Assembly: GCF_002744755.1 (NCBI RefSeq)
Contig: NZ_KZ319287.1
Coordinates: 1-64,000 of the forward strand
DNA length: 64,000 bases
Origin: Leeuwenhoekiella nanhaiensis
GTDB taxonomy: Bacteria; Bacteroidota; Bacteroidia; Flavobacteriales; Flavobacteriaceae
Direction of reading: 5' to 3'
Shown: piece by piece, positions 1 to 64,000 of the stretch
Layout of the letters: every line of letters starts with the position of its first letter
Position numbering within the stretch: the stretch's first letter is position 1
Program-made: the position numbers and the translations under genes
Notes under the pieces: model-generated
Databases searched by the model: none
Told to the model about the DNA's origin: nothing
Seen by the model: only the letters and a program-made list of their open reading frames with translations

Positions 1-409
1 GGATTTTTTGTTCCTACAACCTTTCAACAGTCATTTTGTGTATTTCATCGATTATCAGCCAAAATTTAACAGTAATTATCCAAAAATTTAACACTTTTCA
101 GCTATTTAAAGTGTCTTTTGTCGTTATTTGATTTTTTAGCACTAAATCGTTTAATTGAGGTTTTGTGCACTTTATCGATCGTTTTATGTATAAAAACGTC
201 TTTTATCGATGTTTTTGATACGATGTAAGAAATTGAAGCGATGAATTAGTTTAGATTGATCACCTAATGCTTTTGATATCAGCAGGTTTAAACTCAATCA
301 CTTTTCTAAAGCACATTTCAGAAACCTCTATGCGGTCTAAAAAACGTATTTTACCTTTACGTATTTCGAGTTAAAAAACGCCCGCTGTCTATTCTTATAT
401 ACGCTTTCT
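1..409. other. AT-rich non-coding leader
   Basis: No convincing gene is visible here on either strand; stops are frequent in all frames. The stretch is AT-rich and contains two copies of TTTATCGAT (171-179 and 202-210). It probably carries the promoter of the macroglobulin gene at 410 and perhaps that of a gene to the left of the window. I could not assign a clear -33/-7 pair. Confidence 0.4.
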
Positions 410-3400
410 ATGAACCGCCTTATCAAACTCCTTGTTCTTTTTACAGGCTTACTCCTCACCAGTTGTCATCAGAATCAAAAAGACGACGACAATATTTTTA
501 AATTCAAGGAGCATATCGCCTTTAACACTTTTGGGCGCGTGTCTGTTGCAGCACCTATAAAAATTGAACTCGCAAAACCGGCGACTCAGTTTGACAGCAA
601 TCAAAACATCCCATCAGAATACCTGGTTGTTTACCCAAAGACTGAAGGCGAATTACGTCTTCAAAACGGAACCTCTCTGATTTTTATTCCGGAAGAACCC
701 CTCCTTCCCGATACCGAATACACCGTAACACTCAAGCTGAGCCGCTTCTTTGAAGACCTCGCCCCTGAGTTTCACAGCTATACCTTCAGTTTTAAAACCA
801 TTACGCCCAACTTTAAAATCAATTTTGGCAATTTACAGTCGTACAGCAAAGAGTGGCAGTACCTTAACGGCTCAATCGAAACGGCTGACCTTTCTACCAT
901 AGACGCGGTTAAAAAATTGATAGAAGCAAGCCAGGAAGGCAAGACGCTTCCTATTGACTGGCCCGTAGATACCGCAAAAGCTTCGTTCTTCAATTTTACC
1001 ATAGACAGTATTCACCGGAAAAAGGAGAATTCACAAATACGCATCAGCTGGGACGGCAAAGCCATAAAAAGCAAAAATCAGGGACAGAGTACCTTAAACA
1101 TTCCCGCGCAATCGCGTTTTACGGTTGTAGATGTGACCACAGCTCTTACTCCGGAAACTTCGGTGAGTGTAAACTTTTCAGATCCGCTTGAGATGGAACA
1201 AAATTTTGAGGGCCTGGTTCAATTAGACAGCCTTCAAAACCTAAGGTACGAGGTTCAGGGCAACGTACTTACCGTTTACCCGGGACGCGCACTTACGGGT
1301 AGTGTTCAGCTTACCTTAAATAAAGGAATACGAAATGCTTACGGCTCCGTTTTAAAAGAAGATGCAATCCAGCAAATTTCATTCGAACAGCTTAAGCCGC
1401 AGGTGCGCCTCATCTCTAGCGGAAGCATTCTGCCCGGCTCTATGAAAACCCCTTTATACTTCGAAGCGGTCAACCTTTCTGCCGTTGACGTACGTGTGAT
1501 AAAGGTCTATCAAAACAATATGCTTCAATATTTACAGTCGGCCTCTCTAAACAGCACAGACAGCTACGATCTCAACCGTGTGGGCCGCCGTATTGCAAAA
1601 AAGACCATTCCGCTCATAGACAACAGCATTGCACAAAACGGTCTGTGGCGTGCCTATGCCCTCGATCTTTCCGAATTCTTTAAGGCAGACCCCGGCGCAT
1701 TGTACCGCGTAGAATTCAGTTTTGAACCCGGCTATAGCCTGTATCCCTGCTCTGATGCTGCTTCGGGCGATGCCCAAACCAAAAAAGAAGCCTACCTCGA
1801 AGAAGCGTACGAAGAATATTATGACACCCAAGACGATGCAGATGTGCGCGAGATGCAATATTGGGACAACCAGCGCTACTACTGGCGCAACCGTGTTTAC
1901 AATTGGGAAGAGGAAGACAATCCCTGTCACCCCGCGTATTATAACGAAGACCGCTTTGCGAAAACCAACGTACTGGGATCTGATCTGGGACTTATTGTAA
2001 AAGAAAGCGAGAACGGTAGCTATGATTTTGCTACATCTAATCTCATCACCGCCCAGCCTGAAATGGGGGTCGAAATACGCCTTTACAACTATCAGCAGCA
2101 GCTTATAAAAAGCCTGAAGACTGATCTTGACGGACTCGCCAGCTACACCAGTGAGAAGCCGGTTGCTTTTGCCATTGCGCAGCAACGCACCAATTATGCC
2201 TACGCTAATCTTCAGGATGGTAATGCGCTTTCCCTAAGTAATTTTGACATCAGCGGAACCCGTTTAGAGAAAGGCCTTCAGGGCTATATTTATACGGAAC
2301 GTGGGGTGCACAGACCCGGCGACAGCATTCACCTCACTTTTGTACTCAACGATCTGGCAAACCCGCTGCCGGCAGAACACCCGGTAAAACTTGAAGTAAC
2401 TGATGCCCGGGGCAAACTCGTTTTGCGCAATGTGATCAGTTCGTCCTTATCTGATAAAGGAATGCCCGGTGACCGAAATCACGGGTTTTACTACTTTCCT
2501 ATTGCCACTAATGACACAGACCCCACGGGTAACTGGACTGCTACCATTACCGTGGGCGGGGTTAAGTTTACCAAAAGATTACGGGTTGCGACCGTAAAGC
2601 CCAACCGGCTTAAAATCAAACTTGACTTTGAAGAGGAATACCTGTCTGCCACAGAACCGGTAAGCGGAAAACTCAATGCCTCATGGCTGCACGGTGCTCC
2701 CGCCCGCAACCTGAAAGCCGATCTGACCGCAACCTTGAGCAGTACCTCAGCAGATTTTAAAGCATTTAAAAAGTACACCTTTACAGACCCGGTACGCAGT
2801 TTTAATGAAGTTGAAATACCCATTCTTGAACAAAAAGACCTCAATGCCGAAGGCAGCCTCGATTTTAGCAAAAAACTGGAGCTTAGCAACAAAGCGCCGG
2901 GGATGCTGCAAGCTACATTCCTGACCAAAGTCTATGAAGGTGGCGGAGATTTTTCGGTAGATGTGTTTTCAAAAAAACTGGCTCCGTACACCCATTTTGC
3001 AGGAATTCGTGCGCCGGAAACCCGCGAATACGACTCCTATTTTACGGATGAACCGGTCACTTTTGATCTTGCCAGTGTCACCGAAGCCGGTAAACCCGCT
3101 CCCGGGCGGGTATTGCAGGTACAGCTCTTTAAGATTGAATGGCGCTGGTGGTTTAGCCGCTCTTCAGACAATCTTTCGCGTTACGAGAATACTTCGGTTT
3201 ATAAGCCGGCGCAAAATTTTGATGTAACGACTGATGCTTCGGGCAAAGCTATAGCCAAAATTACCGTTCCTGAAGCCGAAAGCGGCCGCTATCTGCTGCG
3301 GGTAATCGACAAGAATTCAGGTCACGCAACCGGTCTTACCACCTACTTTTTCCACAACTGGAGCAATCTTCCGGCAGGTAACGGAGACAGCGCAAAAATG

Positions 3401-5977
3401 CTGGTTTTTTCTTCCGATAAAGAAACTTATCAGGTAGGTGATGAAGCAGTCGTGAAGTTTCCATCTCAAAAAGCCGGAAAAGCCCTGCTGAGTATCGAAA
3501 ACGGCACACAGGTCCTTTCTAAAAAGTGGGTAGACACGCAGGCTGAAGAAACGGTGGTACGCATTCCGGTAACCAAAGCCATGGCGCCTAATGTCTATGT
3601 ACACATCAGTTTGTTGCAACCCCACGCGCAAACATTGAATGACAGACCCTTGCGCCTTTACGGGATAATCCCGTTGCTGGTAGAAGATCCTTCGACTGTA
3701 CTTCAGCCCAAAATACAAATGCCCGCTGAGCTTAAGCCGGAGCAAAATTTTAGTGTTAAAATAAGCGAAGCCGGCGGTAAGGCGATGACTTATACCCTTG
3801 CGGTTGTTGATGAGGGACTGCTTGATCTGACGCGCTACGAAACCCCAAAAATTCATAATGCTTTTTACGCACGCCAGGCACTGGGTGTAAAGACCTTTGA
3901 TATCTATGATGATGTGATTGGCGCGTTCTCGGGTAGTGTTGATAATATTTTTGCCATAGGTGGTGGTGATATGGCTGCGGGAGCAAAAAACCGAAAGGCT
4001 GATCGTTTTAAACCGGTGGTTAAGTTTTTGGGTCCCTTTTATCTGGAAGCCGGAAAAACAGCCAGTCATCAGCTCCAGATGCCTAATTATGTGGGGTCTG
4101 TACGCACCATGGTAATTGCCGGAAACACCAAAACCGGAGCTTATGGCACTACCGAGGCGACCACACCCGTACGCAAACCGCTTATGGTTTTGGCTTCGCT
4201 TCCGCGAAAACTGGCTCCGGGTGAGCAACTTACGCTTCCGGTGACCGTGTTTGCAATGGATAAAAAAGTGCGTGAGGTTACCGTAAGCATCAAAACCTCT
4301 GAAGCCCTTTCGCCCAAAAACGGAAGTACGAAATCCATCCGCTTTGCGACAACCGGAGAACAATTGGTAAATTTTGACTTTGATGTCAAGCGTACCGATG
4401 CCATTCAGAAGTTTGAGATTACCGCTACCGGTGGAGGCGAGCGCGCCAGCTACTCGGTAGAAATTGACGTGGAAAACCCAAATCCCATCTCGCAACGCAG
4501 CAAACATTACACCTTAGAACCGGGCGAGACTTTAGACCTGACTTACGCCAATTTTGGAGTTCCCGGGACTAATAAAGCGGTTTTAGAGTTTTCGACGCTG
4601 CCACAAATTGATTTTACCAAACGTTTACAATACCTCATCGGTTATCCGTATGGCTGCGCAGAGCAAACCACCTCAAGCGGCTTTCCGCAGCTCTACCTCA
4701 GTTCCATTTTTGACCTGAACGCTTCGCAGCAAAAGGAAACCCAGAAAAACATCAAGGCGACCATAGATCGTCTGGGTATGCTGCAAAGACCGGAAGGTGG
4801 TGTGAGTTACTGGCCGGGAGAACGGGAAGCCGATGCCTGGGCAACCTCATACGCGGGCCATTTTATGCTCGAAGCTCAAAAACAGGGCTACACACTACCC
4901 GTTACCTTTTTATCAAACTGGCTCAGTTATCAGAAAAACGCGGCCCGCCAATGGCGTAACGGTGCCACGTCTTACAACAGCAGCCTTACGCAGGCCTATC
5001 GCCTGTATACTTTGGCTCTTGCCGGGCAACCCGAACTGGCGGCGATGAACCGCCTGCGCGAGTCGGGCGAACTCACAAACAGTTCGCGCTGGCGCCTGGC
5101 AGCAGCCTACGCCCTGGCCGGTAAAAAACAGGTAGCAACGCAACTGGCGGTAAAATCAAGTCTCGAATTTAACGATCGCCGCGAACTGCGTTATTCGTAT
5201 GGTTCTATGCTGCGCAACAAGGCGATGGCTTTGGAAACAATGATTTTACTGGACGATAAACGCGAACAGCAACTGGCCGAGTCTATAGCAAAAGACCTTT
5301 CTTCCGGAAGCTGGTACAGCACCCAGACAACCGCTTTCTCCCTACTGAGTTTGAGTAAAATGCTTATCGCAAACGGCGGAAAAAGCATCGCTGTACAGGC
5401 CGGAAATCAAAAAATAAATACCGAAAAGAGCTTTGTTACCACAGACCTGCCCGTTTCGGAACAAGAGCAAAAGCTCAATCTTAAAAACCTTAAGCAAAAC
5501 CGGGTTTATGTAAGTCTGGTGCAACAAGGTAAACTGCCGGTGGGTGAAGAGCTTGCAGAGCAACGCAACCTTAGCGTAAAAACCAGCTTTACAGATCAGG
5601 CAGGCAAGGTGTTAACTGTAGACCGCATACGTCAGGGAACCGGCTTTAAAGCACGGGTTACGGTCACCAACACCTCGCTTAACCCTGTAGATCATATCGC
5701 CCTGTCACAACTAATTCCAGGCGGCTGGGAGATTGTAAACACCAGTTTTACTGCACTGGGCGGCGGAGCATGCGGTAAAGCCCGTTATACCGACATACGC
5801 GATGACCGGGTGTATTTTTACTTCGATCTGAAATCAAAAGAATCCCGCACTTTTGAAATTGACCTCAATGCTTCGTTTTTAGGACAATATTACTTACCGG
5901 GTACACAGGCCGAAGCGATGTATGATAACGACTACTTCGCCCGAAACAAAGGGAGTTGGATTACGGTTTTTCAGTAA
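410..5977 (+). CDS. Alpha-2-macroglobulin family lipoprotein
   Basis: This is a bacterial alpha-2-macroglobulin of 1855 residues, close to the usual length of the large bacterial type. The N-terminus is a lipoprotein signal (LLLTSC, acylated Cys19), so the mature protein should be anchored in an envelope membrane facing the periplasm. MG-type beta-sandwich sequence fills residues of roughly 40-1150. The thioester motif CAEQ lies at residues 1416-1419 inside a GYPYGCAEQ context and is followed by the alpha-helical thioester domain, so the covalent protease-trapping chemistry looks intact. Family members are thought to trap foreign proteases that breach the outer membrane. A penicillin-binding protein 1C gene follows after 28 nt, the same pairing as yfhM-pbpC in Escherichia coli, which suggests coupled protection and repair of the cell wall. 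Confidence 0.9.
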   Translation: MNRLIKLLVLFTGLLLTSCHQNQKDDDNIFKFKEHIAFNTFGRVSVAAPIKIELAKPATQFDSNQNIPSEYLVVYPKTEGELRLQNGTSLIFIPEEPLLPDTEYTVTLKLSRFFEDLAPEFHSYTFSFKTITPNFKINFGNLQSYSKEWQYLNGSIETADLSTIDAVKKLIEASQEGKTLPIDWPVDTAKASFFNFTIDSIHRKKENSQIRISWDGKAIKSKNQGQSTLNIPAQSRFTVVDVTTALTPETSVSVNFSDPLEMEQNFEGLVQLDSLQNLRYEVQGNVLTVYPGRALTGSVQLTLNKGIRNAYGSVLKEDAIQQISFEQLKPQVRLISSGSILPGSMKTPLYFEAVNLSAVDVRVIKVYQNNMLQYLQSASLNSTDSYDLNRVGRRIAKKTIPLIDNSIAQNGLWRAYALDLSEFFKADPGALYRVEFSFEPGYSLYPCSDAASGDAQTKKEAYLEEAYEEYYDTQDDADVREMQYWDNQRYYWRNRVYNWEEEDNPCHPAYYNEDRFAKTNVLGSDLGLIVKESENGSYDFATSNLITAQPEMGVEIRLYNYQQQLIKSLKTDLDGLASYTSEKPVAFAIAQQRTNYAYANLQDGNALSLSNFDISGTRLEKGLQGYIYTERGVHRPGDSIHLTFVLNDLANPLPAEHPVKLEVTDARGKLVLRNVISSSLSDKGMPGDRNHGFYYFPIATNDTDPTGNWTATITVGGVKFTKRLRVATVKPNRLKIKLDFEEEYLSATEPVSGKLNASWLHGAPARNLKADLTATLSSTSADFKAFKKYTFTDPVRSFNEVEIPILEQKDLNAEGSLDFSKKLELSNKAPGMLQATFLTKVYEGGGDFSVDVFSKKLAPYTHFAGIRAPETREYDSYFTDEPVTFDLASVTEAGKPAPGRVLQVQLFKIEWRWWFSRSSDNLSRYENTSVYKPAQNFDVTTDASGKAIAKITVPEAESGRYLLRVIDKNSGHATGLTTYFFHNWSNLPAGNGDSAKMLVFSSDKETYQVGDEAVVKFPSQKAGKALLSIENGTQVLSKKWVDTQAEETVVRIPVTKAMAPNVYVHISLLQPHAQTLNDRPLRLYGIIPLLVEDPSTVLQPKIQMPAELKPEQNFSVKISEAGGKAMTYTLAVVDEGLLDLTRYETPKIHNAFYARQALGVKTFDIYDDVIGAFSGSVDNIFAIGGGDMAAGAKNRKADRFKPVVKFLGPFYLEAGKTASHQLQMPNYVGSVRTMVIAGNTKTGAYGTTEATTPVRKPLMVLASLPRKLAPGEQLTLPVTVFAMDKKVREVTVSIKTSEALSPKNGSTKSIRFATTGEQLVNFDFDVKRTDAIQKFEITATGGGERASYSVEIDVENPNPISQRSKHYTLEPGETLDLTYANFGVPGTNKAVLEFSTLPQIDFTKRLQYLIGYPYGCAEQTTSSGFPQLYLSSIFDLNASQQKETQKNIKATIDRLGMLQRPEGGVSYWPGEREADAWATSYAGHFMLEAQKQGYTLPVTFLSNWLSYQKNAARQWRNGATSYNSSLTQAYRLYTLALAGQPELAAMNRLRESGELTNSSRWRLAAAYALAGKKQVATQLAVKSSLEFNDRRELRYSYGSMLRNKAMALETMILLDDKREQQLAESIAKDLSSGSWYSTQTTAFSLLSLSKMLIANGGKSIAVQAGNQKINTEKSFVTTDLPVSEQEQKLNLKNLKQNRVYVSLVQQGKLPVGEELAEQRNLSVKTSFTDQAGKVLTVDRIRQGTGFKARVTVTNTSLNPVDHIALSQLIPGGWEIVNTSFTALGGGACGKARYTDIRDDRVYFYFDLKSKESRTFEIDLNASFLGQYYLPGTQAEAMYDNDYFARNKGSWITVFQ

Positions 5978-6005
5978 TTGAAAGCGCAGTTAAAATCAAA
6001 ACTTT

Positions 6006-8351
6006 ATGCAGCTAAAACGCAAACACCTTGTAGTTACAGGCATTGCTATCGTTTTGCTGCTTTGGTATTTCTGCCTGCCTAAACCGCTTTTTAAAAATCC
6101 TACCGCCACGGTAGTTACCAGCAAAGAAGGCCATTTGCTGGGCGCACGTATTGCCGATGACGGGCAGTGGCGGTTTCCGGCGGGTGACTCGGTTCCCTTT
6201 CGGTTTAAAACGGCGATCCTGCAGTTTGAAGACGCTTATTTTTACCGGCATCCCGGCTTTAATCCGGTTTCGATGACCAAAGCCTTGTGGTCTAACCTGA
6301 CTTCAGAAAACCGCCGGGGTGGTAGCACGCTTACCCAGCAGGTGATTCGGCTTTCGCGCAATAACCCGAAGCGCACCTATCTGGAGAAACTTCTGGAAAC
6401 CTTTATGGCGACCCGGCTTGAAGCGGGTTATTCTAAAGACGAAATCTTAAGCCTGTATGCTTCACACGCGCCTTTTGGCGGAAACGTGGTAGGACTGGAA
6501 AGTGCTTCCTGGCGGTATTTTGGGATTCCGGCAACGCAGTTAAGCTGGGGACAGGCGGCCGCTTTGGCCGTATTGCCTAATGCCCCGGCGCTGGTCTTTC
6601 CCGGAAGAAACGAAGGCATTTTTAAAGCAAAGCGCGATCGCTTGCTGCTTAAACTTAAAACGGAAGACATCATTGACGAGACCACCTACAACCTGGCGCT
6701 CGCTGAAGACTTACCCGGTGCACCGCAGGAACTGCCCGATCTGGCTCCCCATTTTACCGAGCGTCTGGCTCAGGAACAGCGGGGTAAAAACAGTCAAACT
6801 ACGATAGATTACAGCCTGCAGCAGCGACTCAACGGCATTGCCCATGAGACCCATTACCGCCTCAGTCAAAATCAAATTCACAATCTGGCCATTTTGGTTC
6901 TTGACGTAAAAACCCGCGAAGTTTTGGGCTACGTGGGCAATGCGCCTACAACCCGCGAACACGCCAGTTATGTGGACCTCATCACCAGCAACCGCAGTAC
7001 CGGGAGTACACTCAAGCCTTTTTTGTACAGCGGTATGCTGAGTGCCGGCGAACTCCTGCCAAACGAACTGGTCGCTGATGTTCCCACGAGTATCAATGGT
7101 TATAATCCGCAGAATTTTGACAAAACCCATCAGGGTGCGGTACCCGCTTCGCAGGCTCTGGCCCGGTCACTCAATGTGCCTGCTGTTAACTTGTTGCGCA
7201 GCCACGGCCTAAACCGGTTTTACAACGAGCTGCATAAAATGGGCTTTACGAGTATTAATAAACCTGCAGATTATTACGGACTTTCCCTTATTCTTGGCGG
7301 TGCCGAAAGCAGTCTCTGGCAACTCACCAACAGCTATGCAGGGATGGCAGCGACGCTGAATTATTTCAATTCAACCTCGAGTGAATATCCTGCTCAGGCG
7401 TATAATCAGCCTGTTTATTTAAAGAATACAGCTTATGATTTGGGCGAAAAACAAAAACATGCCGAACTCTTTGATGCCGGGGCTATTTATCAAACCTTGC
7501 AAAGTTTACGCGAAGTCAACCGGCCCGAGGGTTCAGAAAACTGGGAGTTTTTTAGCGATGCGCAACCCCTTGCCTGGAAAACCGGCACCAGCTATGGCTT
7601 TAAAGATGCCTGGGCGGTAGGCGTAACACCGCGTTATGCCATTGGCGTCTGGGTGGGCAATGCAGACGGCGAGGGCCGGCCGGGCATAACAGGCATTCAG
7701 GCGGCGGCACCCGTACTTTTTGAGGTGCTTGATCTTTTACCGGCTTCGGGCTGGTTTAAAATGCCTTTTGATGAGCTGGTCGAAGCTGAAATTTGCCCGC
7801 AAAGCGGAAAGCTAGCCGGTTTGTACTGTCCCGAAATCCAATTGCAATGGATCCCGAAAAGAGGAATACGTACCGAAGCATGCAGCTTTCACCGGCAAAT
7901 TTTCCTTAATTCAGAAAGAACCCATCAGGTAACCGCAGATTGTTATCCTTTAGGTCAAATGATTTCTCAATCCTGGTTTAGCCTTCCACCGCTGTGGGAA
8001 TATTATTATGCCCCCCTGCATCCCGAATATCAATCTCTGCCTGACTTTTTACCGGGATGTTTCCGCGAAAGCGAAAAAACTATGGAGTTTATCTATCCCA
8101 AAGCCGGTGAAGCCATCCTGATACCTAAAGATTTTGAGGGCGTTGAACAGGAAACCGTTTTTAAACTGGCACATCGCGATCCTGATACGACGGTCTACTG
8201 GTATTTAGATAAGATTTATAAAGGTCAGACCAAAACCTTTCACGAGCTCAGCCTCTCCCTGCAACCCGGGACCTACACCCTTACTGTTACCGACAGCCGC
8301 GGAAACAGCCTGAGCAGAAAACTCCTGATCGACTACGCTTCAGAAGATTAA
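6006..8351 (+). CDS. pbpC: Penicillin-binding protein 1C
   Basis: Bifunctional peptidoglycan synthase, 781 residues, with one N-terminal membrane anchor (about residues 8-25). The GT51 glycosyltransferase domain shows the catalytic Glu75 in FEDAYFYRHPGF and the GGSTLTQQ motif near residue 102. The transpeptidase domain has the active-site Ser334 in STLK, an SLN motif in SLNVPAVNLL and KTGT at 525-528. The last hundred or so residues match the beta-sandwich extension (BiPBP_C) that separates PBP1C from PBP1A/1B. All catalytic residues appear present. It lies 28 nt after the macroglobulin gene and is almost certainly co-transcribed with it. Confidence 0.93.
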   Translation: MQLKRKHLVVTGIAIVLLLWYFCLPKPLFKNPTATVVTSKEGHLLGARIADDGQWRFPAGDSVPFRFKTAILQFEDAYFYRHPGFNPVSMTKALWSNLTSENRRGGSTLTQQVIRLSRNNPKRTYLEKLLETFMATRLEAGYSKDEILSLYASHAPFGGNVVGLESASWRYFGIPATQLSWGQAAALAVLPNAPALVFPGRNEGIFKAKRDRLLLKLKTEDIIDETTYNLALAEDLPGAPQELPDLAPHFTERLAQEQRGKNSQTTIDYSLQQRLNGIAHETHYRLSQNQIHNLAILVLDVKTREVLGYVGNAPTTREHASYVDLITSNRSTGSTLKPFLYSGMLSAGELLPNELVADVPTSINGYNPQNFDKTHQGAVPASQALARSLNVPAVNLLRSHGLNRFYNELHKMGFTSINKPADYYGLSLILGGAESSLWQLTNSYAGMAATLNYFNSTSSEYPAQAYNQPVYLKNTAYDLGEKQKHAELFDAGAIYQTLQSLREVNRPEGSENWEFFSDAQPLAWKTGTSYGFKDAWAVGVTPRYAIGVWVGNADGEGRPGITGIQAAAPVLFEVLDLLPASGWFKMPFDELVEAEICPQSGKLAGLYCPEIQLQWIPKRGIRTEACSFHRQIFLNSERTHQVTADCYPLGQMISQSWFSLPPLWEYYYAPLHPEYQSLPDFLPGCFRESEKTMEFIYPKAGEAILIPKDFEGVEQETVFKLAHRDPDTTVYWYLDKIYKGQTKTFHELSLSLQPGTYTLTVTDSRGNSLSRKLLIDYASED

Positions 8352-8396
8352 GGGTACTACAACGATGTCTTTGATTTAACAAAGGATTAAGTTTCT

Positions 8397-8420
8397 TTAG
8401 TTCGGTATTTTCCGAACTAA
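8397..8420. promoter_or_regulatory. Perfect 9-bp inverted repeat, operator candidate
   Basis: TTAGTTCGG (8397-8405) and CCGAACTAA (8412-8420) are perfect inverted arms around a 6-nt spacer. The palindrome ends 28 nt before the start of a MarR/GbsR-type regulator that heads an efflux operon. A -7-like TAGAAATTTG follows at once (8421-8430). A position overlapping the promoter fits auto-repression; the sequence has no poly-T tail typical of a terminator for pbpC. Confidence 0.55.
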
Positions 8421-8448
8421 TTAGAAATTTGCACTCAAGAATTAAATT

Positions 8449-8952
8449 ATGGCAACAGAGATTGAAAAACAACGGGAGGCTCTTGTAGAACGACTGGGTG
8501 TTTTCGTGGAACAAAAAGATCAAATACCCCCTCTGGCCGCACGCATTATTGCCACATTGATCTTAAGCGGTAAAAAGGGATGTACTTTTGATGATTTGGT
8601 TACCAGCCTGCAGGCGAGTAAAAGCACCATCTCTACCCACCTCAACTCTTTACAACAGGCCGAACGCATCACCTACTTTACGGTTTGTGGCGATCGCAAA
8701 AAATACTTTGTGACCAACCCCAAGAGTCTTTTGATCAACCTTGATGAGCGTTTAAAAACCTGGGAACGCGAGCAACAGCTTCACAAAGAGGTGATGGATT
8801 ATAAAAAGACCTACAATGAGCTGCATTCAGACCGGGAGGACGAGATTTTCGATTTAGAATTTCATCTCGATTACATTGATTATCTGGAACAGGCTCAGAA
8901 TTCCATCAAAAAAATACGCGAAAAAGTAACCGAAAAGCTTAAACACGAATAA
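8449..8952 (+). CDS. GbsR/MarR family transcriptional regulator
   Basis: A 167-residue winged-helix DNA-binding protein. The helix-turn-helix is visible around residues 44-75 (TFDDLVTSLQASKSTISTHL), followed by a wing (ITYFTVCGDRKKYFV). The C-terminal third is a charged helix, probably for dimerisation. It resembles the GbsR branch of the MarR superfamily. It ends 6 nt before the efflux adaptor gene and is preceded by a perfect palindrome, so it very likely regulates its own operon, with a toxic compound as possible inducer. The ligand cannot be read from sequence. Confidence 0.85.
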   Translation: MATEIEKQREALVERLGVFVEQKDQIPPLAARIIATLILSGKKGCTFDDLVTSLQASKSTISTHLNSLQQAERITYFTVCGDRKKYFVTNPKSLLINLDERLKTWEREQQLHKEVMDYKKTYNELHSDREDEIFDLEFHLDYIDYLEQAQNSIKKIREKVTEKLKHE

Positions 8953-8958
8953 ATCAAC

Positions 8959-10095
8959 ATGAAAAAGAAAATCTATCACTTACTTACAGTCACCCTCCTG
9001 GTGGCAATGCTTACCGGTTTAAGCTCTTGCGGAGAGGGCAAGGCAGATCAACAGGCGGGTGCATCTCAAACACCTACACTTCCTGTGATTGAGCTTCCGG
9101 TAAAAACGCTTACCGGTTTTCAATCCTATCCGGCTCGAATAGAGGGTGTGGTTAATGCTCAGGTTTTTGCAAAAATTTCGGGCTATATAACCGATGTTGC
9201 GGTTGACGAAGGTCAAAAAGTGCGCAAGGGTCAGGTGCTCTTCCGCCTGGAAACTCAGTCGCTCAATCAGGATGCTGCAGCTGCAAAAGCGAATGTAAAT
9301 GCCGCTCAGGTAGAAGTTGATAAACTGAAACCTTTGGTGGAGAAAAACATCATCAGCGAAGTGCAGCTCGAGACTGCGAGAGCCAAACTAAAACAGGCTC
9401 AAAGTGCCTATAACAGTATTGCTGCAAACATAGGCTACGGTACTATTAAAAGTCCGGTAGATGGTTATGTAGGTGCGATTAATCTGCGCGCCGGTTCGTT
9501 GGTGAGTCCATCAAGCCAAACCCCGCTTACTACCGTTTCTGAAATTGACAAGGTGTATGCCTATTTTGCGATGAATGAAAAGGAATACCTCGATTTTATC
9601 ATGGCAGCCACGGGTGGCGTACGTGATGAGAAAATCAAGAATCTTCCTAAGGTTACACTGACACTTGCAAATGGAGAAGAATTTCCGCAGGAAGGTACTA
9701 TTGAGACTGTTAACTCTCAGGTAAATGAAAATACGGGAAGTGTAAACTTCAGAGCAGTATTTGACAATCCGCAGCGCCTGCTTACCAACGGTAGCAGTGC
9801 TACGCTGCAAATACCAAAAACCTACACTGATGTTGTTGTGGTACCAATTGAATCAACAATAGACCGGCAGGGTAGTATTTATGTCTATCAGGTAAATGAA
9901 AATAACGAGGCCACTGCCACCGAAATCAAAGTCAAAGATGAGATTCAAAATCTTTATATCGTAGATTCCGGAATCTCAGAAGGAGATCGCATCGTAGCCA
10001 AAGGTACTCAAAACCTGAAGGGAACCACTACCATTAAACCGCAGCAAACCCCGTTTGACAGTATTGCAGCCCCTATCAAAAAATCATTCAGATAA
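8959..10095 (+). CDS. RND efflux periplasmic adaptor (membrane fusion protein)
   Basis: A 378-residue HlyD/AcrA-type adaptor that bridges the inner-membrane pump and the outer-membrane channel. It starts with a lipoprotein signal (TGLSSC, Cys24). A lipoyl-like half-motif (GYITDVAVDEGQKVRKGQ) lies near residue 75, a coiled-coil hairpin covers about residues 95-145, the second lipoyl half (GTIKSPVDGYVG) sits near residue 157, and beta-barrel and membrane-proximal domains follow. It is the second gene of a regulator-adaptor-pump-channel operon, with the pump starting 10 nt downstream. The exported substrate is unknown. Confidence 0.92.
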   Translation: MKKKIYHLLTVTLLVAMLTGLSSCGEGKADQQAGASQTPTLPVIELPVKTLTGFQSYPARIEGVVNAQVFAKISGYITDVAVDEGQKVRKGQVLFRLETQSLNQDAAAAKANVNAAQVEVDKLKPLVEKNIISEVQLETARAKLKQAQSAYNSIAANIGYGTIKSPVDGYVGAINLRAGSLVSPSSQTPLTTVSEIDKVYAYFAMNEKEYLDFIMAATGGVRDEKIKNLPKVTLTLANGEEFPQEGTIETVNSQVNENTGSVNFRAVFDNPQRLLTNGSSATLQIPKTYTDVVVVPIESTIDRQGSIYVYQVNENNEATATEIKVKDEIQNLYIVDSGISEGDRIVAKGTQNLKGTTTIKPQQTPFDSIAAPIKKSFR

Positions 10096-10105
10096 ATCAA
10101 GCACC

Positions 10106-13100
10106 ATGCTTAAGACATTTATAGACAGACCGGTACTCTCTACCGTAATCTCGGTCATTATAGTAATCCTGGGAGTTTTGGGACTTACCCAGCTGCCCAT
10201 CACCCAATATCCTGATATTGCCCCACCTACCATTAGTGTAAGTGCCAGCTATCCCGGGGCCAATGCGGAAACCATACTCGAAAGTGTGATCATTCCCATT
10301 GAAGAGCAAATCAACGGGGTTGAAGGGATGACCTACATTACCTCAACTGCAAACAATAACGGTACTGCTGAAATAACAGTATTTTTTGATCAGGAAGTTG
10401 ATCCGGATATCGCAGCGGTAAACGTACAAAACCGTGTGGCACGAGCCAATTCCCTGCTGCCTCAGGCGGTAATTCAAACCGGGGTAACGACTCAAAAGCA
10501 ACAAACCAGTGCATTGATGTACATGTCGTTTTACAGTGAAAATCCTGATTATGACGACACCTTCATTCAAAACTACCTTAAGATTAATGTTATCCCTTCC
10601 CTACAACGTATAGATGGGGTGGGTGCTGTTAATGTGCTGGGAAGTAAAGACTATGCCATGCGTATCTGGTTAAATCCTGATAAGCTTGCAGCCTATAACC
10701 TGATTCCTTCAGATGTTTCTGCGGCGCTTAATGAGCAAAGTCTTGAGGCTGCGACAGGTTCACTTGGTGAAAATGACGGCGAGGCTTTCAGCTATGTGAT
10801 TAAATACGGCGGGCGTTTTAAGACCGAAGAACAATACAGCGATATTGTAATCAAAGCCTTGGGCAATGGTCAATACCTGAGACTTAGTGATGTTGCCGAT
10901 ATCGAACTGGGTGCGCAATCCTATGCGGGAAGGTCGGTTACTTCCGGAAATCCTGCAGTAAATCTGGGTGTTTTCCAGACTAAAGGCTCTAATGCCCGTG
11001 ATATTATCAACGAAATTGAAACCTGCTTGGACGAGGTGCGCTCAGAACTGCCTGATGGTATCAGTATTTTTGTACCCTACAACACAAACAGCTTCCTGAA
11101 TGCTTCCATAGAAAAAGTGGTACACACGCTTATTGAAGCTTTCATTCTGGTATTTATCGTGGTATTTATCTTCCTTCAGGATTTTAGATCAACGCTCATC
11201 CCTGCGATTGCAGTACCGGTTTCTATTGTGGGAACCTTTTTCTTCCTGAGTCTTTTTGGGTATTCGGTTAATTTATTAACGCTGTTTGCACTGGTTCTGG
11301 CTATTGGTATCGTGGTTGATGACGCGATTGTGGTGGTTGAAGCGGTACACGCCAAGATTGATGAGGGCGAAAATAACGTGCGCAACGCTACTGTAAATGC
11401 GATGAGCGAAATTTCTGGAGCGATCATATCGATTACCCTGGTTATGGCTGCGGTATTTATTCCCGTGACTTTTGTGACCGGACCTACCGGAGTATTTTAC
11501 GAGCAGTTTGGGGTAACGCTTATTGTGGCGATTATCATTTCGGCCGTAAACGCCCTTACGTTGAGTCCTGCACTTTGTGCATTATTTCTGAAAAGCCACG
11601 AAGAAAAAGTAGGCAAGAAAAAAGGAAATTACCTGCAACGCTTTTTTGCGGCATTCAATCGCGGTTTTAAAGCGACCATTAATAAATACGGTAAATCCCT
11701 AAACTTTTTATACCGTCATAAATGGGTAACTGGTGCACTTTTAGTTGTTGCCGCTGTGGGAATCTGGTGGTCTTCTTCTCAGGTAAAGACTGGTTTTGTA
11801 CCCGATGAAGACCGTGGCATTGTATTCCTGAATATACAGTTGCCAGCCGGTTCATCATTAGACCGTACCGAAGAAGTGAACAAGGCCGTTTATGCTAAAA
11901 TTGCCGAAATTCCCGGGGTTCAACAAGGTTCTGTAGTAAGTGGACGTAGTTTTCTAGGAGGTTCAGGAAGTAACCAAAGTTTAGGTTTTATACGTCTGGA
12001 TGACTGGGAAGATCGCGAGGCAGACTCGCTTTCTATCGAAGCGATTACGGCCAAGATGTTTGGGGTAGCGGCTCAGTTTCCGGGTGCACAGATTGTATTT
12101 TTCGCACCGCCCAGTATTCCCGGTTTTGGTTCTTCGGCAGGAGTTGAAGTAAACCTGCTTGACCGTTCCGGAGGAAGTTTTATTGAGTTGGACAAAGTGA
12201 ATCAGGAATTTATAGGCAAGCTTTCGCAGCGCCCTGAAATTCAATACGCACAGTCTTCGTTTAACACCAATTACCCGCAGTATAAACTGGATGTGAATGT
12301 GCCCTTGGCGAAAGAAATGGGTGTACCTATTTCCAGTATTTTCAGCACACTGCAGGGTTATATCGGTGGAATATTTGCTGCTGACTTCTCCCGTTTTGGT
12401 AAACAATACCGGGTATACATACAGGCGCTTCCCAGAGACCGGGCCAACAAAGAGGACCTTAGCGAATTGTATGTGCGCACCGGTAGCGGCGAGATGACTC
12501 CCATTACGCAGTTTGTAAATCTGGACCGGGTTTATGGCCCGCAGTCGGTTACGCGTTTCAACCTGTTCAATTCAACAAAAGTAACTGCGGCTACCAATCC
12601 CGGTTACTCTTCAGGTGACGCGATTGCCGCTGTTGAAGAGGTAGCAAAAACCTTACCCGCAAACTACAGCACGGCTTATTCCGGTCTTACGCGAGAAGAG
12701 GTAAATGCAGGAGATCAGACCACGGTGATTTTTATACTTTCATTGGTCTTTGTGTACTTCCTGCTGGCAGCACAGTATGAAAGTTATTTGCTGCCACTAA
12801 GCATCATTTTCTCCCTGCCGTTTGGGGTATTTGGAGCCTATTTCACCACTCAGCTATTGGGCTTACAGAACAATATCTATTTTCAGATTGCACTCATAAT
12901 GTTATTAGGTCTGCTGGCTAAAAATGCCATTCTGATCGTGGAGTTTGCCTTGCAGCGCAGGCGAGCCGGTGAATCTCTGGTAGATGCTGCCATTGACGGT
13001 GCAGAAGCCCGACTCAGACCTATTTTAATGACCTCATTTGCCTTTATTATGGGTCTCTTGCCTCTGGTTTTTGCCAGCGGAGTAGGTGCAGCCGGTAACC

Positions 13101-13246
13101 GATCAATTGGTACCGGGGCCGTGGGAGGTTTGCTGATAGGTACCTTAATCGGGGTGTTTGTAATCCCCGTACTATTCATGCTTTTTCAATGGTTGCAGGA
13201 AAAAATTTCTGGAGCTCCTGAACCTAAATCTGAAGAAACGCACTAA
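10106..13246 (+). CDS. RND family efflux transporter, HAE1 type
   Basis: Inner-membrane proton-driven drug exporter of the AcrB/MexB type, 1046 residues from the ATG at 10106. I prefer that start (MLKTFIDRPVLS) over the in-frame one 51 nt upstream because it gives the family-typical N-terminus, with the first transmembrane helix directly after it, and a 10-nt gap to the adaptor. The family duplication (two sets of one plus five transmembrane helices with two large periplasmic loops) is visible. The acidic pair of TM4 appears in AIGIVVDDAIVVVEAV. It should form a trimer with the adaptor and the outer-membrane channel encoded next to it. Confidence 0.94.
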   Translation: MLKTFIDRPVLSTVISVIIVILGVLGLTQLPITQYPDIAPPTISVSASYPGANAETILESVIIPIEEQINGVEGMTYITSTANNNGTAEITVFFDQEVDPDIAAVNVQNRVARANSLLPQAVIQTGVTTQKQQTSALMYMSFYSENPDYDDTFIQNYLKINVIPSLQRIDGVGAVNVLGSKDYAMRIWLNPDKLAAYNLIPSDVSAALNEQSLEAATGSLGENDGEAFSYVIKYGGRFKTEEQYSDIVIKALGNGQYLRLSDVADIELGAQSYAGRSVTSGNPAVNLGVFQTKGSNARDIINEIETCLDEVRSELPDGISIFVPYNTNSFLNASIEKVVHTLIEAFILVFIVVFIFLQDFRSTLIPAIAVPVSIVGTFFFLSLFGYSVNLLTLFALVLAIGIVVDDAIVVVEAVHAKIDEGENNVRNATVNAMSEISGAIISITLVMAAVFIPVTFVTGPTGVFYEQFGVTLIVAIIISAVNALTLSPALCALFLKSHEEKVGKKKGNYLQRFFAAFNRGFKATINKYGKSLNFLYRHKWVTGALLVVAAVGIWWSSSQVKTGFVPDEDRGIVFLNIQLPAGSSLDRTEEVNKAVYAKIAEIPGVQQGSVVSGRSFLGGSGSNQSLGFIRLDDWEDREADSLSIEAITAKMFGVAAQFPGAQIVFFAPPSIPGFGSSAGVEVNLLDRSGGSFIELDKVNQEFIGKLSQRPEIQYAQSSFNTNYPQYKLDVNVPLAKEMGVPISSIFSTLQGYIGGIFAADFSRFGKQYRVYIQALPRDRANKEDLSELYVRTGSGEMTPITQFVNLDRVYGPQSVTRFNLFNSTKVTAATNPGYSSGDAIAAVEEVAKTLPANYSTAYSGLTREEVNAGDQTTVIFILSLVFVYFLLAAQYESYLLPLSIIFSLPFGVFGAYFTTQLLGLQNNIYFQIALIMLLGLLAKNAILIVEFALQRRRAGESLVDAAIDGAEARLRPILMTSFAFIMGLLPLVFASGVGAAGNRSIGTGAVGGLLIGTLIGVFVIPVLFMLFQWLQEKISGAPEPKSEETH

Positions 13247-13248
13247 CT

Positions 13249-14646
13249 ATGAAACGATTTACAATTTATAGAGCCCTAATGTTAATTGGCGTGCCGTTGC
13301 TTTTGGCATCGTGTTTTGCAGCCAAAGAATACGAGCGTCCTGAGGCGGTTGTTGAAGATCTCAATTACCGAACTGATAATTTACCTATAGACAGCACCAA
13401 TGTCGCTCTGATCAGCTGGGACGAGCTATTCTCAGACCCAATGTTGAAAAATTTAATCGCGGAAGGGCTGGAGGAAAACATCGATATCCGGGTGGCTCTT
13501 GAAAATATCAACGCGGCCGAAGCCTATTTCAAACAGGGTAAGCTGGCGTATTTTCCAACATTAAACGGAACCGCACAGTACACCCGGCAGGAATTGTCTT
13601 CAAACAGTCAGTTTGGGGGTCAGTTTTCAACGCTTGATGTGTATCAGGTTAGCGCGGGGCTCTCGTGGGAAGCAGATATCTGGGGGAAAATACGCAGCAA
13701 TAAACGTGCGTTTGCTGCATCCTACTTACAATCGGTTGAAGCGCATCGAGCGGTAAAAACGCAGTTGATCGCTTCCATCGCATCGGCATACTTTCAGCTT
13801 TTGGCTCTGGATGAGCAGTTGCGGGTGACTCAGGCCACCATCGAAACGCGAAGCAGCAGTCTCGAGACGACCAAAGCGCTTAAAGAAGCCGGTAATGTTA
13901 CCGAAGTAGGCGTAAAGCAAACCGAGGCTCAGTTGTACACGGCGCAAGCCCTTAATCTGGATATTCTAAAAGAAATACGACTGCAGGAGAACAGTCTTTC
14001 GATCTTGTTAGGCCGCGAACCCGGTCCCATCAACCGAAGTGAACTGGCAGCACAAACCATAAATACCCCGCTTAAAACCGGTGTACCTGCAGAACTCCTG
14101 AGCAACCGCCCTGATGTGCGCGCGGCAGAGTTTGGACTTATTAATGCTTTTGAGCTTACAAATGTCGCCCGAAGTAATTTTTACCCTTCCCTGACGCTTA
14201 ATGCGACGGGAGGTTTTCAAAGTCTTGATTTCTCTAAACTTTTTGATACCACTTCACTGTTTGCAACCATTGTGGGTGGCCTTACCCAGCCTATTTTTAA
14301 TGGAAGGCAAATACGCACGCAATACGAAGTCGCACAGGCACAGCAGGAACAGGCTAAACTCCAGTTTAGACAGGCCCTTCTAAATGCAACCCGTGAAGTA
14401 TCAGATGCGTTGTACAGTTATGAGATCGCTACCGAAAAACTGGAAGTAAAGCAAAACGAGTTTGACGCCTATGAACTTGCTACCGGTTATTCCGAAGAAT
14501 TATTAGATAATGGTCTGGCTAACTATCTCGAAGTATTAACAGCTCGTGAAAATGCGTTGAACTCCAGCTTAGACCTCATCAATACCCGCTACAGTCAATT
14601 ACAGGCTATCGTAGACCTGTATACCGCGCTGGGCGGAGGCTGGTGA
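13249..14646 (+). CDS. Outer-membrane efflux channel, TolC/NodT family
   Basis: A 465-residue outer-membrane factor and the last gene of the efflux operon, starting 2 nt after the pump. It carries a lipoprotein signal (LLLASC, Cys22), as is usual for the NodT/OprM subgroup. Two repeats of long alpha-helical segments rich in Ala, Gln and Glu (about residues 60-260 and 270-460) match the duplicated TolC fold. The motif LLSNRPDVRAAE near residue 283 is characteristic of the family. It should assemble as a trimer and give the pump an exit through the outer membrane. A factor-independent terminator follows. Confidence 0.92.
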   Translation: MKRFTIYRALMLIGVPLLLASCFAAKEYERPEAVVEDLNYRTDNLPIDSTNVALISWDELFSDPMLKNLIAEGLEENIDIRVALENINAAEAYFKQGKLAYFPTLNGTAQYTRQELSSNSQFGGQFSTLDVYQVSAGLSWEADIWGKIRSNKRAFAASYLQSVEAHRAVKTQLIASIASAYFQLLALDEQLRVTQATIETRSSSLETTKALKEAGNVTEVGVKQTEAQLYTAQALNLDILKEIRLQENSLSILLGREPGPINRSELAAQTINTPLKTGVPAELLSNRPDVRAAEFGLINAFELTNVARSNFYPSLTLNATGGFQSLDFSKLFDTTSLFATIVGGLTQPIFNGRQIRTQYEVAQAQQEQAKLQFRQALLNATREVSDALYSYEIATEKLEVKQNEFDAYELATGYSEELLDNGLANYLEVLTARENALNSSLDLINTRYSQLQAIVDLYTALGGGW

Positions 14647-14685
14647 TAAATCAAGGCGCCTTTTTCCCCTAAAAGCAATGCCTTT

Positions 14686-14718
14686 AAAGCCTGTAGCCAA
14701 GTGTTACAGGCTTTTCCT
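14686..14718 (+). terminator. Terminator of the efflux operon
   Basis: The arms AAAGCCTGTA (14686-14695) and TACAGGCTTT (14705-14714) pair perfectly around a 9-nt loop, followed by a short T-run. It lies 40 nt after the channel gene and before the convergent CYTH gene. Confidence 0.7.
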
Positions 14719-14770
14719 ATAATTTATAAACCCTCACATCCCTCATTTGAAAAGCCACTTTACTTTAATT

Positions 14771-15238
14771 TTACCAGGATGTGTACGGATTTTTACTCAG
14801 TTGCGAATTATAATACCGGTTATCGCCGGTAACTTCCTCCCCCAGCCAGTCTGGTTTATCAAAATGCTGATCTGCAGTTTCGAGTTCTATTTCAGCCAGC
14901 ACGAGGCCCTCATTGTCGCCATAAAACTCATCAACTTCATAGGTATGCTTACCGGCCTTTACATAATATCGCGTTTTATGTATGCTTCCGGGTTCACACA
15001 GTTTAAAAAGTTCGCGGGCTTCATCAACTGAAATTTCCTTCTCCCACTCAAAACGGGTGGTCCCGCCGGCATCTGAAGCTCCTTTTATGGTCAGAAAGGC
15101 CTGGTCACCCGTGATACGCACGCGTACCGCACGAGCCGGATTGCTGCTGAGATAGCCCTGCCTGATTTCGCTTTGCGAAAAAGCCTCTGCCTTAAAACCG
15201 GGGTTATTCACCAAAAATTTACGTTCGATTTCAAGCAT
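14771..15238 (-). CDS. CYTH domain protein (triphosphate tunnel metalloenzyme)
   Basis: A small cytoplasmic protein of 155 residues when started at the ATG at 15238. The diagnostic ExExK motif is right at the N-terminus (MLEIERKFLV, Glu3-Glu5-Lys7), and alternating charged strands (RVRITGDQAFLTIKG, RFEWEKEI) build the eight-stranded tunnel. CYTH proteins hydrolyse inorganic triphosphate or related phosphoanhydrides using divalent metal. The start overlaps the stop of the upstream gene (ATGCTTGA, 8-nt overlap), which suggests translational coupling. An in-frame ATG 12 nt further upstream is possible but would add residues before the conserved motif. Confidence 0.85.
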   Translation of the reverse strand: MLEIERKFLVNNPGFKAEAFSQSEIRQGYLSSNPARAVRVRITGDQAFLTIKGASDAGGTTRFEWEKEISVDEARELFKLCEPGSIHKTRYYVKAGKHTYEVDEFYGDNEGLVLAEIELETADQHFDKPDWLGEEVTGDNRYYNSQLSKNPYTSW

Positions 15239-15896
15239 CGCCATAGGCAAGTTCTTTTATTTTATCAGATTCAATTCGTGCATCGGGATAGGTGCTAACC
15301 GCAAGTTTTTTCATTGCGATTACCAGTGCTTCCGGCTTAATGCTTTGGTATTTCTTAAGCGGTCCTACCAGAAACCAATTAAAAACCTTAAAGGCTTTGA
15401 TGGCCAGTTTCTCCGCGGTTCGTTTTTCCTCCCGTTCTGCAGCAAGCAATGCCGGTTCCAGAAAATAGGCTTCGGGAAGATTTAAAGCTAAAATATCGCG
15501 CTCCATTTCGCCCTTAACCTGATTGTAAAACACCCGGCTATCAGGATCTGCACCCAAAGCCGAGATCACGATAAACTTTGTGATTCCGTTTTCTTTACAC
15601 AGCCTGGCCGCAGCTAGAGGAATACCATAATCTATGGCTTTATACTGCTCTTTATCTTCCGTTTTAGATTGGGTAGTGCCAATGCAGCAAAAAACTACAT
15701 CTGCCTTAAAAATTTCCCGGTGCTTTTTAAGCTCAAAGAGATCTATAACCTGCTCCTCAAGCTTGGGATGCTCAATGCCCGACTTCCGCCGGTGAAAACT
15801 GATGAGTTTATCGTAAGCGGCGTCAGCGAGGATAGATTGTGCCAAAAGGTTACCGGTTACTCCGGTAATTCCTAAAATGATTGCTGTTTTTCCCAA
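15231..15896 (-). CDS. NAD(P)-binding Rossmann-fold protein (TIP30/NmrA-like)
   Basis: A 221-residue short atypical dehydrogenase. The dinucleotide-binding glycine motif GITGVTG occupies residues 9-15, followed by the acidic and polar strand ends expected of an NAD(P) site. The fold looks closest to the HTATIP2/TIP30 group of extended Rossmann proteins, where the catalytic role is often unclear. It overlaps the CYTH gene by 8 nt, so the two form one transcription unit on the minus strand. It is divergent from dinB with 68 nt between the starts. Function beyond dinucleotide binding is not predictable. Confidence 0.75.
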   Translation of the reverse strand: MGKTAIILGITGVTGNLLAQSILADAAYDKLISFHRRKSGIEHPKLEEQVIDLFELKKHREIFKADVVFCCIGTTQSKTEDKEQYKAIDYGIPLAAARLCKENGITKFIVISALGADPDSRVFYNQVKGEMERDILALNLPEAYFLEPALLAAEREEKRTAEKLAIKAFKVFNWFLVGPLKKYQSIKPEALVIAMKKLAVSTYPDARIESDKIKELAYGDA

Positions 15897-15949
15897 ACTA
15901 AATATTTTAGTCTAAAATACAACAAGCATGTCAAACCTCAACTTGTGCG

Positions 15950-15957
15950 TATTTTTG
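15950..15957 (+). promoter_or_regulatory. -7 box (TATTTTTG) of dinB
   Basis: TATTTTTG matches the Bacteroidota -7 consensus TAnnTTTG and lies only 7 nt before the ATG of dinB, so the mRNA would be nearly leaderless. I see no good TTG at the expected -33 distance, which lowers confidence. Confidence 0.4.
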
Positions 15958-15964
15958 TAGCGCT

Positions 15965-17068
15965 ATGGAAGAATTCCCCGCAGACCGAAAAATCATACAC
16001 GTTGATATGGACGCGTTTTACGCCTCTGTAGAACAGCTTGACAACCCCGAGTTACGTGGCAAGCCTGTAGCCGTAGGTGGCGGTTCAGAGCGTGGCGTGG
16101 TGAGTGCAGCCAGTTATGAAGCACGCAAATTTGGCGTACGCAGTGCCATGGCGGGAGGTCTGGCGCGAAGGCTATGTCCTGATCTTATTTTTGTAAAAAC
16201 CCGTTTTGACCGCTATCGCGAAATAAGCGCGCAAATACGGGAGATTTTTTATGAATATACAGATCTGGTTGAGCCCCTTTCTCTTGATGAAGCTTATCTG
16301 GATGTTACCGAAAACAAAAAAGGCAATCCCAGCGCCACGAAGATCGCCCGCGAAATCCGTAAAAAAATAAAAGAGAAAACGGGCCTGAATGCTTCCGCAG
16401 GAATTTCAATCAATAAGTTTATCGCTAAAGTGGCCAGCGATATCAACAAGCCTAACGGACAAAAAACCATTCCGCCGGAAGAAGTGATTTCGTTTTTAGA
16501 AGACCTGGATATCCGTAAATTTTACGGGGTAGGCAAGGTCACCGCAGAGAAGATGTACCAGCTGGGTATTTTTACCGGAGCTGATCTCAAGCAGAAGTCA
16601 CAGGAATATCTGACACAACATTTTGGTAAGAGCGGAAACCATTACTACAATGTCGTACGCGGTATTCACCGCAGTCTGGTAAAACCCGATCGCATTCGGA
16701 AATCGCTGGGTGCCGAGCGTACCTTCAGTGAAAACATTTCCTCTGAAATTTTTATGCTCGAAAGGTTAAACAATATCGCCGAGGAAATTGAGCGACGGCT
16801 GAAAAAATCTGATGTGGCGGGTAAGACAATCACCTTAAAAATCAAGTACAGTGACTTTACCCTCAAAACCCGAAGCAAAACCCTACCCTATTTTGTACGT
16901 TCTAAAGATGTGATCTTAGAAACCGCTAAAGAGCTCCTGTTTCAGGAAAAAATGGAAAACAGCGTGCGCCTGCTGGGGATTACGCTGGCCAATTTAAACA
17001 CGGAAGAACACAAACAGCCCGCTAAAAAGGATTCGGAAATCGCGGTACAGCTAAAATTTGAGTTCTAG
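15965..17068 (+). CDS. dinB: DNA polymerase IV
   Basis: Y-family translesion DNA polymerase of 367 residues, a normal length. The metal-binding carboxylates are Asp14 in HVDMDAFYASVE and Asp108-Glu109 in SLDEAYLDV. The steric-gate aromatic lies in DAFYAS. The helix-hairpin-helix thumb (IRKFYGVGKVTAEKM) is at about 180-195, and the little-finger domain covers the last 110 residues. A beta-clamp binding peptide may lie at the C-terminus (VQLKFEF, ending Phe-Glu-Phe). It replicates past damaged bases with low fidelity. It stands alone, divergent from the Rossmann-protein gene, and converges with pyk at a shared hairpin. Confidence 0.95.
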   Translation: MEEFPADRKIIHVDMDAFYASVEQLDNPELRGKPVAVGGGSERGVVSAASYEARKFGVRSAMAGGLARRLCPDLIFVKTRFDRYREISAQIREIFYEYTDLVEPLSLDEAYLDVTENKKGNPSATKIAREIRKKIKEKTGLNASAGISINKFIAKVASDINKPNGQKTIPPEEVISFLEDLDIRKFYGVGKVTAEKMYQLGIFTGADLKQKSQEYLTQHFGKSGNHYYNVVRGIHRSLVKPDRIRKSLGAERTFSENISSEIFMLERLNNIAEEIERRLKKSDVAGKTITLKIKYSDFTLKTRSKTLPYFVRSKDVILETAKELLFQEKMENSVRLLGITLANLNTEEHKQPAKKDSEIAVQLKFEF

Positions 17069-17073
17069 AGCAT

Positions 17074-17107
17074 AAAAAAAGCCCTTTTGACAGAATCAAA
17101 AGGGCCT
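17074..17107 (-). terminator. Terminator of the acpP-pyk gene cluster
   Basis: GCCCTTTTGA (17081-17090) pairs with TCAAAAGGGC (17096-17105) around a 5-nt loop. On the minus strand the stem is followed by seven Ts, making a strong intrinsic terminator for pyk. On the plus strand it lacks the T-tract, so it serves dinB poorly. Confidence 0.8.
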
Positions 17108-17129
17108 TGATCGTATTTAAATGACCTTT

Positions 17130-18566
17130 TTAGGTTCCTTGTATTTCGCGTACTCTCAAGGTATTTACCATACCTTTCTCGCTGATAGGCATAGCCGCCA
17201 GGCTGATTACCATATCACCCACGTTTAAGTAACCACTATCGCGTGCAATACGGTTGATGTCACGCACAGTCTCATCTGTCGAAACAAATTTATCGTAGAA
17301 GAACGCTTTTACACCCCACAATAAATTCAACTGACTTAAGATAACCCGGTTTGAAGTAAAAACCAGAATGTGTGAACTGGGTCTCCATGCCGAAATTTGG
17401 AATGCAGTATAACCGGAGTTAGTAAGCGTTGTGATCGCTTTGGCATCTATTTCATTAGCCATAAGAGCGGCATGATAGCAAATCGCCTTGGTTATGTAAC
17501 GACGTGTGCGAATGTGTGGCGGTGTATGCGGTACTTTAATGAGTTTAGAATCTTCAACCTTTTTACAGATCGAAGCCATACGCTCTATTACCTGCACCGG
17601 GTATTTACCTACCGAAGTCTCCCCGCTCAACATCACCGCGTCAGCACCGTCCATTACCGAGTTGGCAACGTCATTTACCTCTGCACGGGTTGGAGTAAGA
17701 CTGTCTATCATCGTTTCCATCATCTGGGTGGCGATGATCACAGGAATTCGGGCTTTTTTAGCTGAAAGCACCAATTCCTTCTGAATAAGAGGTACTTCTT
17801 CCGCTGGAATTTCAACTCCCAAATCCCCACGCGCTACCATCAAACCATCGCTATAAGCAACGATTTTCTCAATGTTTTTAACCGCTTCGGGCTTTTCGAT
17901 TTTAGAAATAATAGGAATTTTATGCTCAGAATGTTCTTTGATCAGATCCTGAAGCTGAATCAAATCACCCTCGTGTCTTACGAAAGATAACGCGATCCAG
18001 TCTACTTTTTGGCTGATGGCGAAGATGGCATCTTCAATATCTTTTTCGGTCAATGCCGGAAGCGAAATATTGGTATTAGGCAGGTTTACCCCTTTTCTCG
18101 ACTTAAGCGGACCTCCCTGAATAACTACAGTTTCCACTTCATTTTCATTATCGGTTTTTAAAACCTCAAAAATCAGCTTACCATCATCAAGCAGGATGCG
18201 CTCTCCTTTGTTTACGTCTCTTGGAAAATGCTGGTAATTCATATAGACACGCTCTTTGGTGCCTTCAAACTCTTCTTTTGTAGAAAAAATGATCTTATCG
18301 CCGGGCTCAACCACAACTTCGTCTTTCATCACACCAACCCGAAGTTTTGGTCCCTGTAAGTCTGCAAGAATTGCCGTGTTGTAGCCAAACTCTTCACTCA
18401 GGCTTCTGATCATCTGGATACGCTCTTTTACTGCATCGTAATCTGCGTGAGAAAAGTTGATACGGAAAACATCTACCCCTGCTTTTATCATATCGTGTAA
18501 AACTTCCCGTTTACTCGTAGCAGGGCCCAATGTGGCAACAATTTTAGTCTTTTTTGTGTCTGACAT
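17130..18566 (-). CDS. pyk: Pyruvate kinase
   Basis: Glycolytic enzyme of 478 residues that makes pyruvate and ATP from phosphoenolpyruvate and ADP. The N-terminal TKIVATLGPATS, the catalytic ISKIEKPEAV stretch and the signature MVARGDLGVEIP are all present, followed by the B domain and a C-terminal regulatory domain of the usual length. Its ATG shares one base with the stop codon of the upstream IPExxVDY gene (TAATG), a classic coupling arrangement. The same order, fatty-acid genes, rnc, IPExxVDY gene and pyk, recurs in Bacteroidota. A strong terminator follows. Confidence 0.96.
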   Translation of the reverse strand: MSDTKKTKIVATLGPATSKREVLHDMIKAGVDVFRINFSHADYDAVKERIQMIRSLSEEFGYNTAILADLQGPKLRVGVMKDEVVVEPGDKIIFSTKEEFEGTKERVYMNYQHFPRDVNKGERILLDDGKLIFEVLKTDNENEVETVVIQGGPLKSRKGVNLPNTNISLPALTEKDIEDAIFAISQKVDWIALSFVRHEGDLIQLQDLIKEHSEHKIPIISKIEKPEAVKNIEKIVAYSDGLMVARGDLGVEIPAEEVPLIQKELVLSAKKARIPVIIATQMMETMIDSLTPTRAEVNDVANSVMDGADAVMLSGETSVGKYPVQVIERMASICKKVEDSKLIKVPHTPPHIRTRRYITKAICYHAALMANEIDAKAITTLTNSGYTAFQISAWRPSSHILVFTSNRVILSQLNLLWGVKAFFYDKFVSTDETVRDINRIARDSGYLNVGDMVISLAAMPISEKGMVNTLRVREIQGT

Positions 18567-19048
18567 TATTCAAAAATTAAATTCTGTTTCGATTTTAAAG
18601 CGCTTACCTCTATTTGGTAAGCGGTTATAATATGGGGAATTCGGTTTAATTGCCCCAAAAGTTTTGTGCAAGGCGTGTGATCATCATCACTTTCTACCTT
18701 CAGCAGGAAATCAGCATTTTTTACCTCAGGAACCAGGTTGAAGGTTTTAGAATGCTCAGATTCTGCAAAAAGTCCGCTTTCTGCAAGCACCTGCGAATAT
18801 CTTAATTTAAAATGATTTGAGATCAAGGTATAATTAAGATAATTTTTAGAATCCTCATACCTCATCGTCCCAAAGCTATACTTCAATTTTTTGGCATAAA
18901 AGTTCACATCGTCTGAACTTGCCAGTCGCAACCCCGCATATTTGTTTATCAAAAAGGCCAATCTATACTGTTCTAAAGAACAGTGAATTGCGATCAGATT
19001 GAAGTCAAAATCAAAAGCCTCGTCAAGCAAGAGTTTATAGGATCCCAT
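18566..19048 (-). CDS. IPExxVDY family protein
   Basis: A 160-residue cytoplasmic protein of a family restricted, as far as I know, to Bacteroidota and of unknown function. The naming motif appears in degenerate form as VPEVKNADF near residue 107. I use the ATG at 19048 because the longer reading begins with a TTG 12 nt upstream. A TATCTTTG box (19058-19065) lies directly before the ATG and might give a nearly leaderless transcript for this gene and pyk. The stop overlaps the pyk start by one base. The fixed position between RNase III and pyruvate kinase suggests a role tied to one of them, but nothing in the sequence shows which. Confidence 0.8.
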   Translation of the reverse strand: MGSYKLLLDEAFDFDFNLIAIHCSLEQYRLAFLINKYAGLRLASSDDVNFYAKKLKYSFGTMRYEDSKNYLNYTLISNHFKLRYSQVLAESGLFAESEHSKTFNLVPEVKNADFLLKVESDDDHTPCTKLLGQLNRIPHIITAYQIEVSALKSKQNLIFE

Positions 19049-19131
19049 AGGTATCTTCAAAGATAAGCCAACTGTGTTTCAATAAGAAGGCTTTTGCTTT
19101 ATCAAACTGTAAACCTTCTTAATAAAAGGAT

Positions 19132-19878
19132 TTAATTGAATTGTTGCAAATCTATTTTGTTCTGAAACACATAATACGCCCGTTTTGCCGCCTTTTCTTC
19201 AGCCTTTTTCTTTGAAGTTGCCCGTGCTTTAGCCACCTGCTTGCCATCTATACTCAGTTTTACTGAAAAATGACGAATGACATCCTGGCCAGAATCTTCA
19301 TAGGTATTAAAATTGAATGATTTCTTTTCTTTCTGGCACCATTCAATCAAAAGGCTTTTATAGCTAATTACGCGGCCCTCCAGCTTTTCAATATCTACAT
19401 ACGGATCAATCACCCGGGTATTGATAAACTTTCGGGCATATTTATATCCCCGATCTTTATAAATAGCTCCCACCAGTGCTTCAAAAAGATTGCCGTGTAT
19501 ATTAACACCAAAGTTCTCTTTTGGAATTGCAGCCCGTATCAGATTAAGCAGTCCTAGATCGCGGCCCAGCTCATTCAGATGCTCTCTACTCACCACCTTA
19601 GAACGCATTTTAGTCAAATAGCCTTCATCCCCTCGACCTACCTCATCAAACAGATGCGCGGCGATAACGGCACCAAGCATCGCGTCTCCTAAAAACTCAA
19701 GCCGCTCGTAATTAAAGGGATGCCCTTTTTTGTTCTGAAGCCCTAAAGACCGATGCGTAAAGGCCTCTTCATAACATTTTAAATTCTTGGGCTTGAATCC
19801 GGTAATTTTTTGAATTAACCCAAAAAAATTCCCGTCCTTTTCAGAACGGGAAGTAAATATGTTGCGAATAGCACCCAT
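19132..19878 (-). CDS. rnc: Ribonuclease III
   Basis: Double-strand-specific endoribonuclease, 248 residues, acting in rRNA processing and RNA turnover. The catalytic signature is ERLEFLGDAML with Glu58, Glu61 and Asp65; the second acidic cluster is in NLFEALVGAIYKDRGY. A double-stranded-RNA-binding domain fills about residues 170-240 (SYKSLLIEW to KKKAEEKAAKRAYYV). It starts 6 nt after the fabF stop, so the genes are co-transcribed; an rnc neighbour of acpP-fabF is also found in many other bacteria. Confidence 0.95.
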   Translation of the reverse strand: MGAIRNIFTSRSEKDGNFFGLIQKITGFKPKNLKCYEEAFTHRSLGLQNKKGHPFNYERLEFLGDAMLGAVIAAHLFDEVGRGDEGYLTKMRSKVVSREHLNELGRDLGLLNLIRAAIPKENFGVNIHGNLFEALVGAIYKDRGYKYARKFINTRVIDPYVDIEKLEGRVISYKSLLIEWCQKEKKSFNFNTYEDSGQDVIRHFSVKLSIDGKQVAKARATSKKKAEEKAAKRAYYVFQNKIDLQQFN

Positions 19879-19884
19879 AGGTGA

Positions 19885-21138
19885 TTAATCGCTTAACTTT
19901 TTAAATAAGATACAAGCATTATGACCTCCAAAACCAAAAGTGTTGCTCATCGCCACATTAACCTCACGCTTTTGTGCATTGTTTAAGGTTAAATTAAGTG
20001 ACCCGTCAATATTTTCATCAACTGTAGTATGATTAATTGTTGGAGGAACCAGACTGTGTTGCATTGCCAAAATAGAGGCGATGGCTTCGATAGCTCCTGC
20101 AGCTCCCAGTAAATGACCGGTCATTGACTTGGTTGAATTGATATTGATGTCTTTTGCGTGATCACCAAAAACTTTGGTAATCGCTTTTAGTTCTGCAACG
20201 TCTCCCAGAGGAGTTGAAGTACCGTGCGTGTTTATCGCATCTACTTCTTCGGGTTTTACGTTAGCATCGCGCAGGCAATTAAGCATTACACGCTCTACAC
20301 CTATCCCGTCAGGATGTGGTGCAGTCATGTGATACGCGTCGCTAGACATTCCGCCGCCCACAACTTCTGCGTAAATTTTTGCGCCTCGTGCTTTTGCGTG
20401 CTCATATTCTTCAAGAATAAGAGCTCCTGCACCTTCACCTAAGACAAATCCGTCACGAGTTGCATCAAAAGGTCTTGATGCAGTCTCCGGACTGTCATTA
20501 CGGGTGGAAAGGGCGTGCATCGCATTAAAACCGCCCATACCCGCTTTAGTAACTGCCGCCTCACTACCGCCGGTAACAATGATATCACAATGCCCTAAAC
20601 GAATGTAGTTTAGCGCATCAATCATTGCATTGGCTGATGAAGCACAAGCTGAAACCGTGGTATAGTTAGGCCCCATAAAACCGTGCTTGATCGAGATATT
20701 ACCGGGGGCGATATCTGCAATCATTTTAGGTATAAAAAACGGATTGAAACGCGGCGTGCCGTCACCTTCAGCGAAGTTGATCACCTCGTCTTGAAAAGTT
20801 TCCAGACCACCTATGCCGGCTCCCCAGATTACACCTATCCTAAATTTATCAACCTCATCAAGATTTATTCCGGCATCTGTTATTGCCTGATCTGAAGACA
20901 CCAATGCGTATTGCGCAAAACGGTCCAGTTTTCGGGCTTCCTTTCTGTCGAAATATTCTAGAGGATCGAAATTTTTGAGCTCACAAGCGAATTTTGTTTT
21001 AAACTTCTCTGTATCAAAATACGTGATTGGCGCACAGCCACTCTTACCCGTACTCAATCCTTCCCAATACTCTTCAATATTGTTCCCGATTGGGGTAAGC
21101 GCACCTAGACCTGTTACAACGACTCGCTTTAACTCCAT
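19885..21138 (-). CDS. fabF: 3-oxoacyl-ACP synthase II
   Basis: Condensing enzyme of fatty-acid elongation, 417 residues. The nucleophile is Cys165 in SACASSAN, and the two catalytic histidines are in NTHGTSTPLGD (around 305) and SMTGHLLGAAGA (around 340). A FGFGGHN motif closes the active site near the C-terminus. It extends acyl-ACP with malonyl-ACP and would use the carrier protein encoded 19 nt upstream. Length and motifs are complete. Confidence 0.96.
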   Translation of the reverse strand: MELKRVVVTGLGALTPIGNNIEEYWEGLSTGKSGCAPITYFDTEKFKTKFACELKNFDPLEYFDRKEARKLDRFAQYALVSSDQAITDAGINLDEVDKFRIGVIWGAGIGGLETFQDEVINFAEGDGTPRFNPFFIPKMIADIAPGNISIKHGFMGPNYTTVSACASSANAMIDALNYIRLGHCDIIVTGGSEAAVTKAGMGGFNAMHALSTRNDSPETASRPFDATRDGFVLGEGAGALILEEYEHAKARGAKIYAEVVGGGMSSDAYHMTAPHPDGIGVERVMLNCLRDANVKPEEVDAINTHGTSTPLGDVAELKAITKVFGDHAKDININSTKSMTGHLLGAAGAIEAIASILAMQHSLVPPTINHTTVDENIDGSLNLTLNNAQKREVNVAMSNTFGFGGHNACILFKKLSD

Positions 21139-21157
21139 AAGGTAATTTGCTTTCTTC

Positions 21158-21391
21158 TTACTTTGCTTCTTCTATATAGGAAATAGCTTGACCTACAGTA
21201 GCTATATTTTCTGCCTGGTCGTCTGGAATCTGAATGTCAAATTCTTTTTCAAACTCCATAATTAGCTCAACTGTATCTAATGAGTCTGCTCCCAGGTCAT
21301 TAGTGAAGCTTGCTTCAGCTACAACCTCGTTCTCATCAACGCCTAATTTATCTACGATGATGGCTTTTACTCTTGATGCAATGTCTGACAT
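21158..21391 (-). CDS. acpP: Acyl carrier protein
   Basis: A 77-residue acidic four-helix carrier protein. Ser37 in [15 protein letters not shown] is the site of the 4'-phosphopantetheine arm. It holds growing acyl chains during fatty-acid synthesis and also supplies acyl groups for lipid A. It is the first gene of the minus-strand cluster acpP-fabF-rnc-IPExxVDY-pyk and is preceded by a good -7 box. Confidence 0.97.
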
Positions 21392-21421
21392 AATATTTAA
21401 TTTTAAATTTTAATTAGGAGG

Positions 21422-21429
21422 CAAAAATA
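21422..21429 (-). promoter_or_regulatory. -7 box (TATTTTTG) of acpP
   Basis: On the minus strand TATTTTTG lies 30 nt before the acpP start and fits TAnnTTTG. The triplet at the -33 distance is TGG rather than TTG, so only the -7 half is convincing. Confidence 0.5.
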
Positions 21430-21569
21430 GCAAACTTTACCGTTTTACCACATTACCAGTCTAAAATGTGTCGTTAATTTAAGTATTTAGTTTTTAAGTA
21501 TAGGCCAAAAGAGGCTTTTTAAACAAAATATTATCCGTTGTTTTGCAGCCTTACAACACTACATTTCTT

Positions 21570-22136
21570 ATGAAACGAATTGTACTATTTGCCTCCGGAA
21601 GTGGCACAAACGCCCAGCGCATTATCGAATATTTTAAAGATCATACTGATATAGAAGTCGTTTTGGTACTTAGTAATAAGCCCAAAGCTCAGGTGCTGGA
21701 GCGCGCCACCAGACTAAAGGTTAGTGCGTTTAGTTTTAACCGAACGGCTTTTTACGACAGCAGTCAGGTTTTAGATTTACTCAAGCTCAACAAACCAGAT
21801 CTTATTGTACTCGCGGGCTTTTTATGGCTGATGCCTGAATCTATCATAAAAGCTTTTTCCGGTAAAATCATCAACATTCACCCGGCATTGCTTCCGGCGT
21901 ATGGTGGTAAAGGTATGTATGGCTCGCACGTTCACGAGGCTGTTGTTGCCGCAGGCGAAAAGGAATCGGGTATCACCATACACGAGGTCACCGAAGAATA
22001 CGACAGGGGCAGCATCCTGTTTCAGGCTAAAACAGCACTCACAAAGGAAGAGACTCCGGTAAGCCTGGCAGCAAAGATTCACGAATTGGAATACGAGCAT
22101 TTTCCGCAGGTGATCGAAACGTTTTTGAATAAATAG
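21570..22136 (+). CDS. purN: Phosphoribosylglycinamide formyltransferase
   Basis: Third step of purine synthesis, transferring a formyl group from 10-formyl-tetrahydrofolate to GAR. It is 188 residues from the ATG at 21570; a TTG 27 nt upstream is a less likely start because it would precede the first beta-strand MKRIVLFASGSGTN. The phosphate loop GSGTN and the catalytic Asn-x-His in INIHPALLPAYGGKGMYG are present, as is the late acidic motif EYDRGSILFQ. It is divergent from acpP and followed by a short repeat region. Confidence 0.93.
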   Translation: MKRIVLFASGSGTNAQRIIEYFKDHTDIEVVLVLSNKPKAQVLERATRLKVSAFSFNRTAFYDSSQVLDLLKLNKPDLIVLAGFLWLMPESIIKAFSGKIINIHPALLPAYGGKGMYGSHVHEAVVAAGEKESGITIHEVTEEYDRGSILFQAKTALTKEETPVSLAAKIHELEYEHFPQVIETFLNK

Positions 22137-22140
22137 TGAA

Positions 22141-22239
22141 GATTTCCGTCGAAGCCTGTACTGAAGAATCGAAGTACACAGATAAAAGCGATTGCAGTAA
22201 GAGATTTCCGCCGAAGCCTGTGCTGAGGAATCGAAGTGC
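22141..22239. repeat. Two 37-bp direct repeats, 62-bp period
   Basis: Units at 22141-22177 and 22203-22239 both begin GATTTCCG and continue CGAAGCCTGT, differing at about five of 37 positions, mostly transitions. They fill the purN-rnhA gap. The CGAAGCCTGTnCTGAnGAATCGAAG core looks like a flavobacterial intergenic repeat, and each unit contains short TTCG/CGAA self-complementary segments. Confidence 0.65.
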
Positions 22240-22260
22240 GGAAATGAAAAAAAGTTTTTA

Positions 22261-22896
22261 ATGGGTAAGAAAGAAAAGTTTTACGTTGTTTGGCAAGGCA
22301 AAAAGCCGGGTATTTATACCACCTGGAAAGATTGCAAGGCTATGATAGACGGGTATGCCGGAGCTCAGTACAAATCGTTCTCCAGTTTTCCGGAAGCCAA
22401 AGCTGCCTACAACAAAGACTATAATGACGTAAAAGGAAGTTCGAAATCCAAAAAAGTACTTTCCGCCGCCGAAAAGGAAAAATATGGCGAACCTAATTTG
22501 TATTCCATCGCAGTAGACGCGGCCAGCTCAGGCAATCCCGGCAAAATGGAATACCGAGGGGTTGATACGCAGACCGGAAAACAGCTTTTTCATCAGGGTC
22601 CATTTATGCAGGGCACTAACAATATAGGTGAGTTTTTGGCACTGGTGCACGGGCTTGCCTACCTCAAGAAAAAAAACAGCGACCGTATTATTTATTCCGA
22701 TTCCCGAATTGCAATAGGCTGGGTAAAAAAGAAGAAATGCAATACCAAGCTCACCGAAAATTCTAAAAACAAGGACGTTTACGATTTGGTACGCCGTGCA
22801 GAGCTTTGGCTTCAGAACAATACCTATAAAACGGTAATCGTAAAATGGGAAACTAAAGCCTGGGGTGAAATCCCGGCAGACTTTGGCCGTAAATAA
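22261..22896 (+). CDS. rnhA: Ribonuclease H1 with viroplasmin domain
   Basis: A 211-residue RNase HI that cuts RNA in RNA-DNA hybrids. The first 55 residues form a caulimovirus viroplasmin-like hybrid-binding domain (FYVVWQGKKPGIYTTW), joined by a Ser/Lys-rich linker to the catalytic domain. Catalytic carboxylates are Asp86 in AVDAASSGNPG, Glu124 in NNIGEF and Asp147 in IIYSDSR; the fourth Asp is likely the one in PADFGRK near the C-terminus. This two-domain form is common in Bacteroidota. Confidence 0.9.
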   Translation: MGKKEKFYVVWQGKKPGIYTTWKDCKAMIDGYAGAQYKSFSSFPEAKAAYNKDYNDVKGSSKSKKVLSAAEKEKYGEPNLYSIAVDAASSGNPGKMEYRGVDTQTGKQLFHQGPFMQGTNNIGEFLALVHGLAYLKKKNSDRIIYSDSRIAIGWVKKKKCNTKLTENSKNKDVYDLVRRAELWLQNNTYKTVIVKWETKAWGEIPADFGRK

Positions 22897-23034
22897 CCTG
22901 CTCAGAGTATCTTTTTGAGCCCTCAATCCCCACCAAACCTGTTGTTTTACAACGTATCAAGTTATTGACCTGGTCTTGAGGTAAGTTTAACGTCTATCTA
23001 CCGACCATTGTTTACGAAAGCGCAAGCAAAACTG

Positions 23035-23042
23035 TATATTTG
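23035..23042 (+). promoter_or_regulatory. -7 box (TATATTTG) of the PfkB gene
   Basis: TATATTTG matches the -7 consensus exactly and lies 14 nt before the ATG at 23057. A TTG at 23008-23010 is 24 nt upstream, slightly beyond the normal spacing. Confidence 0.5.
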
Positions 23043-23056
23043 CAAAAAATTTTTTA

Positions 23057-23980
23057 ATGCAAAAAATGGTAATTGTAGGCACCTGTGCCTTTGATGAGAT
23101 CGAATCCCCTTTTGGTAAAACCGGAAAAATTCTGGGTGGTGCCGGTACCTTTATTGGTCTGGCCGCCTCAAATTTTGAAGTCGACCAGGCTATCGTGTCT
23201 GTTGTTGGTTCCGATTTTCCGCAGGAATATATTGATCTTCTAAAAAACAGAGGTATCAATATGGAAGGGCTTGAGGTAGTAAAAAACGGAAAAACTTTTT
23301 TCTGGAAAGGCCGCTATCATAACGACCTGAATTCACGAGATACCTTAATTACCGAACTCAATACGCTTGCAGATTTTAATCCCGTAGTGCCCGAAGGGTA
23401 TCGCGATGCTGAAGTGGTGGTATTGGGTAATTTGCACCCACTGGTTCAGCTTTCGGTTTTAGAACAGATGAATCAAAAGCCTAAGCTTGCCATTCTGGAC
23501 ACCATGAATTTCTGGATGGACAGTGCTTTGGAAGATCTTAAAAAAGTAATTGCCCGAGTAGATGTGATTACCATAAATGATGAAGAAGCCCGTCAACTAA
23601 GCGGGGAATATTCTCTGGTTGTTGCAGCGCAAAAAATTTCGGCAATGGGCCCGCGCTATGTAGTGATCAAAAAAGGAGAGCACGGCGCTTTGTTATTTGA
23701 AGGCAAAAAAATCTTCTTTGCACCCGCTCTTCCCCTGGAGGAAGTTTTTGACCCTACCGGAGCAGGAGACACCTTTGCGGGTGGCTTTGCAGGCCATTTA
23801 GCCAGCAGCGGGGATTACTCATTTGAAAACATGAAACGTGCGATTATTTACGGCTCCAATCTGGCTTCGTTCTGTGTAGAAAAATTTGGTACAGAGCGCA
23901 TGCAGCAGCTTAGGCCCGAAGAAATCGAGACACGCCTGCATAAATTTAAAGCCTTAACGCAATTTAATTTAGACCTATAA
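23057..23980 (+). CDS. PfkB family carbohydrate/nucleoside kinase
   Basis: A ribokinase-like kinase of 307 residues. The N-terminal substrate region GKILGGAGTFIG and the anion-hole/catalytic motif DPTGAGDTFAGGF (residues 232-244, base Asp238) are intact. Family members phosphorylate sugars or nucleosides such as ribose, adenosine or inosine. The next gene on the same strand encodes a PurF-like phosphoribosyl enzyme, so a nucleoside or ribose substrate is plausible, but the sequence does not decide this. Confidence 0.85.
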   Translation: MQKMVIVGTCAFDEIESPFGKTGKILGGAGTFIGLAASNFEVDQAIVSVVGSDFPQEYIDLLKNRGINMEGLEVVKNGKTFFWKGRYHNDLNSRDTLITELNTLADFNPVVPEGYRDAEVVVLGNLHPLVQLSVLEQMNQKPKLAILDTMNFWMDSALEDLKKVIARVDVITINDEEARQLSGEYSLVVAAQKISAMGPRYVVIKKGEHGALLFEGKKIFFAPALPLEEVFDPTGAGDTFAGGFAGHLASSGDYSFENMKRAIIYGSNLASFCVEKFGTERMQQLRPEEIETRLHKFKALTQFNLDL

Positions 23981-23986
23981 AAACCC

Positions 23987-24014
23987 GCGCCCTCTTCTTA
24001 ACCGAAGGGGGCGC
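23987..24014 (+). other. Strong hairpin between PfkB and PurF-like genes
   Basis: GCGCCCTCTTC (23987-23997) pairs with GAAGGGGGCGC (24004-24014) around a 6-nt loop: 11 pairs including one G-T wobble. No T-run follows on either strand, so it is not a standard terminator. It sits 17 nt before the PurF-like start and could affect mRNA stability or translation. Confidence 0.5.
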
Positions 24015-24031
24015 AAACATTACACTAAGCT

Positions 24032-25930
24032 ATGAGTGACGCCATTAAGCATGAATGCGGAATTTCATTAATACGCCTCCTAAAACCTCTTGAGTATTAC
24101 AAGGAAAAATACGGGACCGCATTTTATGGAGTAAATAAAATGTACCTGATGATGGAAAAGCAGCACAACCGCGGTCAGGACGGTGCCGGCTTTGCCAGCA
24201 TAAAGCTCAATATGGCTCCGGGTGAGCGCTACATTAGCAGACAGCGCTCTGTTGCCCAGCAGCCCATACAGGATATTTTCGCTCAGATAAACACCCGTAT
24301 CAACGAGGTGATGCGCGAAAACCCGGAATATGCAGAGGATGTTGCGCTACAGAAAAGACACGTCCCTTATATTGGCGAGTTACTTTTGGGTCACGTGCGC
24401 TACGGTACTTTCGGTAAAAACAGTGTTGAGAGTGTTCACCCGTTTTTAAGACAAAACAACTGGATGCACCGCAACCTTATTGTTGCCGGTAACTTTAATA
24501 TGACCAATGTTTTTCAGCTTTTTAATAAGTTGGTAGAACTGGGTCAGCATCCAAAGGAAAAGGCAGATACCATCACCGTGATGGAAAAAATAGGTCACTT
24601 TCTGGATGACGCGGTTGCGAAAGTTTACAAAAAGCTCAAAAAGGAAGGCTATTCCAAATTTGAAGCCTCACCACAAATTGCAGAGCGTCTTAACGTCGCT
24701 AAAATCCTGAAGAAAGCCTCCAAAGACTGGGATGGTGGTTATGCAATGGCCGGTCTTCTGGGGCACGGAGATTCATTTGTATTGCGCGATCCTTCGGGGA
24801 TACGTCCTGCCTATTACTATAAAGATGATGAAGTAGTAGTAATCGCCAGCGAGCGCCCCGTTATTCAAACGGTTTTCAATGCAAAATTTGAAGACGTGCA
24901 CGAGCTTGATCCGGGTCACGCCATGATCATTAAAAAAAGTGGATCGACCTCTATTGAAAAAATTCAGGAGCCTCACGAGCGTAAAGCCTGCTCTTTTGAA
25001 CGCATTTATTTCTCAAGAGGAAGCGATGCTGAGATTTATCAGGAACGAAAGGAACTGGGACGTTTGCTCATGCCCGAAGTTTTGAAGCACATTGACCACG
25101 ATACACAAAACACAGTATTCAGCTATATACCTAACACCGCCGAAACTTCATTTTACGGTATGGTTGAGGCTGCACAGGCAGAGCTCGATAAGCAAAAGGC
25201 AGATGAGATTTTGTCGCGCAGAAATGAACTCGATAAAGCCGGACTCGAAGAAATTCTTTCTAAAAAACTACGCACCGAGAAGATTGCGATTAAAGATGTA
25301 AAACTGCGCACCTTCATAACCGAAGATAGTAGCCGAGATGATTTGGTTGCCCACGTCTATGATGTGACTTATGGTGTGGTTAAAGAAACTGATAATCTGG
25401 TTATCATTGACGACAGTATCGTACGCGGAACGACCTTAAAGAAGAGTATCATAAAGATGCTTTCTCGACTCAATCCAAAAAAGATTGTGGTGGTATCTTC
25501 TGCTCCGCAAATACGCTACCCGGATTGCTATGGTATTGATATGGCCAAGCTACAGGACTTTATTGCCTTTAGAGCCGCTGTTGACTTGCTTAAAGAAAAC
25601 GGAAAAGAACACATTATTGATGACGTTTATCAAAAATGCCTGAGTCAGGTTGACTTTGAGGACAAAGAGGTGATCAATTATGTAAAAGAAGTGTATGAGC
25701 CCTTTACAGACGAGGAAATTTCTGAGAGGATCGCTCAATTGTTAAAAGACGAAACTATTAAACCCGAGGTAAGTGTTATTTATCAAAAAGTTGATAATCT
25801 GCACAAGGCATGTCCTAAAAACCTGGGAGACTGGTACTTTACAGGAGACTACCCAACTGCAGGAGGTAATCGCGTGGTAAACCGTGCTTTTATCAATTAT
25901 GTAGAGGGAAATTTAAAAAGAGCGTATTAA
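24032..25930 (+). CDS. PurF-like amidophosphoribosyltransferase
   Basis: A 632-residue protein combining an N-terminal Ntn-type glutamine amidotransferase domain and a C-terminal phosphoribosyltransferase domain. The nucleophile candidate is Cys9 in HECGISL, so an 8-residue propeptide must be removed. EKQHNRGQDGAGF and HVRYGTFGK are glutaminase motifs. The PRPP loop is IIDDSIVRGTT around Asp460-Asp461. It is well over 100 residues longer than typical PurF (near 470-510); extra sequence lies between the glutaminase motifs and around residues 370-440. Bacteroidota often carry such a long form beside a canonical PurF, so the exact reaction is uncertain. It lies next to a PfkB kinase gene. Confidence 0.8.
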   Translation: MSDAIKHECGISLIRLLKPLEYYKEKYGTAFYGVNKMYLMMEKQHNRGQDGAGFASIKLNMAPGERYISRQRSVAQQPIQDIFAQINTRINEVMRENPEYAEDVALQKRHVPYIGELLLGHVRYGTFGKNSVESVHPFLRQNNWMHRNLIVAGNFNMTNVFQLFNKLVELGQHPKEKADTITVMEKIGHFLDDAVAKVYKKLKKEGYSKFEASPQIAERLNVAKILKKASKDWDGGYAMAGLLGHGDSFVLRDPSGIRPAYYYKDDEVVVIASERPVIQTVFNAKFEDVHELDPGHAMIIKKSGSTSIEKIQEPHERKACSFERIYFSRGSDAEIYQERKELGRLLMPEVLKHIDHDTQNTVFSYIPNTAETSFYGMVEAAQAELDKQKADEILSRRNELDKAGLEEILSKKLRTEKIAIKDVKLRTFITEDSSRDDLVAHVYDVTYGVVKETDNLVIIDDSIVRGTTLKKSIIKMLSRLNPKKIVVVSSAPQIRYPDCYGIDMAKLQDFIAFRAAVDLLKENGKEHIIDDVYQKCLSQVDFEDKEVINYVKEVYEPFTDEEISERIAQLLKDETIKPEVSVIYQKVDNLHKACPKNLGDWYFTGDYPTAGGNRVVNRAFINYVEGNLKRAY

Positions 25931-26065
25931 AAGCACTCTTCAACTGATAATAACGCATTTGGTCTAAAAGTTTTGGTAGCTAGACCTTCATTGTAATACT
26001 TTAGTATCTGCCATAACATAAGTAGGTTAAGTTCATGGTAGATTTGGGGCAAAAAAGGTGGATTT

Positions 26066-26384
26066 CTTCCACCTTTTTTATTTGCACCAAATCGGCGTGG
26101 CGAGCTTACCACGACTGTATTTAGGATTAAAAGGCCCTTAAGAAAGCTCCTGAAAATCAAAAACACCAACACAAGGCAGCGAGCCGTTTCCCACTCCTGT
26201 AATTTTCCATCTTTTTTATTTGTACCAAATCGGGGTGGAGAGCTTAGCAAGACTGTATTTAGGATTATAAAGCCCATAAGAACCCTCTAGAAAACCAAAA
26301 GCCCCAGAACAAGGCAGCGAGCCGTTCCCCAATCCAGTGTTCTTCCTCCTTTTTTATTTGGCCCAAGTTGGGGTGGCGAGCAAA
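26066..26384. repeat. Tandem repeat, 138-bp period, about 2.3 copies
   Basis: Units start near 26066, 26204 and 26342 (the third is partial). Landmarks recur at exactly 138 bp: CTTTTTTATTT begins at 26073, 26211 and 26349, each followed by an ACCAAnTnGGnGTGG segment, then ACTGTATTTAGGATTA and CAAGGCAGCGAGCCGTT in the two full units. The repeat fills part of the 766-bp gap between the PurF-like gene and sodB. The 46-codon period keeps a minus-strand frame partly open, but the encoded peptides have no family resemblance and I do not call genes. Confidence 0.8.
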
Positions 26385-26502
26385 TCGAAATCTTAATAAA
26401 CTTCTTCAATTTTAACCGCAAAACAAATCTGAAACGAGAGCGAACCTTTACGGTATACCTTGATTTCTTTCTACTTGTATAAGTTATTCCCGATTTTAAA
26501 AA

Positions 26503-26612
26503 TGCGTGAGGGATAGTAGCGGAAAGCCCGCAGCCCTCTTGAGGGGCGAGGAATTGCAGCGCATAGCCTGCCTTTACCGGCAGGCAGGCCCGACCTGAAA
26601 GGGCACGCCCTA
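26503..26612. repeat. Foldable flavobacterial-type intergenic repeat with palindromic core
   Basis: The unit opens TGCGTGAGGGATAGTAGCGG and closes GAAAGGGCACGCCC; the ends pair (GCGTG 26504-26508 with CACGC 26604-26608) and several internal G/C-rich arms are complementary. A palindrome interrupts it at 26566-26589 (arms GCCTGCCT and AGGCAGGC). From memory, closely similar sequences are scattered between genes in many Flavobacteriaceae; this recollection is not checked. It lies about 85 nt beyond the sodB stop. Confidence 0.6.
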
Positions 26613-26651
26613 TAAAAAGAGACTTCACCAAAACTTTAATTTTGACATAAA

Positions 26652-26677
26652 AAAACCCGGTCATTCAACCGGGTTTT
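26652..26677 (-). terminator. Terminator of sodB
   Basis: AAAACCCGGT (26652-26661) and ACCGGGTTTT (26668-26677) form a perfect 10-bp stem with a 6-nt loop. On the minus strand it is followed by more Ts, 20 nt after the sodB stop. Confidence 0.85.
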
Positions 26678-26696
26678 CCAAATCAGTTAGTTCTGA

Positions 26697-27305
26697 TTAT
26701 TTATTTTGAGCATAACGACTGGAAACTTCTTTCCAGTTGATTACATTAAAGAATGCTTCAACATACTCAGGTCTTTTGTTTTGATATTTTAGGTAATACG
26801 CATGCTCCCAAACATCAAGTCCAAGAATTGGAGTACCTCCACAGCCTACGCCCGGCATAAGTGGGTTATCCTGATTTGGAGTAGAGCATACTTCTACCTT
26901 TCCGCCTTCGTGAACACATAACCAGGCCCATCCTGAACCAAACTGTCCACCTGCGGCTGATGAAAATTTATCTTTAAACGCTTCAAATGAACCAAAAGCT
27001 GCGTTGATTGCATCTGCAAGTTCACCACTAGGCTCCCCACCGCCGTCTGGAGACATTACATCCCAGAACAGGCTGTGATTGTAAAAACCACCTCCATTGT
27101 TGCGTACTGCGCTATTTGACATATCCAGGTTGATCAGGATATTTTCAATGGTTTTACCTTCAAGGTCTGTACCTTCGATAGCAGCATTTAATTTGCTGGT
27201 ATACCCGGCGTGGTGTTTATCGTGATGAATTTCCATAGTTTGAGCATCAATATGAGGCTCTAATGCGTCTTTTGCATATTTTAATTTCGGAAGTTGAAAT
27301 GACAT
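26697..27305 (-). CDS. sodB: Superoxide dismutase, Fe/Mn family
   Basis: A 202-residue cytoplasmic superoxide dismutase that converts superoxide to oxygen and hydrogen peroxide. I start at the ATG at 27305 ([11 protein letters not shown]), the standard family N-terminus; the frame stays open 72 nt further, across the promoter. Metal ligands are His27 in MEIHHDKHH, a His in YNHSLFW near residue 79, and the Asp and His of LDVWEHAYY. Sequence alone does not settle iron versus manganese. A good -7 box precedes it and a perfect hairpin terminator follows. Confidence 0.95.
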
Positions 27306-27340
27306 ATGTATGATTTTTTCGTTAATATATAGTTCTAGCT

Positions 27341-27348
27341 CAAAGATA
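27341..27348 (-). promoter_or_regulatory. -7 box (TATCTTTG) of sodB
   Basis: On the minus strand TATCTTTG matches the Bacteroidota -7 consensus and lies 35 nt before the chosen sodB ATG, which supports the shorter start. Confidence 0.55.
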
Positions 27349-27466
27349 ACAATAACAGGAGCGTATCGAAAGTTCACGATGTTATAATACTCTTAAGGTT
27401 TAGGCCCTTAGAGCCTGCAGGCTATATTTGGGTTGAGATGGCTGCAAGAATTAGTATCTTCATCCT

Positions 27467-30400
27467 ATGGAAAATGAAGCAGCCTTTTTGATTTACAATG
27501 CTTCGGCAGGTGCCGGAAAAACATTTACGCTCGTTAAGAATTATCTGGTAATTCTGTTTAAAAGCCCCAATGAATTTAAGTACCGTCGTATTCTGGCCAT
27601 CACCTTTACAAATAAGGCAGTAGCCGAAATGAAGACGCGTATCGTAGCAAGCCTTCAGGAATTTAGTGAAGATTCAATTCTTGAAAGTCCCACTCCGCTT
27701 CTACTGGCTGTTGAAGAAGAAACCGGTCTGGAGCGCCAGTTTATTCAACAGAAAGCAAAACGTTTCCTTAAAAATATCATTCAGGATTTTGCCTCTTTTG
27801 ACGTGGTCACTATAGATACATTTACGCATCGCATCATTCGCACGTTTGCTTACGATTTAAAAATTCCACAAAACTTTGAAGTCGAACTCAATACTCAGGA
27901 GGTGCTTGAGCAGGCCGTAGACCGGCTTATTGATAAAACCGGGAATGATGAACAGATCACCAATATTCTTATTGACTACGCTCTTGAAAAAACCGATGAT
28001 GATAAAAGCTGGGATATTACCCGCGACTTTTATGAAATCAGCAAACTGCTGCTTCGTGAAAACGACCTGAATTATCTAAAGCTGCTGGAGTCGAAAAGCC
28101 TGGAAGATTTTACAGCACTAAAGAAAAGCATCAAAAAAAGACTTAAAACCCTGGAAGAAAAAATAAGCAGCTCTGCACAAGCGATGCTTGATTTCTTCGC
28201 TCGTGAGGGCCTGGAAGACGCTCATTTTACGCGAAAATCCCTTCCTAATGCCCTGCACAAACTGGCATCTGGTGACCTCACTATAAACTTAAATACCAAG
28301 TGGGTTGAAAACCTGGGGACAGAGCCCTTATATACCAAAGCCCAAAAAGAACCTATTAAAGCTATTTTAGATGGAATAAGCGGTGAAATCGCTTCGCAGT
28401 TTGCCAGCATAAAATCTTACATTCTAAAGTATGGTCTAAATGCAGAAATCTACAAGAAAATTACCCAGCTTTCGGTTCTACAGGCCATTAATAAAGAAGT
28501 TCAACAAATAAAAGAGGAAAATAATCTTGTGCTGATTTCAGATTTTAATCAGCTTATTAACAGCCAGATTATCAATCAACCTACACCTTTTATTTATGAA
28601 CGTTTGGGCGAACGCTACGAAAATTACTTTATTGACGAGTTTCAGGATACTTCTCGTTTGCAATGGCAAAATCTGGTTCCTCTGATTGATAATGCCCTAA
28701 GCACCTTTACGCAGGAAAAAAATTTAAACAGCCTGATGCTTGTGGGAGATCCCAAACAGGCTATTTACCGGTGGCGTGGTGGTGACGCCGACCAGTTTAT
28801 TGCACTGGCCGGTGGAGTCAATCCTTTTCAGAATGAAAACAAAAAAGTTTTTAACCTGCCGCGTAATTACAGGAGCTATTCTGAAATCATCTCCTTTAAT
28901 AACGCCCTGTTTACAGAGCTTGCTAAACTCTTTGAAAACCCCGACTACCAGACGATCTATCAAACCGGCAATGCCCAGGAAGTCAATTCACGCACAGGTG
29001 GCTTTGTTTCAATAACCTTTGTGGAAAGTGGTACAAAATCTGAGACAACTCCGCAGTATTTAGATCAGGTTGTCGCTACCATCACAAACTGTCTTGAAAA
29101 CGGATTTCAACTTCGTGACCTGTGTATTTTGGTAAGACGCAATAGCGAAGGGGTCGAAATTGCTCAAAAGCTACAGGAGGAAAACATTCCTGTGATTTCA
29201 AGTGAAAGTTTATTGCTGTCTCAGTCGCCTGAGGTGGCTTTTATCACCAACGTATTACATTACATTGTAGAGCCTGCTTCCAATGCGATTGCAATTAAAA
29301 TTCTAGATTATATCGCTGCAAACTATTATGATCTGGAAGACACCCACGGCTTCTATTCAAAATATATAAATCTAAAAGGACAAGATTTATTCAAAGACGC
29401 GCTGCCCGAAGATTTAAATTTTGATATGAACTTTTGCAGTTCTTTACCCTTATACGAATCTGCAGAATACATCGTAAGATCTTTCGGTCTTCAAAAACAG
29501 GGTGGCTCTTATATTCAATTCTTCCTGGATGCCATTTTCGACTTCTCTCAAAAGCACACCGGTGGTCTACCCGAATTTCTACATTGGTGGGAACTTAAAA
29601 AAGAGCGCCTGAGCATCAGCACACCTCCGGGAGCCGAAGCTGTTCAGATTATGACCATTCATAAATCAAAAGGTCTTGAATTTCCGGTAGTAATTTATCC
29701 TTTTGCAGATACTGCATTGTATCCCAATAACGCTGACAACTACAACTGGTACTTACCGGAAGAAACCGAATTTGAAGGTTTTGATGCATTACTTATAAAT
29801 CAAAACGCAAAACTGAAAGATTTCAACAAGCAAACCGCCCGTTTGTATGACATTAGACGTAGCGAACAACAACTTGACAGCCTAAATATTTTATACGTTG
29901 CGCTGACCCGAAGCATCGAGCAATTACATATTATAAGTAGTACATCAAAAAACTCTGATTCCTTAAATACGTTTGCTGACTTGTTGTACAATTACGCCTC
30001 AGGACATTCTCAATTTGATCAGGAGAAATGCCGCTTAAGTTTGGGCTCTGCCAAACGTATTTCTAAGATTGAATATAAAGAAACTGATTCACAGCAATTG
30101 AGCTTAATTTCATCAGCCAAGGAAGACCATAACATTGCGATGGTGATTCAGGAGTTGAGGAATACAGAATCAGACAGAGCGGCAGCTGTAGATTATGGAA
30201 ATGTTATGCATAATTTATTAGCAGAAATTATTGAGCCAAAAGATGTTGATCTGGTATTACGCAAAGCTCAAAGCAAAGGCATTATTACATCTGAAACACT
30301 TCCCAATTTAAAAATCCAAATTGAAGATTTAATAAATAAGGTGCAGCCGGAAGGCTATTTCAATACCAAAAATTTAATCCTGAACGAAAGAGATATTCAA

Positions 30401-30607
30401 TTAGATCATCAGATTATAAGACCAGACCGCATTGAAATTAATGCCAATAAAGAAGTATTTCTGCTGGATTATAAAACGGGCCTCTCTAACGAAACACATC
30501 ATCAGCAACTCGCTTTTTATGCAAAAAGTCTGGAAAAACTGGGCTATAAAGTAGTTAAGAAGGGACTTTATTATCTGAATAGCGATGCCAGATTGCTTTT
30601 AATTTAA
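27467..30607 (+). CDS. UvrD/RecB-like helicase-nuclease (AddA-like)
   Basis: A 1046-residue superfamily-1 helicase fused to a RecB-type nuclease. Walker A is ASAGAGKT at residues 12-19; Walker B/motif II is FIDEFQDTS; motif III is MLVGDPKQAIYRWRGG; motif V is MTIHKSKGLEFPVV; motif VI is NILYVALTRS. The C-terminal PD-(D/E)XK nuclease shows GNVMHNLLAEI and LDYKTG (Asp1001, Lys1003). These features fit AddA, the main helicase-nuclease subunit of the AddAB system for double-strand-break resection. The likely partner (AddB-like) is at 33827, separated by two ompA-type genes. I leave the symbol blank because subunit naming in Bacteroidota varies. Confidence 0.88.
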   Translation: MENEAAFLIYNASAGAGKTFTLVKNYLVILFKSPNEFKYRRILAITFTNKAVAEMKTRIVASLQEFSEDSILESPTPLLLAVEEETGLERQFIQQKAKRFLKNIIQDFASFDVVTIDTFTHRIIRTFAYDLKIPQNFEVELNTQEVLEQAVDRLIDKTGNDEQITNILIDYALEKTDDDKSWDITRDFYEISKLLLRENDLNYLKLLESKSLEDFTALKKSIKKRLKTLEEKISSSAQAMLDFFAREGLEDAHFTRKSLPNALHKLASGDLTINLNTKWVENLGTEPLYTKAQKEPIKAILDGISGEIASQFASIKSYILKYGLNAEIYKKITQLSVLQAINKEVQQIKEENNLVLISDFNQLINSQIINQPTPFIYERLGERYENYFIDEFQDTSRLQWQNLVPLIDNALSTFTQEKNLNSLMLVGDPKQAIYRWRGGDADQFIALAGGVNPFQNENKKVFNLPRNYRSYSEIISFNNALFTELAKLFENPDYQTIYQTGNAQEVNSRTGGFVSITFVESGTKSETTPQYLDQVVATITNCLENGFQLRDLCILVRRNSEGVEIAQKLQEENIPVISSESLLLSQSPEVAFITNVLHYIVEPASNAIAIKILDYIAANYYDLEDTHGFYSKYINLKGQDLFKDALPEDLNFDMNFCSSLPLYESAEYIVRSFGLQKQGGSYIQFFLDAIFDFSQKHTGGLPEFLHWWELKKERLSISTPPGAEAVQIMTIHKSKGLEFPVVIYPFADTALYPNNADNYNWYLPEETEFEGFDALLINQNAKLKDFNKQTARLYDIRRSEQQLDSLNILYVALTRSIEQLHIISSTSKNSDSLNTFADLLYNYASGHSQFDQEKCRLSLGSAKRISKIEYKETDSQQLSLISSAKEDHNIAMVIQELRNTESDRAAAVDYGNVMHNLLAEIIEPKDVDLVLRKAQSKGIITSETLPNLKIQIEDLINKVQPEGYFNTKNLILNERDIQLDHQIIRPDRIEINANKEVFLLDYKTGLSNETHHQQLAFYAKSLEKLGYKVVKKGLYYLNSDARLLLI

Positions 30608-30796
30608 CACAGTGTTAATTGTTGTTCGGGCAAAATATCATTGAAAGGTAATAGAATTCCAAAAATTACATTTATCTCATTTTCAATAATTTAAATAGAT
30701 TGTTGTATAAATAAAATATTTCATTTTAGAATTAAAATCAATTCTATTAATGCAAAGTGTGAGGTAAATGTTTAATAAAACTTTATCAAAAGCGGC

Positions 30797-30827
30797 TTTG
30801 CCGTGTTTTTTTAACAAACTACTTTTA
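30797..30827 (+). promoter_or_regulatory. Promoter of first OmpA/TSP3 gene
   Basis: TTTG (30797-30800), a 19-nt spacer, then TACTTTTA (30820-30827). The layout and several flanking bases (GGCTTTG, TTTAACAAA) match the promoter of the paralogue at 32372, so the duplication seems to include the promoter. The -7 ends in A instead of G, suggesting a weaker promoter. Confidence 0.6.
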
Positions 30828-30848
30828 CCCTGAACTAACTATACTACT

Positions 30849-32225
30849 ATGATTAAAAGAATTTTCTTACCCATTCTATTTTTTACAGCTCTTCTGGTTC
30901 CAGATCATTCATTTGGTCAAGATAAAAATAATCCCTGGTATATAAGTATTGGTGTTAATGCAGTAGACACCTACCCTGTAGATGAGGATAACAGACCTCT
31001 TACCGGAGGGTTTCTTAATGAAATGTACAATTTTGAAGATCACTGGAATATTATTCCATCTTTATCTACGATATACGTTGGGCATTACATAGGCAGTGGT
31101 TTTAGCCTCGGTGTTCGAGGTTCACTTAATAAAATAGATAAACTTGGTGATGTTTCGGTAGATGATCTTGCCTACTATGCAGTTGATGGAATGTTTACAT
31201 ACAGTTTCCGCGATGCAATAAATGGTGAAGGCGGCTGGTTTGACCCTTACCTGGGATTAGGTGGTGGTTATAACTTTGTAGGTGATCAACCTAGTTTTGG
31301 TACAGCAAATGGTACAGTCGGCTTAAAATTATGGTTAGGAGAATCTGTAAATCTAAATCTCTCTTCTACTTATAAACATGCATTCGAAGATAAATATGTA
31401 AAGCATATGCAGCATACTGCCGGTATTGGTTTTGTTTTTGGCGGAACGGATAGTGATGGTGATGGTATTTTCGATAAAGACGATGAATGTCCTGATACCC
31501 CAGGTCTTGAGGAATTTAATGGATGCCCAGATACGGATGGTGACGGTATAAAAGACAGCGAAGATGCCTGTCCTGAAGTTGCCGGTTTACCTGAGTTTAA
31601 TGGATGTCCGGATACGGATGGTGATGGAATTGCTGATCCCAATGATGAATGCCCAAACACAGCCGGTATAGCAGCACTTAATGGTTGCCCTGATGCTGAC
31701 GGTGATGGTGTTAAAGATTCTGAAGATGAATGTCCTAATGAGGCTGGTCCGGAAGAAAACAATGGCTGTCCTTATAAAGACCAAGACAATGATGGCGTTT
31801 TAGATAAAGACGACGAATGTCCTACTGTTCTTGGTACTGTTGCAAATAACGGTTGTCCTGAAGTTACTGTTGCTGTTCTGGAAGAAATTAATGTTCAGGT
31901 TAGAACGGTATTATTCGACTTAGATAAGGCAACCATCCGTAAGGAGTCTTATGAAACCCTGAACAGTGTAGCTGAAATTATGAAAGAGTATCCAAATACT
32001 CAGTTTTTAATTGAAGGGCACACCGATAGTCAGGGTTCTGATGCCTATAATATGAATCTTTCTAAGGAACGTGCTGCTTCAGTAAAAGAATATTTGGAGG
32101 GGCAAGGCTTACCTTCAAGCAGACTTTCGTCACAAGGTTTTGGAGAAACTAGACCGGTTGCAACTAATGCTACTGCTGCCGGAAGACAGAAAAACAGAAG
32201 GGTAGAAATATCTCTAATTGATTAA
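30849..32225 (+). CDS. OmpA family protein with thrombospondin type 3 repeats (copy 1)
   Basis: An outer-membrane protein of 458 residues with a signal peptide ending near SFGQ. An N-terminal beta-barrel domain covers about residues 24-200, followed by five to six thrombospondin type-3 repeats (DTDGDGIKDSEDACP pattern), which bind calcium, and a C-terminal OmpA domain (LFDLDKATIR, EGHTDSQGSDAYN, NRRVEISL) that grips peptidoglycan. It links outer membrane and cell wall. It is followed 146 nt later by a paralogue of exactly the same length, so the pair is a tandem duplication. Confidence 0.9.
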   Translation: MIKRIFLPILFFTALLVPDHSFGQDKNNPWYISIGVNAVDTYPVDEDNRPLTGGFLNEMYNFEDHWNIIPSLSTIYVGHYIGSGFSLGVRGSLNKIDKLGDVSVDDLAYYAVDGMFTYSFRDAINGEGGWFDPYLGLGGGYNFVGDQPSFGTANGTVGLKLWLGESVNLNLSSTYKHAFEDKYVKHMQHTAGIGFVFGGTDSDGDGIFDKDDECPDTPGLEEFNGCPDTDGDGIKDSEDACPEVAGLPEFNGCPDTDGDGIADPNDECPNTAGIAALNGCPDADGDGVKDSEDECPNEAGPEENNGCPYKDQDNDGVLDKDDECPTVLGTVANNGCPEVTVAVLEEINVQVRTVLFDLDKATIRKESYETLNSVAEIMKEYPNTQFLIEGHTDSQGSDAYNMNLSKERAASVKEYLEGQGLPSSRLSSQGFGETRPVATNATAAGRQKNRRVEISLID

Positions 32226-32307
32226 AACCCCTAAAAATATTGAGTAGTAAAGTCAATAGCAAATAGAATTTATTTAACACTCTTAACTGAATTTTATTAA
32301 TTTTGGC

Positions 32308-32338
32308 TTTGCTGCTTAATTTTAACAAATTACATTTG
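32308..32338 (+). promoter_or_regulatory. Promoter of second OmpA/TSP3 gene
   Basis: TTTG (32308-32311), a 19-nt spacer and TACATTTG (32331-32338) form a textbook Bacteroidota promoter, 33 nt before the ATG at 32372. This supports the internal ATG over the longer upstream reading, which would run through the promoter. Confidence 0.75.
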
Positions 32339-32371
32339 CTTCGATTAACACTTAATTTTTACTTACTTAAC

Positions 32372-33748
32372 ATGAAAACTCTTACTAAATTATTTCTTTT
32401 TGCGGCTTTTACTCTGGCGAGTTTAAGTACTGCAAATGCGCAAGACAAGAACAATCCTTGGGGTGTTCGTATTGGGGTTAATGCTGTGGATACTTATCCC
32501 GTAAGCCCTGATAACAGACCATTCACCGGAGGATTCATTAATGAATTCTTTAACCAAAGAGATCACTGGAATATTCTTCCTTCTGTTTCTACCTTATATG
32601 TAGGTCGTTACATTGGTGGAGGTTTCGCTCTTGGTGTACAAGGTTCTATCAATAAAATTGACAAGTTAGGAGATGCTCCGGCTGATGACTTAGCTTATTA
32701 CGCTATTGATGGTATGTTCAGCTACAGCCTACGTGACCTAATCAATGGTGAAGGTGGTTGGTTTGATCCTTACCTGGGTGCAGGTGGTGGTTATGTATTT
32801 GTTGGTGATATGCCAAGCCACGGTACTGCTAACGGTACTTTAGGTATCAAATTTTGGTTGAGCGACAACATTAACCTTGATTTCTCTTCAACCTATAAGC
32901 ACGCATTTGAAGATCGCTATACAAAACACATGCAGCACGTAGTTGGTGTAGGTTTCGTATTTGGCGGAACTGATACTGACGGTGATGGTATCTATGACAA
33001 AGATGATGAGTGTCCTGAAACTCCAGGTTTAGCTGAGTTTAACGGATGTCCTGATACTGACGGTGATGGTATCAAAGACTCTGAAGATGCTTGCCCTGAA
33101 GTTGCTGGTCTTCCAGAATTTAACGGATGTCCTGATACTGACGGTGACGGAATCCCTGATAATGAAGATGCTTGTCCAGATGTTGCTGGTCCTGCTGCTA
33201 CTAACGGATGCCCTGATGCTGATGGTGATGGCGTAATTGATTCTGAAGATGAGTGTCCTAACGAAGCTGGTCCTGCTGCTAACAACGGATGTCCTTACGC
33301 TGACAGAGATGGTGATGGTGTTCTTGATAAAGATGATAAATGTCCAGATGTTGCTGGTACTGCAGATAACGACGGATGTCCTGGTGTAGATGCTAGCGTT
33401 CTTGAAACTCTTAATGGTGAGGCTGGTCGTATCTTATTTGATACAGACAAAGCAACTATCAGAAGAAGTTCTTATGAGACTCTTGATCGTATTGCTGATA
33501 TCGTGAAGCAATATCCTAACGCTCAATTTGAAGTTGAAGGTCACGCTGACAGCCGTGCAAGTAACGCATACAACATGGATCTTTCTGAAAGAAGAGCTCA
33601 ATCTGTTGTAGATTACTTAACCAGCAAAGAAGGTGTTAATGGTAGTCAATTGACCATTAAAGCTTACGGTGAAGAGCAGCCTATCGCTCCTAACACTACA
33701 GCTGCTGGTATGCAACTTAACAGACGTGTAAAGCTTACCTTAAAGTAA
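32372..33748 (+). CDS. OmpA family protein with thrombospondin type 3 repeats (copy 2)
   Basis: A 458-residue paralogue of the preceding gene, same domain order: signal peptide (LSTANAQ end), N-terminal beta-barrel, calcium-binding TSP3 repeats, C-terminal OmpA domain (LFDTDKATIR, EGHADSRASN, NRRVKLTL). I start at 32372 because it gives the clean signal peptide MKTLTKLFLF and lies just after the promoter. Codon use is strongly biased to GGT, GCT, CGT and AAC compared with copy 1, the mark of a very highly expressed protein, so this copy is probably the major structural outer-membrane protein. A strong terminator follows. Confidence 0.92.
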   Translation: MKTLTKLFLFAAFTLASLSTANAQDKNNPWGVRIGVNAVDTYPVSPDNRPFTGGFINEFFNQRDHWNILPSVSTLYVGRYIGGGFALGVQGSINKIDKLGDAPADDLAYYAIDGMFSYSLRDLINGEGGWFDPYLGAGGGYVFVGDMPSHGTANGTLGIKFWLSDNINLDFSSTYKHAFEDRYTKHMQHVVGVGFVFGGTDTDGDGIYDKDDECPETPGLAEFNGCPDTDGDGIKDSEDACPEVAGLPEFNGCPDTDGDGIPDNEDACPDVAGPAATNGCPDADGDGVIDSEDECPNEAGPAANNGCPYADRDGDGVLDKDDKCPDVAGTADNDGCPGVDASVLETLNGEAGRILFDTDKATIRRSSYETLDRIADIVKQYPNAQFEVEGHADSRASNAYNMDLSERRAQSVVDYLTSKEGVNGSQLTIKAYGEEQPIAPNTTAAGMQLNRRVKLTLK

Positions 33749-33785
33749 GAAGCATTCAGATGTGAAATCTGATTAATAAATACGG

Positions 33786-33815
33786 AAAACGCCCTGATTC
33801 ATCGGGGCGTTTTTT
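33786..33815 (+). terminator. Terminator of the second OmpA gene
   Basis: AAAACGCCC (33786-33794) pairs with GGGGCGTTTT (33804-33813) and runs into a T-tract. It lies about 40 nt after the OmpA stop and just before the AddB-like start, which may therefore rely on read-through or an internal promoter. Confidence 0.8.
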
Positions 33816-33826
33816 ATTTTAGACCT

Positions 33827-36526
33827 ATGACAACATTTATAGACGAGGTAATTGCAGACATTTTGAGTAAACACGCTCAAAACCTTGTGAATACAGTTAT
33901 CGTTCTACCTTCAAAGCGGGCAGGCGCGTTCTTCAACAAACGACTTCGCGCACAACTTGAAGGAAGCTTTACATTTCTACCTAAAACCCTGAGTATTGAA
34001 GAGCTTATTGAAGATGTATCTGGGTTGACTGCTGCTTCATCGACGCAACTTCAGGTTGAACTGTATCAAATTTATCTGCAGGAATGTACCGAAACAGAAC
34101 CCGATAGCTTTTTAAGCTTTCTGGGCTGGGCCCAAATTTTAATTGGGGATTTTAATGAGATAGACCGTCACCTTATTTCTCAGGAATCCTTTTTCGATTA
34201 TCTGAGCGCGGTTAAAGAATTAAATCAATGGTCTGCTGATCAACCAACAGAGCTAATTTCTAATTATCTGAAATTTTGGAGATCAGTTAAGCAATACTAC
34301 ACGGCTTTTGCTGAGCATCTAAAAAGCAAGGGCATGGGCTATCAGGGTATGCTTTATCGGGAATCGGTATCAAACCTCGATTCGTATCTCGATAATACAA
34401 ATAACACGTACATTTTTTGTGGTTTTAATGCCTTAAACCGGGCTGAGCAGCACTTAATAAAATCGTTTCTAGAAAGACGGGATACGCATATTTACTGGGA
34501 TTTAGATCCTTATTTTACAGAAGACCAAAGCCATATCACTTCGCGCTTTATCAGTCAGTACCTTCATGAGTGGTCAGAATTGAAGGAAAAGAGCACCGTT
34601 TTTCCAAAAGCGAAGAGCAATTTTAATACTCCAAAAAACATAACAGCTACCGGAATTGCTCAAAATATTGGCCAGGTTAAATACGTGGGTCAAATTTTAG
34701 AAGGTTTTGCTCCCGAAGAGCTCAATGATACTGCGATCATCCTTGGAGATGAGAATCTACTCCTGCCTTTACTCAATTCACTTCCACCGCAGGTGAATGC
34801 AGTAAATGTAACCATGGGACTTGCTCTCAATCAAATTACTCAAGCTGCTTTTTTTGAGACGTGGTTTCAACTTCAAATTAACAAACGCGGATCTGAATAC
34901 TATTATAAAGATGTTCTTTCACTTCTGGACCAGCCTTATACAATAGCGTTATTAGGTTCCACCCGTTCAAAGCTTAAAGCAAAAATTACCTCAGAAAATC
35001 TGATTTATGTAACTCCCCAGGAATTAATTAATAATACTGATGCCATTAATTTGCTTTTTGAAGACTGGCAGGATTCAACAGATACAGCTCTGGCAAGATC
35101 GTTAAAACTGATTTCGCTTCTAAAGGAGCAGATGCAAAATGAGCAAAAATGGCTCGAACTTGAGTTTCTGGCTGCTTTTGAACGACTCTTTAATCAATTA
35201 AGTGATCTTAACGCGCAATACCCCTATTTCAATTCGGTTAAGACGCTCAGACAATTTTACCGTGACCTGCTTCAAAAGGAAACACTTGATTTTAAAGGAG
35301 ACCCCTATCAGGGGCTTCAAATTATGGGAGTTTTGGAGTCTCGCGTGATTGATTTTAAACACATAATCATCACTTCACTTAATGAAGGCACGCTCCCGTC
35401 GGGAAAAAGTCAGAACAGTTTTATTCCTTTCGATCTCAAAATCGAATACAACCTGCCCACCTACCGGGAGAAAGATGCTATTTACGCCTATCACTTTTTT
35501 AGATTGCTGCAGCGCGCCGAAACAGCACATTTACTTTTCAACAACGAAGCTTCCGGACTTAATAGTGGCGAAAAGAGTCGCTTTTTATTACAACTTGCGA
35601 CAGATTCTAATGCGCAATACCGGTATTCTGAAACTACAGCTTCCGCTTCCGTAAAAATTAAACCCTCAGAACTCAAAACAGTCTTAAAAACTCCGCAGCT
35701 TATTGAGAGTCTGAAAAAACATGCACAATCCGGTTTTTCGCCATCGGCGCTTACCACCTACATCAGAAACCCAATCGATTTTTATTATAAGTACGTACTG
35801 GGGATTGAAGAGCTTGAAGAGGTAGAAGACACGATTGCCCATAATACGCTGGGTACGGTAGTACACGAAAGCTTAGAACAGCTCTATAAGCCTTACCTGA
35901 ATGAGATACTTTCACCAGCTATTCTCAAAACCCTTTTAAAACAATGCGATGCCGAAGTATCCCATCAATTTGAGCTTTGTTATAATATAGGAAACATAAA
36001 AACCGGTAAAAACCTCATCATTTTTAATGTTGCCAAGCAATTTGTTCGCAATTTTTTACAGACCGAACTTAAACAAATCGAAGCCGGCTCAGAAGTTCTG
36101 ATTACGGGACTTGAACTTAAGTTTGAAACTCAGATCAGACCAGATGTAAAATTAAAAGGTACGGTAGACCGAATGGATCGTGTAAATGGCACATTACGCA
36201 TTCTCGACTACAAAACAGGTAGGGTTGAAGCCGGTGAGCTGGTCATTAAAGACTGGGAAACCCTAATTAGCGATTATAAGAAACAATCCAAGGCTTTTCA
36301 GGTATTGTGCTATGCGTTAATGCTAGCAAGAGAAAAAGGCATTCCTGAGCAGGCTGAGGCGGGTATTATTTCATTTAAAAATCTAGGAAGGGGCTTTCTC
36401 AAACTCAGTGAATCTAAAGAAACCTTGATTACCCCAGAACTGCTGGCTACTTTTGAAACCTACTTAAACAAGCTTATTGATGAAATTCTGGATATAAACA
36501 TTCCGTTTACGGAAAAAGAGGTCTAA
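33827..36526 (+). CDS. PD-(D/E)XK nuclease, AddB-like
   Basis: An 899-residue protein with an inactivated helicase-like N-terminal part (VIVLPSKRAGAFFNKRL in place of a Walker A) and a C-terminal RecB-family nuclease domain. Nuclease motifs are FSPSALTTYIRNPIDFYYKY, GTVVHESLEQLY and ILDYKTG (Asp794, Lys796). This layout fits AddB, the second subunit of AddAB. The AddA-like gene is 3.2 kb upstream on the same strand, split off by two ompA-type genes. The usual four cysteines of an iron-sulfur cluster are not evident: only one Cys follows shortly after the nuclease core (CYALMLAREKG). Confidence 0.82.
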   Translation: MTTFIDEVIADILSKHAQNLVNTVIVLPSKRAGAFFNKRLRAQLEGSFTFLPKTLSIEELIEDVSGLTAASSTQLQVELYQIYLQECTETEPDSFLSFLGWAQILIGDFNEIDRHLISQESFFDYLSAVKELNQWSADQPTELISNYLKFWRSVKQYYTAFAEHLKSKGMGYQGMLYRESVSNLDSYLDNTNNTYIFCGFNALNRAEQHLIKSFLERRDTHIYWDLDPYFTEDQSHITSRFISQYLHEWSELKEKSTVFPKAKSNFNTPKNITATGIAQNIGQVKYVGQILEGFAPEELNDTAIILGDENLLLPLLNSLPPQVNAVNVTMGLALNQITQAAFFETWFQLQINKRGSEYYYKDVLSLLDQPYTIALLGSTRSKLKAKITSENLIYVTPQELINNTDAINLLFEDWQDSTDTALARSLKLISLLKEQMQNEQKWLELEFLAAFERLFNQLSDLNAQYPYFNSVKTLRQFYRDLLQKETLDFKGDPYQGLQIMGVLESRVIDFKHIIITSLNEGTLPSGKSQNSFIPFDLKIEYNLPTYREKDAIYAYHFFRLLQRAETAHLLFNNEASGLNSGEKSRFLLQLATDSNAQYRYSETTASASVKIKPSELKTVLKTPQLIESLKKHAQSGFSPSALTTYIRNPIDFYYKYVLGIEELEEVEDTIAHNTLGTVVHESLEQLYKPYLNEILSPAILKTLLKQCDAEVSHQFELCYNIGNIKTGKNLIIFNVAKQFVRNFLQTELKQIEAGSEVLITGLELKFETQIRPDVKLKGTVDRMDRVNGTLRILDYKTGRVEAGELVIKDWETLISDYKKQSKAFQVLCYALMLAREKGIPEQAEAGIISFKNLGRGFLKLSESKETLITPELLATFETYLNKLIDEILDINIPFTEKEV

Positions 36527-37251
36527 AACATTAAATCTTTAAGGTTGTCTTTATACCCGCGGCTCACATGAACTACAGTTCCGTTTTGGAGTGTCACATC
36601 ATAGGATTTTCCGTATTTATGAATCTCTTTTACCTTTTTAATATTTATCATAGAAGAACGATGTACCCGAATAAAATGTTTCGGATCTAATTTTTCATCT
36701 AAAATGGAAATGCCGTAGTTACTTAAGAAATTATCGCTTTCCGTATGAAGCTTAGAATAATCACCATAAGCTTCAATCCAATAAATGGTGTCAAGTTCTA
36801 TCGCAATAAGCTTTTTATTATGCTGAACCAAAATACGCTCAGGGTATGTGGTTCTATTCAACATCAGGCTTTCGGCCAGTGGAGCTACCGAATTAGTCTC
36901 CTGAGATGCAGGGAGACGTTCCACGGCTTTTTTAAAGCGCTCTTTAGTGTAGGGTTTCAACAAATAGTCAACTGCGTGCACCTCAAATGCCTGTAAAGCG
37001 TAGGCATCATAGGCGGTTGAGAAGATAATCTGCGGTATTTCATCTAAACGCGTAAGCACATCAAATCCCGTAAGTCCAGGCATTTGAATATCCAAAAAAA
37101 CCAAATCGGGTTTAAATTCATTGATTACACGTACCGCATCTACGCCATTATTGGCTTCGGCGAGTAAAATCAAATCGGGGTAATCTTCGAGATATTCCCG
37201 AATTAGAGACCTTCCGGCACGCTCGTCATCTACAATAATTACTTTTTTCAT
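36523..37251 (-). CDS. LytTR family response regulator
   Basis: A 242-residue response regulator. The receiver domain has the acidic pair Asp8-Asp9 and phospho-acceptor Asp54 in DLVFLDIQMPG, with conserved Thr and Lys in FSTAYDAYA and LLKPYTKERF. The C-terminal LytTR domain (about residues 140-242) contains HFIRVHRSSMINIKKV and DNA-contacting sequence. It lies 5 nt after the kinase at 37257 and so forms a two-component pair with it. Its 3' end overlaps the convergent AddB-like gene by 4 nt. Confidence 0.93.
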   Translation of the reverse strand: MKKVIIVDDERAGRSLIREYLEDYPDLILLAEANNGVDAVRVINEFKPDLVFLDIQMPGLTGFDVLTRLDEIPQIIFSTAYDAYALQAFEVHAVDYLLKPYTKERFKKAVERLPASQETNSVAPLAESLMLNRTTYPERILVQHNKKLIAIELDTIYWIEAYGDYSKLHTESDNFLSNYGISILDEKLDPKHFIRVHRSSMINIKKVKEIHKYGKSYDVTLQNGTVVHVSRGYKDNLKDLMF

Positions 37252-37256
37252 TTTAA

Positions 37257-38312
37257 TCAGATTGCAAATGCCACTTTAGTTCCCCGGGGTTGATTGTCTG
37301 AAATATGCAAAGAGCTGTGGTACATTTTCTCTAAACGCAAGTTGGTGTTGGTAAGTCCAACGCCTTTATCAAATAGCAGGGATTTGTCTGCGATACCTAC
37401 ACCGGTATCAGCCACCTCAAAATAAAGTTTATTTTCCTCTTTATAAATTTTAATCCTGATTTCTCCACCTTCCACAAGATCTGCCAGGCCGTGTTTCAGG
37501 CTATTTTCAACAAGAGGCTGAAGCAACATAGGCGGGATCTTCACATCGTACAGTGCTTGAGGAACTTCTATTTTGACAGTAAGTCGGTTTTCAAAACGCG
37601 CCTTTTCCAAGTCGAGATACGATTTTACAAAATCAAGCTCTTCCCGAAGCGGCACGAGTTCTTCTTTTGAAGCCTTAAGCTGATACCTGAATAAGTCAGA
37701 AAGCTGGGCTATCATCATACGGGTTTTTTCATTTTCGGGAGGAAGCGATGCATTGATTGTGTTAAACACATTGTATAAAAAATGCGGATTTAACTGAGCT
37801 TTTATAGCCGAGAGTTCGCTTTTTAGAGCAGCCTGTCGCAGTTCTGCTTCCAGCTTCAATTTACGCTGGTTTTCAACAAAATAGCGGTAACCAAAAATAC
37901 AACCAAACTGAACCATCAGGAAAAGGGAGGGAATATACCAGTCCCAAATTTCTCCCGTACCTACCAGTCTTCCCATTTTATTGTAATCCAGATAAATATA
38001 CCGCAGCTCACGAATGAAATAGGTGAATATCAGAATTAGAAAAAATGTCACTATGAGCTGTACGAGCATCCTTTTTCTTTTTAAAGAATAAACGCCAATG
38101 CTATAAATCACCAGGGATTCAATGAGGTAACAGCTGTACTGCATACCCGCTGTATACCAATAGCTACTAAAACTAAAAACTCCGTCAAGATTGCCATTGC
38201 CATTGTATCTTAAAACCACATAATACAAAACCGAAAAAAAGAGGTAAAGGCTCAAAATGGCCACTAGTTCCAAGGGAGAAATGCCCAATACGTGTTTCCG
38301 TGTCCAGTTCAT
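37257..38312 (-). CDS. LytS/YehU-type sensor histidine kinase
   Basis: A 351-residue membrane sensor kinase. About four transmembrane helices occupy the first 150 residues, followed by a short coiled coil and the His_kinase domain with LNPHFLYNVFNTINAS (phospho-acceptor His177). The ATPase part has PPMLLQPLVENSLKHG and the DTGVGI glycine box. Such kinases pair with LytTR regulators, here encoded 5 nt downstream. There is no extracytoplasmic sensor domain, so the signal is probably sensed in the membrane. An outer-membrane receptor and a secreted protein gene are the upstream neighbours and possible targets. Confidence 0.93.
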   Translation of the reverse strand: MNWTRKHVLGISPLELVAILSLYLFFSVLYYVVLRYNGNGNLDGVFSFSSYWYTAGMQYSCYLIESLVIYSIGVYSLKRKRMLVQLIVTFFLILIFTYFIRELRYIYLDYNKMGRLVGTGEIWDWYIPSLFLMVQFGCIFGYRYFVENQRKLKLEAELRQAALKSELSAIKAQLNPHFLYNVFNTINASLPPENEKTRMMIAQLSDLFRYQLKASKEELVPLREELDFVKSYLDLEKARFENRLTVKIEVPQALYDVKIPPMLLQPLVENSLKHGLADLVEGGEIRIKIYKEENKLYFEVADTGVGIADKSLLFDKGVGLTNTNLRLEKMYHSSLHISDNQPRGTKVAFAI

Positions 38313-38397
38313 ATTCTAGTATTTAGGGCATTAGAAGGCCTCTCGTTTAATGTAAAATCAGCCAAAGGATTAAAATACATTAATTCTATAAGTTAAG

Positions 38398-39030
38398 TTA
38401 TATTTCAAAAACCCACCACGTCTCCCCGGTTTTCGGTTCAAAAGAGAGTTTTAATAAACCTTCCAAAGTTTGCACCAAATAGTTGCCCTTTACATTAAGT
38501 GTTTTACCATTTTGCCAGGCTGAAATTTTTCCGGAATCATACCTTACAATCAGATTATTAGAGAATACTAGTGAAAGATTATAGGTTCCCGGGTTTAGAT
38601 CTGATTTGGTAATTGTTTTTTTAACCGCAACAGGCTTTGCAGCCATTGCAGCATCAAGCGCTTCAGGATTTGCATACGTTTTACCATTATAGGTGACTTC
38701 CTCGCTTTTCCGGGTTTCATACCAGGCATTTCTACGCTGTTGTTCTGCTTCCGGTAAAATGAAAAGCTCAAGTCGGCCACCGTCGCTTTTTACGATCTCG
38801 GGACCATCTTTCCAGGGTAGTTCAATCTCCACAGTGTAATCGCCTGTGACATCAAAGGCATCATCTTTAGAAATAGGGCGCCGGTTTCCTTCTGCATCTA
38901 TCAGCGTTATCGAAACATTAGACGGATAATTATAGGTAATCTGGTCGTTCTTCTTGATTAGGGCAAAATAATCCTGACCATGACCTATCAAACCAGATAA
39001 AAGTAAAAAAAGAGTAGCTATACTTTTCAT
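38398..39030 (-). CDS. Secreted protein of unknown function
   Basis: A 210-residue protein with a signal peptide (MKSIATLFLLLSGLIGHGQ) when started at the ATG at 39030, giving a standard N-terminus; a frame 21 nt longer adds residues before the signal. The rest is mostly beta-strand sequence with a pair of short segments of similar character (TGDYTVEIELPW, PGTYNLSLVFSN), suggesting two small beta domains. I do not recognise the family. It lies between the two-component genes and a divergent outer-membrane receptor. Confidence 0.7.
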   Translation of the reverse strand: MKSIATLFLLLSGLIGHGQDYFALIKKNDQITYNYPSNVSITLIDAEGNRRPISKDDAFDVTGDYTVEIELPWKDGPEIVKSDGGRLELFILPEAEQQRRNAWYETRKSEEVTYNGKTYANPEALDAAMAAKPVAVKKTITKSDLNPGTYNLSLVFSNNLIVRYDSGKISAWQNGKTLNVKGNYLVQTLEGLLKLSFEPKTGETWWVFEI

Positions 39031-39214
39031 AACTGTAGTTTTTTGATTCAATCAAAGCTAGATACTTCAGGATCTCTTCTCCAATACTATTCGCCGAGTG
39101 GTTCTATAACCCGCTAAATTGACCCCTCCCATTCAACCCGTTAAAAGACCGGTTATCGGAAACTGATTTTTTACACTTCTAATTACAGTCACCTTTGTCC
39201 AAAACAATCGAGAT

Positions 39215-41629
39215 ATGAAGTATTTAAAAGTCATTACAATTCTATTCTTACTGATAGGAAATTTTACAGGCTACTCTCAGGACTATACCATTACGGCCAG
39301 GGTTGTAGATCAGCAGGCACAGGCAATTCCGTATGCTACGGTTACCTTATCTCGATTAAGCGATAGCTTACTTATTAAAACCGGAATCACCAATGAAGCC
39401 GGATATTTTCAGCTTAAAAATGTGAGAAACGCTGATTACCTGCTTCGGGTTTCTTATATAGGATTACAGGCATTTACTACTCAAATAAACAATCTGAACG
39501 CTGATTTAGATTTAGAAACGCTTGTCTTGGCACCTGCAACAGAAGCGCTTGATGAGGTAAAACTGATTTCAAAAAAACCATTGGTACAGGTTCTTGCAGA
39601 TAAAACGGTTTTTAATGTTGAAAGCAGTCTTACAGCAACCGGAAGCAACTCCTGGGAACTTTTAAGAATGGCTCCGGGCCTAATCATTGATAACAATGGC
39701 GGGATTATTCTTGAAGGTAAAACCGGTGTACAATTTTACTTTGACGGTAAACCTTCTCAATTGAGTGGAGATGACCTTAAAATGTATTTAGAAAGCCTGC
39801 AGAGCAATAGTATCTCGAGTATTGAAATCATCACACAACCTTCCTCTAAATACGATGCCGCGGGCAGTGCAGGCATCATCAACATTATTTTTAAGAAAGA
39901 TAAAAATCTGGGCACAAATGCTTCAGTATCCGGGTCTTTTACCTACGGAGATCGCGCACGTTACAGCAGTTCGGCCTTATTTAATAATCGCAATAAAACC
40001 GGAAATCTGTATGGTAATTACAGCAACGGTTTTGGCGATTATGTTAGTTTTCTATACCTCTTTCGCACACAAAACAACACGCAATTTGACGCGCGTACCG
40101 AAACGATTTATAACTATAATAACAACAATCTCAGATTGGGCTATGACTGGTTTATAAATTCAAAAAACACCTTAGGTATTCTTGTTAACGGCAATACTGC
40201 AAATACATTTACAAATAATGATTCCCGAACCCCAATCAGAGATCTGAATTCAGCAAGCAATGACAGTATTCTAATCGCTCAAAACCGAAACCAAAGCAAG
40301 ACCACAAATTACAATGCAAACCTCAATTATAAATATCAAGATACGCTGGGAACTCTTCTAAATATTGATGCAGATTACGGAAACTATGAAAATACACGAG
40401 ACGCCTTTCAACCCAACTTTTACTTTGACCCCTCTGAAAGCAATATTCTCAATCAATCGATCACGCGACAACTCACACCAAAAAATATCGAAATAGCATC
40501 CTTTAAAACCGATTATGAGCAAAATCTGGCCGGTGGAGTTGCTGCAACAGGATTTAAGATTTCAAGAGTTGAAACTGATAATATTTTTGACTTTTTCGAT
40601 AAAATCAACGGTCAATTTATTCTTAATCAAGAGCAAAGCAATACGTTTTCCTATACTGAAATTATACGCGCCGCCTATATCAATTACAATCGCCGGTGGG
40701 AAAAATGGAACCTGCGGTTGGGCTTAAGGGTTGAAAACACCCGTTCTGACGGAAAACTTGAAAGCGCTCAAAATAATGTAAACAACCGGGTAAAACGGAA
40801 TTATACCAATTGGTTTCCAAGCGGTGGACTGACCTATCAATTCAATTCTAAAAATCAATTTGCCATTACGTACAGTAAACGCATTCAAAGACCTGATTAT
40901 GCCTCGCTCAATCCTTTTGAATATAAAATAGACGAACTTTCTTCAAGCCGCGGTAATCCGTTTCTGCAACCTCAATACACAGATAACCTCAAGCTGAGCC
41001 ATACCCATAACTATACCTTGACCACGGCTCTAAGCTACAGCTATGTGACCGATTTCTTTGCCCAGGTCACCCAGGCAGATGGGGAGAATAAAAATTTCAT
41101 AAGTCCGCAAAACATTGCCAATCAAGAGGTCATTAATCTGAGTATTTCCTATCCTAAAAAAATCAAAGACTGGTGGAATCTGTATTTAAGTCTCAATGCC
41201 TACACCAGCAGTTATAAAGCTACCAATGAAGATTTTGTCTCCATTAATCAGGAAACTTTAAGCCTTTATGCTCAAAATACATTTAACCTGCCTGCCGACA
41301 TTCAGATGGAAGTGAGTGGCTGGTACAGTTCACCTTCTGTCTGGGCTGGCACGTATAATACAAGATCTTTAGGCTCTTTAAATGTGGCTTTTCAGAAAAA
41401 GTTTTTAAATGAAAACCTCAACGCCAGACTGGCTTTTAATGATATTTTATACACTTCACCCTGGCAGGGAACCACGCGATACGGAGTGGTTTTCATAGAA
41501 GGTCGTGGGGGTAGTGACAGTCGTACCGTGACTTTTAGTCTCAATTATAAGTTTGGCAATCAAAATGTAAAAAATGCGCGTAAGCGGGATACGGGGCTTG
41601 ATGAAGAAGCCGCGCGGGTTTCAAACTAG
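39215..41629 (+). CDS. Outer-membrane beta-barrel receptor with carboxypeptidase-like plug prefix
   Basis: An 804-residue outer-membrane protein. A signal peptide (ends GYSQ) is followed by a carboxypeptidase-D regulatory-like domain (residues about 24-105: ITARVVDQQAQAIPYATV), a plug-like domain (LLRMAPGLIIDNNGGIIL, SIEIITQPSSKYDAAGSAG) and a long beta-barrel ending in a region of alternating aromatic residues (TVTFSLNYKFG). This is the Bacteroidota TonB-receptor-like group without a SusD partner. A peptide or siderophore cargo is possible. It is divergent from the secreted-protein/two-component cluster. Confidence 0.87.
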   Translation: MKYLKVITILFLLIGNFTGYSQDYTITARVVDQQAQAIPYATVTLSRLSDSLLIKTGITNEAGYFQLKNVRNADYLLRVSYIGLQAFTTQINNLNADLDLETLVLAPATEALDEVKLISKKPLVQVLADKTVFNVESSLTATGSNSWELLRMAPGLIIDNNGGIILEGKTGVQFYFDGKPSQLSGDDLKMYLESLQSNSISSIEIITQPSSKYDAAGSAGIINIIFKKDKNLGTNASVSGSFTYGDRARYSSSALFNNRNKTGNLYGNYSNGFGDYVSFLYLFRTQNNTQFDARTETIYNYNNNNLRLGYDWFINSKNTLGILVNGNTANTFTNNDSRTPIRDLNSASNDSILIAQNRNQSKTTNYNANLNYKYQDTLGTLLNIDADYGNYENTRDAFQPNFYFDPSESNILNQSITRQLTPKNIEIASFKTDYEQNLAGGVAATGFKISRVETDNIFDFFDKINGQFILNQEQSNTFSYTEIIRAAYINYNRRWEKWNLRLGLRVENTRSDGKLESAQNNVNNRVKRNYTNWFPSGGLTYQFNSKNQFAITYSKRIQRPDYASLNPFEYKIDELSSSRGNPFLQPQYTDNLKLSHTHNYTLTTALSYSYVTDFFAQVTQADGENKNFISPQNIANQEVINLSISYPKKIKDWWNLYLSLNAYTSSYKATNEDFVSINQETLSLYAQNTFNLPADIQMEVSGWYSSPSVWAGTYNTRSLGSLNVAFQKKFLNENLNARLAFNDILYTSPWQGTTRYGVVFIEGRGGSDSRTVTFSLNYKFGNQNVKNARKRDTGLDEEAARVSN

Positions 41630-41690
41630 ATCGTGTAACAATTTGTACCAAAGTATCACTTATAGGTATAAATCTAATAGAATCTGAAAA

Positions 41691-42080
41691 ATGGAAACAC
41701 AACCTAACAACCTGAATACACTAAAAATCCTTTTTATAGTCAAAGCGGTTCTAAATCTTCTCGCTGCACTTTTCTTTGCCGGCTATGGCTTCTTTGTCAA
41801 TATGATTTTAACTGATGTGGCTCACGGGCCGCACGATACGCCTTTTGATGTGACAACATTTGTTGGTGTTATATCAGGAGTGGGCTTTGCATCCTTTTTG
41901 ATTCTGGCAATTCTTACTTTTCTCGCAGGTAAATATCTGGGTGAAACCCGAAATCACACCTTTATTCTGGTGGTTTCAATACTCAATTTCTTTACCGGAA
42001 TTCTGGGCATACTTCTCGGTATTTTTACACTCATTGAGATCAATAAACCCCACGTCAAACCTATGTTTGAAACTAAATAA
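41691..42080 (+). CDS. Small integral membrane protein
   Basis: A 129-residue protein with three clear transmembrane segments (about residues 11-33, 53-79 and 87-115) separated by short loops; the loop after the first contains HGPHDTPFD. No catalytic motif is visible and I do not recognise the family. It follows the receptor gene by 61 nt and ends before a hairpin terminator, so it may be co-transcribed with the receptor. Confidence 0.7.
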   Translation: METQPNNLNTLKILFIVKAVLNLLAALFFAGYGFFVNMILTDVAHGPHDTPFDVTTFVGVISGVGFASFLILAILTFLAGKYLGETRNHTFILVVSILNFFTGILGILLGIFTLIEINKPHVKPMFETK

Positions 42081-42110
42081 ACTCATAACGTTTTACTGGT
42101 TGAATCTAAA

Positions 42111-42134
42111 AGCCCCCTGTAATCACAGGGGGCT
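42111..42134. terminator. Bidirectional terminator
   Basis: AGCCCCCTGT (42111-42120) and ACAGGGGGCT (42125-42134) form a perfect 10-bp stem with a 4-nt loop, with A-rich and T-rich flanks. It separates the convergent genes ending at 42080 and 42141. Confidence 0.85.
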
Positions 42135-42140
42135 TTCTAT

Positions 42141-42530
42141 TTAAATTGAAAATTTAAAAAACCATTCCGATTCAATTTTTAACCTCCCCAGCGTAAAAAA
42201 TAATCTTCGGCGTCTGGGAAGTATAGCTTCTGTTTGATTTAAACATTCTTCTTCAGCACTGAAGGCTGAATAACTCGGAAAACCACAATACGCTAACAGC
42301 GCATCAATGATTTCTATTTGGGGTATCCGCAGTTCCCTTTGATTTTGCTTCAATGCTGTATTGTAGTAATTCAAAAGACTTTTTTCTCCGAAGGCAAAAC
42401 CCGTTCGGTTCTCTACTTCTATTGATAATCTGGCGGCAAGCCGTGATTTTGATGGTTTTACATAACCTCTTTTTTCTTCCTGATTTCTCGCTTTTTCAAA
42501 GGCAAAACAAATCAATCTGCTGTGACTCAT
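42141..42530 (-). CDS. Hypothetical protein, possible regulatory N-domain
   Basis: A 129-residue protein rich in Arg and Glu. The central part (KSRLAARLSIEV, SLLNYYNTAL, IPQIEIIDALLAYCGFPSY) resembles an N-terminal domain I associate with flavobacterial proteins where a helix-rich segment precedes an effector part, often ending in a Y-x-G-F/Y pattern. The C-terminus ends with a basic patch (LPRRRRLFF) and a hydrophobic tail. Its function is unknown. It is transcribed away from the hairpin-rich gap at 42531-42862. Confidence 0.5.
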   Translation of the reverse strand: MSHSRLICFAFEKARNQEEKRGYVKPSKSRLAARLSIEVENRTGFAFGEKSLLNYYNTALKQNQRELRIPQIEIIDALLAYCGFPSYSAFSAEEECLNQTEAILPRRRRLFFTLGRLKIESEWFFKFSI

Positions 42531-42862
42531 ATCCTGATAGTATTAGTTATGCGCTTCAGCACATTGGGAAATCACACAGCTGTTTTTCTGAAAACTTTCC
42601 GAAGCTTTTCCATAGAATTTCTCACTTCTCCTGGCAAGGCTCCTTTCATTTGTCCCGGTAATCGTCACAGCTGCGAACTATCAGGGATTAGCACAACTGT
42701 GATTTAAAAGTGTACCAGACTGTAGGATCAGAACACCATTGAGAAGTACATGTTCTGATAACTACAGTCTCCTCTTCTCAAAAACCGGCGTTCTGCCGGA
42801 ATCAGATTACTGAGTAAACACCTCGGACAGCCCTGATCATGTCCCAACATAAACAGTACAAA
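42531..42862. other. Gene-free, hairpin-rich region
   Basis: No gene with family resemblance is seen here. It contains several inverted repeats: TCACAG near 42664 with CTGTGA at 42697-42702, the long one at 42718-42769, and CCGGC/GCCGG at 42785-42799. It carries the regulatory region of the lipoprotein-kinase-regulator operon that starts at 42863. Confidence 0.5.
42718..42769. promoter_or_regulatory. Long inverted repeat upstream of the sensor operon
   Basis: GACTGTAG-G-ATCAGAACA (42718-42735) pairs with TGTTCTGAT-AA-CTACAGTC (42751-42769) around a 15-nt loop: 17 base pairs broken only by a small internal mismatch. It ends 93 nt before the lipoprotein start. It has no T-run, so it reads as an operator or mRNA leader structure rather than a terminator. 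Confidence 0.55.
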
Positions 42863-43036
42863 ATGAAAAAATCAGTTTTTGCCATCCTTACGGTTTTCCT
42901 CATTCTCAGCACATTTGGGTGCAATCCGGAAAAACTTGAAGAAGAAATCGCTATACCTCAGGCGTGTTGTGGGGAAGATCCTGTAGATCCTCCGCCACCG
43001 CCTCCTCCATCAAATGACACGATTCAGAAGAATTAG
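42863..43036 (+). CDS. Micro-lipoprotein with proline tract
   Basis: A 57-residue lipoprotein from the ATG at 42863 (MKKSVFAILTVFLILS). The lipobox is STFGC (Cys20). The mature part is about 38 residues and contains a Cys-Cys pair and a run of seven prolines (VDPPPPPPPSND). A start 24 nt upstream would place charged residues before the signal and is less likely. The TPR sensor-kinase gene follows after 29 nt, so the lipoprotein might be an accessory sensor or spacer in the envelope. I recognise no family. Confidence 0.6.
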   Translation: MKKSVFAILTVFLILSTFGCNPEKLEEEIAIPQACCGEDPVDPPPPPPPSNDTIQKN

Positions 43037-43065
43037 AGAATTAAAATAAAACCTATTTTAGGGGG

Positions 43066-44724
43066 ATGAAATCAAATTGCTTTTCATCCCCTTTTTTAAT
43101 GTTGGTACTACTGATCACAATGGGTGTTCAGGCTCAAAAACCTGTAGAAAAGCCTATAGACAGTGCGCTTTATTTTTATGAGATTATTGTAAACCCTGAT
43201 GACGCCCAAAGCTTTAGAAAAGCTGAGGACTACTATACCGGAATGTACGAGCAAAGTATGGCCAGGTCTGACTATAAAAAGGCTGCTATGTACCTGGAGC
43301 TGATTGGGTTTGGTAAAAATCAAATTGGAGATTACACCGCAAGCGAATTCAATCTCGTAAAATCTTTGGAACTGATCGAACCCTATACTGATACTGAAGC
43401 GATTGACCTGAAATTACGCCTATACAACCTTTTGGGAGTACTATATAAAAATTTGAATAATTACCCCAAAAGTCTGGAGTACTATCAAAAAAGTCTTGCT
43501 TTTGCTAATAGTACCAAAGATAGCATCAGCTTTTTTTTACGTGTAGGCAATGTACTCCGTGAAGAAGGTGAGTTTGAGCGCGCTATTGACACTTTAAAGT
43601 ATGCCCTCAAGCTGACTCAGAAAAATGAACTTGAAGTACTCAAGAGTTATATATTAGACAACCTGGGCTATACACAACTTACAAATGGAGATGATTCAGG
43701 AATTTATAATCTGAATAAATCGGTTGATATTCGTAAAAAATTGGGAAATACGACAGCTTTATTTTCAAGTTACAGGCACCTAACCCAATATTATATTCAA
43801 ATTGATGATACTTTGAATGCCCTCAAATATGTGCAAAAAGCTTTATCATTAACCCCAAATATAAAAGACCCAACCTTTGAACTAGAAGCCCTTAGTCTTC
43901 TGGCACAATTAGATGATGACCCACGCATCAAACGATATAACTTTTTAAACGACAGCATAAAAGAGGCCAATTTAGCAAAGCAAAATAAATACGCTGCCTT
44001 AAAATATGATGTTGCCCGCGAACAACGCCAGACCAAACTGGCCCTCGATGAACGCGATCGTCAAAAGCGGTTAAAAACCATTTATGTCCTGGCATTGTTA
44101 CTGGGAGTTCTGGTGGTAATGGGATTCAGTATTTTTCTTCATTTAAAACGAAAACAAAAACAGCTGGAGGTTATACGTAAAACAGAGGCGAGTATTTCAA
44201 AAAAAGTTCACGATGGCCTGGCTAACGATACGTTTCAGGTAATTTCTGAACTGCAAAATCTTGAAAACATTCCCGATCATATCTTAAATAAACTGGACAA
44301 AATCTATCTGGAAACCCGCGACATTTCTAAAAATCACAGTCCGTTGATTGACGGTACCAATTTCAAAGATCAGCTGGTCAGCAGACTCAATTCGTATAAA
44401 TCAGAAAACTTCAGTGTTATTATCCGCAACCTCAACGGTATTAATTGGGAAAAATTTAGCAGAAATAAAAAAGATGCAATTTATATGGTTTTGGGAGAAT
44501 TGATGACCAATACCCGAAAACACAGTCAGGCCAGCGTTGCTCTGGTTTCTTTTGAGCAAAAAGGCAAAAAATTAGCCATTACATTCAAAGATAACGGGTT
44601 AGGAAACGAAATAAAAAAAGGAAATGGTATCCAAAATATGGAATTCCGTATTTTTTCATTAAATGGAACCATTAGCTTTGAGCCAGAGTCCGGTAAAGGT
44701 CTTAAAGTTCAAATACTGGTGTAA
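43066..44724 (+). CDS. TPR-containing sensor histidine kinase (NarL-system type)
   Basis: A 552-residue sensor kinase. After a signal peptide (ends GVQAQ), residues about 40-310 form tetratricopeptide repeats (NYPKSLEYYQKSLAFA is one), presumably in the periplasm; a coiled coil and a transmembrane helix follow at about 341-363. The cytoplasmic part has KKVHDGLANDTF with phospho-acceptor His382 and an ATPase domain with GELMTNTRKHS and the DNGLGN and GNGIQNME boxes. This architecture is typical of Bacteroidota TPR kinases paired with LuxR-type regulators. The cognate regulator starts one base after its stop codon. Confidence 0.88.
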   Translation: MKSNCFSSPFLMLVLLITMGVQAQKPVEKPIDSALYFYEIIVNPDDAQSFRKAEDYYTGMYEQSMARSDYKKAAMYLELIGFGKNQIGDYTASEFNLVKSLELIEPYTDTEAIDLKLRLYNLLGVLYKNLNNYPKSLEYYQKSLAFANSTKDSISFFLRVGNVLREEGEFERAIDTLKYALKLTQKNELEVLKSYILDNLGYTQLTNGDDSGIYNLNKSVDIRKKLGNTTALFSSYRHLTQYYIQIDDTLNALKYVQKALSLTPNIKDPTFELEALSLLAQLDDDPRIKRYNFLNDSIKEANLAKQNKYAALKYDVAREQRQTKLALDERDRQKRLKTIYVLALLLGVLVVMGFSIFLHLKRKQKQLEVIRKTEASISKKVHDGLANDTFQVISELQNLENIPDHILNKLDKIYLETRDISKNHSPLIDGTNFKDQLVSRLNSYKSENFSVIIRNLNGINWEKFSRNKKDAIYMVLGELMTNTRKHSQASVALVSFEQKGKKLAITFKDNGLGNEIKKGNGIQNMEFRIFSLNGTISFEPESGKGLKVQILV

Positions 44725-44725
44725 T

Positions 44726-45391
44726 ATGTTTAAAAAAGTTTTAATCGCCGAAGATTTGGGTTGGAATACCCAGAGAATTGAGCAACAACTCCTTGAAACA
44801 GGAGCTGAAGAAATTGTTATTGCAGAATACTGCGACGATGCCTATGTGAAATATGTTAGAGCTATTAAGGATGATGCACCGTTTGATTTACTAGTCGCTG
44901 ACCTCTCATTTAAACAAGACCATAGGGAACAAAAGCTAAATAGCGGTGATGAGCTTATCGCAGCCATACGTGGGCTTCATAGACCTCTAAAAATAATTGT
45001 TTTTTCGATGGAAGAGCGCCTGCAACGCATACGCATGCTTTTTGACGAACAAAAGATTGATGCCTATGTGTTTAAAAGCCGCCGAAGCCTTGAAGATATG
45101 GCCGAAGCTTTAACTGCAGTTGCTCAACACAAACGCTATATCTCTCCGCAGGTCGCAGCAGCCTTAGGCAGCCAGAAAAATCTGGATATTGAAGAATACG
45201 ATATTCTTTTATTGGAAGAAATCGCTAAAGGCCGTTCTAATCGCGAAATAAGCGAGCGTTTCAAAGCGCTTACTATCAAACCGCACGGCATCAGCTCTAT
45301 CGAAAAACGCCTAAGCAAGTTGCGCATTGATTTTAAAGCTTCTAATGCCACCCAGCTTATCGCTGTTGTAAAAGATTTAGGTCTTATTTAA
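44726..45391 (+). CDS. LuxR/NarL-type response regulator
   Basis: A 221-residue regulator. I choose the ATG at 44726, one base after the kinase stop, giving the receiver N-terminus MFKKVLIAED; the upstream ATG at 44663 lies inside the kinase gene. Phospho-acceptor Asp59 is in LLVADLSF and the acidic pair is Glu9-Asp10. The C-terminal helix-turn-helix (LLLEEIAKGRSNREISERF) is LuxR-like but with an insertion (KALTIKPHG) in the recognition region, as seen in some Bacteroidota regulators. The targets are unknown; the long inverted repeat upstream of the operon is one candidate. Confidence 0.85.
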   Translation: MFKKVLIAEDLGWNTQRIEQQLLETGAEEIVIAEYCDDAYVKYVRAIKDDAPFDLLVADLSFKQDHREQKLNSGDELIAAIRGLHRPLKIIVFSMEERLQRIRMLFDEQKIDAYVFKSRRSLEDMAEALTAVAQHKRYISPQVAAALGSQKNLDIEEYDILLLEEIAKGRSNREISERFKALTIKPHGISSIEKRLSKLRIDFKASNATQLIAVVKDLGLI

Positions 45392-45412
45392 AACTAAGTT
45401 TTTTACCATAAA

Positions 45413-45443
45413 AAAACCCGAAACATTTAATGCATCGGGTTTT
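45413..45443. terminator. Terminator between response regulator and tRNA
   Basis: AAAACCCGA (45413-45421) pairs with TCGGGTTTT (45435-45443); A- and T-rich flanks make it usable in both directions. It ends the regulator operon and also lies just past the 3' end of the minus-strand tRNA. Confidence 0.8.
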
Positions 45444-45450
45444 GACTAGG

Positions 45451-45524
45451 TGGAGAAGATCGGGCTCGAACCGACGACCTTTTGACTGCCAGTCAAACGC
45501 TCTAGCCAACTGAGCTACATCCCC
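45451..45524 (-). tRNA. tRNA-Ala (anticodon GGC)
   Basis: A 74-nt cloverleaf on the minus strand. The acceptor stem GGGGATG pairs with CTTCTCC, including the G3-U70 wobble that is the identity element for alanyl-tRNA synthetase. The D arm is GCTC...GAGC, the anticodon stem is TTTGA/TCAAA with loop CTGGCAG (anticodon GGC), and the T arm carries TTCGAGC. The discriminator is A73 and CCA is not encoded. A broken copy of its 5' half lies 230 nt upstream with a GIY-YIG gene between them, and I see no promoter right before this copy, so it may be transcribed from the promoter at 45841. Confidence 0.93.
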
Positions 45525-45604
45525 ATTTTGTTACGCCAGCGTCTGCCCGCGGCGGTTTTCAGATATTTTTCACGCTTACGTGCTTCAATCTGCGTTTCTT
45601 TCCC
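45515..45604 (-). other. -1 frame extension of GIY-YIG ORF with slippery heptamer
   Basis: At 45598-45604 the ORF reads G-GGA-AAG in zero frame, an X-XXY-YYZ slippery pattern. Continuing in the -1 frame from 45598 gives ETQIEARKREKYLKTAAG and a further nine residues before a TAG at 45517-45515. This is the normal C-terminal half of small GIY-YIG proteins, with the likely catalytic Glu in the QIEARKRE segment, whereas the zero frame encodes an unrelated tail. Shifted, the protein would be 79 residues, the usual size. The TAG lies inside the tRNA (tRNA bases 8-10). Loss of one A from the AAA run would explain the shift equally well. Confidence 0.7.
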
Positions 45605-45753
45605 TCAGAATAAATAATCTTCCAAGGTCTAAACGGTTTTGTAGAAGTTACATTTCCTCGGTTATGTTGTTCCAACCGGGAATTTAAATCTTGAGTGAAA
45701 CCTACATAATTCCTTCCGCAACTTAAACTCTCCAATATATAAACAAAATACAT
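45559..45753 (-). CDS. GIY-YIG nuclease family protein (frame-broken or frameshifted)
   Basis: A 64-residue reading frame whose first 52 residues are a clear GIY-YIG domain: VYIL (residues 4-7), YVG (16-18), Arg26 in SRLEQHN, and the FRPWKIIYSE strand. The last 12 or so residues do not fit the family because the frame is off by one, so the predicted catalytic Glu is missing from this product. The ATG directly abuts TTTGACTGGCA, the anticodon stem-loop of a broken tRNA-Ala copy, and an intact tRNA-Ala follows 35 nt after the stop. Small solitary GIY-YIG proteins are DNA endonucleases or relatives of UvrC/YhbQ. Placement in a tRNA suggests a homing-type cassette. Confidence 0.7.
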   Translation of the reverse strand: MYFVYILESLSCGRNYVGFTQDLNSRLEQHNRGNVTSTKPFRPWKIIYSEGKKRRLKHVSVKNI

Positions 45754-45829
45754 TGCCAGTCAAATATCACGCTACCCGCCCGTACCGAAAAGGTACGTTC
45801 GGGCGGGTAGCCAACTGAGCGACATCCCC
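45754..45829 (-). pseudogene. Broken 5' half of tRNA-Ala
   Basis: On the minus strand GGGGATGTCGCTCAGTTGGC, followed by TA (45829-45808), matches tRNA-Ala bases 1-22 with one change (A9 to C). After an inserted palindrome and a short GCGTGATA, TTTGACTGGCA (45764-45754) matches bases 27-37 exactly. The copy stops in the anticodon loop, where the GIY-YIG ATG begins. With no 3' half and the D arm destroyed, it cannot be a functional tRNA. Confidence 0.85.
45772..45810. repeat. Palindromic insertion in the tRNA fragment
   Basis: CTACCCGCCCG (45772-45782) and CGGGCGGGTAG (45800-45810) are perfect inverted arms, with inner GTACC/GGTAC arms. It replaces part of the D arm and is bounded by TA on both sides, as if inserted at a TA dinucleotide. 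It could be a small mobile palindrome. Confidence 0.7.
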
Positions 45830-45840
45830 GTTTAGTGGCG

Positions 45841-45848
45841 CAAATATA
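45841..45848 (-). promoter_or_regulatory. -7 box (TATATTTG) before the tRNA fragment
   Basis: On the minus strand TATATTTG is a perfect -7 box 11 nt before base 1 of the broken tRNA copy, which is the spacing expected of a tRNA promoter. It would transcribe the broken half, the GIY-YIG ORF and the intact tRNA-Ala together. Confidence 0.55.
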
Positions 45849-45970
45849 ATTAAAGTTCGCTAAAATCACTTATTGTTTTTTGTTTTAAAACTTCGGCCTA
45901 AAACTTACTGATATAGATAGTGACCTGAAGCCTTTCTTCTTAATTTTCAATGCAAACAACACTTAATAGC

Positions 45971-46004
45971 TTTGAATAAAATGATCAAAGTCGTAGTATC
46001 TTTG
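45971..46004 (+). promoter_or_regulatory. Promoter of the acetyltransferase gene
   Basis: TTTG at 45971-45974 and TATCTTTG at 45997-46004 with a 22-nt spacer, 38 nt before the ATG at 46043. The -7 box is perfect; the spacing is at the long end of the accepted range. Confidence 0.5.
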
Positions 46005-46042
46005 CCAATAAACCTTCCATTCGTCTAAAAATTAGGTAATCA

Positions 46043-46546
46043 ATGATAAAAAAGGCAAATAAGGATCAGCTTGATGAAATACTTGCTCTTACCCGCGCCT
46101 GTGCTGCAAAAATGATTAACGCAGGCATATTCCAATGGAATGAGCATTATCCCTCACGGGCTGCCTTTGAAGAAGATCTAAATCGCGACGAACTTTATAT
46201 AATTACGCAGAGCGGAAAAATTGCAGGTACTATTGTTATCTCAGATCTAAAAGATGAAGTGTACCAACCCGTAACCTGGCTCACCCCGGCTGATACAAAA
46301 AGCATCTATATACACCGGCTGGCCGTGCATCCTGATTTTCAGGGTCAGGGCATCGCACAGCAGTTAATGGATTTTGCAGAGGATTTTGCCCGTAGAAACG
46401 GCTACGTTTCGGTACGTCTGGACACCTTTAGTCAAAATCCACGCAACAACCTTTTCTACCAAAAACGCGGTTATGCAAAGCTTGAAGAAATCTTTTTTCC
46501 TAAGCAAAGCGAATATCCCTTTTACTGCTACGAACTCGTTTTATAG
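46043..46546 (+). CDS. GNAT family N-acetyltransferase
   Basis: A 167-residue acetyltransferase. The acetyl-CoA pyrophosphate loop lies in VHPDFQGQGIAQQLM (consensus Q/R-x-x-G-x-G/A), preceded by the strand IYIHRLAV and followed by RLDTFSQNPRNNLFYQKRGY, the usual motif B region. The N-terminal helix-rich part (MINAGIFQWNEHYP) is found in many acetyltransferases of Firmicutes and Bacteroidota with unknown acceptors. It precedes a MATE transporter gene by 45 nt. Confidence 0.87.
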   Translation: MIKKANKDQLDEILALTRACAAKMINAGIFQWNEHYPSRAAFEEDLNRDELYIITQSGKIAGTIVISDLKDEVYQPVTWLTPADTKSIYIHRLAVHPDFQGQGIAQQLMDFAEDFARRNGYVSVRLDTFSQNPRNNLFYQKRGYAKLEEIFFPKQSEYPFYCYELVL

Positions 46547-46591
46547 TCTTTTGATCTTTAGAAAAGCTATTTTCGCAAGAAGACTGAGCTT

Positions 46592-47932
46592 ATGTCAAAA
46601 ACAAACCCGCTTTCGTTTAAAAACATCAACCGCCTGGCGGTACCGGCTTTGCTGGCCGGTATTGCTGAACCCATACTCTCTGCGACCGATGCGGCAGTGG
46701 TGGGTAATGTTCAGGTAAATGCCACAGAAGTCCTGGCCGCAGTAGGTATTGTGGGTTCGTTTTTATCTGCCCTTATCTGGGTCTTAGGCCAAACCCGAAG
46801 TGCCCTTCAGGCCATCATTGCTCAATATTACGGCGCTGATAAAATTGATGAAATCAGCACGCTTCCGGCGCAGGCTATCTACTTCAATGTTTTTCTGAGC
46901 ATCGTGATTTTGGCGGGTACGCTTCCGTTTATTGAAGGTATTTTTTCGCTTTACAATGCATCGGGACTCATTTTGGACTATTGTGTGCAGTACTACTCTA
47001 TCCGGGTTTGGGGCTTTCCGCTTACCTTATTCACCTTTGCCGTTTTTGGTATTTTCAGAGGACTTCAAAATACCTTTTGGCCAATGGTTGTTGCCTTAAT
47101 AGGTGCCGGGGTAAACATTGTACTTGACTTTATTTTGGTGTACGGGATTGAAGGCTATATCCCGGCGATGCAGATTGAAGGTGCAGCTTACGCCAGTCTC
47201 GGGGCTCAGGGATTAATGGCGGTACTTTCGTTAATTCTGGTCCTGATCAAAACCAATGTAAGCCTGAGACTCAGATTCCCCATTCATCCGGAATTGTGGA
47301 GACTTGTGGGGATGGCACTCAACCTTTTTGTTCGCACCATCGCGCTTAATGTCGCGCTTTATTTAGCCAACTCGTTTGCGACAGATTACGGCGCTTCCTA
47401 CATCGCCGCACAAACCATTTTGATCAACATCTGGCTGTTTTCGGCATTTTTTATTGATGGATATGCAGCTGCGGGAAATATTCTCGCCGGTCGTTTTCTG
47501 GGAGCCAAGGATTATGACAGTCTGTGGCAATTAAGTAAAAAACTTACCCGTTACAGTCTCTTTATTGCCGGGGCTTTGATGCTCATTTCGGCCTTACTTT
47601 ATACCAGACTGGGTTTGCTTTTCACCAAAGAGCCCGAAGTCATCCTGCGCTTTACGGCTCTGTTTTTTGTGGTGATCCTGATGCAGCCGCTTAATGCGCT
47701 TGCCTTTATTTTTGATGGAATTTATAAAGGAATGGGCGAAATGAAATACCTGCGCAACGTACTGATGATAGCGACCTTTTTGGGTTTTGTACCTGCTATT
47801 TTTATAGGCGACTATTTTGGGCTGAAACTTTACGCGGTATGGATCGCCTTTTCCGTCTGGATGCTCATACGCAGCGGCGCCCTGATTCTTAATTTCAGAA
47901 AACGCTTCAGGCCCAAAGTAGCAGACAGTTAA
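46592..47932 (+). CDS. MATE family efflux transporter
   Basis: A 446-residue membrane protein with twelve predicted transmembrane helices in two homologous halves. The first begins LAVPALLAGIAEPILSATDAA, the typical opening of DinF-like MATE proteins. It exports cationic or organic compounds using a sodium or proton gradient. No specificity can be read. It follows an acetyltransferase gene and may share its transcript. Confidence 0.9.
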   Translation: MSKTNPLSFKNINRLAVPALLAGIAEPILSATDAAVVGNVQVNATEVLAAVGIVGSFLSALIWVLGQTRSALQAIIAQYYGADKIDEISTLPAQAIYFNVFLSIVILAGTLPFIEGIFSLYNASGLILDYCVQYYSIRVWGFPLTLFTFAVFGIFRGLQNTFWPMVVALIGAGVNIVLDFILVYGIEGYIPAMQIEGAAYASLGAQGLMAVLSLILVLIKTNVSLRLRFPIHPELWRLVGMALNLFVRTIALNVALYLANSFATDYGASYIAAQTILINIWLFSAFFIDGYAAAGNILAGRFLGAKDYDSLWQLSKKLTRYSLFIAGALMLISALLYTRLGLLFTKEPEVILRFTALFFVVILMQPLNALAFIFDGIYKGMGEMKYLRNVLMIATFLGFVPAIFIGDYFGLKLYAVWIAFSVWMLIRSGALILNFRKRFRPKVADS

Positions 47933-47972
47933 GCTGTATTACTAGTTACTGCTAACTGCGACTGCCAGCTGA

Positions 47973-48620
47973 TTAGCGTGTCTTCAGCCAACCTGTAATA
48001 CTCAGGCGTTCTGAAGCCAGTACAGGCTTTACCTCGTGCTCCAGCACCTGACTTTCAAAAATCACCACCCGCCCCGGTCTGGGGATGATATCTAAAACCT
48101 CTTCCCGGGATTCGTTAGGTAAATAAATGGTGAGTTCACCCCCGTTACCGGCCAGCCAGGTTTCATCGTTGAGATAGCAAACTATGGAAAGCTTACGGCG
48201 ATCATCGTTTTGAAAAGTGTCCAGATGGCGTTTATAAAAAGTTCCGGTGGGATAAACCGCATAATGAAATTCCTTCTGAAGGATCCCCAAAAAACAGGTG
48301 CGGTTTAGGTATGCTACCAGATCATTAATCTTGGCAAAAAACCGGCGTTCTACCGCGCGGCCTTCGGCCTCGTTGATCCAGTAAATGTAATCACCACGTA
48401 TTTTTTTATCGATCTCCTCATTAAGCCTGTTGCCTATGGCTGCCTTCTTAAAGAGATCGGTTTCATAAACGGTTTTTAGAGAGTCGCGCAATTCTGCGAT
48501 CTCGTCTGCATCAAAAAAGTCGTCGATGATGCTGTAATTTTGACCAAGCAAATCAGAAATAACCTGCTCATAAACAGGGTTTTCTACAAAATCAAGTTGC
48601 TCAAAAAGCTGTGTTTTCAT
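47973..48620 (-). CDS. 2-oxoglutarate/Fe(II)-dependent oxygenase
   Basis: A 215-residue oxygenase of the prolyl-4-hydroxylase type when started at the ATG at 48620; the frame is open 57 nt further upstream but that part is not conserved-looking. Iron ligands are His132 and Asp134 (KRHLDTF) and His195 (LEHEV); Arg205 (ERLSITGW) should bind 2-oxoglutarate. The substrate, protein or small molecule, cannot be deduced. It is convergent with the MATE gene and divergent from the small-ORF/queD operon. Confidence 0.85.
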   Translation of the reverse strand: MKTQLFEQLDFVENPVYEQVISDLLGQNYSIIDDFFDADEIAELRDSLKTVYETDLFKKAAIGNRLNEEIDKKIRGDYIYWINEAEGRAVERRFFAKINDLVAYLNRTCFLGILQKEFHYAVYPTGTFYKRHLDTFQNDDRRKLSIVCYLNDETWLAGNGGELTIYLPNESREEVLDIIPRPGRVVIFESQVLEHEVKPVLASERLSITGWLKTR

Positions 48621-48705
48621 GCGCGCAAAATAAATGAAAAAATAAATAGCATTTTCATAATTATTCTGTGTTGCCAAACACGGGTTTCACGGGTATACTT
48701 TTTAT

Positions 48706-48713
48706 ACTTTTGT
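48706..48713 (+). promoter_or_regulatory. -7 box (TACTTTTG) of the small ORF and queD
   Basis: TACTTTTG matches the -7 consensus and lies 19 nt before the ATG at 48733. I see no TTG at the right -33 spacing. Confidence 0.45.
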
Positions 48714-48732
48714 TGCATTAATTTGAAACAAA

Positions 48733-48828
48733 ATGGAATTCTTAGAGTTTTTGAGCGGCACCGGCATTTATGTGATCTTTGCAATTGCTCTAATCGTTGT
48801 GGTTCTGTACCGAAAATTTAAAGGTTAA
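48733..48828 (+). CDS. 31-residue membrane peptide
   Basis: A short ORF (ATG 48733, TAA ending 48828) encoding 31 residues: MEFLEFLSGTG, then a single hydrophobic helix (IYVIFAIALIVVVLY) and a basic RKFKG tail. The composition is that of a single-pass membrane microprotein, N-terminus out by the positive-inside rule. A -7 box lies just upstream and the queD ATG comes 2 nt after its stop, so translational coupling is likely. I know no family for it; homologues in other flavobacteria would confirm it. Confidence 0.5.
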   Translation: MEFLEFLSGTGIYVIFAIALIVVVLYRKFKG

Positions 48829-48830
48829 TT

Positions 48831-49295
48831 ATGAGTAACATACGTATTACCAAGCAATTTTCATTTGAAACGGGTCACGCCCTGTACGGTTATGATGGCA
48901 AATGCCGCAATGTACATGGGCACAGTTATAAGCTTTCGGTAACGGTTATTGGTACGCCTATTTCGCAAAGCGAAAACGTGAAGTTTGGAATGGTGATCGA
49001 CTTTGGAGACCTCAAGAAAATAGTCAAAAATGAAATTGTAGATGTTTTTGACCACGCTACCGTTTTCAACAAAAACACGCCACACGTAGAGCTGGCCAAA
49101 GAACTTTCAGACCGCGGTCACAATGTGCTGTTGGTAGATTACCAGCCTACCAGCGAAATGATGGTCATTGACTTTGCACGGAAAATTCAAAAACACCTGC
49201 CCCAAAATATAAAGCTATTTTCGCTTAAACTTCAGGAAACCGATACCAGTTTTGCAGAGTGGTATGCTTCTGATAATGAAGCCGATTTATCCTAA
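48831..49295 (+). CDS. queD: 6-carboxytetrahydropterin synthase family protein
   Basis: A 154-residue protein of the 6-pyruvoyltetrahydropterin synthase/QueD family. Zinc ligands are His16 (FETGHAL), His29 and His31 (NVHGHSYKL), with the catalytic Cys25 (KCRN). QueD makes carboxytetrahydropterin, the precursor of the queuosine and 7-deazaguanine pathway; relatives make pyruvoyltetrahydropterin. The catalytic residues favour an active enzyme. It starts 2 nt after a 31-residue membrane peptide gene and is followed by lpxH. Confidence 0.85.
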   Translation: MSNIRITKQFSFETGHALYGYDGKCRNVHGHSYKLSVTVIGTPISQSENVKFGMVIDFGDLKKIVKNEIVDVFDHATVFNKNTPHVELAKELSDRGHNVLLVDYQPTSEMMVIDFARKIQKHLPQNIKLFSLKLQETDTSFAEWYASDNEADLS

Positions 49296-49304
49296 ATTTA
49301 AACC

Positions 49305-50084
49305 ATGAAGCAACCTGTTGAGCAGCTTACCATTCCACCGGGTAAAAAGGCCTATTTCTCGAGTGATAATCACCTGGGTGCGCCTAACGCTGAAGCGAGC
49401 AAGCCCAGGGAGCTCAAGTTTCTTGCCTGGCTCAACACCATTGAGCGCGATGCCGCGGCTATTTTTTTGCTGGGTGATCTCTTTGACTTTTGGTTTGAGT
49501 ATAAAACGGTTGTTCCAAAAGGTTTTGTTCGGGTTTTAGGAAAGTTGGCTCAGTTGCGCGACAGCGGGATTCCCATCTATTTTTTTGTGGGTAATCACGA
49601 TCTCTGGATGCAGGACTACTTTGAAACCGAACTCAACATCCCTGTTTTTCACAAACCTCAGCTTTTTCAGCTGAATGATAAACGCCTGTTTATTGGCCAT
49701 GGTGATGGTCTGGGCCCCGGAGACAAAGGTTATAAGCGTATGAAAAAGGTGTTTAAATCACCTGTTTTTCAGTGGCTGTTTCGCTGGGTTCATCCGGATA
49801 TTGGGGTAAGGGTGGCACAATACCTTTCCGTTAAAAATAAATTGATTTCCGGGGACGATGACCATGTTTTTTTAGGTGAAGAAAATGAGTGGCTGGCTAC
49901 TTACGCAAAGCGAAAACTGGAAAGTGCGCATTACGATTACTTTATTTTTGGCCACCGCCACTTACCTATGCGCATTGAGGTAGGCGAGCAATCCAGCTAT
50001 TTTAATCTGGGTGACTGGATCATACATTACACCTACGGCGTATTTGACGGAAGCGATTTTGAACTGAAAGAATTCCATACCTAG
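49305..50084 (+). CDS. lpxH: UDP-2,3-diacylglucosamine diphosphatase
   Basis: A 259-residue calcineurin-like phosphoesterase of lipid A synthesis, cutting UDP-2,3-diacylglucosamine to lipid X. Metal motifs: FSSDNHLG (Asp21, His23), LLGDLFDFWF, FVGNHDLWM, IGHGDGL and FGHRHLP. The FDFWFEY element is typical of LpxH and of the related LpxH-like group used by Bacteroidota. It overlaps the convergent hypothetical gene by 4 nt. Confidence 0.88.
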   Translation: MKQPVEQLTIPPGKKAYFSSDNHLGAPNAEASKPRELKFLAWLNTIERDAAAIFLLGDLFDFWFEYKTVVPKGFVRVLGKLAQLRDSGIPIYFFVGNHDLWMQDYFETELNIPVFHKPQLFQLNDKRLFIGHGDGLGPGDKGYKRMKKVFKSPVFQWLFRWVHPDIGVRVAQYLSVKNKLISGDDDHVFLGEENEWLATYAKRKLESAHYDYFIFGHRHLPMRIEVGEQSSYFNLGDWIIHYTYGVFDGSDFELKEFHT

Positions 50085-50428
50085 TTTAAGGCGGTTTGCA
50101 TAAACTGTTGCGTTTCCATCTTTAAGATAGTTTGATCCAGTAAATCCTGAAGCCCTTCTAATTCTTCGCGGCTTACCGCAAGATCTACCGTTTCTGCCGG
50201 AGTTTTTAAAAGCAGCGATCTGCACGAAGCCGGTGCAGGACAGTCTTTACAGGTTATTTGATTGCGGGTATCCTGAGTCTGGTAGGCAAAACGCTTCAAT
50301 TGATCTAGCGTAAAATAAAAACCCGTATCCCTAAAAACCAACTGCGCTTTTAATTCTTCCTGAGGTACCGATTTCCAGTAAAAGGAAATGCCGGTGTCGT
50401 TTCGATAAATAATGCTGATATGCTTCAT
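50081..50428 (-). CDS. Hypothetical protein with C-x2-C-x6-C motif
   Basis: A 115-residue protein starting at the ATG at 50428 (MKHISIIYRNDTG); a start 18 nt upstream is possible. It shows a cysteine cluster ITCKDCPAPASC, which could bind a metal. The C-terminal third is helical (REELEGLQDLLDQTIL). I do not recognise the family. It is convergent with lpxH, overlapping by 4 nt. Confidence 0.6.
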   Translation of the reverse strand: MKHISIIYRNDTGISFYWKSVPQEELKAQLVFRDTGFYFTLDQLKRFAYQTQDTRNQITCKDCPAPASCRSLLLKTPAETVDLAVSREELEGLQDLLDQTILKMETQQFMQTALN

Positions 50429-50563
50429 AAACCCGATTTTACACAAATATAAAACCTTGTTTAGAATAAATCTAAATAGAATGTGGTTTTGTGAACAGTA
50501 ATTTCTTGATGTATGTAAAAAAGTTATATTTAATCTCGAAATACCATACTCATTAGTATTACT

Positions 50564-50875
50564 ATGTTATACGAAATTTATCAATATCAAAAAATTGTTG
50601 ACAGTCTTGAAGAGCGCATCAATAAAAGCAAATTCAAGAAGGACTATTTAATTGATGTTTTAGGCATTTCAAGAGCTACATTTTACAAGAAAATCAAGCA
50701 GAAATCGTTCAGCACTTCAGAGCTTATTCAACTGGGAAAATTACTTGCTCCCGAAGAAGCACAGGCTCTTGAAATCAAAAGAGCTTTACAGCGCAGTGAA
50801 GCTGATTTTGAGGCCGGAAATGTACAGGATCACACAACGGTCATGAGTGATGCTTACCGCAAACTCAAACAATGA
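50564..50875 (+). CDS. Helix-turn-helix antitoxin
   Basis: A 103-residue protein with an N-terminal helix-turn-helix (KKDYLIDVLGISRATFYKKI, residues about 26-45) and a C-terminal helical part with charged residues that would wrap the toxin (ALQRSEADFEAGN, TVMSDAYRKLKQ). It overlaps the downstream RelE/ParE-like gene by 4 nt (ATGA), the usual order of a type II antitoxin. The N-terminal DNA-binding part should repress the operon. Confidence 0.75.
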   Translation: MLYEIYQYQKIVDSLEERINKSKFKKDYLIDVLGISRATFYKKIKQKSFSTSELIQLGKLLAPEEAQALEIKRALQRSEADFEAGNVQDHTTVMSDAYRKLKQ

Positions 50876-51174
50876 AAACGGTCTGGACGCGGGAAGCCGT
50901 AAATTCCTTCAATGCTATATTAGATTACCTCCTATTTGTATGGACCACAAAGGAGGCTCAACATTTTATTGAGCTTACTGATCGTATTGTAAAGCAGATT
51001 GAAAAGAATCCCGTTCAGTTTCCGGTTTACGAATTGCAACCTGAATACCGTAAAGTGGTTATAACAAAACAAACAAGTTTATTCTACCGACAGCAGAAAG
51101 ACGTACTCGTAATTGCTTATTTCTGGAATAGTTTTCAAAACCCTGAAAAGCTATCGGTCAAATTAAAACCCTGA
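50872..51174 (+). CDS. RelE/ParE-family toxin
   Basis: A 100-residue basic protein of the RelE/ParE superfamily. The family pattern is visible: VWTREAVNSFNAILDYL (first helix), KNPVQFPVY, EYRKVVITKQTSLFYRQ and the late strand VLVIAYFWNSFQNP. Members inhibit either translation by ribosome-dependent mRNA cleavage or DNA gyrase; sequence does not settle which. It overlaps the antitoxin gene by 4 nt and converges with recJ with 2 nt between the stops. Confidence 0.75.
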   Translation: MKTVWTREAVNSFNAILDYLLFVWTTKEAQHFIELTDRIVKQIEKNPVQFPVYELQPEYRKVVITKQTSLFYRQQKDVLVIAYFWNSFQNPEKLSVKLKP

Positions 51175-51176
51175 CG

Positions 51177-52871
51177 TCACTCCTGAATATCCCGCAGTTT
51201 TAACTGAATACTCACATTTCCGTTCCACTCATTCAGATCGAGGGAATAGGCGGCTTTAAAGCGTTTCTTATGGGTAATCAAATCGCATTTTTCGCCCAAA
51301 TTAAAACCAATAGCACCTATTTGAACGGTTGTTCCGGGCTGGGTAACGGTACATTTTAAATGCAGCTCATCTGCCCCCACGCATTTCCCGTAACCCGTAT
51401 CTATGAGGTTTTTGCTCATAAAAACCGGGGTCATATTACCCGGCCCAAAAGGTGCAAACTGACGTAGAATACGGTAGAATTTTGGCGTAATATCTTCCAG
51501 ATTCAATTCGGCATCAATCGAAATTTCGGGAATGAGCAGGCGCTCATCAATGCTGTTGCTAACCACCTCTTCAAATTTCGACTTAAAATCGTCATACTGG
51601 TGTTCGCCAAGCGTTAGTCCGGCAGCATATTTATGTCCGCCAAATTGTTCTATGTGCTCGCTACAGGCTTCAAGGGCTTCGTATACATCAAAACCTTTTA
51701 CAGAGCGTGCACTGGCGGCTAGTTTTTCCCCGCTTTTGGTAAAGACAAGGGTTGGCCGGTAATAGGTTTCGGTAAGGCGTGAAGCCACAATGCCTATTAC
51801 GCCCTTATGCCAGTTTTCCTGATAGACCACGGTGGTTTTGCGGTGTTCTTCCCGGTTTTGCTGTATTTGCTCCAGGGCTTCCTCGGTTATGGTTTTATCG
51901 AGATCTTTCCGCTCTGCGTTAAAGGCTTCAATAGCAGCGGCCATCTGTTGGGCCTGTTCTTTGTTTTGCTCGGTAAGCAATTCTACTGCGTGTAAACCGT
52001 GCTTGATGCGCCCGGCAGCGTTAATGCGCGGCGCAATGATAAACACCACATCAGTAATGGTAAGGATCTCCTTTTTTACATTTTCGATCAGCGCCTGAAT
52101 GCCCGTGCGTGGCAGGGTATTGATGACATCGAGACCAAAAAAAGCCAGCACGCGGTTTTCGCCGGTAATAGGCACAATATCGGCTCCAATCGCAGTAGCA
52201 ACCAGATCGAGATAAGGCACCAGGGTTTTAACGGGCAATCCTTTTTGCTGCTCCAGCGCCTGAATCAGTTTAAAGCCCACACCACAGCCGCATAGTTCGT
52301 CATAAGGATAGGTGCAATCTTCACGCTTAGGGTCAAGCACAGCCGCTGCATCGGGAAGTTCGGGACCCGGCCTGTGGTGATCGCAGATGATAAAATCGAT
52401 ACCCAGCTTTTTGGCATAAGCGACCTTTTCTACCGCTTTGACCCCACAATCGAGCGCGATGATGAGCGTAATGTCATTATCGTGGGCATAATCAATACCT
52501 GCATACGAAACCCCATAACCTTCGGTATAACGATCGGGGATATACGTAGCCACTTGCGGATAATGACTTAGCAAATAACTGCTCATCAGGGCCACACTGG
52601 TGGTTCCGTCTACATCATAATCCCCGTAAACCAGAATATTTTCGCCCTGCTGCATCGCCAGGTTCACGCGTGCCACTGCACGGTCCATATCTTTCATCAG
52701 AAAGGGGTCGTGCAAATCATCTAGCGAAGGCCTGAAAAAGGTCTTTGCCTTCTCATAGGTATCTATACCCCGCTGAAGGAGTAATAGGGCAACTTTTTCG
52801 GGTACTTTAAGCTGATTAGCAAAATCTTTTATGTGTTCTACTTTTGGAGTAGGCTTGAGCGTCCAGCGCAT
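51177..52871 (-). CDS. recJ: Single-stranded-DNA-specific exonuclease RecJ
   Basis: A 564-residue 5'-3' exonuclease of recombination and repair. The DHH phosphoesterase motifs are NILVYGDYDVDGTTS, ALDCGV and IICDHHRPGP; the DHHA1 part has FGGHKYAAGLTL. The C-terminal OB-fold (LHLKCTVTQPG) binds DNA. It starts one nt after the stop of the upstream SPOR-protein gene, so they are in one operon. Confidence 0.95.
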   Translation of the reverse strand: MRWTLKPTPKVEHIKDFANQLKVPEKVALLLLQRGIDTYEKAKTFFRPSLDDLHDPFLMKDMDRAVARVNLAMQQGENILVYGDYDVDGTTSVALMSSYLLSHYPQVATYIPDRYTEGYGVSYAGIDYAHDNDITLIIALDCGVKAVEKVAYAKKLGIDFIICDHHRPGPELPDAAAVLDPKREDCTYPYDELCGCGVGFKLIQALEQQKGLPVKTLVPYLDLVATAIGADIVPITGENRVLAFFGLDVINTLPRTGIQALIENVKKEILTITDVVFIIAPRINAAGRIKHGLHAVELLTEQNKEQAQQMAAAIEAFNAERKDLDKTITEEALEQIQQNREEHRKTTVVYQENWHKGVIGIVASRLTETYYRPTLVFTKSGEKLAASARSVKGFDVYEALEACSEHIEQFGGHKYAAGLTLGEHQYDDFKSKFEEVVSNSIDERLLIPEISIDAELNLEDITPKFYRILRQFAPFGPGNMTPVFMSKNLIDTGYGKCVGADELHLKCTVTQPGTTVQIGAIGFNLGEKCDLITHKKRFKAAYSLDLNEWNGNVSIQLKLRDIQE

Positions 52872-52872
52872 G

Positions 52873-54432
52873 TTAGTCTAAATTAACTTTAAGAATCCAG
52901 GCTTTTTCTAAATCTTCCATTTTACGATAACCCTGAAGGCGGCCGTAAAGCGCGTCAGGATCCTGACTAAAATCGATATAGATATAGTGATAATCGTTTT
53001 CCGGATTTACAAAATTCTTGGGGGCAAAGCCCAAATTTTCCATCTTACGAGCCCATTTGGAAGCGTTTGAAGCATTTGAAAACACGTGATTAACCACGTA
53101 ATAGCCTTCCGGTTGTCCTTCTACCGTAATAGAAGCAGCACTTAGCATATTCTGAAGGTTAGGATCCCGATTTTCGGTTTTGTCAGGCTGGGTATCTGTT
53201 GGTGCTTCATCTTCAATAGTGCCGTCTTTTTCATAAGCAACGAGCTCGGGAGTTTCGGGAGCGGGTTCTGCTTCCTCTTTCGCCGGAAGCCGATCTTCTT
53301 TCCCTTCTACCACCACCCGCTGGTAATAGTCTGAACTGATTTCGGTTTGAAAAGCAGTAAAAAACACAAACAGGCGGTCTTCTTCGGTCTTAAACCGCAA
53401 GGTTACTCCGGTCGCATCATTGTCAATCAGGCTGTTGTTTGCATTAGGTATTTGAAGCTTCGCCAAGTCAAAACCCAATGTGTTATTGCTTGCGGGATTG
53501 CGGGCGAGGTATTTTCGGTCATCAAAAGTGATGCTGCTGTTGAAGAAATTGTTTGCATAACGCACTTGGGTTTTAAGCGGAACATACTCCTGATTTTTTT
53601 CGCCATAAATAAATACTGCATCTTTAGCCAGCAACAAATCCCCCTCTAAAGCTGCCAGAGTGAGTGAAGCCTTTACTTCTCCGGTTTCGGGCACTCTAAA
53701 ATTTGAGAAGCGAAGCTCCTCGGGTTCATCAAGACTGATGTATCTAAAACCCTGGTAACTGGTCATATACTGCAACGGGGCTTCAGGCTGCTCATAAACC
53801 AGATACAGCATCCAGCCTGCAGAACTCCCGCCAAACATAATACCCTCGAGAGCCGTAACGTTTGCCAGGGTATAAGTCCCTGAACCTGCATTCTTGGAAG
53901 TGAGTAAATCGGTAATATCACTGTAGCAGACGTAGGGAGCCGCATTTTTCAGGTCGGTATTGGTGTCGAGAACCCCGTCGTAAACCAGCTCGCCCTGCAC
54001 ATCGGTATAAGCCGCACTGCCGGGTAATTTAAGACGTACGAGATCAAAAGCACGGTTTCTCTTCTTCTTAATGTCATAAACCATTCGGTCGTTACGCACT
54101 TTCTGTTTCCCTTCGGCCCCGGGATAAGTCGCAGCCCAATAAAGACCGGCATAGACGATTTTAGCATCAGCAGGAATATCGAGATTTGCACTGCTTGAGC
54201 TGAAGGTATCTGAATCGTCATCTATATCAACATATTGCATTTCGGTGCGGTCATTGAGCGATTTGGGTTTGTTGTTTACCCGCGTAGGATGATCGCTTAG
54301 GATTGAATTACCAATTACCCGTGTATCGCCGTTGATGTAAAACTCTTTTACCTTTTGAAATGAAACGCCGCCCTGGCTAAACAAAGCCCCGGAGGCTCCT
54401 AAAAAAACTAAAAACAGAAACATCTTGCGCAT
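52873..54432 (-). CDS. Secreted protein with C-terminal SPOR-like domain
   Basis: A 519-residue protein with a signal peptide (ends ALFSQ). Residues about 25-390 are beta-rich and resemble the N-terminal region of secreted flavobacterial proteins (LDIPADAKIVYAGLYWAATY, AGWMLYLVYEQPEAPLQ). A low-complexity acidic and proline-rich linker (EEAEPAPETPELVAYEKD) leads to a C-terminal SPOR-like domain (EGYYVVNHVFSNASNASKWA), which usually binds denuded peptidoglycan. It precedes recJ with a 1-nt gap, an unexpected partner. A gliding or cell-surface role is a guess. Confidence 0.72.
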   Translation of the reverse strand: MRKMFLFLVFLGASGALFSQGGVSFQKVKEFYINGDTRVIGNSILSDHPTRVNNKPKSLNDRTEMQYVDIDDDSDTFSSSSANLDIPADAKIVYAGLYWAATYPGAEGKQKVRNDRMVYDIKKKRNRAFDLVRLKLPGSAAYTDVQGELVYDGVLDTNTDLKNAAPYVCYSDITDLLTSKNAGSGTYTLANVTALEGIMFGGSSAGWMLYLVYEQPEAPLQYMTSYQGFRYISLDEPEELRFSNFRVPETGEVKASLTLAALEGDLLLAKDAVFIYGEKNQEYVPLKTQVRYANNFFNSSITFDDRKYLARNPASNNTLGFDLAKLQIPNANNSLIDNDATGVTLRFKTEEDRLFVFFTAFQTEISSDYYQRVVVEGKEDRLPAKEEAEPAPETPELVAYEKDGTIEDEAPTDTQPDKTENRDPNLQNMLSAASITVEGQPEGYYVVNHVFSNASNASKWARKMENLGFAPKNFVNPENDYHYIYIDFSQDPDALYGRLQGYRKMEDLEKAWILKVNLD

Positions 54433-54601
54433 ACCAAAAGGGATTAAGGTTTAGGTAAAAATAGGGATAAGCCGAAGTTACAAATAAGATGCAGTTTCTG
54501 CAGGACCTCGCCGATAATTTGGATCAAAATGTTCAATTTTATCTCTAAATTATTGCTCTTTCAGCGATTTAAATCATTTGTATCATTTAAACAATCAGGT
54601 T

Positions 54602-55192
54602 ATGCCCTTAGTAACTCCTTTAGACCCCAATCACGATACTAAAACCCGGGAGCTTGCAGCTTTCTTTAATGAAACCCTGGGCTTTTGCCCCAACAGCGTG
54701 CTTACTATGCAACACCGTCCCGCGATTTCGCAGGCTTTTATCAACCTCAATAAGGCAGTGATGGCTAACGAAGGTAGAGTTACCTCTGCTTTAAAACGAA
54801 TGATTGCCTGGGTAAGCAGTAACGCTACCGGCTGTCGCTATTGCCAGGCTCATGCTATACGCGCCGCCGAACGCTATGGAGCAGAGCAGGAGCAGCTTGA
54901 CAACATTTGGGAATACCGCTCACACCCCGCATTTTCTGAAGCTGAACGTGCAGCGCTTGACTTTTCGCTGGCGGCAAGCCGGGTGCCCAATGCTGTTGAT
55001 GAAAAGATCAAAACAGAACTTTATAAATACTGGAATGAAGGTGAAATTGTGGAAATGCTTGGTGTTATTTCACTATTTGGTTATCTTAACCGCTGGAATG
55101 ACTCTATGGGCACCACCCTCGAAGAACCGGCAATAGAAAGTGGTACAACCTATTTGGGTAAGCACGGCTTTGAAGTTGGGAAACATCTTTAG
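54602..55192 (+). CDS. Carboxymuconolactone decarboxylase/AhpD-like protein
   Basis: A 196-residue helical protein starting at the ATG at 54602; an in-frame TTG 24 nt upstream is less likely. The AhpD-type redox motif is Cys78-x-x-Cys81 (TGCRYCQAHAI) with His84. AhpD-like proteins reduce peroxidase partners or act as disulfide enzymes; the name comes from the founding decarboxylase. It lies divergent from the SPOR/recJ operon and upstream of a small membrane protein gene. Confidence 0.85.
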   Translation: MPLVTPLDPNHDTKTRELAAFFNETLGFCPNSVLTMQHRPAISQAFINLNKAVMANEGRVTSALKRMIAWVSSNATGCRYCQAHAIRAAERYGAEQEQLDNIWEYRSHPAFSEAERAALDFSLAASRVPNAVDEKIKTELYKYWNEGEIVEMLGVISLFGYLNRWNDSMGTTLEEPAIESGTTYLGKHGFEVGKHL

Positions 55193-55218
55193 TTTTGAAA
55201 AATAGAATTGATCATAAA

Positions 55219-55650
55219 ATGGCTTCAACACGTAAAACAAACCTCACCTTCATAAATCAAAATAGCCCCTGGCGTTTGATCGTTCCTGCAATTGGATTGG
55301 TGGCTTTTTTTACCGGTGTGTTGGTATTTGAAGACACAAGCTTTGGTAAGTTATTGCAGCCTGCAGGTATGCTGCTTACCTTTCTTCCGTATTTTATACC
55401 CTTTAAATTTAAAAATACAGTCCGCTATTCTAAAAAGGGGCTTCATGTTAAACTAGATCGAGGAAGTACCAAGGCCTTTCGCTTTTCACAAATAAAATAC
55501 CTGGAAGCCTTTGACAAGTACCTACTCGTTTGGAAAAACAAAAAGAAATCGGTTAAACTAGATGTGAGCGCTTACAACAAGGAAGATGTAAACCGACTTA
55601 TAGACCTGATGCAGCCAGCAGCCGTACCTGCTGCGCAGGAAACATACTAA
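55219..55650 (+). CDS. Membrane protein with PH-like cytoplasmic tail
   Basis: A 143-residue protein from the ATG at 55219 (a TTG start 24 nt upstream is possible). Two transmembrane segments lie at about residues 20-42 and 46-65, followed by a C-terminal beta-rich domain (GLHVKLDRGSTKAFRFSQI, KYLLVWKNKKKSVKLDV) reminiscent of bacterial PH-like domains. No catalytic motif is seen and the family is not recognised. It converges with an rsmI fragment whose stop codon overlaps its own. Confidence 0.6.
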   Translation: MASTRKTNLTFINQNSPWRLIVPAIGLVAFFTGVLVFEDTSFGKLLQPAGMLLTFLPYFIPFKFKNTVRYSKKGLHVKLDRGSTKAFRFSQIKYLEAFDKYLLVWKNKKKSVKLDVSAYNKEDVNRLIDLMQPAAVPAAQETY

Positions 55651-55774
55651 TCCTTTGTCTTTCCGGCGACTACAATGACGATTTCTCCCTTAGGAGGTTT
55701 GTTTTCGTAATGCTTTAAAACCTCAGCTGCGGTGCCGCGTACGGTGTCTTCATGAAGTTTTGAATTTTCCCGCG
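55651..55774 (-). pseudogene. Duplicated 3' end of rsmI
   Basis: This 124-bp segment is a near copy (about ten differences) of 56894-57017, the 3' end of rsmI. On the minus strand its frame is still open and reads SKLHEDTVRGTAAEVLKHYE and on to VVAGKTKD before a TAG that overlaps the stop of the convergent gene. It has no start or upstream part and is a gene fragment. It and rsmI flank the beta-lactamase-like gene as direct repeats. Confidence 0.85.
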
Positions 55775-55776
55775 GA

Positions 55777-56814
55777 TTATTTTTCGTTTTCCGTGGCTAT
55801 TTTGACAACCCGGTTGAAAAGAATTTCAGCCAGATTCCATTCATATCCATTAAAATTTGCTGTATTGTTGAATTGAACAACAACCAGGTCTTTATCTTTA
55901 AAGTATTTAGCAATACTTTGGTAACCCGGAAGAAGACCGGTATGCTCATAAACGTAGATCGAAGAATAAATTTCCTGTTCCCCTTCATTAAAAACCGTAC
56001 CCTCGTTCAAAGCTCTGATGAATTTACCTACATCTTCTGCTGTTGCCAACATTAAGCCGGTATTTTCGTACTTAAAATCGGTTTCAAGACCCACGTAATA
56101 ACCGCTCATCACATCATCCATATTTACTTCACTAATTGAACCAAAAGTATGATTTAATCCAAGTGGAATCAATATCCGCTCTTTTATAAATTGCTGATGC
56201 GAATAGCCTAAAGTTTTATCTATGAGATCTTCCAACAGCATATAATTGGTATTTGAATACCCATAATCTTCGTCAGGCTTAAAATCGGCCGGTAGATCTA
56301 AAGCATACTCAAGCGTTTCCCGTCTGTTTTTAGGCGGTGATTTCCAATAATCCGGGTGATCAACAAAATTTGGGATGCCACTACGATGTTGCACCATCAT
56401 TCTCAAAGTAATTTTATCTGAATAGGCAATTCTTTCTGCCAGTTCCGGAAAGTAAAAAGCAAGTGTGTTATCTAATGACAATTGGCCTTCTTTAACCAAT
56501 TTTGTTATGGCTACCGCAATATATAATTTGGTAATACTGGCAATTTTGAACAAAGCCTGTGGGTAAGCAGGTATTTTTTTATCGCGGTCGTGCCAGCCGG
56601 CAGCATAGGACTCAGGTTGCCTTCCTGCCTGATCTACATACACAATCATTCCATCAAAACCATAATCAATTCCTTCCTGAAGTTGTTCCTGAATGGTATC
56701 GGGTAGTGGAATTATCCACGATCGCACTAAAATCCACGGTACGAAATACAACGAGCCGATGCTGGCTGCAATAAATAGAATCCTGAATAGTCGTTTTACC
56801 TGTCTTTTTTTCAT
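55777..56814 (-). CDS. Serine beta-lactamase-like protein (class C/penicillin-binding fold)
   Basis: A 345-residue protein with one N-terminal membrane anchor (FRILFIAASIGSLYFVPWIL), starting at the ATG at 56814. Active-site elements: SITK with Ser93-Lys96, YSN at 186-188 and HTG at 291-293. This set is typical of the class C beta-lactamase/DD-peptidase/esterase superfamily, and the HTG form is common in non-lactamase hydrolases, so antibiotic resistance should not be assumed. The gene sits between the true rsmI and a copy of the rsmI 3' end, as if inserted there by recombination. Confidence 0.8.
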   Translation of the reverse strand: MKKRQVKRLFRILFIAASIGSLYFVPWILVRSWIIPLPDTIQEQLQEGIDYGFDGMIVYVDQAGRQPESYAAGWHDRDKKIPAYPQALFKIASITKLYIAVAITKLVKEGQLSLDNTLAFYFPELAERIAYSDKITLRMMVQHRSGIPNFVDHPDYWKSPPKNRRETLEYALDLPADFKPDEDYGYSNTNYMLLEDLIDKTLGYSHQQFIKERILIPLGLNHTFGSISEVNMDDVMSGYYVGLETDFKYENTGLMLATAEDVGKFIRALNEGTVFNEGEQEIYSSIYVYEHTGLLPGYQSIAKYFKDKDLVVVQFNNTANFNGYEWNLAEILFNRVVKIATENEK

Positions 56815-56886
56815 AACATCAATCCTTTGAGGGTGATGATTTTTATGAAGTCGCAACCCATCGAAAGGTTCAAGCTCCCTTTTTTG

Positions 56887-57567
56887 CTATTGATCCTTCG
56901 ACTTTCCGGCGACTACAATGACGATTTCACCCTTAGGGGGTTTGTTTTCGTAATGCTTTAAAACCTCAGCTGCAGTACCGCGTACGGTCTCTTCATGAAG
57001 TTTTGAAATTTCCCGCGAAACGGAAACTTTTCGCGCTGCGCCAAAAAACTCAACCATATTATTGAGCGTCTTCAACAACTTGTGCGGACTTTCGTAAAAA
57101 ATCATGGTTCGGTCTTCTTCTGCGAGGATTTGAAAACGTGTTTGCCTGCCTTTCTTGACCGGCAAAAAACCTTCAAAAACAAATTTATCATTGGGCAGAC
57201 CGCTGTTTACCAGGGCCGGAACAAAAGCTGTAGCTCCGGGCAGACAATCTACCTCAAGACCGGCTTCTACACAGGCTCGGGTCAATAAAAAACCTGGGTC
57301 TGAGATCGCCGGAGTCCCGGCATCACTGATTAAAGCTATGGTTTGACCGTTTTTAATACGGTCTACAATGCCTTCGACCGTCTTATGCTCGTTGTGCATA
57401 TGATGCGAATGCATCTGGGTCGTGATTTCAAAATGCTTGAGTAATTTACCACTGGTACGGGTGTCCTCTGCGAGAATAAGGTCTGCTTCCTGCAACACCT
57501 TAATCGCTCTAAAGGTCATATCGTCCAGATTGCCAATGGGCGTGGGTACAAGATAGAGTTTACCCAT
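56887..57567 (-). CDS. rsmI: 16S rRNA (cytidine-1402-2'-O)-methyltransferase
   Basis: A 226-residue SAM-dependent methyltransferase that modifies the ribosomal P-site nucleotide C1402 (E. coli numbering). Motifs LYLVPTPIGNLDDMTFRA, EDTRTSGKLLKH and LISDAGTPAISDPGFLL are diagnostic of RsmI. The protein is slightly shorter than the E. coli form, lacking part of the C-terminal extension, which is usual in Bacteroidota. Its last 124 bp are duplicated 1.24 kb downstream. Confidence 0.93.
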   Translation of the reverse strand: MGKLYLVPTPIGNLDDMTFRAIKVLQEADLILAEDTRTSGKLLKHFEITTQMHSHHMHNEHKTVEGIVDRIKNGQTIALISDAGTPAISDPGFLLTRACVEAGLEVDCLPGATAFVPALVNSGLPNDKFVFEGFLPVKKGRQTRFQILAEEDRTMIFYESPHKLLKTLNNMVEFFGAARKVSVSREISKLHEETVRGTAAEVLKHYENKPPKGEIVIVVAGKSKDQ

Positions 57568-57572
57568 GATGA

Positions 57573-58430
57573 TTAGTCAAATTTTCGGGCAACCAGCTCT
57601 TTAAAGCGGGCTTCGTAGACTTCCTTACCTTCCCAATAGTTATAATCGGGCTTTACCATCTGGTCGATGAGATTAAAGGCCTCTTCCTGAGAATTTGCTG
57701 TGTTGAGCTGAGACAACACCCGGTTATAATCGGCCGTACTGCCGTTAAATAAATGCTTGATAAAAGCGATGCGATCGTTTAAGCCAAATGAAAGTCCACG
57801 TGTAGCCCGGTCATTCAGGGTTTTGGGCTTGTCTGTCGCAGGTTTTTCCTGTTCTTCAAACTCTGCCAGACGGCCATACTCGCCAATATCATCCTTATCG
57901 TTTTTTACAGGTTGCGGTTGGGCGGTTATTTGCTGAAACATATTCTCGATGGCATCCGCTTCGGGAGGCATCTGCGCGACAATGTCTTTTATTTTTTCCA
58001 TCACCGGCTCGTGTAACGAAGCCTGATTGATTTTTTCTTCGGGCTCTGCAGATTTAGATTCTGTTTTAAAAGTAGCAGGCGCCTCTTCAGATTTGCGCAG
58101 GCGTTCAAAGAGTTCCTGATTTTGTGCAGCGATACGTGCAATACGCTCCAGATCGCTTTCTTCGGCTTGGGCTTGAGAATTGGACTGAACTACCGGTGTT
58201 TCAACAACAGATTCTTCAGCTTTTGGGGCATTCTCAGTTTTTGGTGTCTCGGGTTTTGCAAGCTCTGGTTCTTCTGAAGATTCATAGCTCGCTTCAACGT
58301 AGGCCATCACTGCAAGAGCCTCATAAATTTTCTGAGCTTTTAATTTTAATGCCGTGTAATCGCTATCGGAATCAAGGTTTAAAATCTGGTTTGCAAGATG
58401 CTCCAGGTCAGATTTTAATTTCTTCTTCAT
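57573..58430 (-). CDS. Conserved hypothetical protein with acidic linker
   Basis: A 285-residue cytoplasmic protein. The N-terminal 50 residues are helical (DLEHLANQILNLDSDSDY), the middle (55-200) is low-complexity and rich in Glu, Ala, Pro and Lys, and the C-terminal 75 residues form a compact domain (SFGLNDRIAFIKHLFNGS to YEARFKELVARKFD). It has no signal peptide. I do not recognise the family. It starts the minus-strand unit that continues into rsmI 5 nt later and may be co-expressed with it. Confidence 0.65.
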   Translation of the reverse strand: MKKKLKSDLEHLANQILNLDSDSDYTALKLKAQKIYEALAVMAYVEASYESSEEPELAKPETPKTENAPKAEESVVETPVVQSNSQAQAEESDLERIARIAAQNQELFERLRKSEEAPATFKTESKSAEPEEKINQASLHEPVMEKIKDIVAQMPPEADAIENMFQQITAQPQPVKNDKDDIGEYGRLAEFEEQEKPATDKPKTLNDRATRGLSFGLNDRIAFIKHLFNGSTADYNRVLSQLNTANSQEEAFNLIDQMVKPDYNYWEGKEVYEARFKELVARKFD

Positions 58431-58531
58431 AAGTTTTTAGTTTGCTCTGTTTATTGCCGGGCGTTTTTAATAAATTTGCTCAGCCCTCAAAATAGCGCGG
58501 CTTTGCCCTTTAAGAGGTTGAAAAGTACAAA

Positions 58532-59173
58532 ATGTTTCTCGAAAATACCGTAAATCATAAAGAGCAATTTGGATGGATCGAAGTGATCTGCGGTTCTATG
58601 TTCTCCGGAAAAACCGAAGAACTCATCCGCCGTTTAAAGCGTGCCCAGTTTGCCAAACAAAAGGTTGAAATCTTTAAGCCCTCAATAGATACGCGGTATG
58701 ATGACGAACTGGTTATCTCTCACGATGCCAACGAAATCCGGTCTACACCGGTGCCTGCCGCAGCTAATATTCCCATTCTGGCTGACGGCTGTGATGTGGT
58801 AGGTATTGATGAAGCTCAGTTTTTTGATAATGAAATCGTGAAAGTCTGTAACGATCTGGCCAACCGCGGTGTTCGCGTCATTGTTGCCGGTCTTGATATG
58901 GATTTTAAAGGAAATCCTTTTGGCCCTATGCCTGCTTTGATGGCCACAGCCGAATACGTAACCAAAGTACACGCGGTCTGCACCCGTACCGGAAACCTGG
59001 CGCAATTCAGTTATCGCAAAGCTGCAAGTGATAATCTGGTATTACTGGGCGAGACCGAAGAGTATGAACCCTTAAGCCGCGGAGCCTATTATAAAGCGAT
59101 GCTTCGGGAGCGGCTTAAAACCCTGAATGTTCAGGATCCTGAAGAAGTTAAAACCCCTAAGAAAAAAGACTAA
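58532..59173 (+). CDS. tdk: Thymidine kinase
   Basis: A 213-residue type II thymidine kinase salvaging thymidine to dTMP. Walker A is GSMFSGKT (21-28), followed by the GIDEAQFF motif with the catalytic Glu and the lid loop ([12 protein letters not shown]). The first zinc cysteine is present in AVCTRTGN but its usual CxxC partner is replaced by Thr and the later cysteines are not evident, so a structural zinc is probably absent. It lies 5 nt before alr. Confidence 0.92.
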
Positions 59174-59178
59174 AACAG

Positions 59179-60294
59179 ATGTCACATACCGTTCTTGAAA
59201 TAGACCTTAACGCACTTGCACACAACTACAACTACCTGAGGTCTAAATTAAGACCCGGGGTAAAAATGCTGGCTGTTGTTAAGGCTTATGCCTACGGAAG
59301 TGAGTCGGTCGCCGTAGCTAAAAAGCTTGAAGAACTGGGCGTTGATTATTTCGCCGTAGCTTACGCTTCTGAAGGAATAAGGCTGCGGGAAGCCGGTATA
59401 GAAACCCCGATTCTGGTTTTACATCCTCAAATTGAAAGCTTTGCCTCTATTATTGAGCACTGCCTGGAGCCAAGTATGTACAGTTTCCGGGTACTTAAAG
59501 CTTTTATAGAGCTTGCTGAAGCACAAAATCTAAAAGGTTATCCGGTACACATTAAATTCAACACCGGTTTAAACCGTTTGGGCTTTAAAGATGTTAATGA
59601 GGCTGAAATCCTTCAGTATTTAAAAGAAACCGAAGCGATAAAGGTAAAATCGCTCTTTTCACATCTGGTTGCCAGCGAAGATTTAAATGAAAAACGTTTT
59701 ACGCTGCAGCAGATTGAAGATTTTAAAAGCCACGCTACTCATATGACCCAAGGTTTGGGCTACAAGCCATGGTTACACCAAAGCAATACTTCGGCAATTA
59801 TAAACTATCCCGACGCTCAATTTGATATGGTACGCAGTGGGATTGGCCTTTATGGATATGGCAACACCCCTGAAGAGGATCTCCAATTAAAACCGGTCGC
59901 AACCTTAAAAACAATCATTTCCCAGATTCACGAAATCGCAGTGGGCGAAACCGTAGGTTATAACAGAGCACATACAGCAGCGCGCAAAGAGCGCACGGCA
60001 ACCCTGCCTTTGGGTCATGCTGACGGTATTTCGCGGGCTTACGGTAAAGGCCGCGGTTATGTGATGATCAATGGGAAAAAAGCTCCCATTATAGGAAATG
60101 TATGCATGGATATGATCATGGTAAACGTCACCAAAATTGATTGTGAAGAAGGTGATGAGGTACTTATTTTTGGTAAAGGAGCTTCGGCAGTTGCACTTTC
60201 GGCACGCATCAAAAGTATCCCCTATGAGTTGATCACTGCAGTATCACAACGGGTTGCCCGAAAAATTGTAGATCAGCCGACAAAAGAATCTTAA
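59179..60294 (+). CDS. alr: Alanine racemase
   Basis: A 371-residue PLP enzyme converting L-alanine to D-alanine for peptidoglycan. The PLP lysine is Lys35 in VVKAYAYGS and the second base Tyr is in VGYNRAH near residue 261. Length and motifs are complete, and the start fits MSHTVLEIDLNAL. It is co-transcribed with tdk (5-nt gap). Confidence 0.95.
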   Translation: MSHTVLEIDLNALAHNYNYLRSKLRPGVKMLAVVKAYAYGSESVAVAKKLEELGVDYFAVAYASEGIRLREAGIETPILVLHPQIESFASIIEHCLEPSMYSFRVLKAFIELAEAQNLKGYPVHIKFNTGLNRLGFKDVNEAEILQYLKETEAIKVKSLFSHLVASEDLNEKRFTLQQIEDFKSHATHMTQGLGYKPWLHQSNTSAIINYPDAQFDMVRSGIGLYGYGNTPEEDLQLKPVATLKTIISQIHEIAVGETVGYNRAHTAARKERTATLPLGHADGISRAYGKGRGYVMINGKKAPIIGNVCMDMIMVNVTKIDCEEGDEVLIFGKGASAVALSARIKSIPYELITAVSQRVARKIVDQPTKES

Positions 60295-60349
60295 ATTTTT
60301 TAAGAATTTAATTATCTTAGTCAGACATTAACCTTAAACCAACTAAATC

Positions 60350-60769
60350 ATGGGATTTTTTAAAGATTTTAAAGCCTTTTTAATGAAAGGCGACATTGTT
60401 GCTCTGGCCACCGCGGTAATCATTGGTGGGGCTTTTAATAAAATTGTAGGCTCTTTAGTAAAAGACGTTATTATGCCGGTCATAGGTGTTTTAATGGGTG
60501 GTAAAAACGTCAACAACCTGTTCTTTTCACTGGACGGCGGCGAATATGAAACGGTTGAGGCCGCAGTAGAGGCCGGAGGTGCCATTTTAACCTACGGTAA
60601 TTTTTTACAAGCTGTTATCGACTTCATCATCATTGGTTTTGTGATCTTCTGGCTTTTAAAGGGCTATGAAAAAACCAAGAAAAAAGAAGAAGCAGCTCCT
60701 GCGGCTCCAAAAGGTCCAACTCAGGAAGAATTGCTTATCGAGATTCGTGACGAATTGAGAAAGAAATAA
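60350..60769 (+). CDS. mscL: Large-conductance mechanosensitive channel
   Basis: A 139-residue inner-membrane channel that opens under osmotic downshock. It has the N-terminal helix [15 protein letters not shown], the pore-lining first transmembrane segment [20 protein letters not shown], the periplasmic loop and a second transmembrane helix ([16 protein letters not shown]), then a charged C-terminal bundle helix. It is about the usual family length and stands alone. Confidence 0.96.
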
Positions 60770-60805
60770 ACTACCTCTTTACAAGCCCACGAGGCATTCG
60801 TCAGG

Positions 60806-60911
60806 AACAAATTTGTAATTTAGAGGCAAGCATCGAGATATTATACCCTTTGGCGATGCCACTAAGATAAACGTGCCAAAAGGCACAGACCGCTGCACTG
60901 CAGAATTTGTT
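60806..60911 (+). ncRNA. Candidate structured element in mscL-asd gap
   Basis: Nested complementary pairs suggest a folded RNA: AACAAATT (60806-60813) with AATTTGTT (60904-60911) closes a domain holding two hairpins, GCATCG (60830-60835) with CGATGC (60854-60859) and GTGCC (60873-60877) with GGCAC (60882-60886). A terminator follows 7 nt later. It could be the leader of asd with an attenuator, a 3' mRNA element of mscL, or a small RNA. I recognise no known riboswitch. Confidence 0.3.
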
Positions 60912-60917
60912 TAACTA

Positions 60918-60946
60918 AACCCCCGAAGCTTTCGGGGGTTCTTTTT
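60918..60946 (+). terminator. Intrinsic terminator in mscL-asd gap
   Basis: AACCCCCGAA (60918-60927) pairs with TTCGGGGGTT (60931-60940) around a 3-nt loop, followed by CTTTTTG. It ends the mscL transcript or the structured element before it. Confidence 0.85.
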
Positions 60947-61082
60947 GTTATATATTGAACAAATTGTTTTCAAAACGTACAGAATGTCACTTTTAAAACA
61001 AATGTGTATAATTTTAAGGAGAAGGGCTGCATTCTAATAAAGTGTTGCTACTTTTGGCGCCCTAATACAAGCTTAATTAATT

Positions 61083-62072
61083 ATGAAAGTAGCTGTTGTA
61101 GGCGCTACCGGGATGGTAGGCCATGTGATGTTGCAGGTTTTAGCAGAGCGCAACTTCCCCATAACCGAATTAATACCTGTTGCCAGCGAGCGCTCAGTAG
61201 GTAAAACCGTTACCTATAAAGGTAAAGATTATACTATCAGCTCGATGGAAGATGCTATTGCAGCAAGACCTGATATTGCAATCTTTTCAGCCGGTGGAGG
61301 TACTTCTTTAGAATTTGCGCCTAAGTTTGCCGCTGTTGGTACTACCGTGGTTGACAACTCTTCAGCCTGGAGAATGGACCCCGATAAAAAACTCGTGGTT
61401 CCTGAAATTAATGCTTCAAGCCTTACAAACGAGGATAAAATCATTGCAAACCCCAACTGCTCTACCATTCAAATGGTTTTGGCACTTGCTCCATTGCATA
61501 AAAAATACAAAATTAAGCGTCTGGTAATCTCAACCTACCAGTCTATCACCGGTACCGGTGTTAAAGCTGTGCAGCAGCTTGAAAACGAGTATAAGGGCGA
61601 AAAAGGTGAAATGGCTTACCACTACCCCATTCACCGCAACGCCATCCCGGCTTGTGACGTGTTTACCGAAAACGGGTACACCAAAGAAGAGATGAAACTT
61701 GTAAACGAAACCCAGAAAATTCTTGGTGATAAAACCATCGCGGTTACCGCTACTGCAGTGCGTATACCTGTTGTAGGAGGTCATTCTGAAGCGATCAACG
61801 TGCAGTTTGAAAACGACTTTGATCTTGCTGAAGTACGTGAGTTGCTTCAGGCCCAGGAAGGCGTAACGGTACAGGACAATCCCGATACCAACACCTACCC
61901 AATGCCTATTTATGCCGAAGGTAAAAACGATGTATTCGTAGGCCGTATTCGTCGTGATTATTCACAACCCAACACGTTAAATATGTGGGTTGTTGCCGAT
62001 AACCTCCGTAAAGGTGCTGCTACAAACGCCGTACAAATCGCTGAATATTTAGCCGCAAAAAAATTGGTTTAA
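61083..62072 (+). CDS. asd: Aspartate-semialdehyde dehydrogenase
   Basis: A 329-residue enzyme reducing aspartyl phosphate to aspartate semialdehyde, the branch to lysine/diaminopimelate, threonine and methionine. The NADP motif is VVGATGMVG (5-13) and the nucleophile is Cys126 in NPNCSTIQM. The length is normal. A TACTTTTG box at 61049-61056 is a candidate -7, with a weak -33. A strong terminator follows. Confidence 0.95.
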   Translation: MKVAVVGATGMVGHVMLQVLAERNFPITELIPVASERSVGKTVTYKGKDYTISSMEDAIAARPDIAIFSAGGGTSLEFAPKFAAVGTTVVDNSSAWRMDPDKKLVVPEINASSLTNEDKIIANPNCSTIQMVLALAPLHKKYKIKRLVISTYQSITGTGVKAVQQLENEYKGEKGEMAYHYPIHRNAIPACDVFTENGYTKEEMKLVNETQKILGDKTIAVTATAVRIPVVGGHSEAINVQFENDFDLAEVRELLQAQEGVTVQDNPDTNTYPMPIYAEGKNDVFVGRIRRDYSQPNTLNMWVVADNLRKGAATNAVQIAEYLAAKKLV

Positions 62073-62098
62073 AACCAATACACTTTTTATAAAGACAT

Positions 62099-62132
62099 AA
62101 ACCTCTGAAGCTTCGTGTTTCAGAGGTTTTTT
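62099..62132 (+). terminator. Terminator of asd
   Basis: AAACCTCTGAA (62099-62109) pairs with TTCAGAGGTTT (62119-62129), an 11-bp stem followed by Ts. It ends 60 nt after the asd stop. Confidence 0.85.
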
Positions 62133-62140
62133 AATTGGAG

Positions 62141-62148
62141 TATATTTG
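62141..62148 (+). promoter_or_regulatory. -7 box (TATATTTG) of the oligopeptidase gene
   Basis: A perfect -7 box directly after the asd terminator and 21 nt before the ATG at 62170. Confidence 0.5.
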
Positions 62149-62169
62149 AAGGAATTCAATTTCCTTCAT

Positions 62170-64000
62170 ATGAAAAAAATAGCTTATCTGGGCGCCTTTA
62201 CTATACTCTTCAGCGCCTGCGAAAATCAAGAAAAAAAAGAATCTGATATGGCCATGACCTATCCTGAAACTAAAAAGGTAGACACTGTAGACACGTATTT
62301 CGGCACCGAAGTTCCTGATCCGTATCGCTGGCTCGAAGACGACCGCAGTGCCGAGACCGAAGCCTGGGTAAAGGCTGAAAATGAAGTCACCCAAGCCTAT
62401 TTGTCTAAAATTCCGTTTAAAGACGCGATTAAAGAAAAGCTAGAAAAAATCTGGAATTACGAGAAAATAGGTGCTCCGTTTAAAGAAGGCGATTACACCT
62501 ACTATTATAAAAACGACGGACTCCAGAACCAGTATGTGATCTACCGCTATAAAACCGATGCCGATCCTTCAACTGCCGAAGTCTTTTTAGATCCCAATAC
62601 ATTTTCGGAAGATGGAACGGTATCGCTGGGTGGACTCAGCTTTTCGGATAATGGGAAACTGGCTGCTTACAGCATTTCAGAAGGCGGAAGTGACTGGCGT
62701 AAGGTACTGGTGATGGACGCAGAAACCAAGGAGATCACCGAAGATACTTTAGTTGATATTAAATTCAGCGGTATCTCTTGGAGGGAAAATGATGGTTTCT
62801 ATTACTCCAGCTACGACAAGCCCGAAGGAAGCGAGCTCTCTGCAAAGACCGATCAGCATAAAGTATATTATCACAAGCTGAATACCCCTCAAAAAAGCGA
62901 CGAACTCATCTTCGGCGGTACGCCAGAGCAAAAACACCGCTATATTGGTGCCGGTACAACTGAAGATAACAAATACCTCATCTTAAGCGCCAGCAACGCG
63001 ACTTCAGGTAACAAACTGTTCATTAAGGATCTAACTAAGCCTAATGTCGATTTTGTAGCGATTGTGGATAACGAAGACACCAACACTTCCGTGATTGAAA
63101 ACGTAGGTTCTAAACTGTACATTGTTACTGATAAAGACGCGCCAAACAAGAAAATTGTTACCGTTGACGCTTCAAACCCGACCCCTGAAAATTGGGTAGA
63201 TTTTATCCCGGAAACCGAAAACGTGCTCTCCCCCTCAACCGGAGGAGGCTACTTTTTCACCGAATATATGGTTGACGCCGTTTCGCAGATCAAGCAATAC
63301 GATTATGACGGAAAATTAGTGCGTGAAGTAGAACTTCCGGGTATAGGTAGCGCCGGTGGTTTTGGGGCGAAAAAAGACGAAAAAGAACTGTACTACAGCT
63401 TTACCAATTATACGACTCCCGGAAGCATCTACAAATACGATATCGCTTCAGGCGCGTCTGAATTATTCCGCAAACCGGCTATTAATTTTAATCCCGAAAA
63501 TTACGAGAGTAAGCAGGTGTTTTACACTTCAAAAGACGGTACCAAAGTACCGATGATCATTACCTTTAAAAAAGGTCTTGAACTCAATGGGAAAAACCCG
63601 ACCATCTTGTATGGCTATGGGGGTTTTAATATTTCGCTTACCCCTTCTTTCAGCATTACCAATGCGATCTGGATGGAAATGGGTGGCGTTTATGCCGTGC
63701 CTAACCTACGCGGTGGCGGTGAGTACGGTAAAGAATGGCACGATGCCGGGACCAAAATGCAAAAGCAAAACGTATTTGACGACTTTATCGCTGCAGCAGA
63801 ATACCTGATTGCCGAAAACTATACCTCCAGCGATTACCTGGCCATTCGCGGCGGTTCTAACGGCGGTTTGCTGGTGGGTGCCACAATGACTCAACGACCC
63901 GATTTGATGAAGGTAGCACTCCCCGCTGTTGGCGTGATGGATATGCTGCGTTATCATACGTTTACCGCCGGAGCCGGTTGGGCGTACGATTACGGAACTT
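62170..64000 (+). CDS. Prolyl oligopeptidase family protein (3' end beyond window)
   Basis: The gene runs off the window after 610 codons. It begins with a lipoprotein signal (FTILFSAC, Cys17), unlike cytosolic prolyl oligopeptidases, so it is probably periplasmic or exported. The N-terminal PDPYRWLED motif and a beta-propeller region (about residues 80-450) precede the alpha/beta-hydrolase domain with ILYGYGGFN, the LRGGGEYG loop and the catalytic Ser563 in [10 protein letters not shown]. The catalytic Asp and His lie beyond the window. The enzyme cleaves short peptides after proline. It starts after the asd terminator with its own -7 box. Confidence 0.92.

Follow-up and report, generated by a model that had tools for sequence, protein, structure and literature searches.

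The tRNA-Ala locus considered here is probably a decayed copy of a small, homing-like selfish cassette that lives in tRNA genes and restores its target. It lies in a window of 64,000 nucleotides (the whole stretch of Leeuwenhoekiella nanhaiensis DNA that was analysed). As reconstructed from sequence comparison, the cassette would comprise a palindrome, a short tRNA stretch, a gene for a GIY-YIG nuclease of about 80 aa and a replacement part of the tRNA. The evidence lies in the anatomy of the locus, in empty and filled alleles, in an intact tRNA beside the broken copy, in tandem arrays, in selection on the protein, and in the link between nuclease lineage, tRNA target and palindrome.

Anatomy of the tRNA-Ala locus

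Read on the minus strand, the locus has the outline given in a preliminary description of this DNA: a -7 box, a broken 5′ copy of tRNA-Ala, a GIY-YIG open reading frame (ORF) whose ATG follows tRNA bases without a gap, and an intact tRNA-Ala(GGC) 3′ of the ORF (Table 1). The details of that description need revision, however. The broken copy, which it read as a continuous nt 1–37, is split after nt 22 by a palindrome and a further ten bases and carries a substitution in nt 1–22, and the ORF, which it read as an open frame of 79 residues, is frameshifted. It had overlooked both the palindrome and the frameshift, together with the tandem arrays and the mirror form of the cassette described below.

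Table 1 Features of the tRNA-Ala locus, with positions in the window
Feature	Position	Strand	Basis
Promoter-like (-7-like) box TATATTTG, 5′ of the broken tRNA copy	45841..45848	-	sequence
Displaced tRNA-Ala nt 1–22 with a single substitution; interpreted as the remnant of the native 5′ part	45808..45829	-	sequence
GC-rich 33-nt palindrome CCCGCCCGAACGTACCTTTTCGGTACGGGCGGG at the 3′ border of the D-loop (nt 22/23); interpreted as the left boundary of the cassette insertion	45775..45807	-	
Rest of the broken copy: ten bases TAGCGTGATA, then tRNA nt 28–38	45754..45774	-	
TTTGACTGGCA, tRNA nt 28–38, abutting the ATG	45764-45754	-	
GIY-YIG nuclease ORF, frameshifted, 64 aa; ATG at 45753	45559..45753	-	
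Remainder of the ORF, out of frame, running into the tRNA	45525..45558	-	alignment with L. polynyae and L. palythoae
Intact tRNA-Ala(GGC), 64.3 bits	45449..45524	-	
Terminator-like inverted repeat 3′ of the tRNA, arms 45413-45427 and 45429-45443	45413..45443	-	

Going upstream from the intact tRNA, the 5′ part of tRNA-Ala recurs at a distance of 305 bp. The displaced and intact versions of nt 1–22 are one base apart, the change sitting in the displaced copy, and the upstream flank enters the displaced nt 1–22 as it enters the tRNA of the empty site in another Leeuwenhoekiella genome (G004). On the insertion model, nt 1–22 of the intact tRNA-Ala would have come from the cassette and the remainder would be native. 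The best other full-length match to this tRNA-Ala in the same genome is 82% identical.

The 64-aa piece matches Pfam PF01541 (GIY-YIG) with an E value of 9.6e-11. By alignment, the window ORF is one base shorter than its relatives in L. polynyae and L. palythoae, which have 79 codons and end at a TAG within the tRNA, at nt 8–10 (GGGGATGTAG). Because its ORF is frameshifted the window copy is probably dead, the nuclease frame having been lost and the scar persisting; the one-base deficit may be a real frameshift or a one-base error in the draft sequence.

Other identities for the locus were discarded. A group I intron is excluded by the lack of any Rfam intron family match at E ≤ 1 in 45000-46100 and by the contiguity of the tRNA. 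Islands that integrate into tRNA genes carry a tyrosine recombinase; the 305-bp unit is too short for such an island and holds a GIY-YIG ORF. Nor is the window palindrome a genome-wide repeat, since the pattern CCCGCCCG-N4..20-CGGGCGGG has its sole exact match in the genome at this one place.

Empty and filled sites in Leeuwenhoekiella

We located the corresponding site in 13 genomes of the genus (L. polynyae, L. palythoae and L. blandensis among them; G000 is the window's own genome) by way of the neighbouring GNAT gene, and judged its occupancy by eye. The site is filled in four of the 13 (G000, G009, G010 and G011) and empty in eight (G001–G008); the stretch from G012 held no tRNA. A search for loci with and without the ORF, as proposed in the preliminary description, finds both kinds of allele within the genus. 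In the one pair that aligns on both flanks, G003 (empty) and G009 (filled), BLAST coordinates show that the filled allele is 306 bp longer and contains tRNA nt 1–22 twice. The comparison of G000 with G004 agrees, its downstream match being weaker (79%). A full-length match to this tRNA-Ala at 87% identity or more occurs once in each of the 13 genomes; the other full-length matches are 81–82% identical.

At tRNA-Arg(TCG), inspection by eye revealed a three-unit array in G011, scars made of tRNA pieces and a palindrome with no ORF and with an intact tRNA adjoining in G000, G005 and G010, and no fragment within the 160 nt inspected in eight other genomes of the genus; no close match for the site was found in G006. 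The window's own genome thus holds a second, ORF-less scar (L199, G000:C1), in which tRNA-Arg 5′ pieces and a palindrome lie upstream of an intact tRNA-Arg(TCG) at 775687. Orphan 3′ parts of tRNA-Ala or tRNA-Arg, which may be att sites of islands or remnants of the type-B cassettes described below, occur at G004:C23:303567-303612, G008:C1:39380-39422 and L212 (G000:C1:778162-778205).

One pair of filled alleles differs less within the cassette than upstream of it. Between L. palythoae (G010) and L. blandensis (G011) the cassette is 98–100% identical, compared with 88–99%, mostly 90–96%, upstream (the downstream flank is not alignable), and dS is 0.04 for the ORF as against 0.24 for a neighbouring gene. 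The higher identity of the cassette would fit a recent transfer, although a single case is only suggestive.

Relatives of the cassette at other tRNA genes

We searched for relatives with a profile built from 14 ORFs that lie at tRNAs or tRNA fragments; the profile is biased towards tRNA-adjacent ORFs, and the adjacency figures are therefore valid for this subfamily only. It matched 285 of 397 family-level genomes (E ≤ 1e-10), a total that includes other kinds of GIY-YIG genes. Among 124 family-level loci, made up of the best matches listed and some arrays, ARAGORN placed a tRNA within 201 bp and on the strand of the ORF at 113 (109 of 120 once the duplicates L048/L164, L060/L166, L063/L168 and L070/L167 are merged; the count omits L024 and L026, which both adjoin tRNA-Leu). 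The tRNA is downstream of the ORF in 86 of the 113 and upstream in 27. Eight of the 11 other loci have tRNA pieces by eye (L067, L094, L125, L140, L148, L156, L158 and L162), and no such pieces were seen in L109, L159 and L169. In L159 (G382:C4:43090-43320) the GIY-YIG ORF apparently interrupts another small protein gene, presumably one for a small four-helix-bundle/23S intervening-sequence protein.

A scan of named genomes for the motif REKYLKSA, which kept 80 loci of 117 relatives, and a phylum-wide search, which returned 27 new loci, gave a same-strand tRNA within 300 bp at 77 and 26 loci, respectively (103 of 107 jointly; these sets partly overlap the family-level set). Relatives were found in MAGs of Ca. 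Scalindua, Planctomycetes, Neomarinimicrobiota, Balneolia, Roizmanbacteria, Peregrinibacteria, Peribacter and Lloydbacteria, any single one of which could be contaminated; in the Ca. Scalindua and Peregrinibacteria MAGs the layout is alike and the palindrome nearly identical. Across all sets the tRNAs fall into 28 anticodon classes by ARAGORN label, two misreadings of broken copies being left out.

Tandem units (at least two) are present at 35 of 121 loci, with a maximum of eight. At L125 (G208:C34:6988-8675), eight cassettes in tandem carry tRNA-Met 3′ parts and terminators, and ARAGORN finds no intact tRNA in the stretch examined. At L014, L027, L029, L135 and L161, ARAGORN calls spurious tRNA-SeC or tRNA-Stop genes on broken copies, and such calls in Bacteroidota may be cassette remnants.

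With one query protein, plasmid and phage collections gave no match at E 1e-5, so that no mobility vector was found there; a scan of viral contigs gave one match, without a tRNA. Weaker matches, of a longer class of small GIY-YIG genes, lie mostly away from tRNAs: no ARAGORN tRNA was found within 1.5 kb on either side of L002, L003, L016, L020, L022, L030, L031 and L032. Two other weaker matches, L019 and L021, have a tRNA at 44 and 197 bp.

Two mirror-image forms of the cassette

The cassettes take two forms. In type A, to which the window belongs, the cassette lies upstream of a tRNA together with a spare 5′ part; in type B it lies downstream with a spare 3′ part and a terminator. At 77 of 83 type-A loci, the window included, the broken 5′ copy outscored every one of 20 shuffles (the six misses include L090, which could not be scored). 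For type B the corresponding figure is 26 of 30 (four misses; the evidence at L135 and L161 comes in part from broken copies that ARAGORN misread), and for the named-genome and phylum-wide loci it is 85 of 103 (18 misses). These tests exclude a chance origin of the broken copies.

An insert of at least 14 nt splits the broken copy in 75 of the 77 type-A loci. The preliminary description had placed the target in the anticodon loop, on the grounds that the copy in the window ends there. That ending holds for the window, but across the 77 type-A loci, the window among them, the last base matched ahead of the ORF lies anywhere between nt 15 and nt 60. Likewise, the same kind of cassette does occur at other tRNAs, as that description had anticipated, but an ORF start in the anticodon loop is not general. 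Anticodon-loop targeting as a rule is in fact excluded by the position of the inserts, which in 52 of 77 loci begin at the 3′ end of the D-loop; the commonest junction is nt 22/23 (31 loci), followed by 24/24 in tRNA-Leu (13 loci), with others at 9–11 and 15/16 and once at 32/33. In type B the palindromes sit instead in the anticodon arm, the variable region or the T-loop, and the 3′ tRNA part is repeated beyond the ORF, in several loci along with the terminator.

Of 77 full-length type-A ORFs, 52 have their stop codon within the tRNA. At 29 of 77 type-A loci the broken copy has the motif TAnnTTTG, which we take to be the Bacteroidota -7 box, in the 35 nt that precede it; at five the motif precedes the intact tRNA (background 2.4%). 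Because the motif accompanies the broken copy rather than the intact tRNA, the latter probably depends on read-through for its expression.

A minimal nuclease under purifying selection

The protein of the relatives has about 80 residues and consists of the catalytic domain only. The AlphaFold model of the L. palythoae protein (pLDDT 96.5) has a GIY-YIG fold, for which the closest solved structures are UPF0213 1zg2 and SLX1 7cq3 (TM 0.72 by query length), with I-TevI and UvrC weaker; the best Foldseek E value is 2.3e-3 and none falls below 0.001. The UPF0213 and SLX1 domains are closest to the cassette nuclease by sequence as well as by fold. Residues Y5, Y16, G18, R26, H30, E62 and K66 are conserved in 98–100 of 100 alignment rows, and we take Y5, Y16, R26 and E62 to be catalytic. 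Three of four proteins gave weak matches to families of phage endonucleases or homing endonucleases. The relatives thus appear to carry a homing-family nuclease domain with its catalytic residues conserved, and the window a truncated copy of it.

Comparison of the 25 closest pairs, which are not independent of one another, gave dN/dS values of 0.05–0.15 in 19, dS being saturated in the other six, which indicates that purifying selection acts on the protein. By profile coverage, 154 of 184 matches are full length. Many relatives, unlike the window copy, look intact, which suggests that such selfish elements form a widespread family in tRNA genes. On a tree of 102 ORFs, in which columns are few and single forks weak, the combined label of tRNA and type changes 24 times, compared with a mean of 71.7 after shuffling (none of 200 shuffles was as low). 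As judged from this tree, nuclease lineage tracks the tRNA target, and it tracks palindrome class in the same way.

Palindromes at the cassette junctions

We examined 98 inserts, which are 15–60 nt long and 66% GC. For 81 of them, folding is better than in 57 or more of 60 shuffles. A terminal stem of at least 5 is present in 44 with strict pairing (2.4% of shuffles) and in 71 when G-T pairs are allowed (9.5%); ten inserts fail both the folding and the terminal-stem tests. The more stable strand is the sense strand in 34, the antisense strand in 47 and neither in 17, which excludes an RNA hairpin as the palindrome's sole purpose.

Palindrome classes, which were set by patterns chosen after the inserts had been viewed (L054 being classed by its outer insert), change 13 times on the nuclease tree across all type-A rows, compared with 33.1 times after shuffling. 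At two Arg tRNAs, where several nuclease lineages meet, there are four changes compared with 11.7 (24 rows; none of 1000 shuffles as low). Because palindrome class tracks nuclease lineage, the palindrome appears to be part of the cassette rather than of the tRNA.

These observations bear on an explanation that is compatible with the cassette explanation, namely that the nuclease-palindrome pair is the real mobile unit and that an SLX1-like, structure-selective enzyme acts on DNA that forms hairpins, in tRNA genes and palindromes alike. The position of palindromes at loop borders, the match between palindrome class and nuclease lineage at the same tRNAs, the presence of SLX1 among the nearest solved folds and the reduction of the protein to its catalytic domain all speak for it. 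So do copies of the palindrome CCTGCCTGCCGGCAGGCAGG outside known cassettes, five of 20 of which lie by eye in tRNA fragments (L175, L178, L180, L187 and L190). However, linked inheritance alone could produce the class match, the window palindrome is unique in its genome, CCTGCCTGCCGGCAGGCAGG is present in just 10 of the 30 genomes tried (0–14 copies), and so strong a link to tRNA isotype points to sequence specificity as well. On balance we consider this explanation possible but rather unlikely.

The L180 locus contains a repeated unit of 108 bp. Other short palindromic repeats, for example CTCGACTGCGCTCGA and ATTCCTGC..GCAGGAAT, flank GIY-YIG genes that lie away from tRNAs (L002, L016, L020, L030, L032 and L169), and there may be a wider association of GIY-YIG genes with palindromes.

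A model for insertion and its alternatives

The most economical model for the target-restoring cassette is, we infer, homing without an intron. The nuclease would cut an uninterrupted tRNA gene at a loop border, which in type A would lead to insertion after nt 22, at the 3′ end of the D-loop. Repair of the break from a cassette-bearing allele would copy the cassette in, displacing the native 5′ part, and nt 1–22 of the cassette would form a working tRNA gene with the native remainder. In type B the downstream cassette would supply a replacement 3′ part and a terminator. The rebuilt target would allow more insertions, or unequal exchange, and hence tandem arrays. The palindrome might mark or protect the junction. 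Campbell-type integration of a circle (nt 1–22, palindrome, nt 23–36 and ORF) could give the same product by another route.

The preliminary description had likewise proposed a nuclease cassette that carries its own 5′ tRNA part and so keeps the host tRNA intact. Its proposal is borne out, as far as alignment can tell, by the displaced remnant that stays behind the promoter-like box and by the empty and filled alleles: the inserted part appears to restore the tRNA gene and the native part to be displaced. Two points tell against the model: a rebuilt intact tRNA should be cut again, and the plasmid, phage and viral-contig searches yielded no mobility vector. At the filled locus the broken copy is disrupted by the palindrome, yet an intact tRNA remains.

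The patchy distribution could also be explained vertically, if an old tandem duplication of tRNA pieces had trapped a GIY-YIG gene that was later lost in places through recombination between short repeats, with no homing. The repeats of nt 1–22 would permit precise deletion, ORF-less scars exist, and nuclease lineage and tRNA target would simply have been inherited together. Such a relic fits poorly with the difference between the close genomes G003 and G009, with palindromes and nucleases that are related although they lie at different tRNAs or in MAGs from other phyla, and with the 28 anticodon classes labelled by ARAGORN, and we regard it as improbable. A domesticated host function would have the nuclease transcribed together with the tRNA so as to regulate or protect it, perhaps in defence against phages or in control of tRNA dosage. 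It could draw on the purifying selection, the ORF stops within tRNAs and the promoter-like box retained before the broken copy, but is highly improbable given that occupancy of both the Ala and the Arg tRNA varies within the one genus Leeuwenhoekiella, that 30 of 184 matches are not full length by profile coverage, and that ORF-less scars occur.

The target-restoring cassette might belong to something broader. Tentatively, and with somewhat less than even confidence, we suggest a class of mobile elements spanning several phyla, in which a minimal, structure-selective GIY-YIG nuclease is joined to a matching palindrome that serves as its cis site and to a replacement tRNA part, and which invades tRNA genes from either end, rebuilds its target and expands in tandem.

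Relation to known systems and implications

REP palindromes go with RAYT transposases, which are HUH/Y1 enzymes. The cassette resembles them in role, as a small nuclease gene associated with palindromes, but its GIY-YIG protein and its insertion in tRNA genes exclude membership of the RAYT/REP group.

The nearest known systems are SegB of phages and the mobile cassettes of fungal mitochondria. SegB, in T-even and other phages, is described in PMC13096335 as a free-standing GIY-YIG homing endonuclease that is significantly co-localised with tRNAs of many isotypes and drives amplification of tRNA segments, likely by recombination at microhomology that the 5′ region of the tRNA shares with the 3′ region of segB. 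The bacterial cassette shares with it a free-standing GIY-YIG gene beside tRNA genes of many isotypes; unlike SegB, it lies on bacterial genome contigs, encodes a catalytic domain of only about 80 aa, is joined to a replacement tRNA part and has a palindrome at its junction. In fungal mitochondria, according to PMC3630166, mobile ORFs in atp6, atp9, cox2 and nad3 (that in atp9 a GIY-YIG) bring a replacement gene end. There too an endonuclease ORF inserts, the replacement part restores the gene and the displaced native part remains, but those elements concern protein genes, 3′ ends and organelles, whereas the bacterial cassette concerns tRNA genes and 5′ or 3′ parts and has palindromes and tandem arrays. 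Intronless homing is reviewed in PMC3984707. Group I introns in tRNA genes, with their homing endonucleases, offer a further likeness (PMC3984707), in their tRNA gene target and endonuclease-driven mobility; the cassette has no intron in its contiguous tRNA, and its mobility is proposed from sequence.

Neither the top-ranked matches of open-access full-text searches nor the passages searched in a 2006 account of the GIY-YIG superfamily (PMC1564403) describe bacterial GIY-YIG cassettes that carry tRNA parts, which is weak evidence of absence. The cassette family unites traits of SegB, of the fungal mobile ORFs and of intronless homing, and goes beyond them in carrying tRNA parts of either side, in having palindromes at its junctions and in reducing the protein to a catalytic domain.

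If the target-restoring reading is true, the tRNA genes of many Bacteroidota are parasitised by elements of about 300 bp, perhaps among the smallest autonomous-looking mobile elements, which would avoid harm to the host by supplying the tRNA piece that they displace. It would account for orphan tRNA fragments, for some false tRNA-SeC and tRNA-Stop calls, for small GIY-YIG genes beside tRNAs and for some palindromic repeats, and it would make testable how a cassette avoids cutting the target that it has rebuilt, and whether a GIY-YIG domain by itself picks tRNA genes by sequence or by shape. The replacement-part strategy of fungal mitochondria would thereby extend to bacteria.
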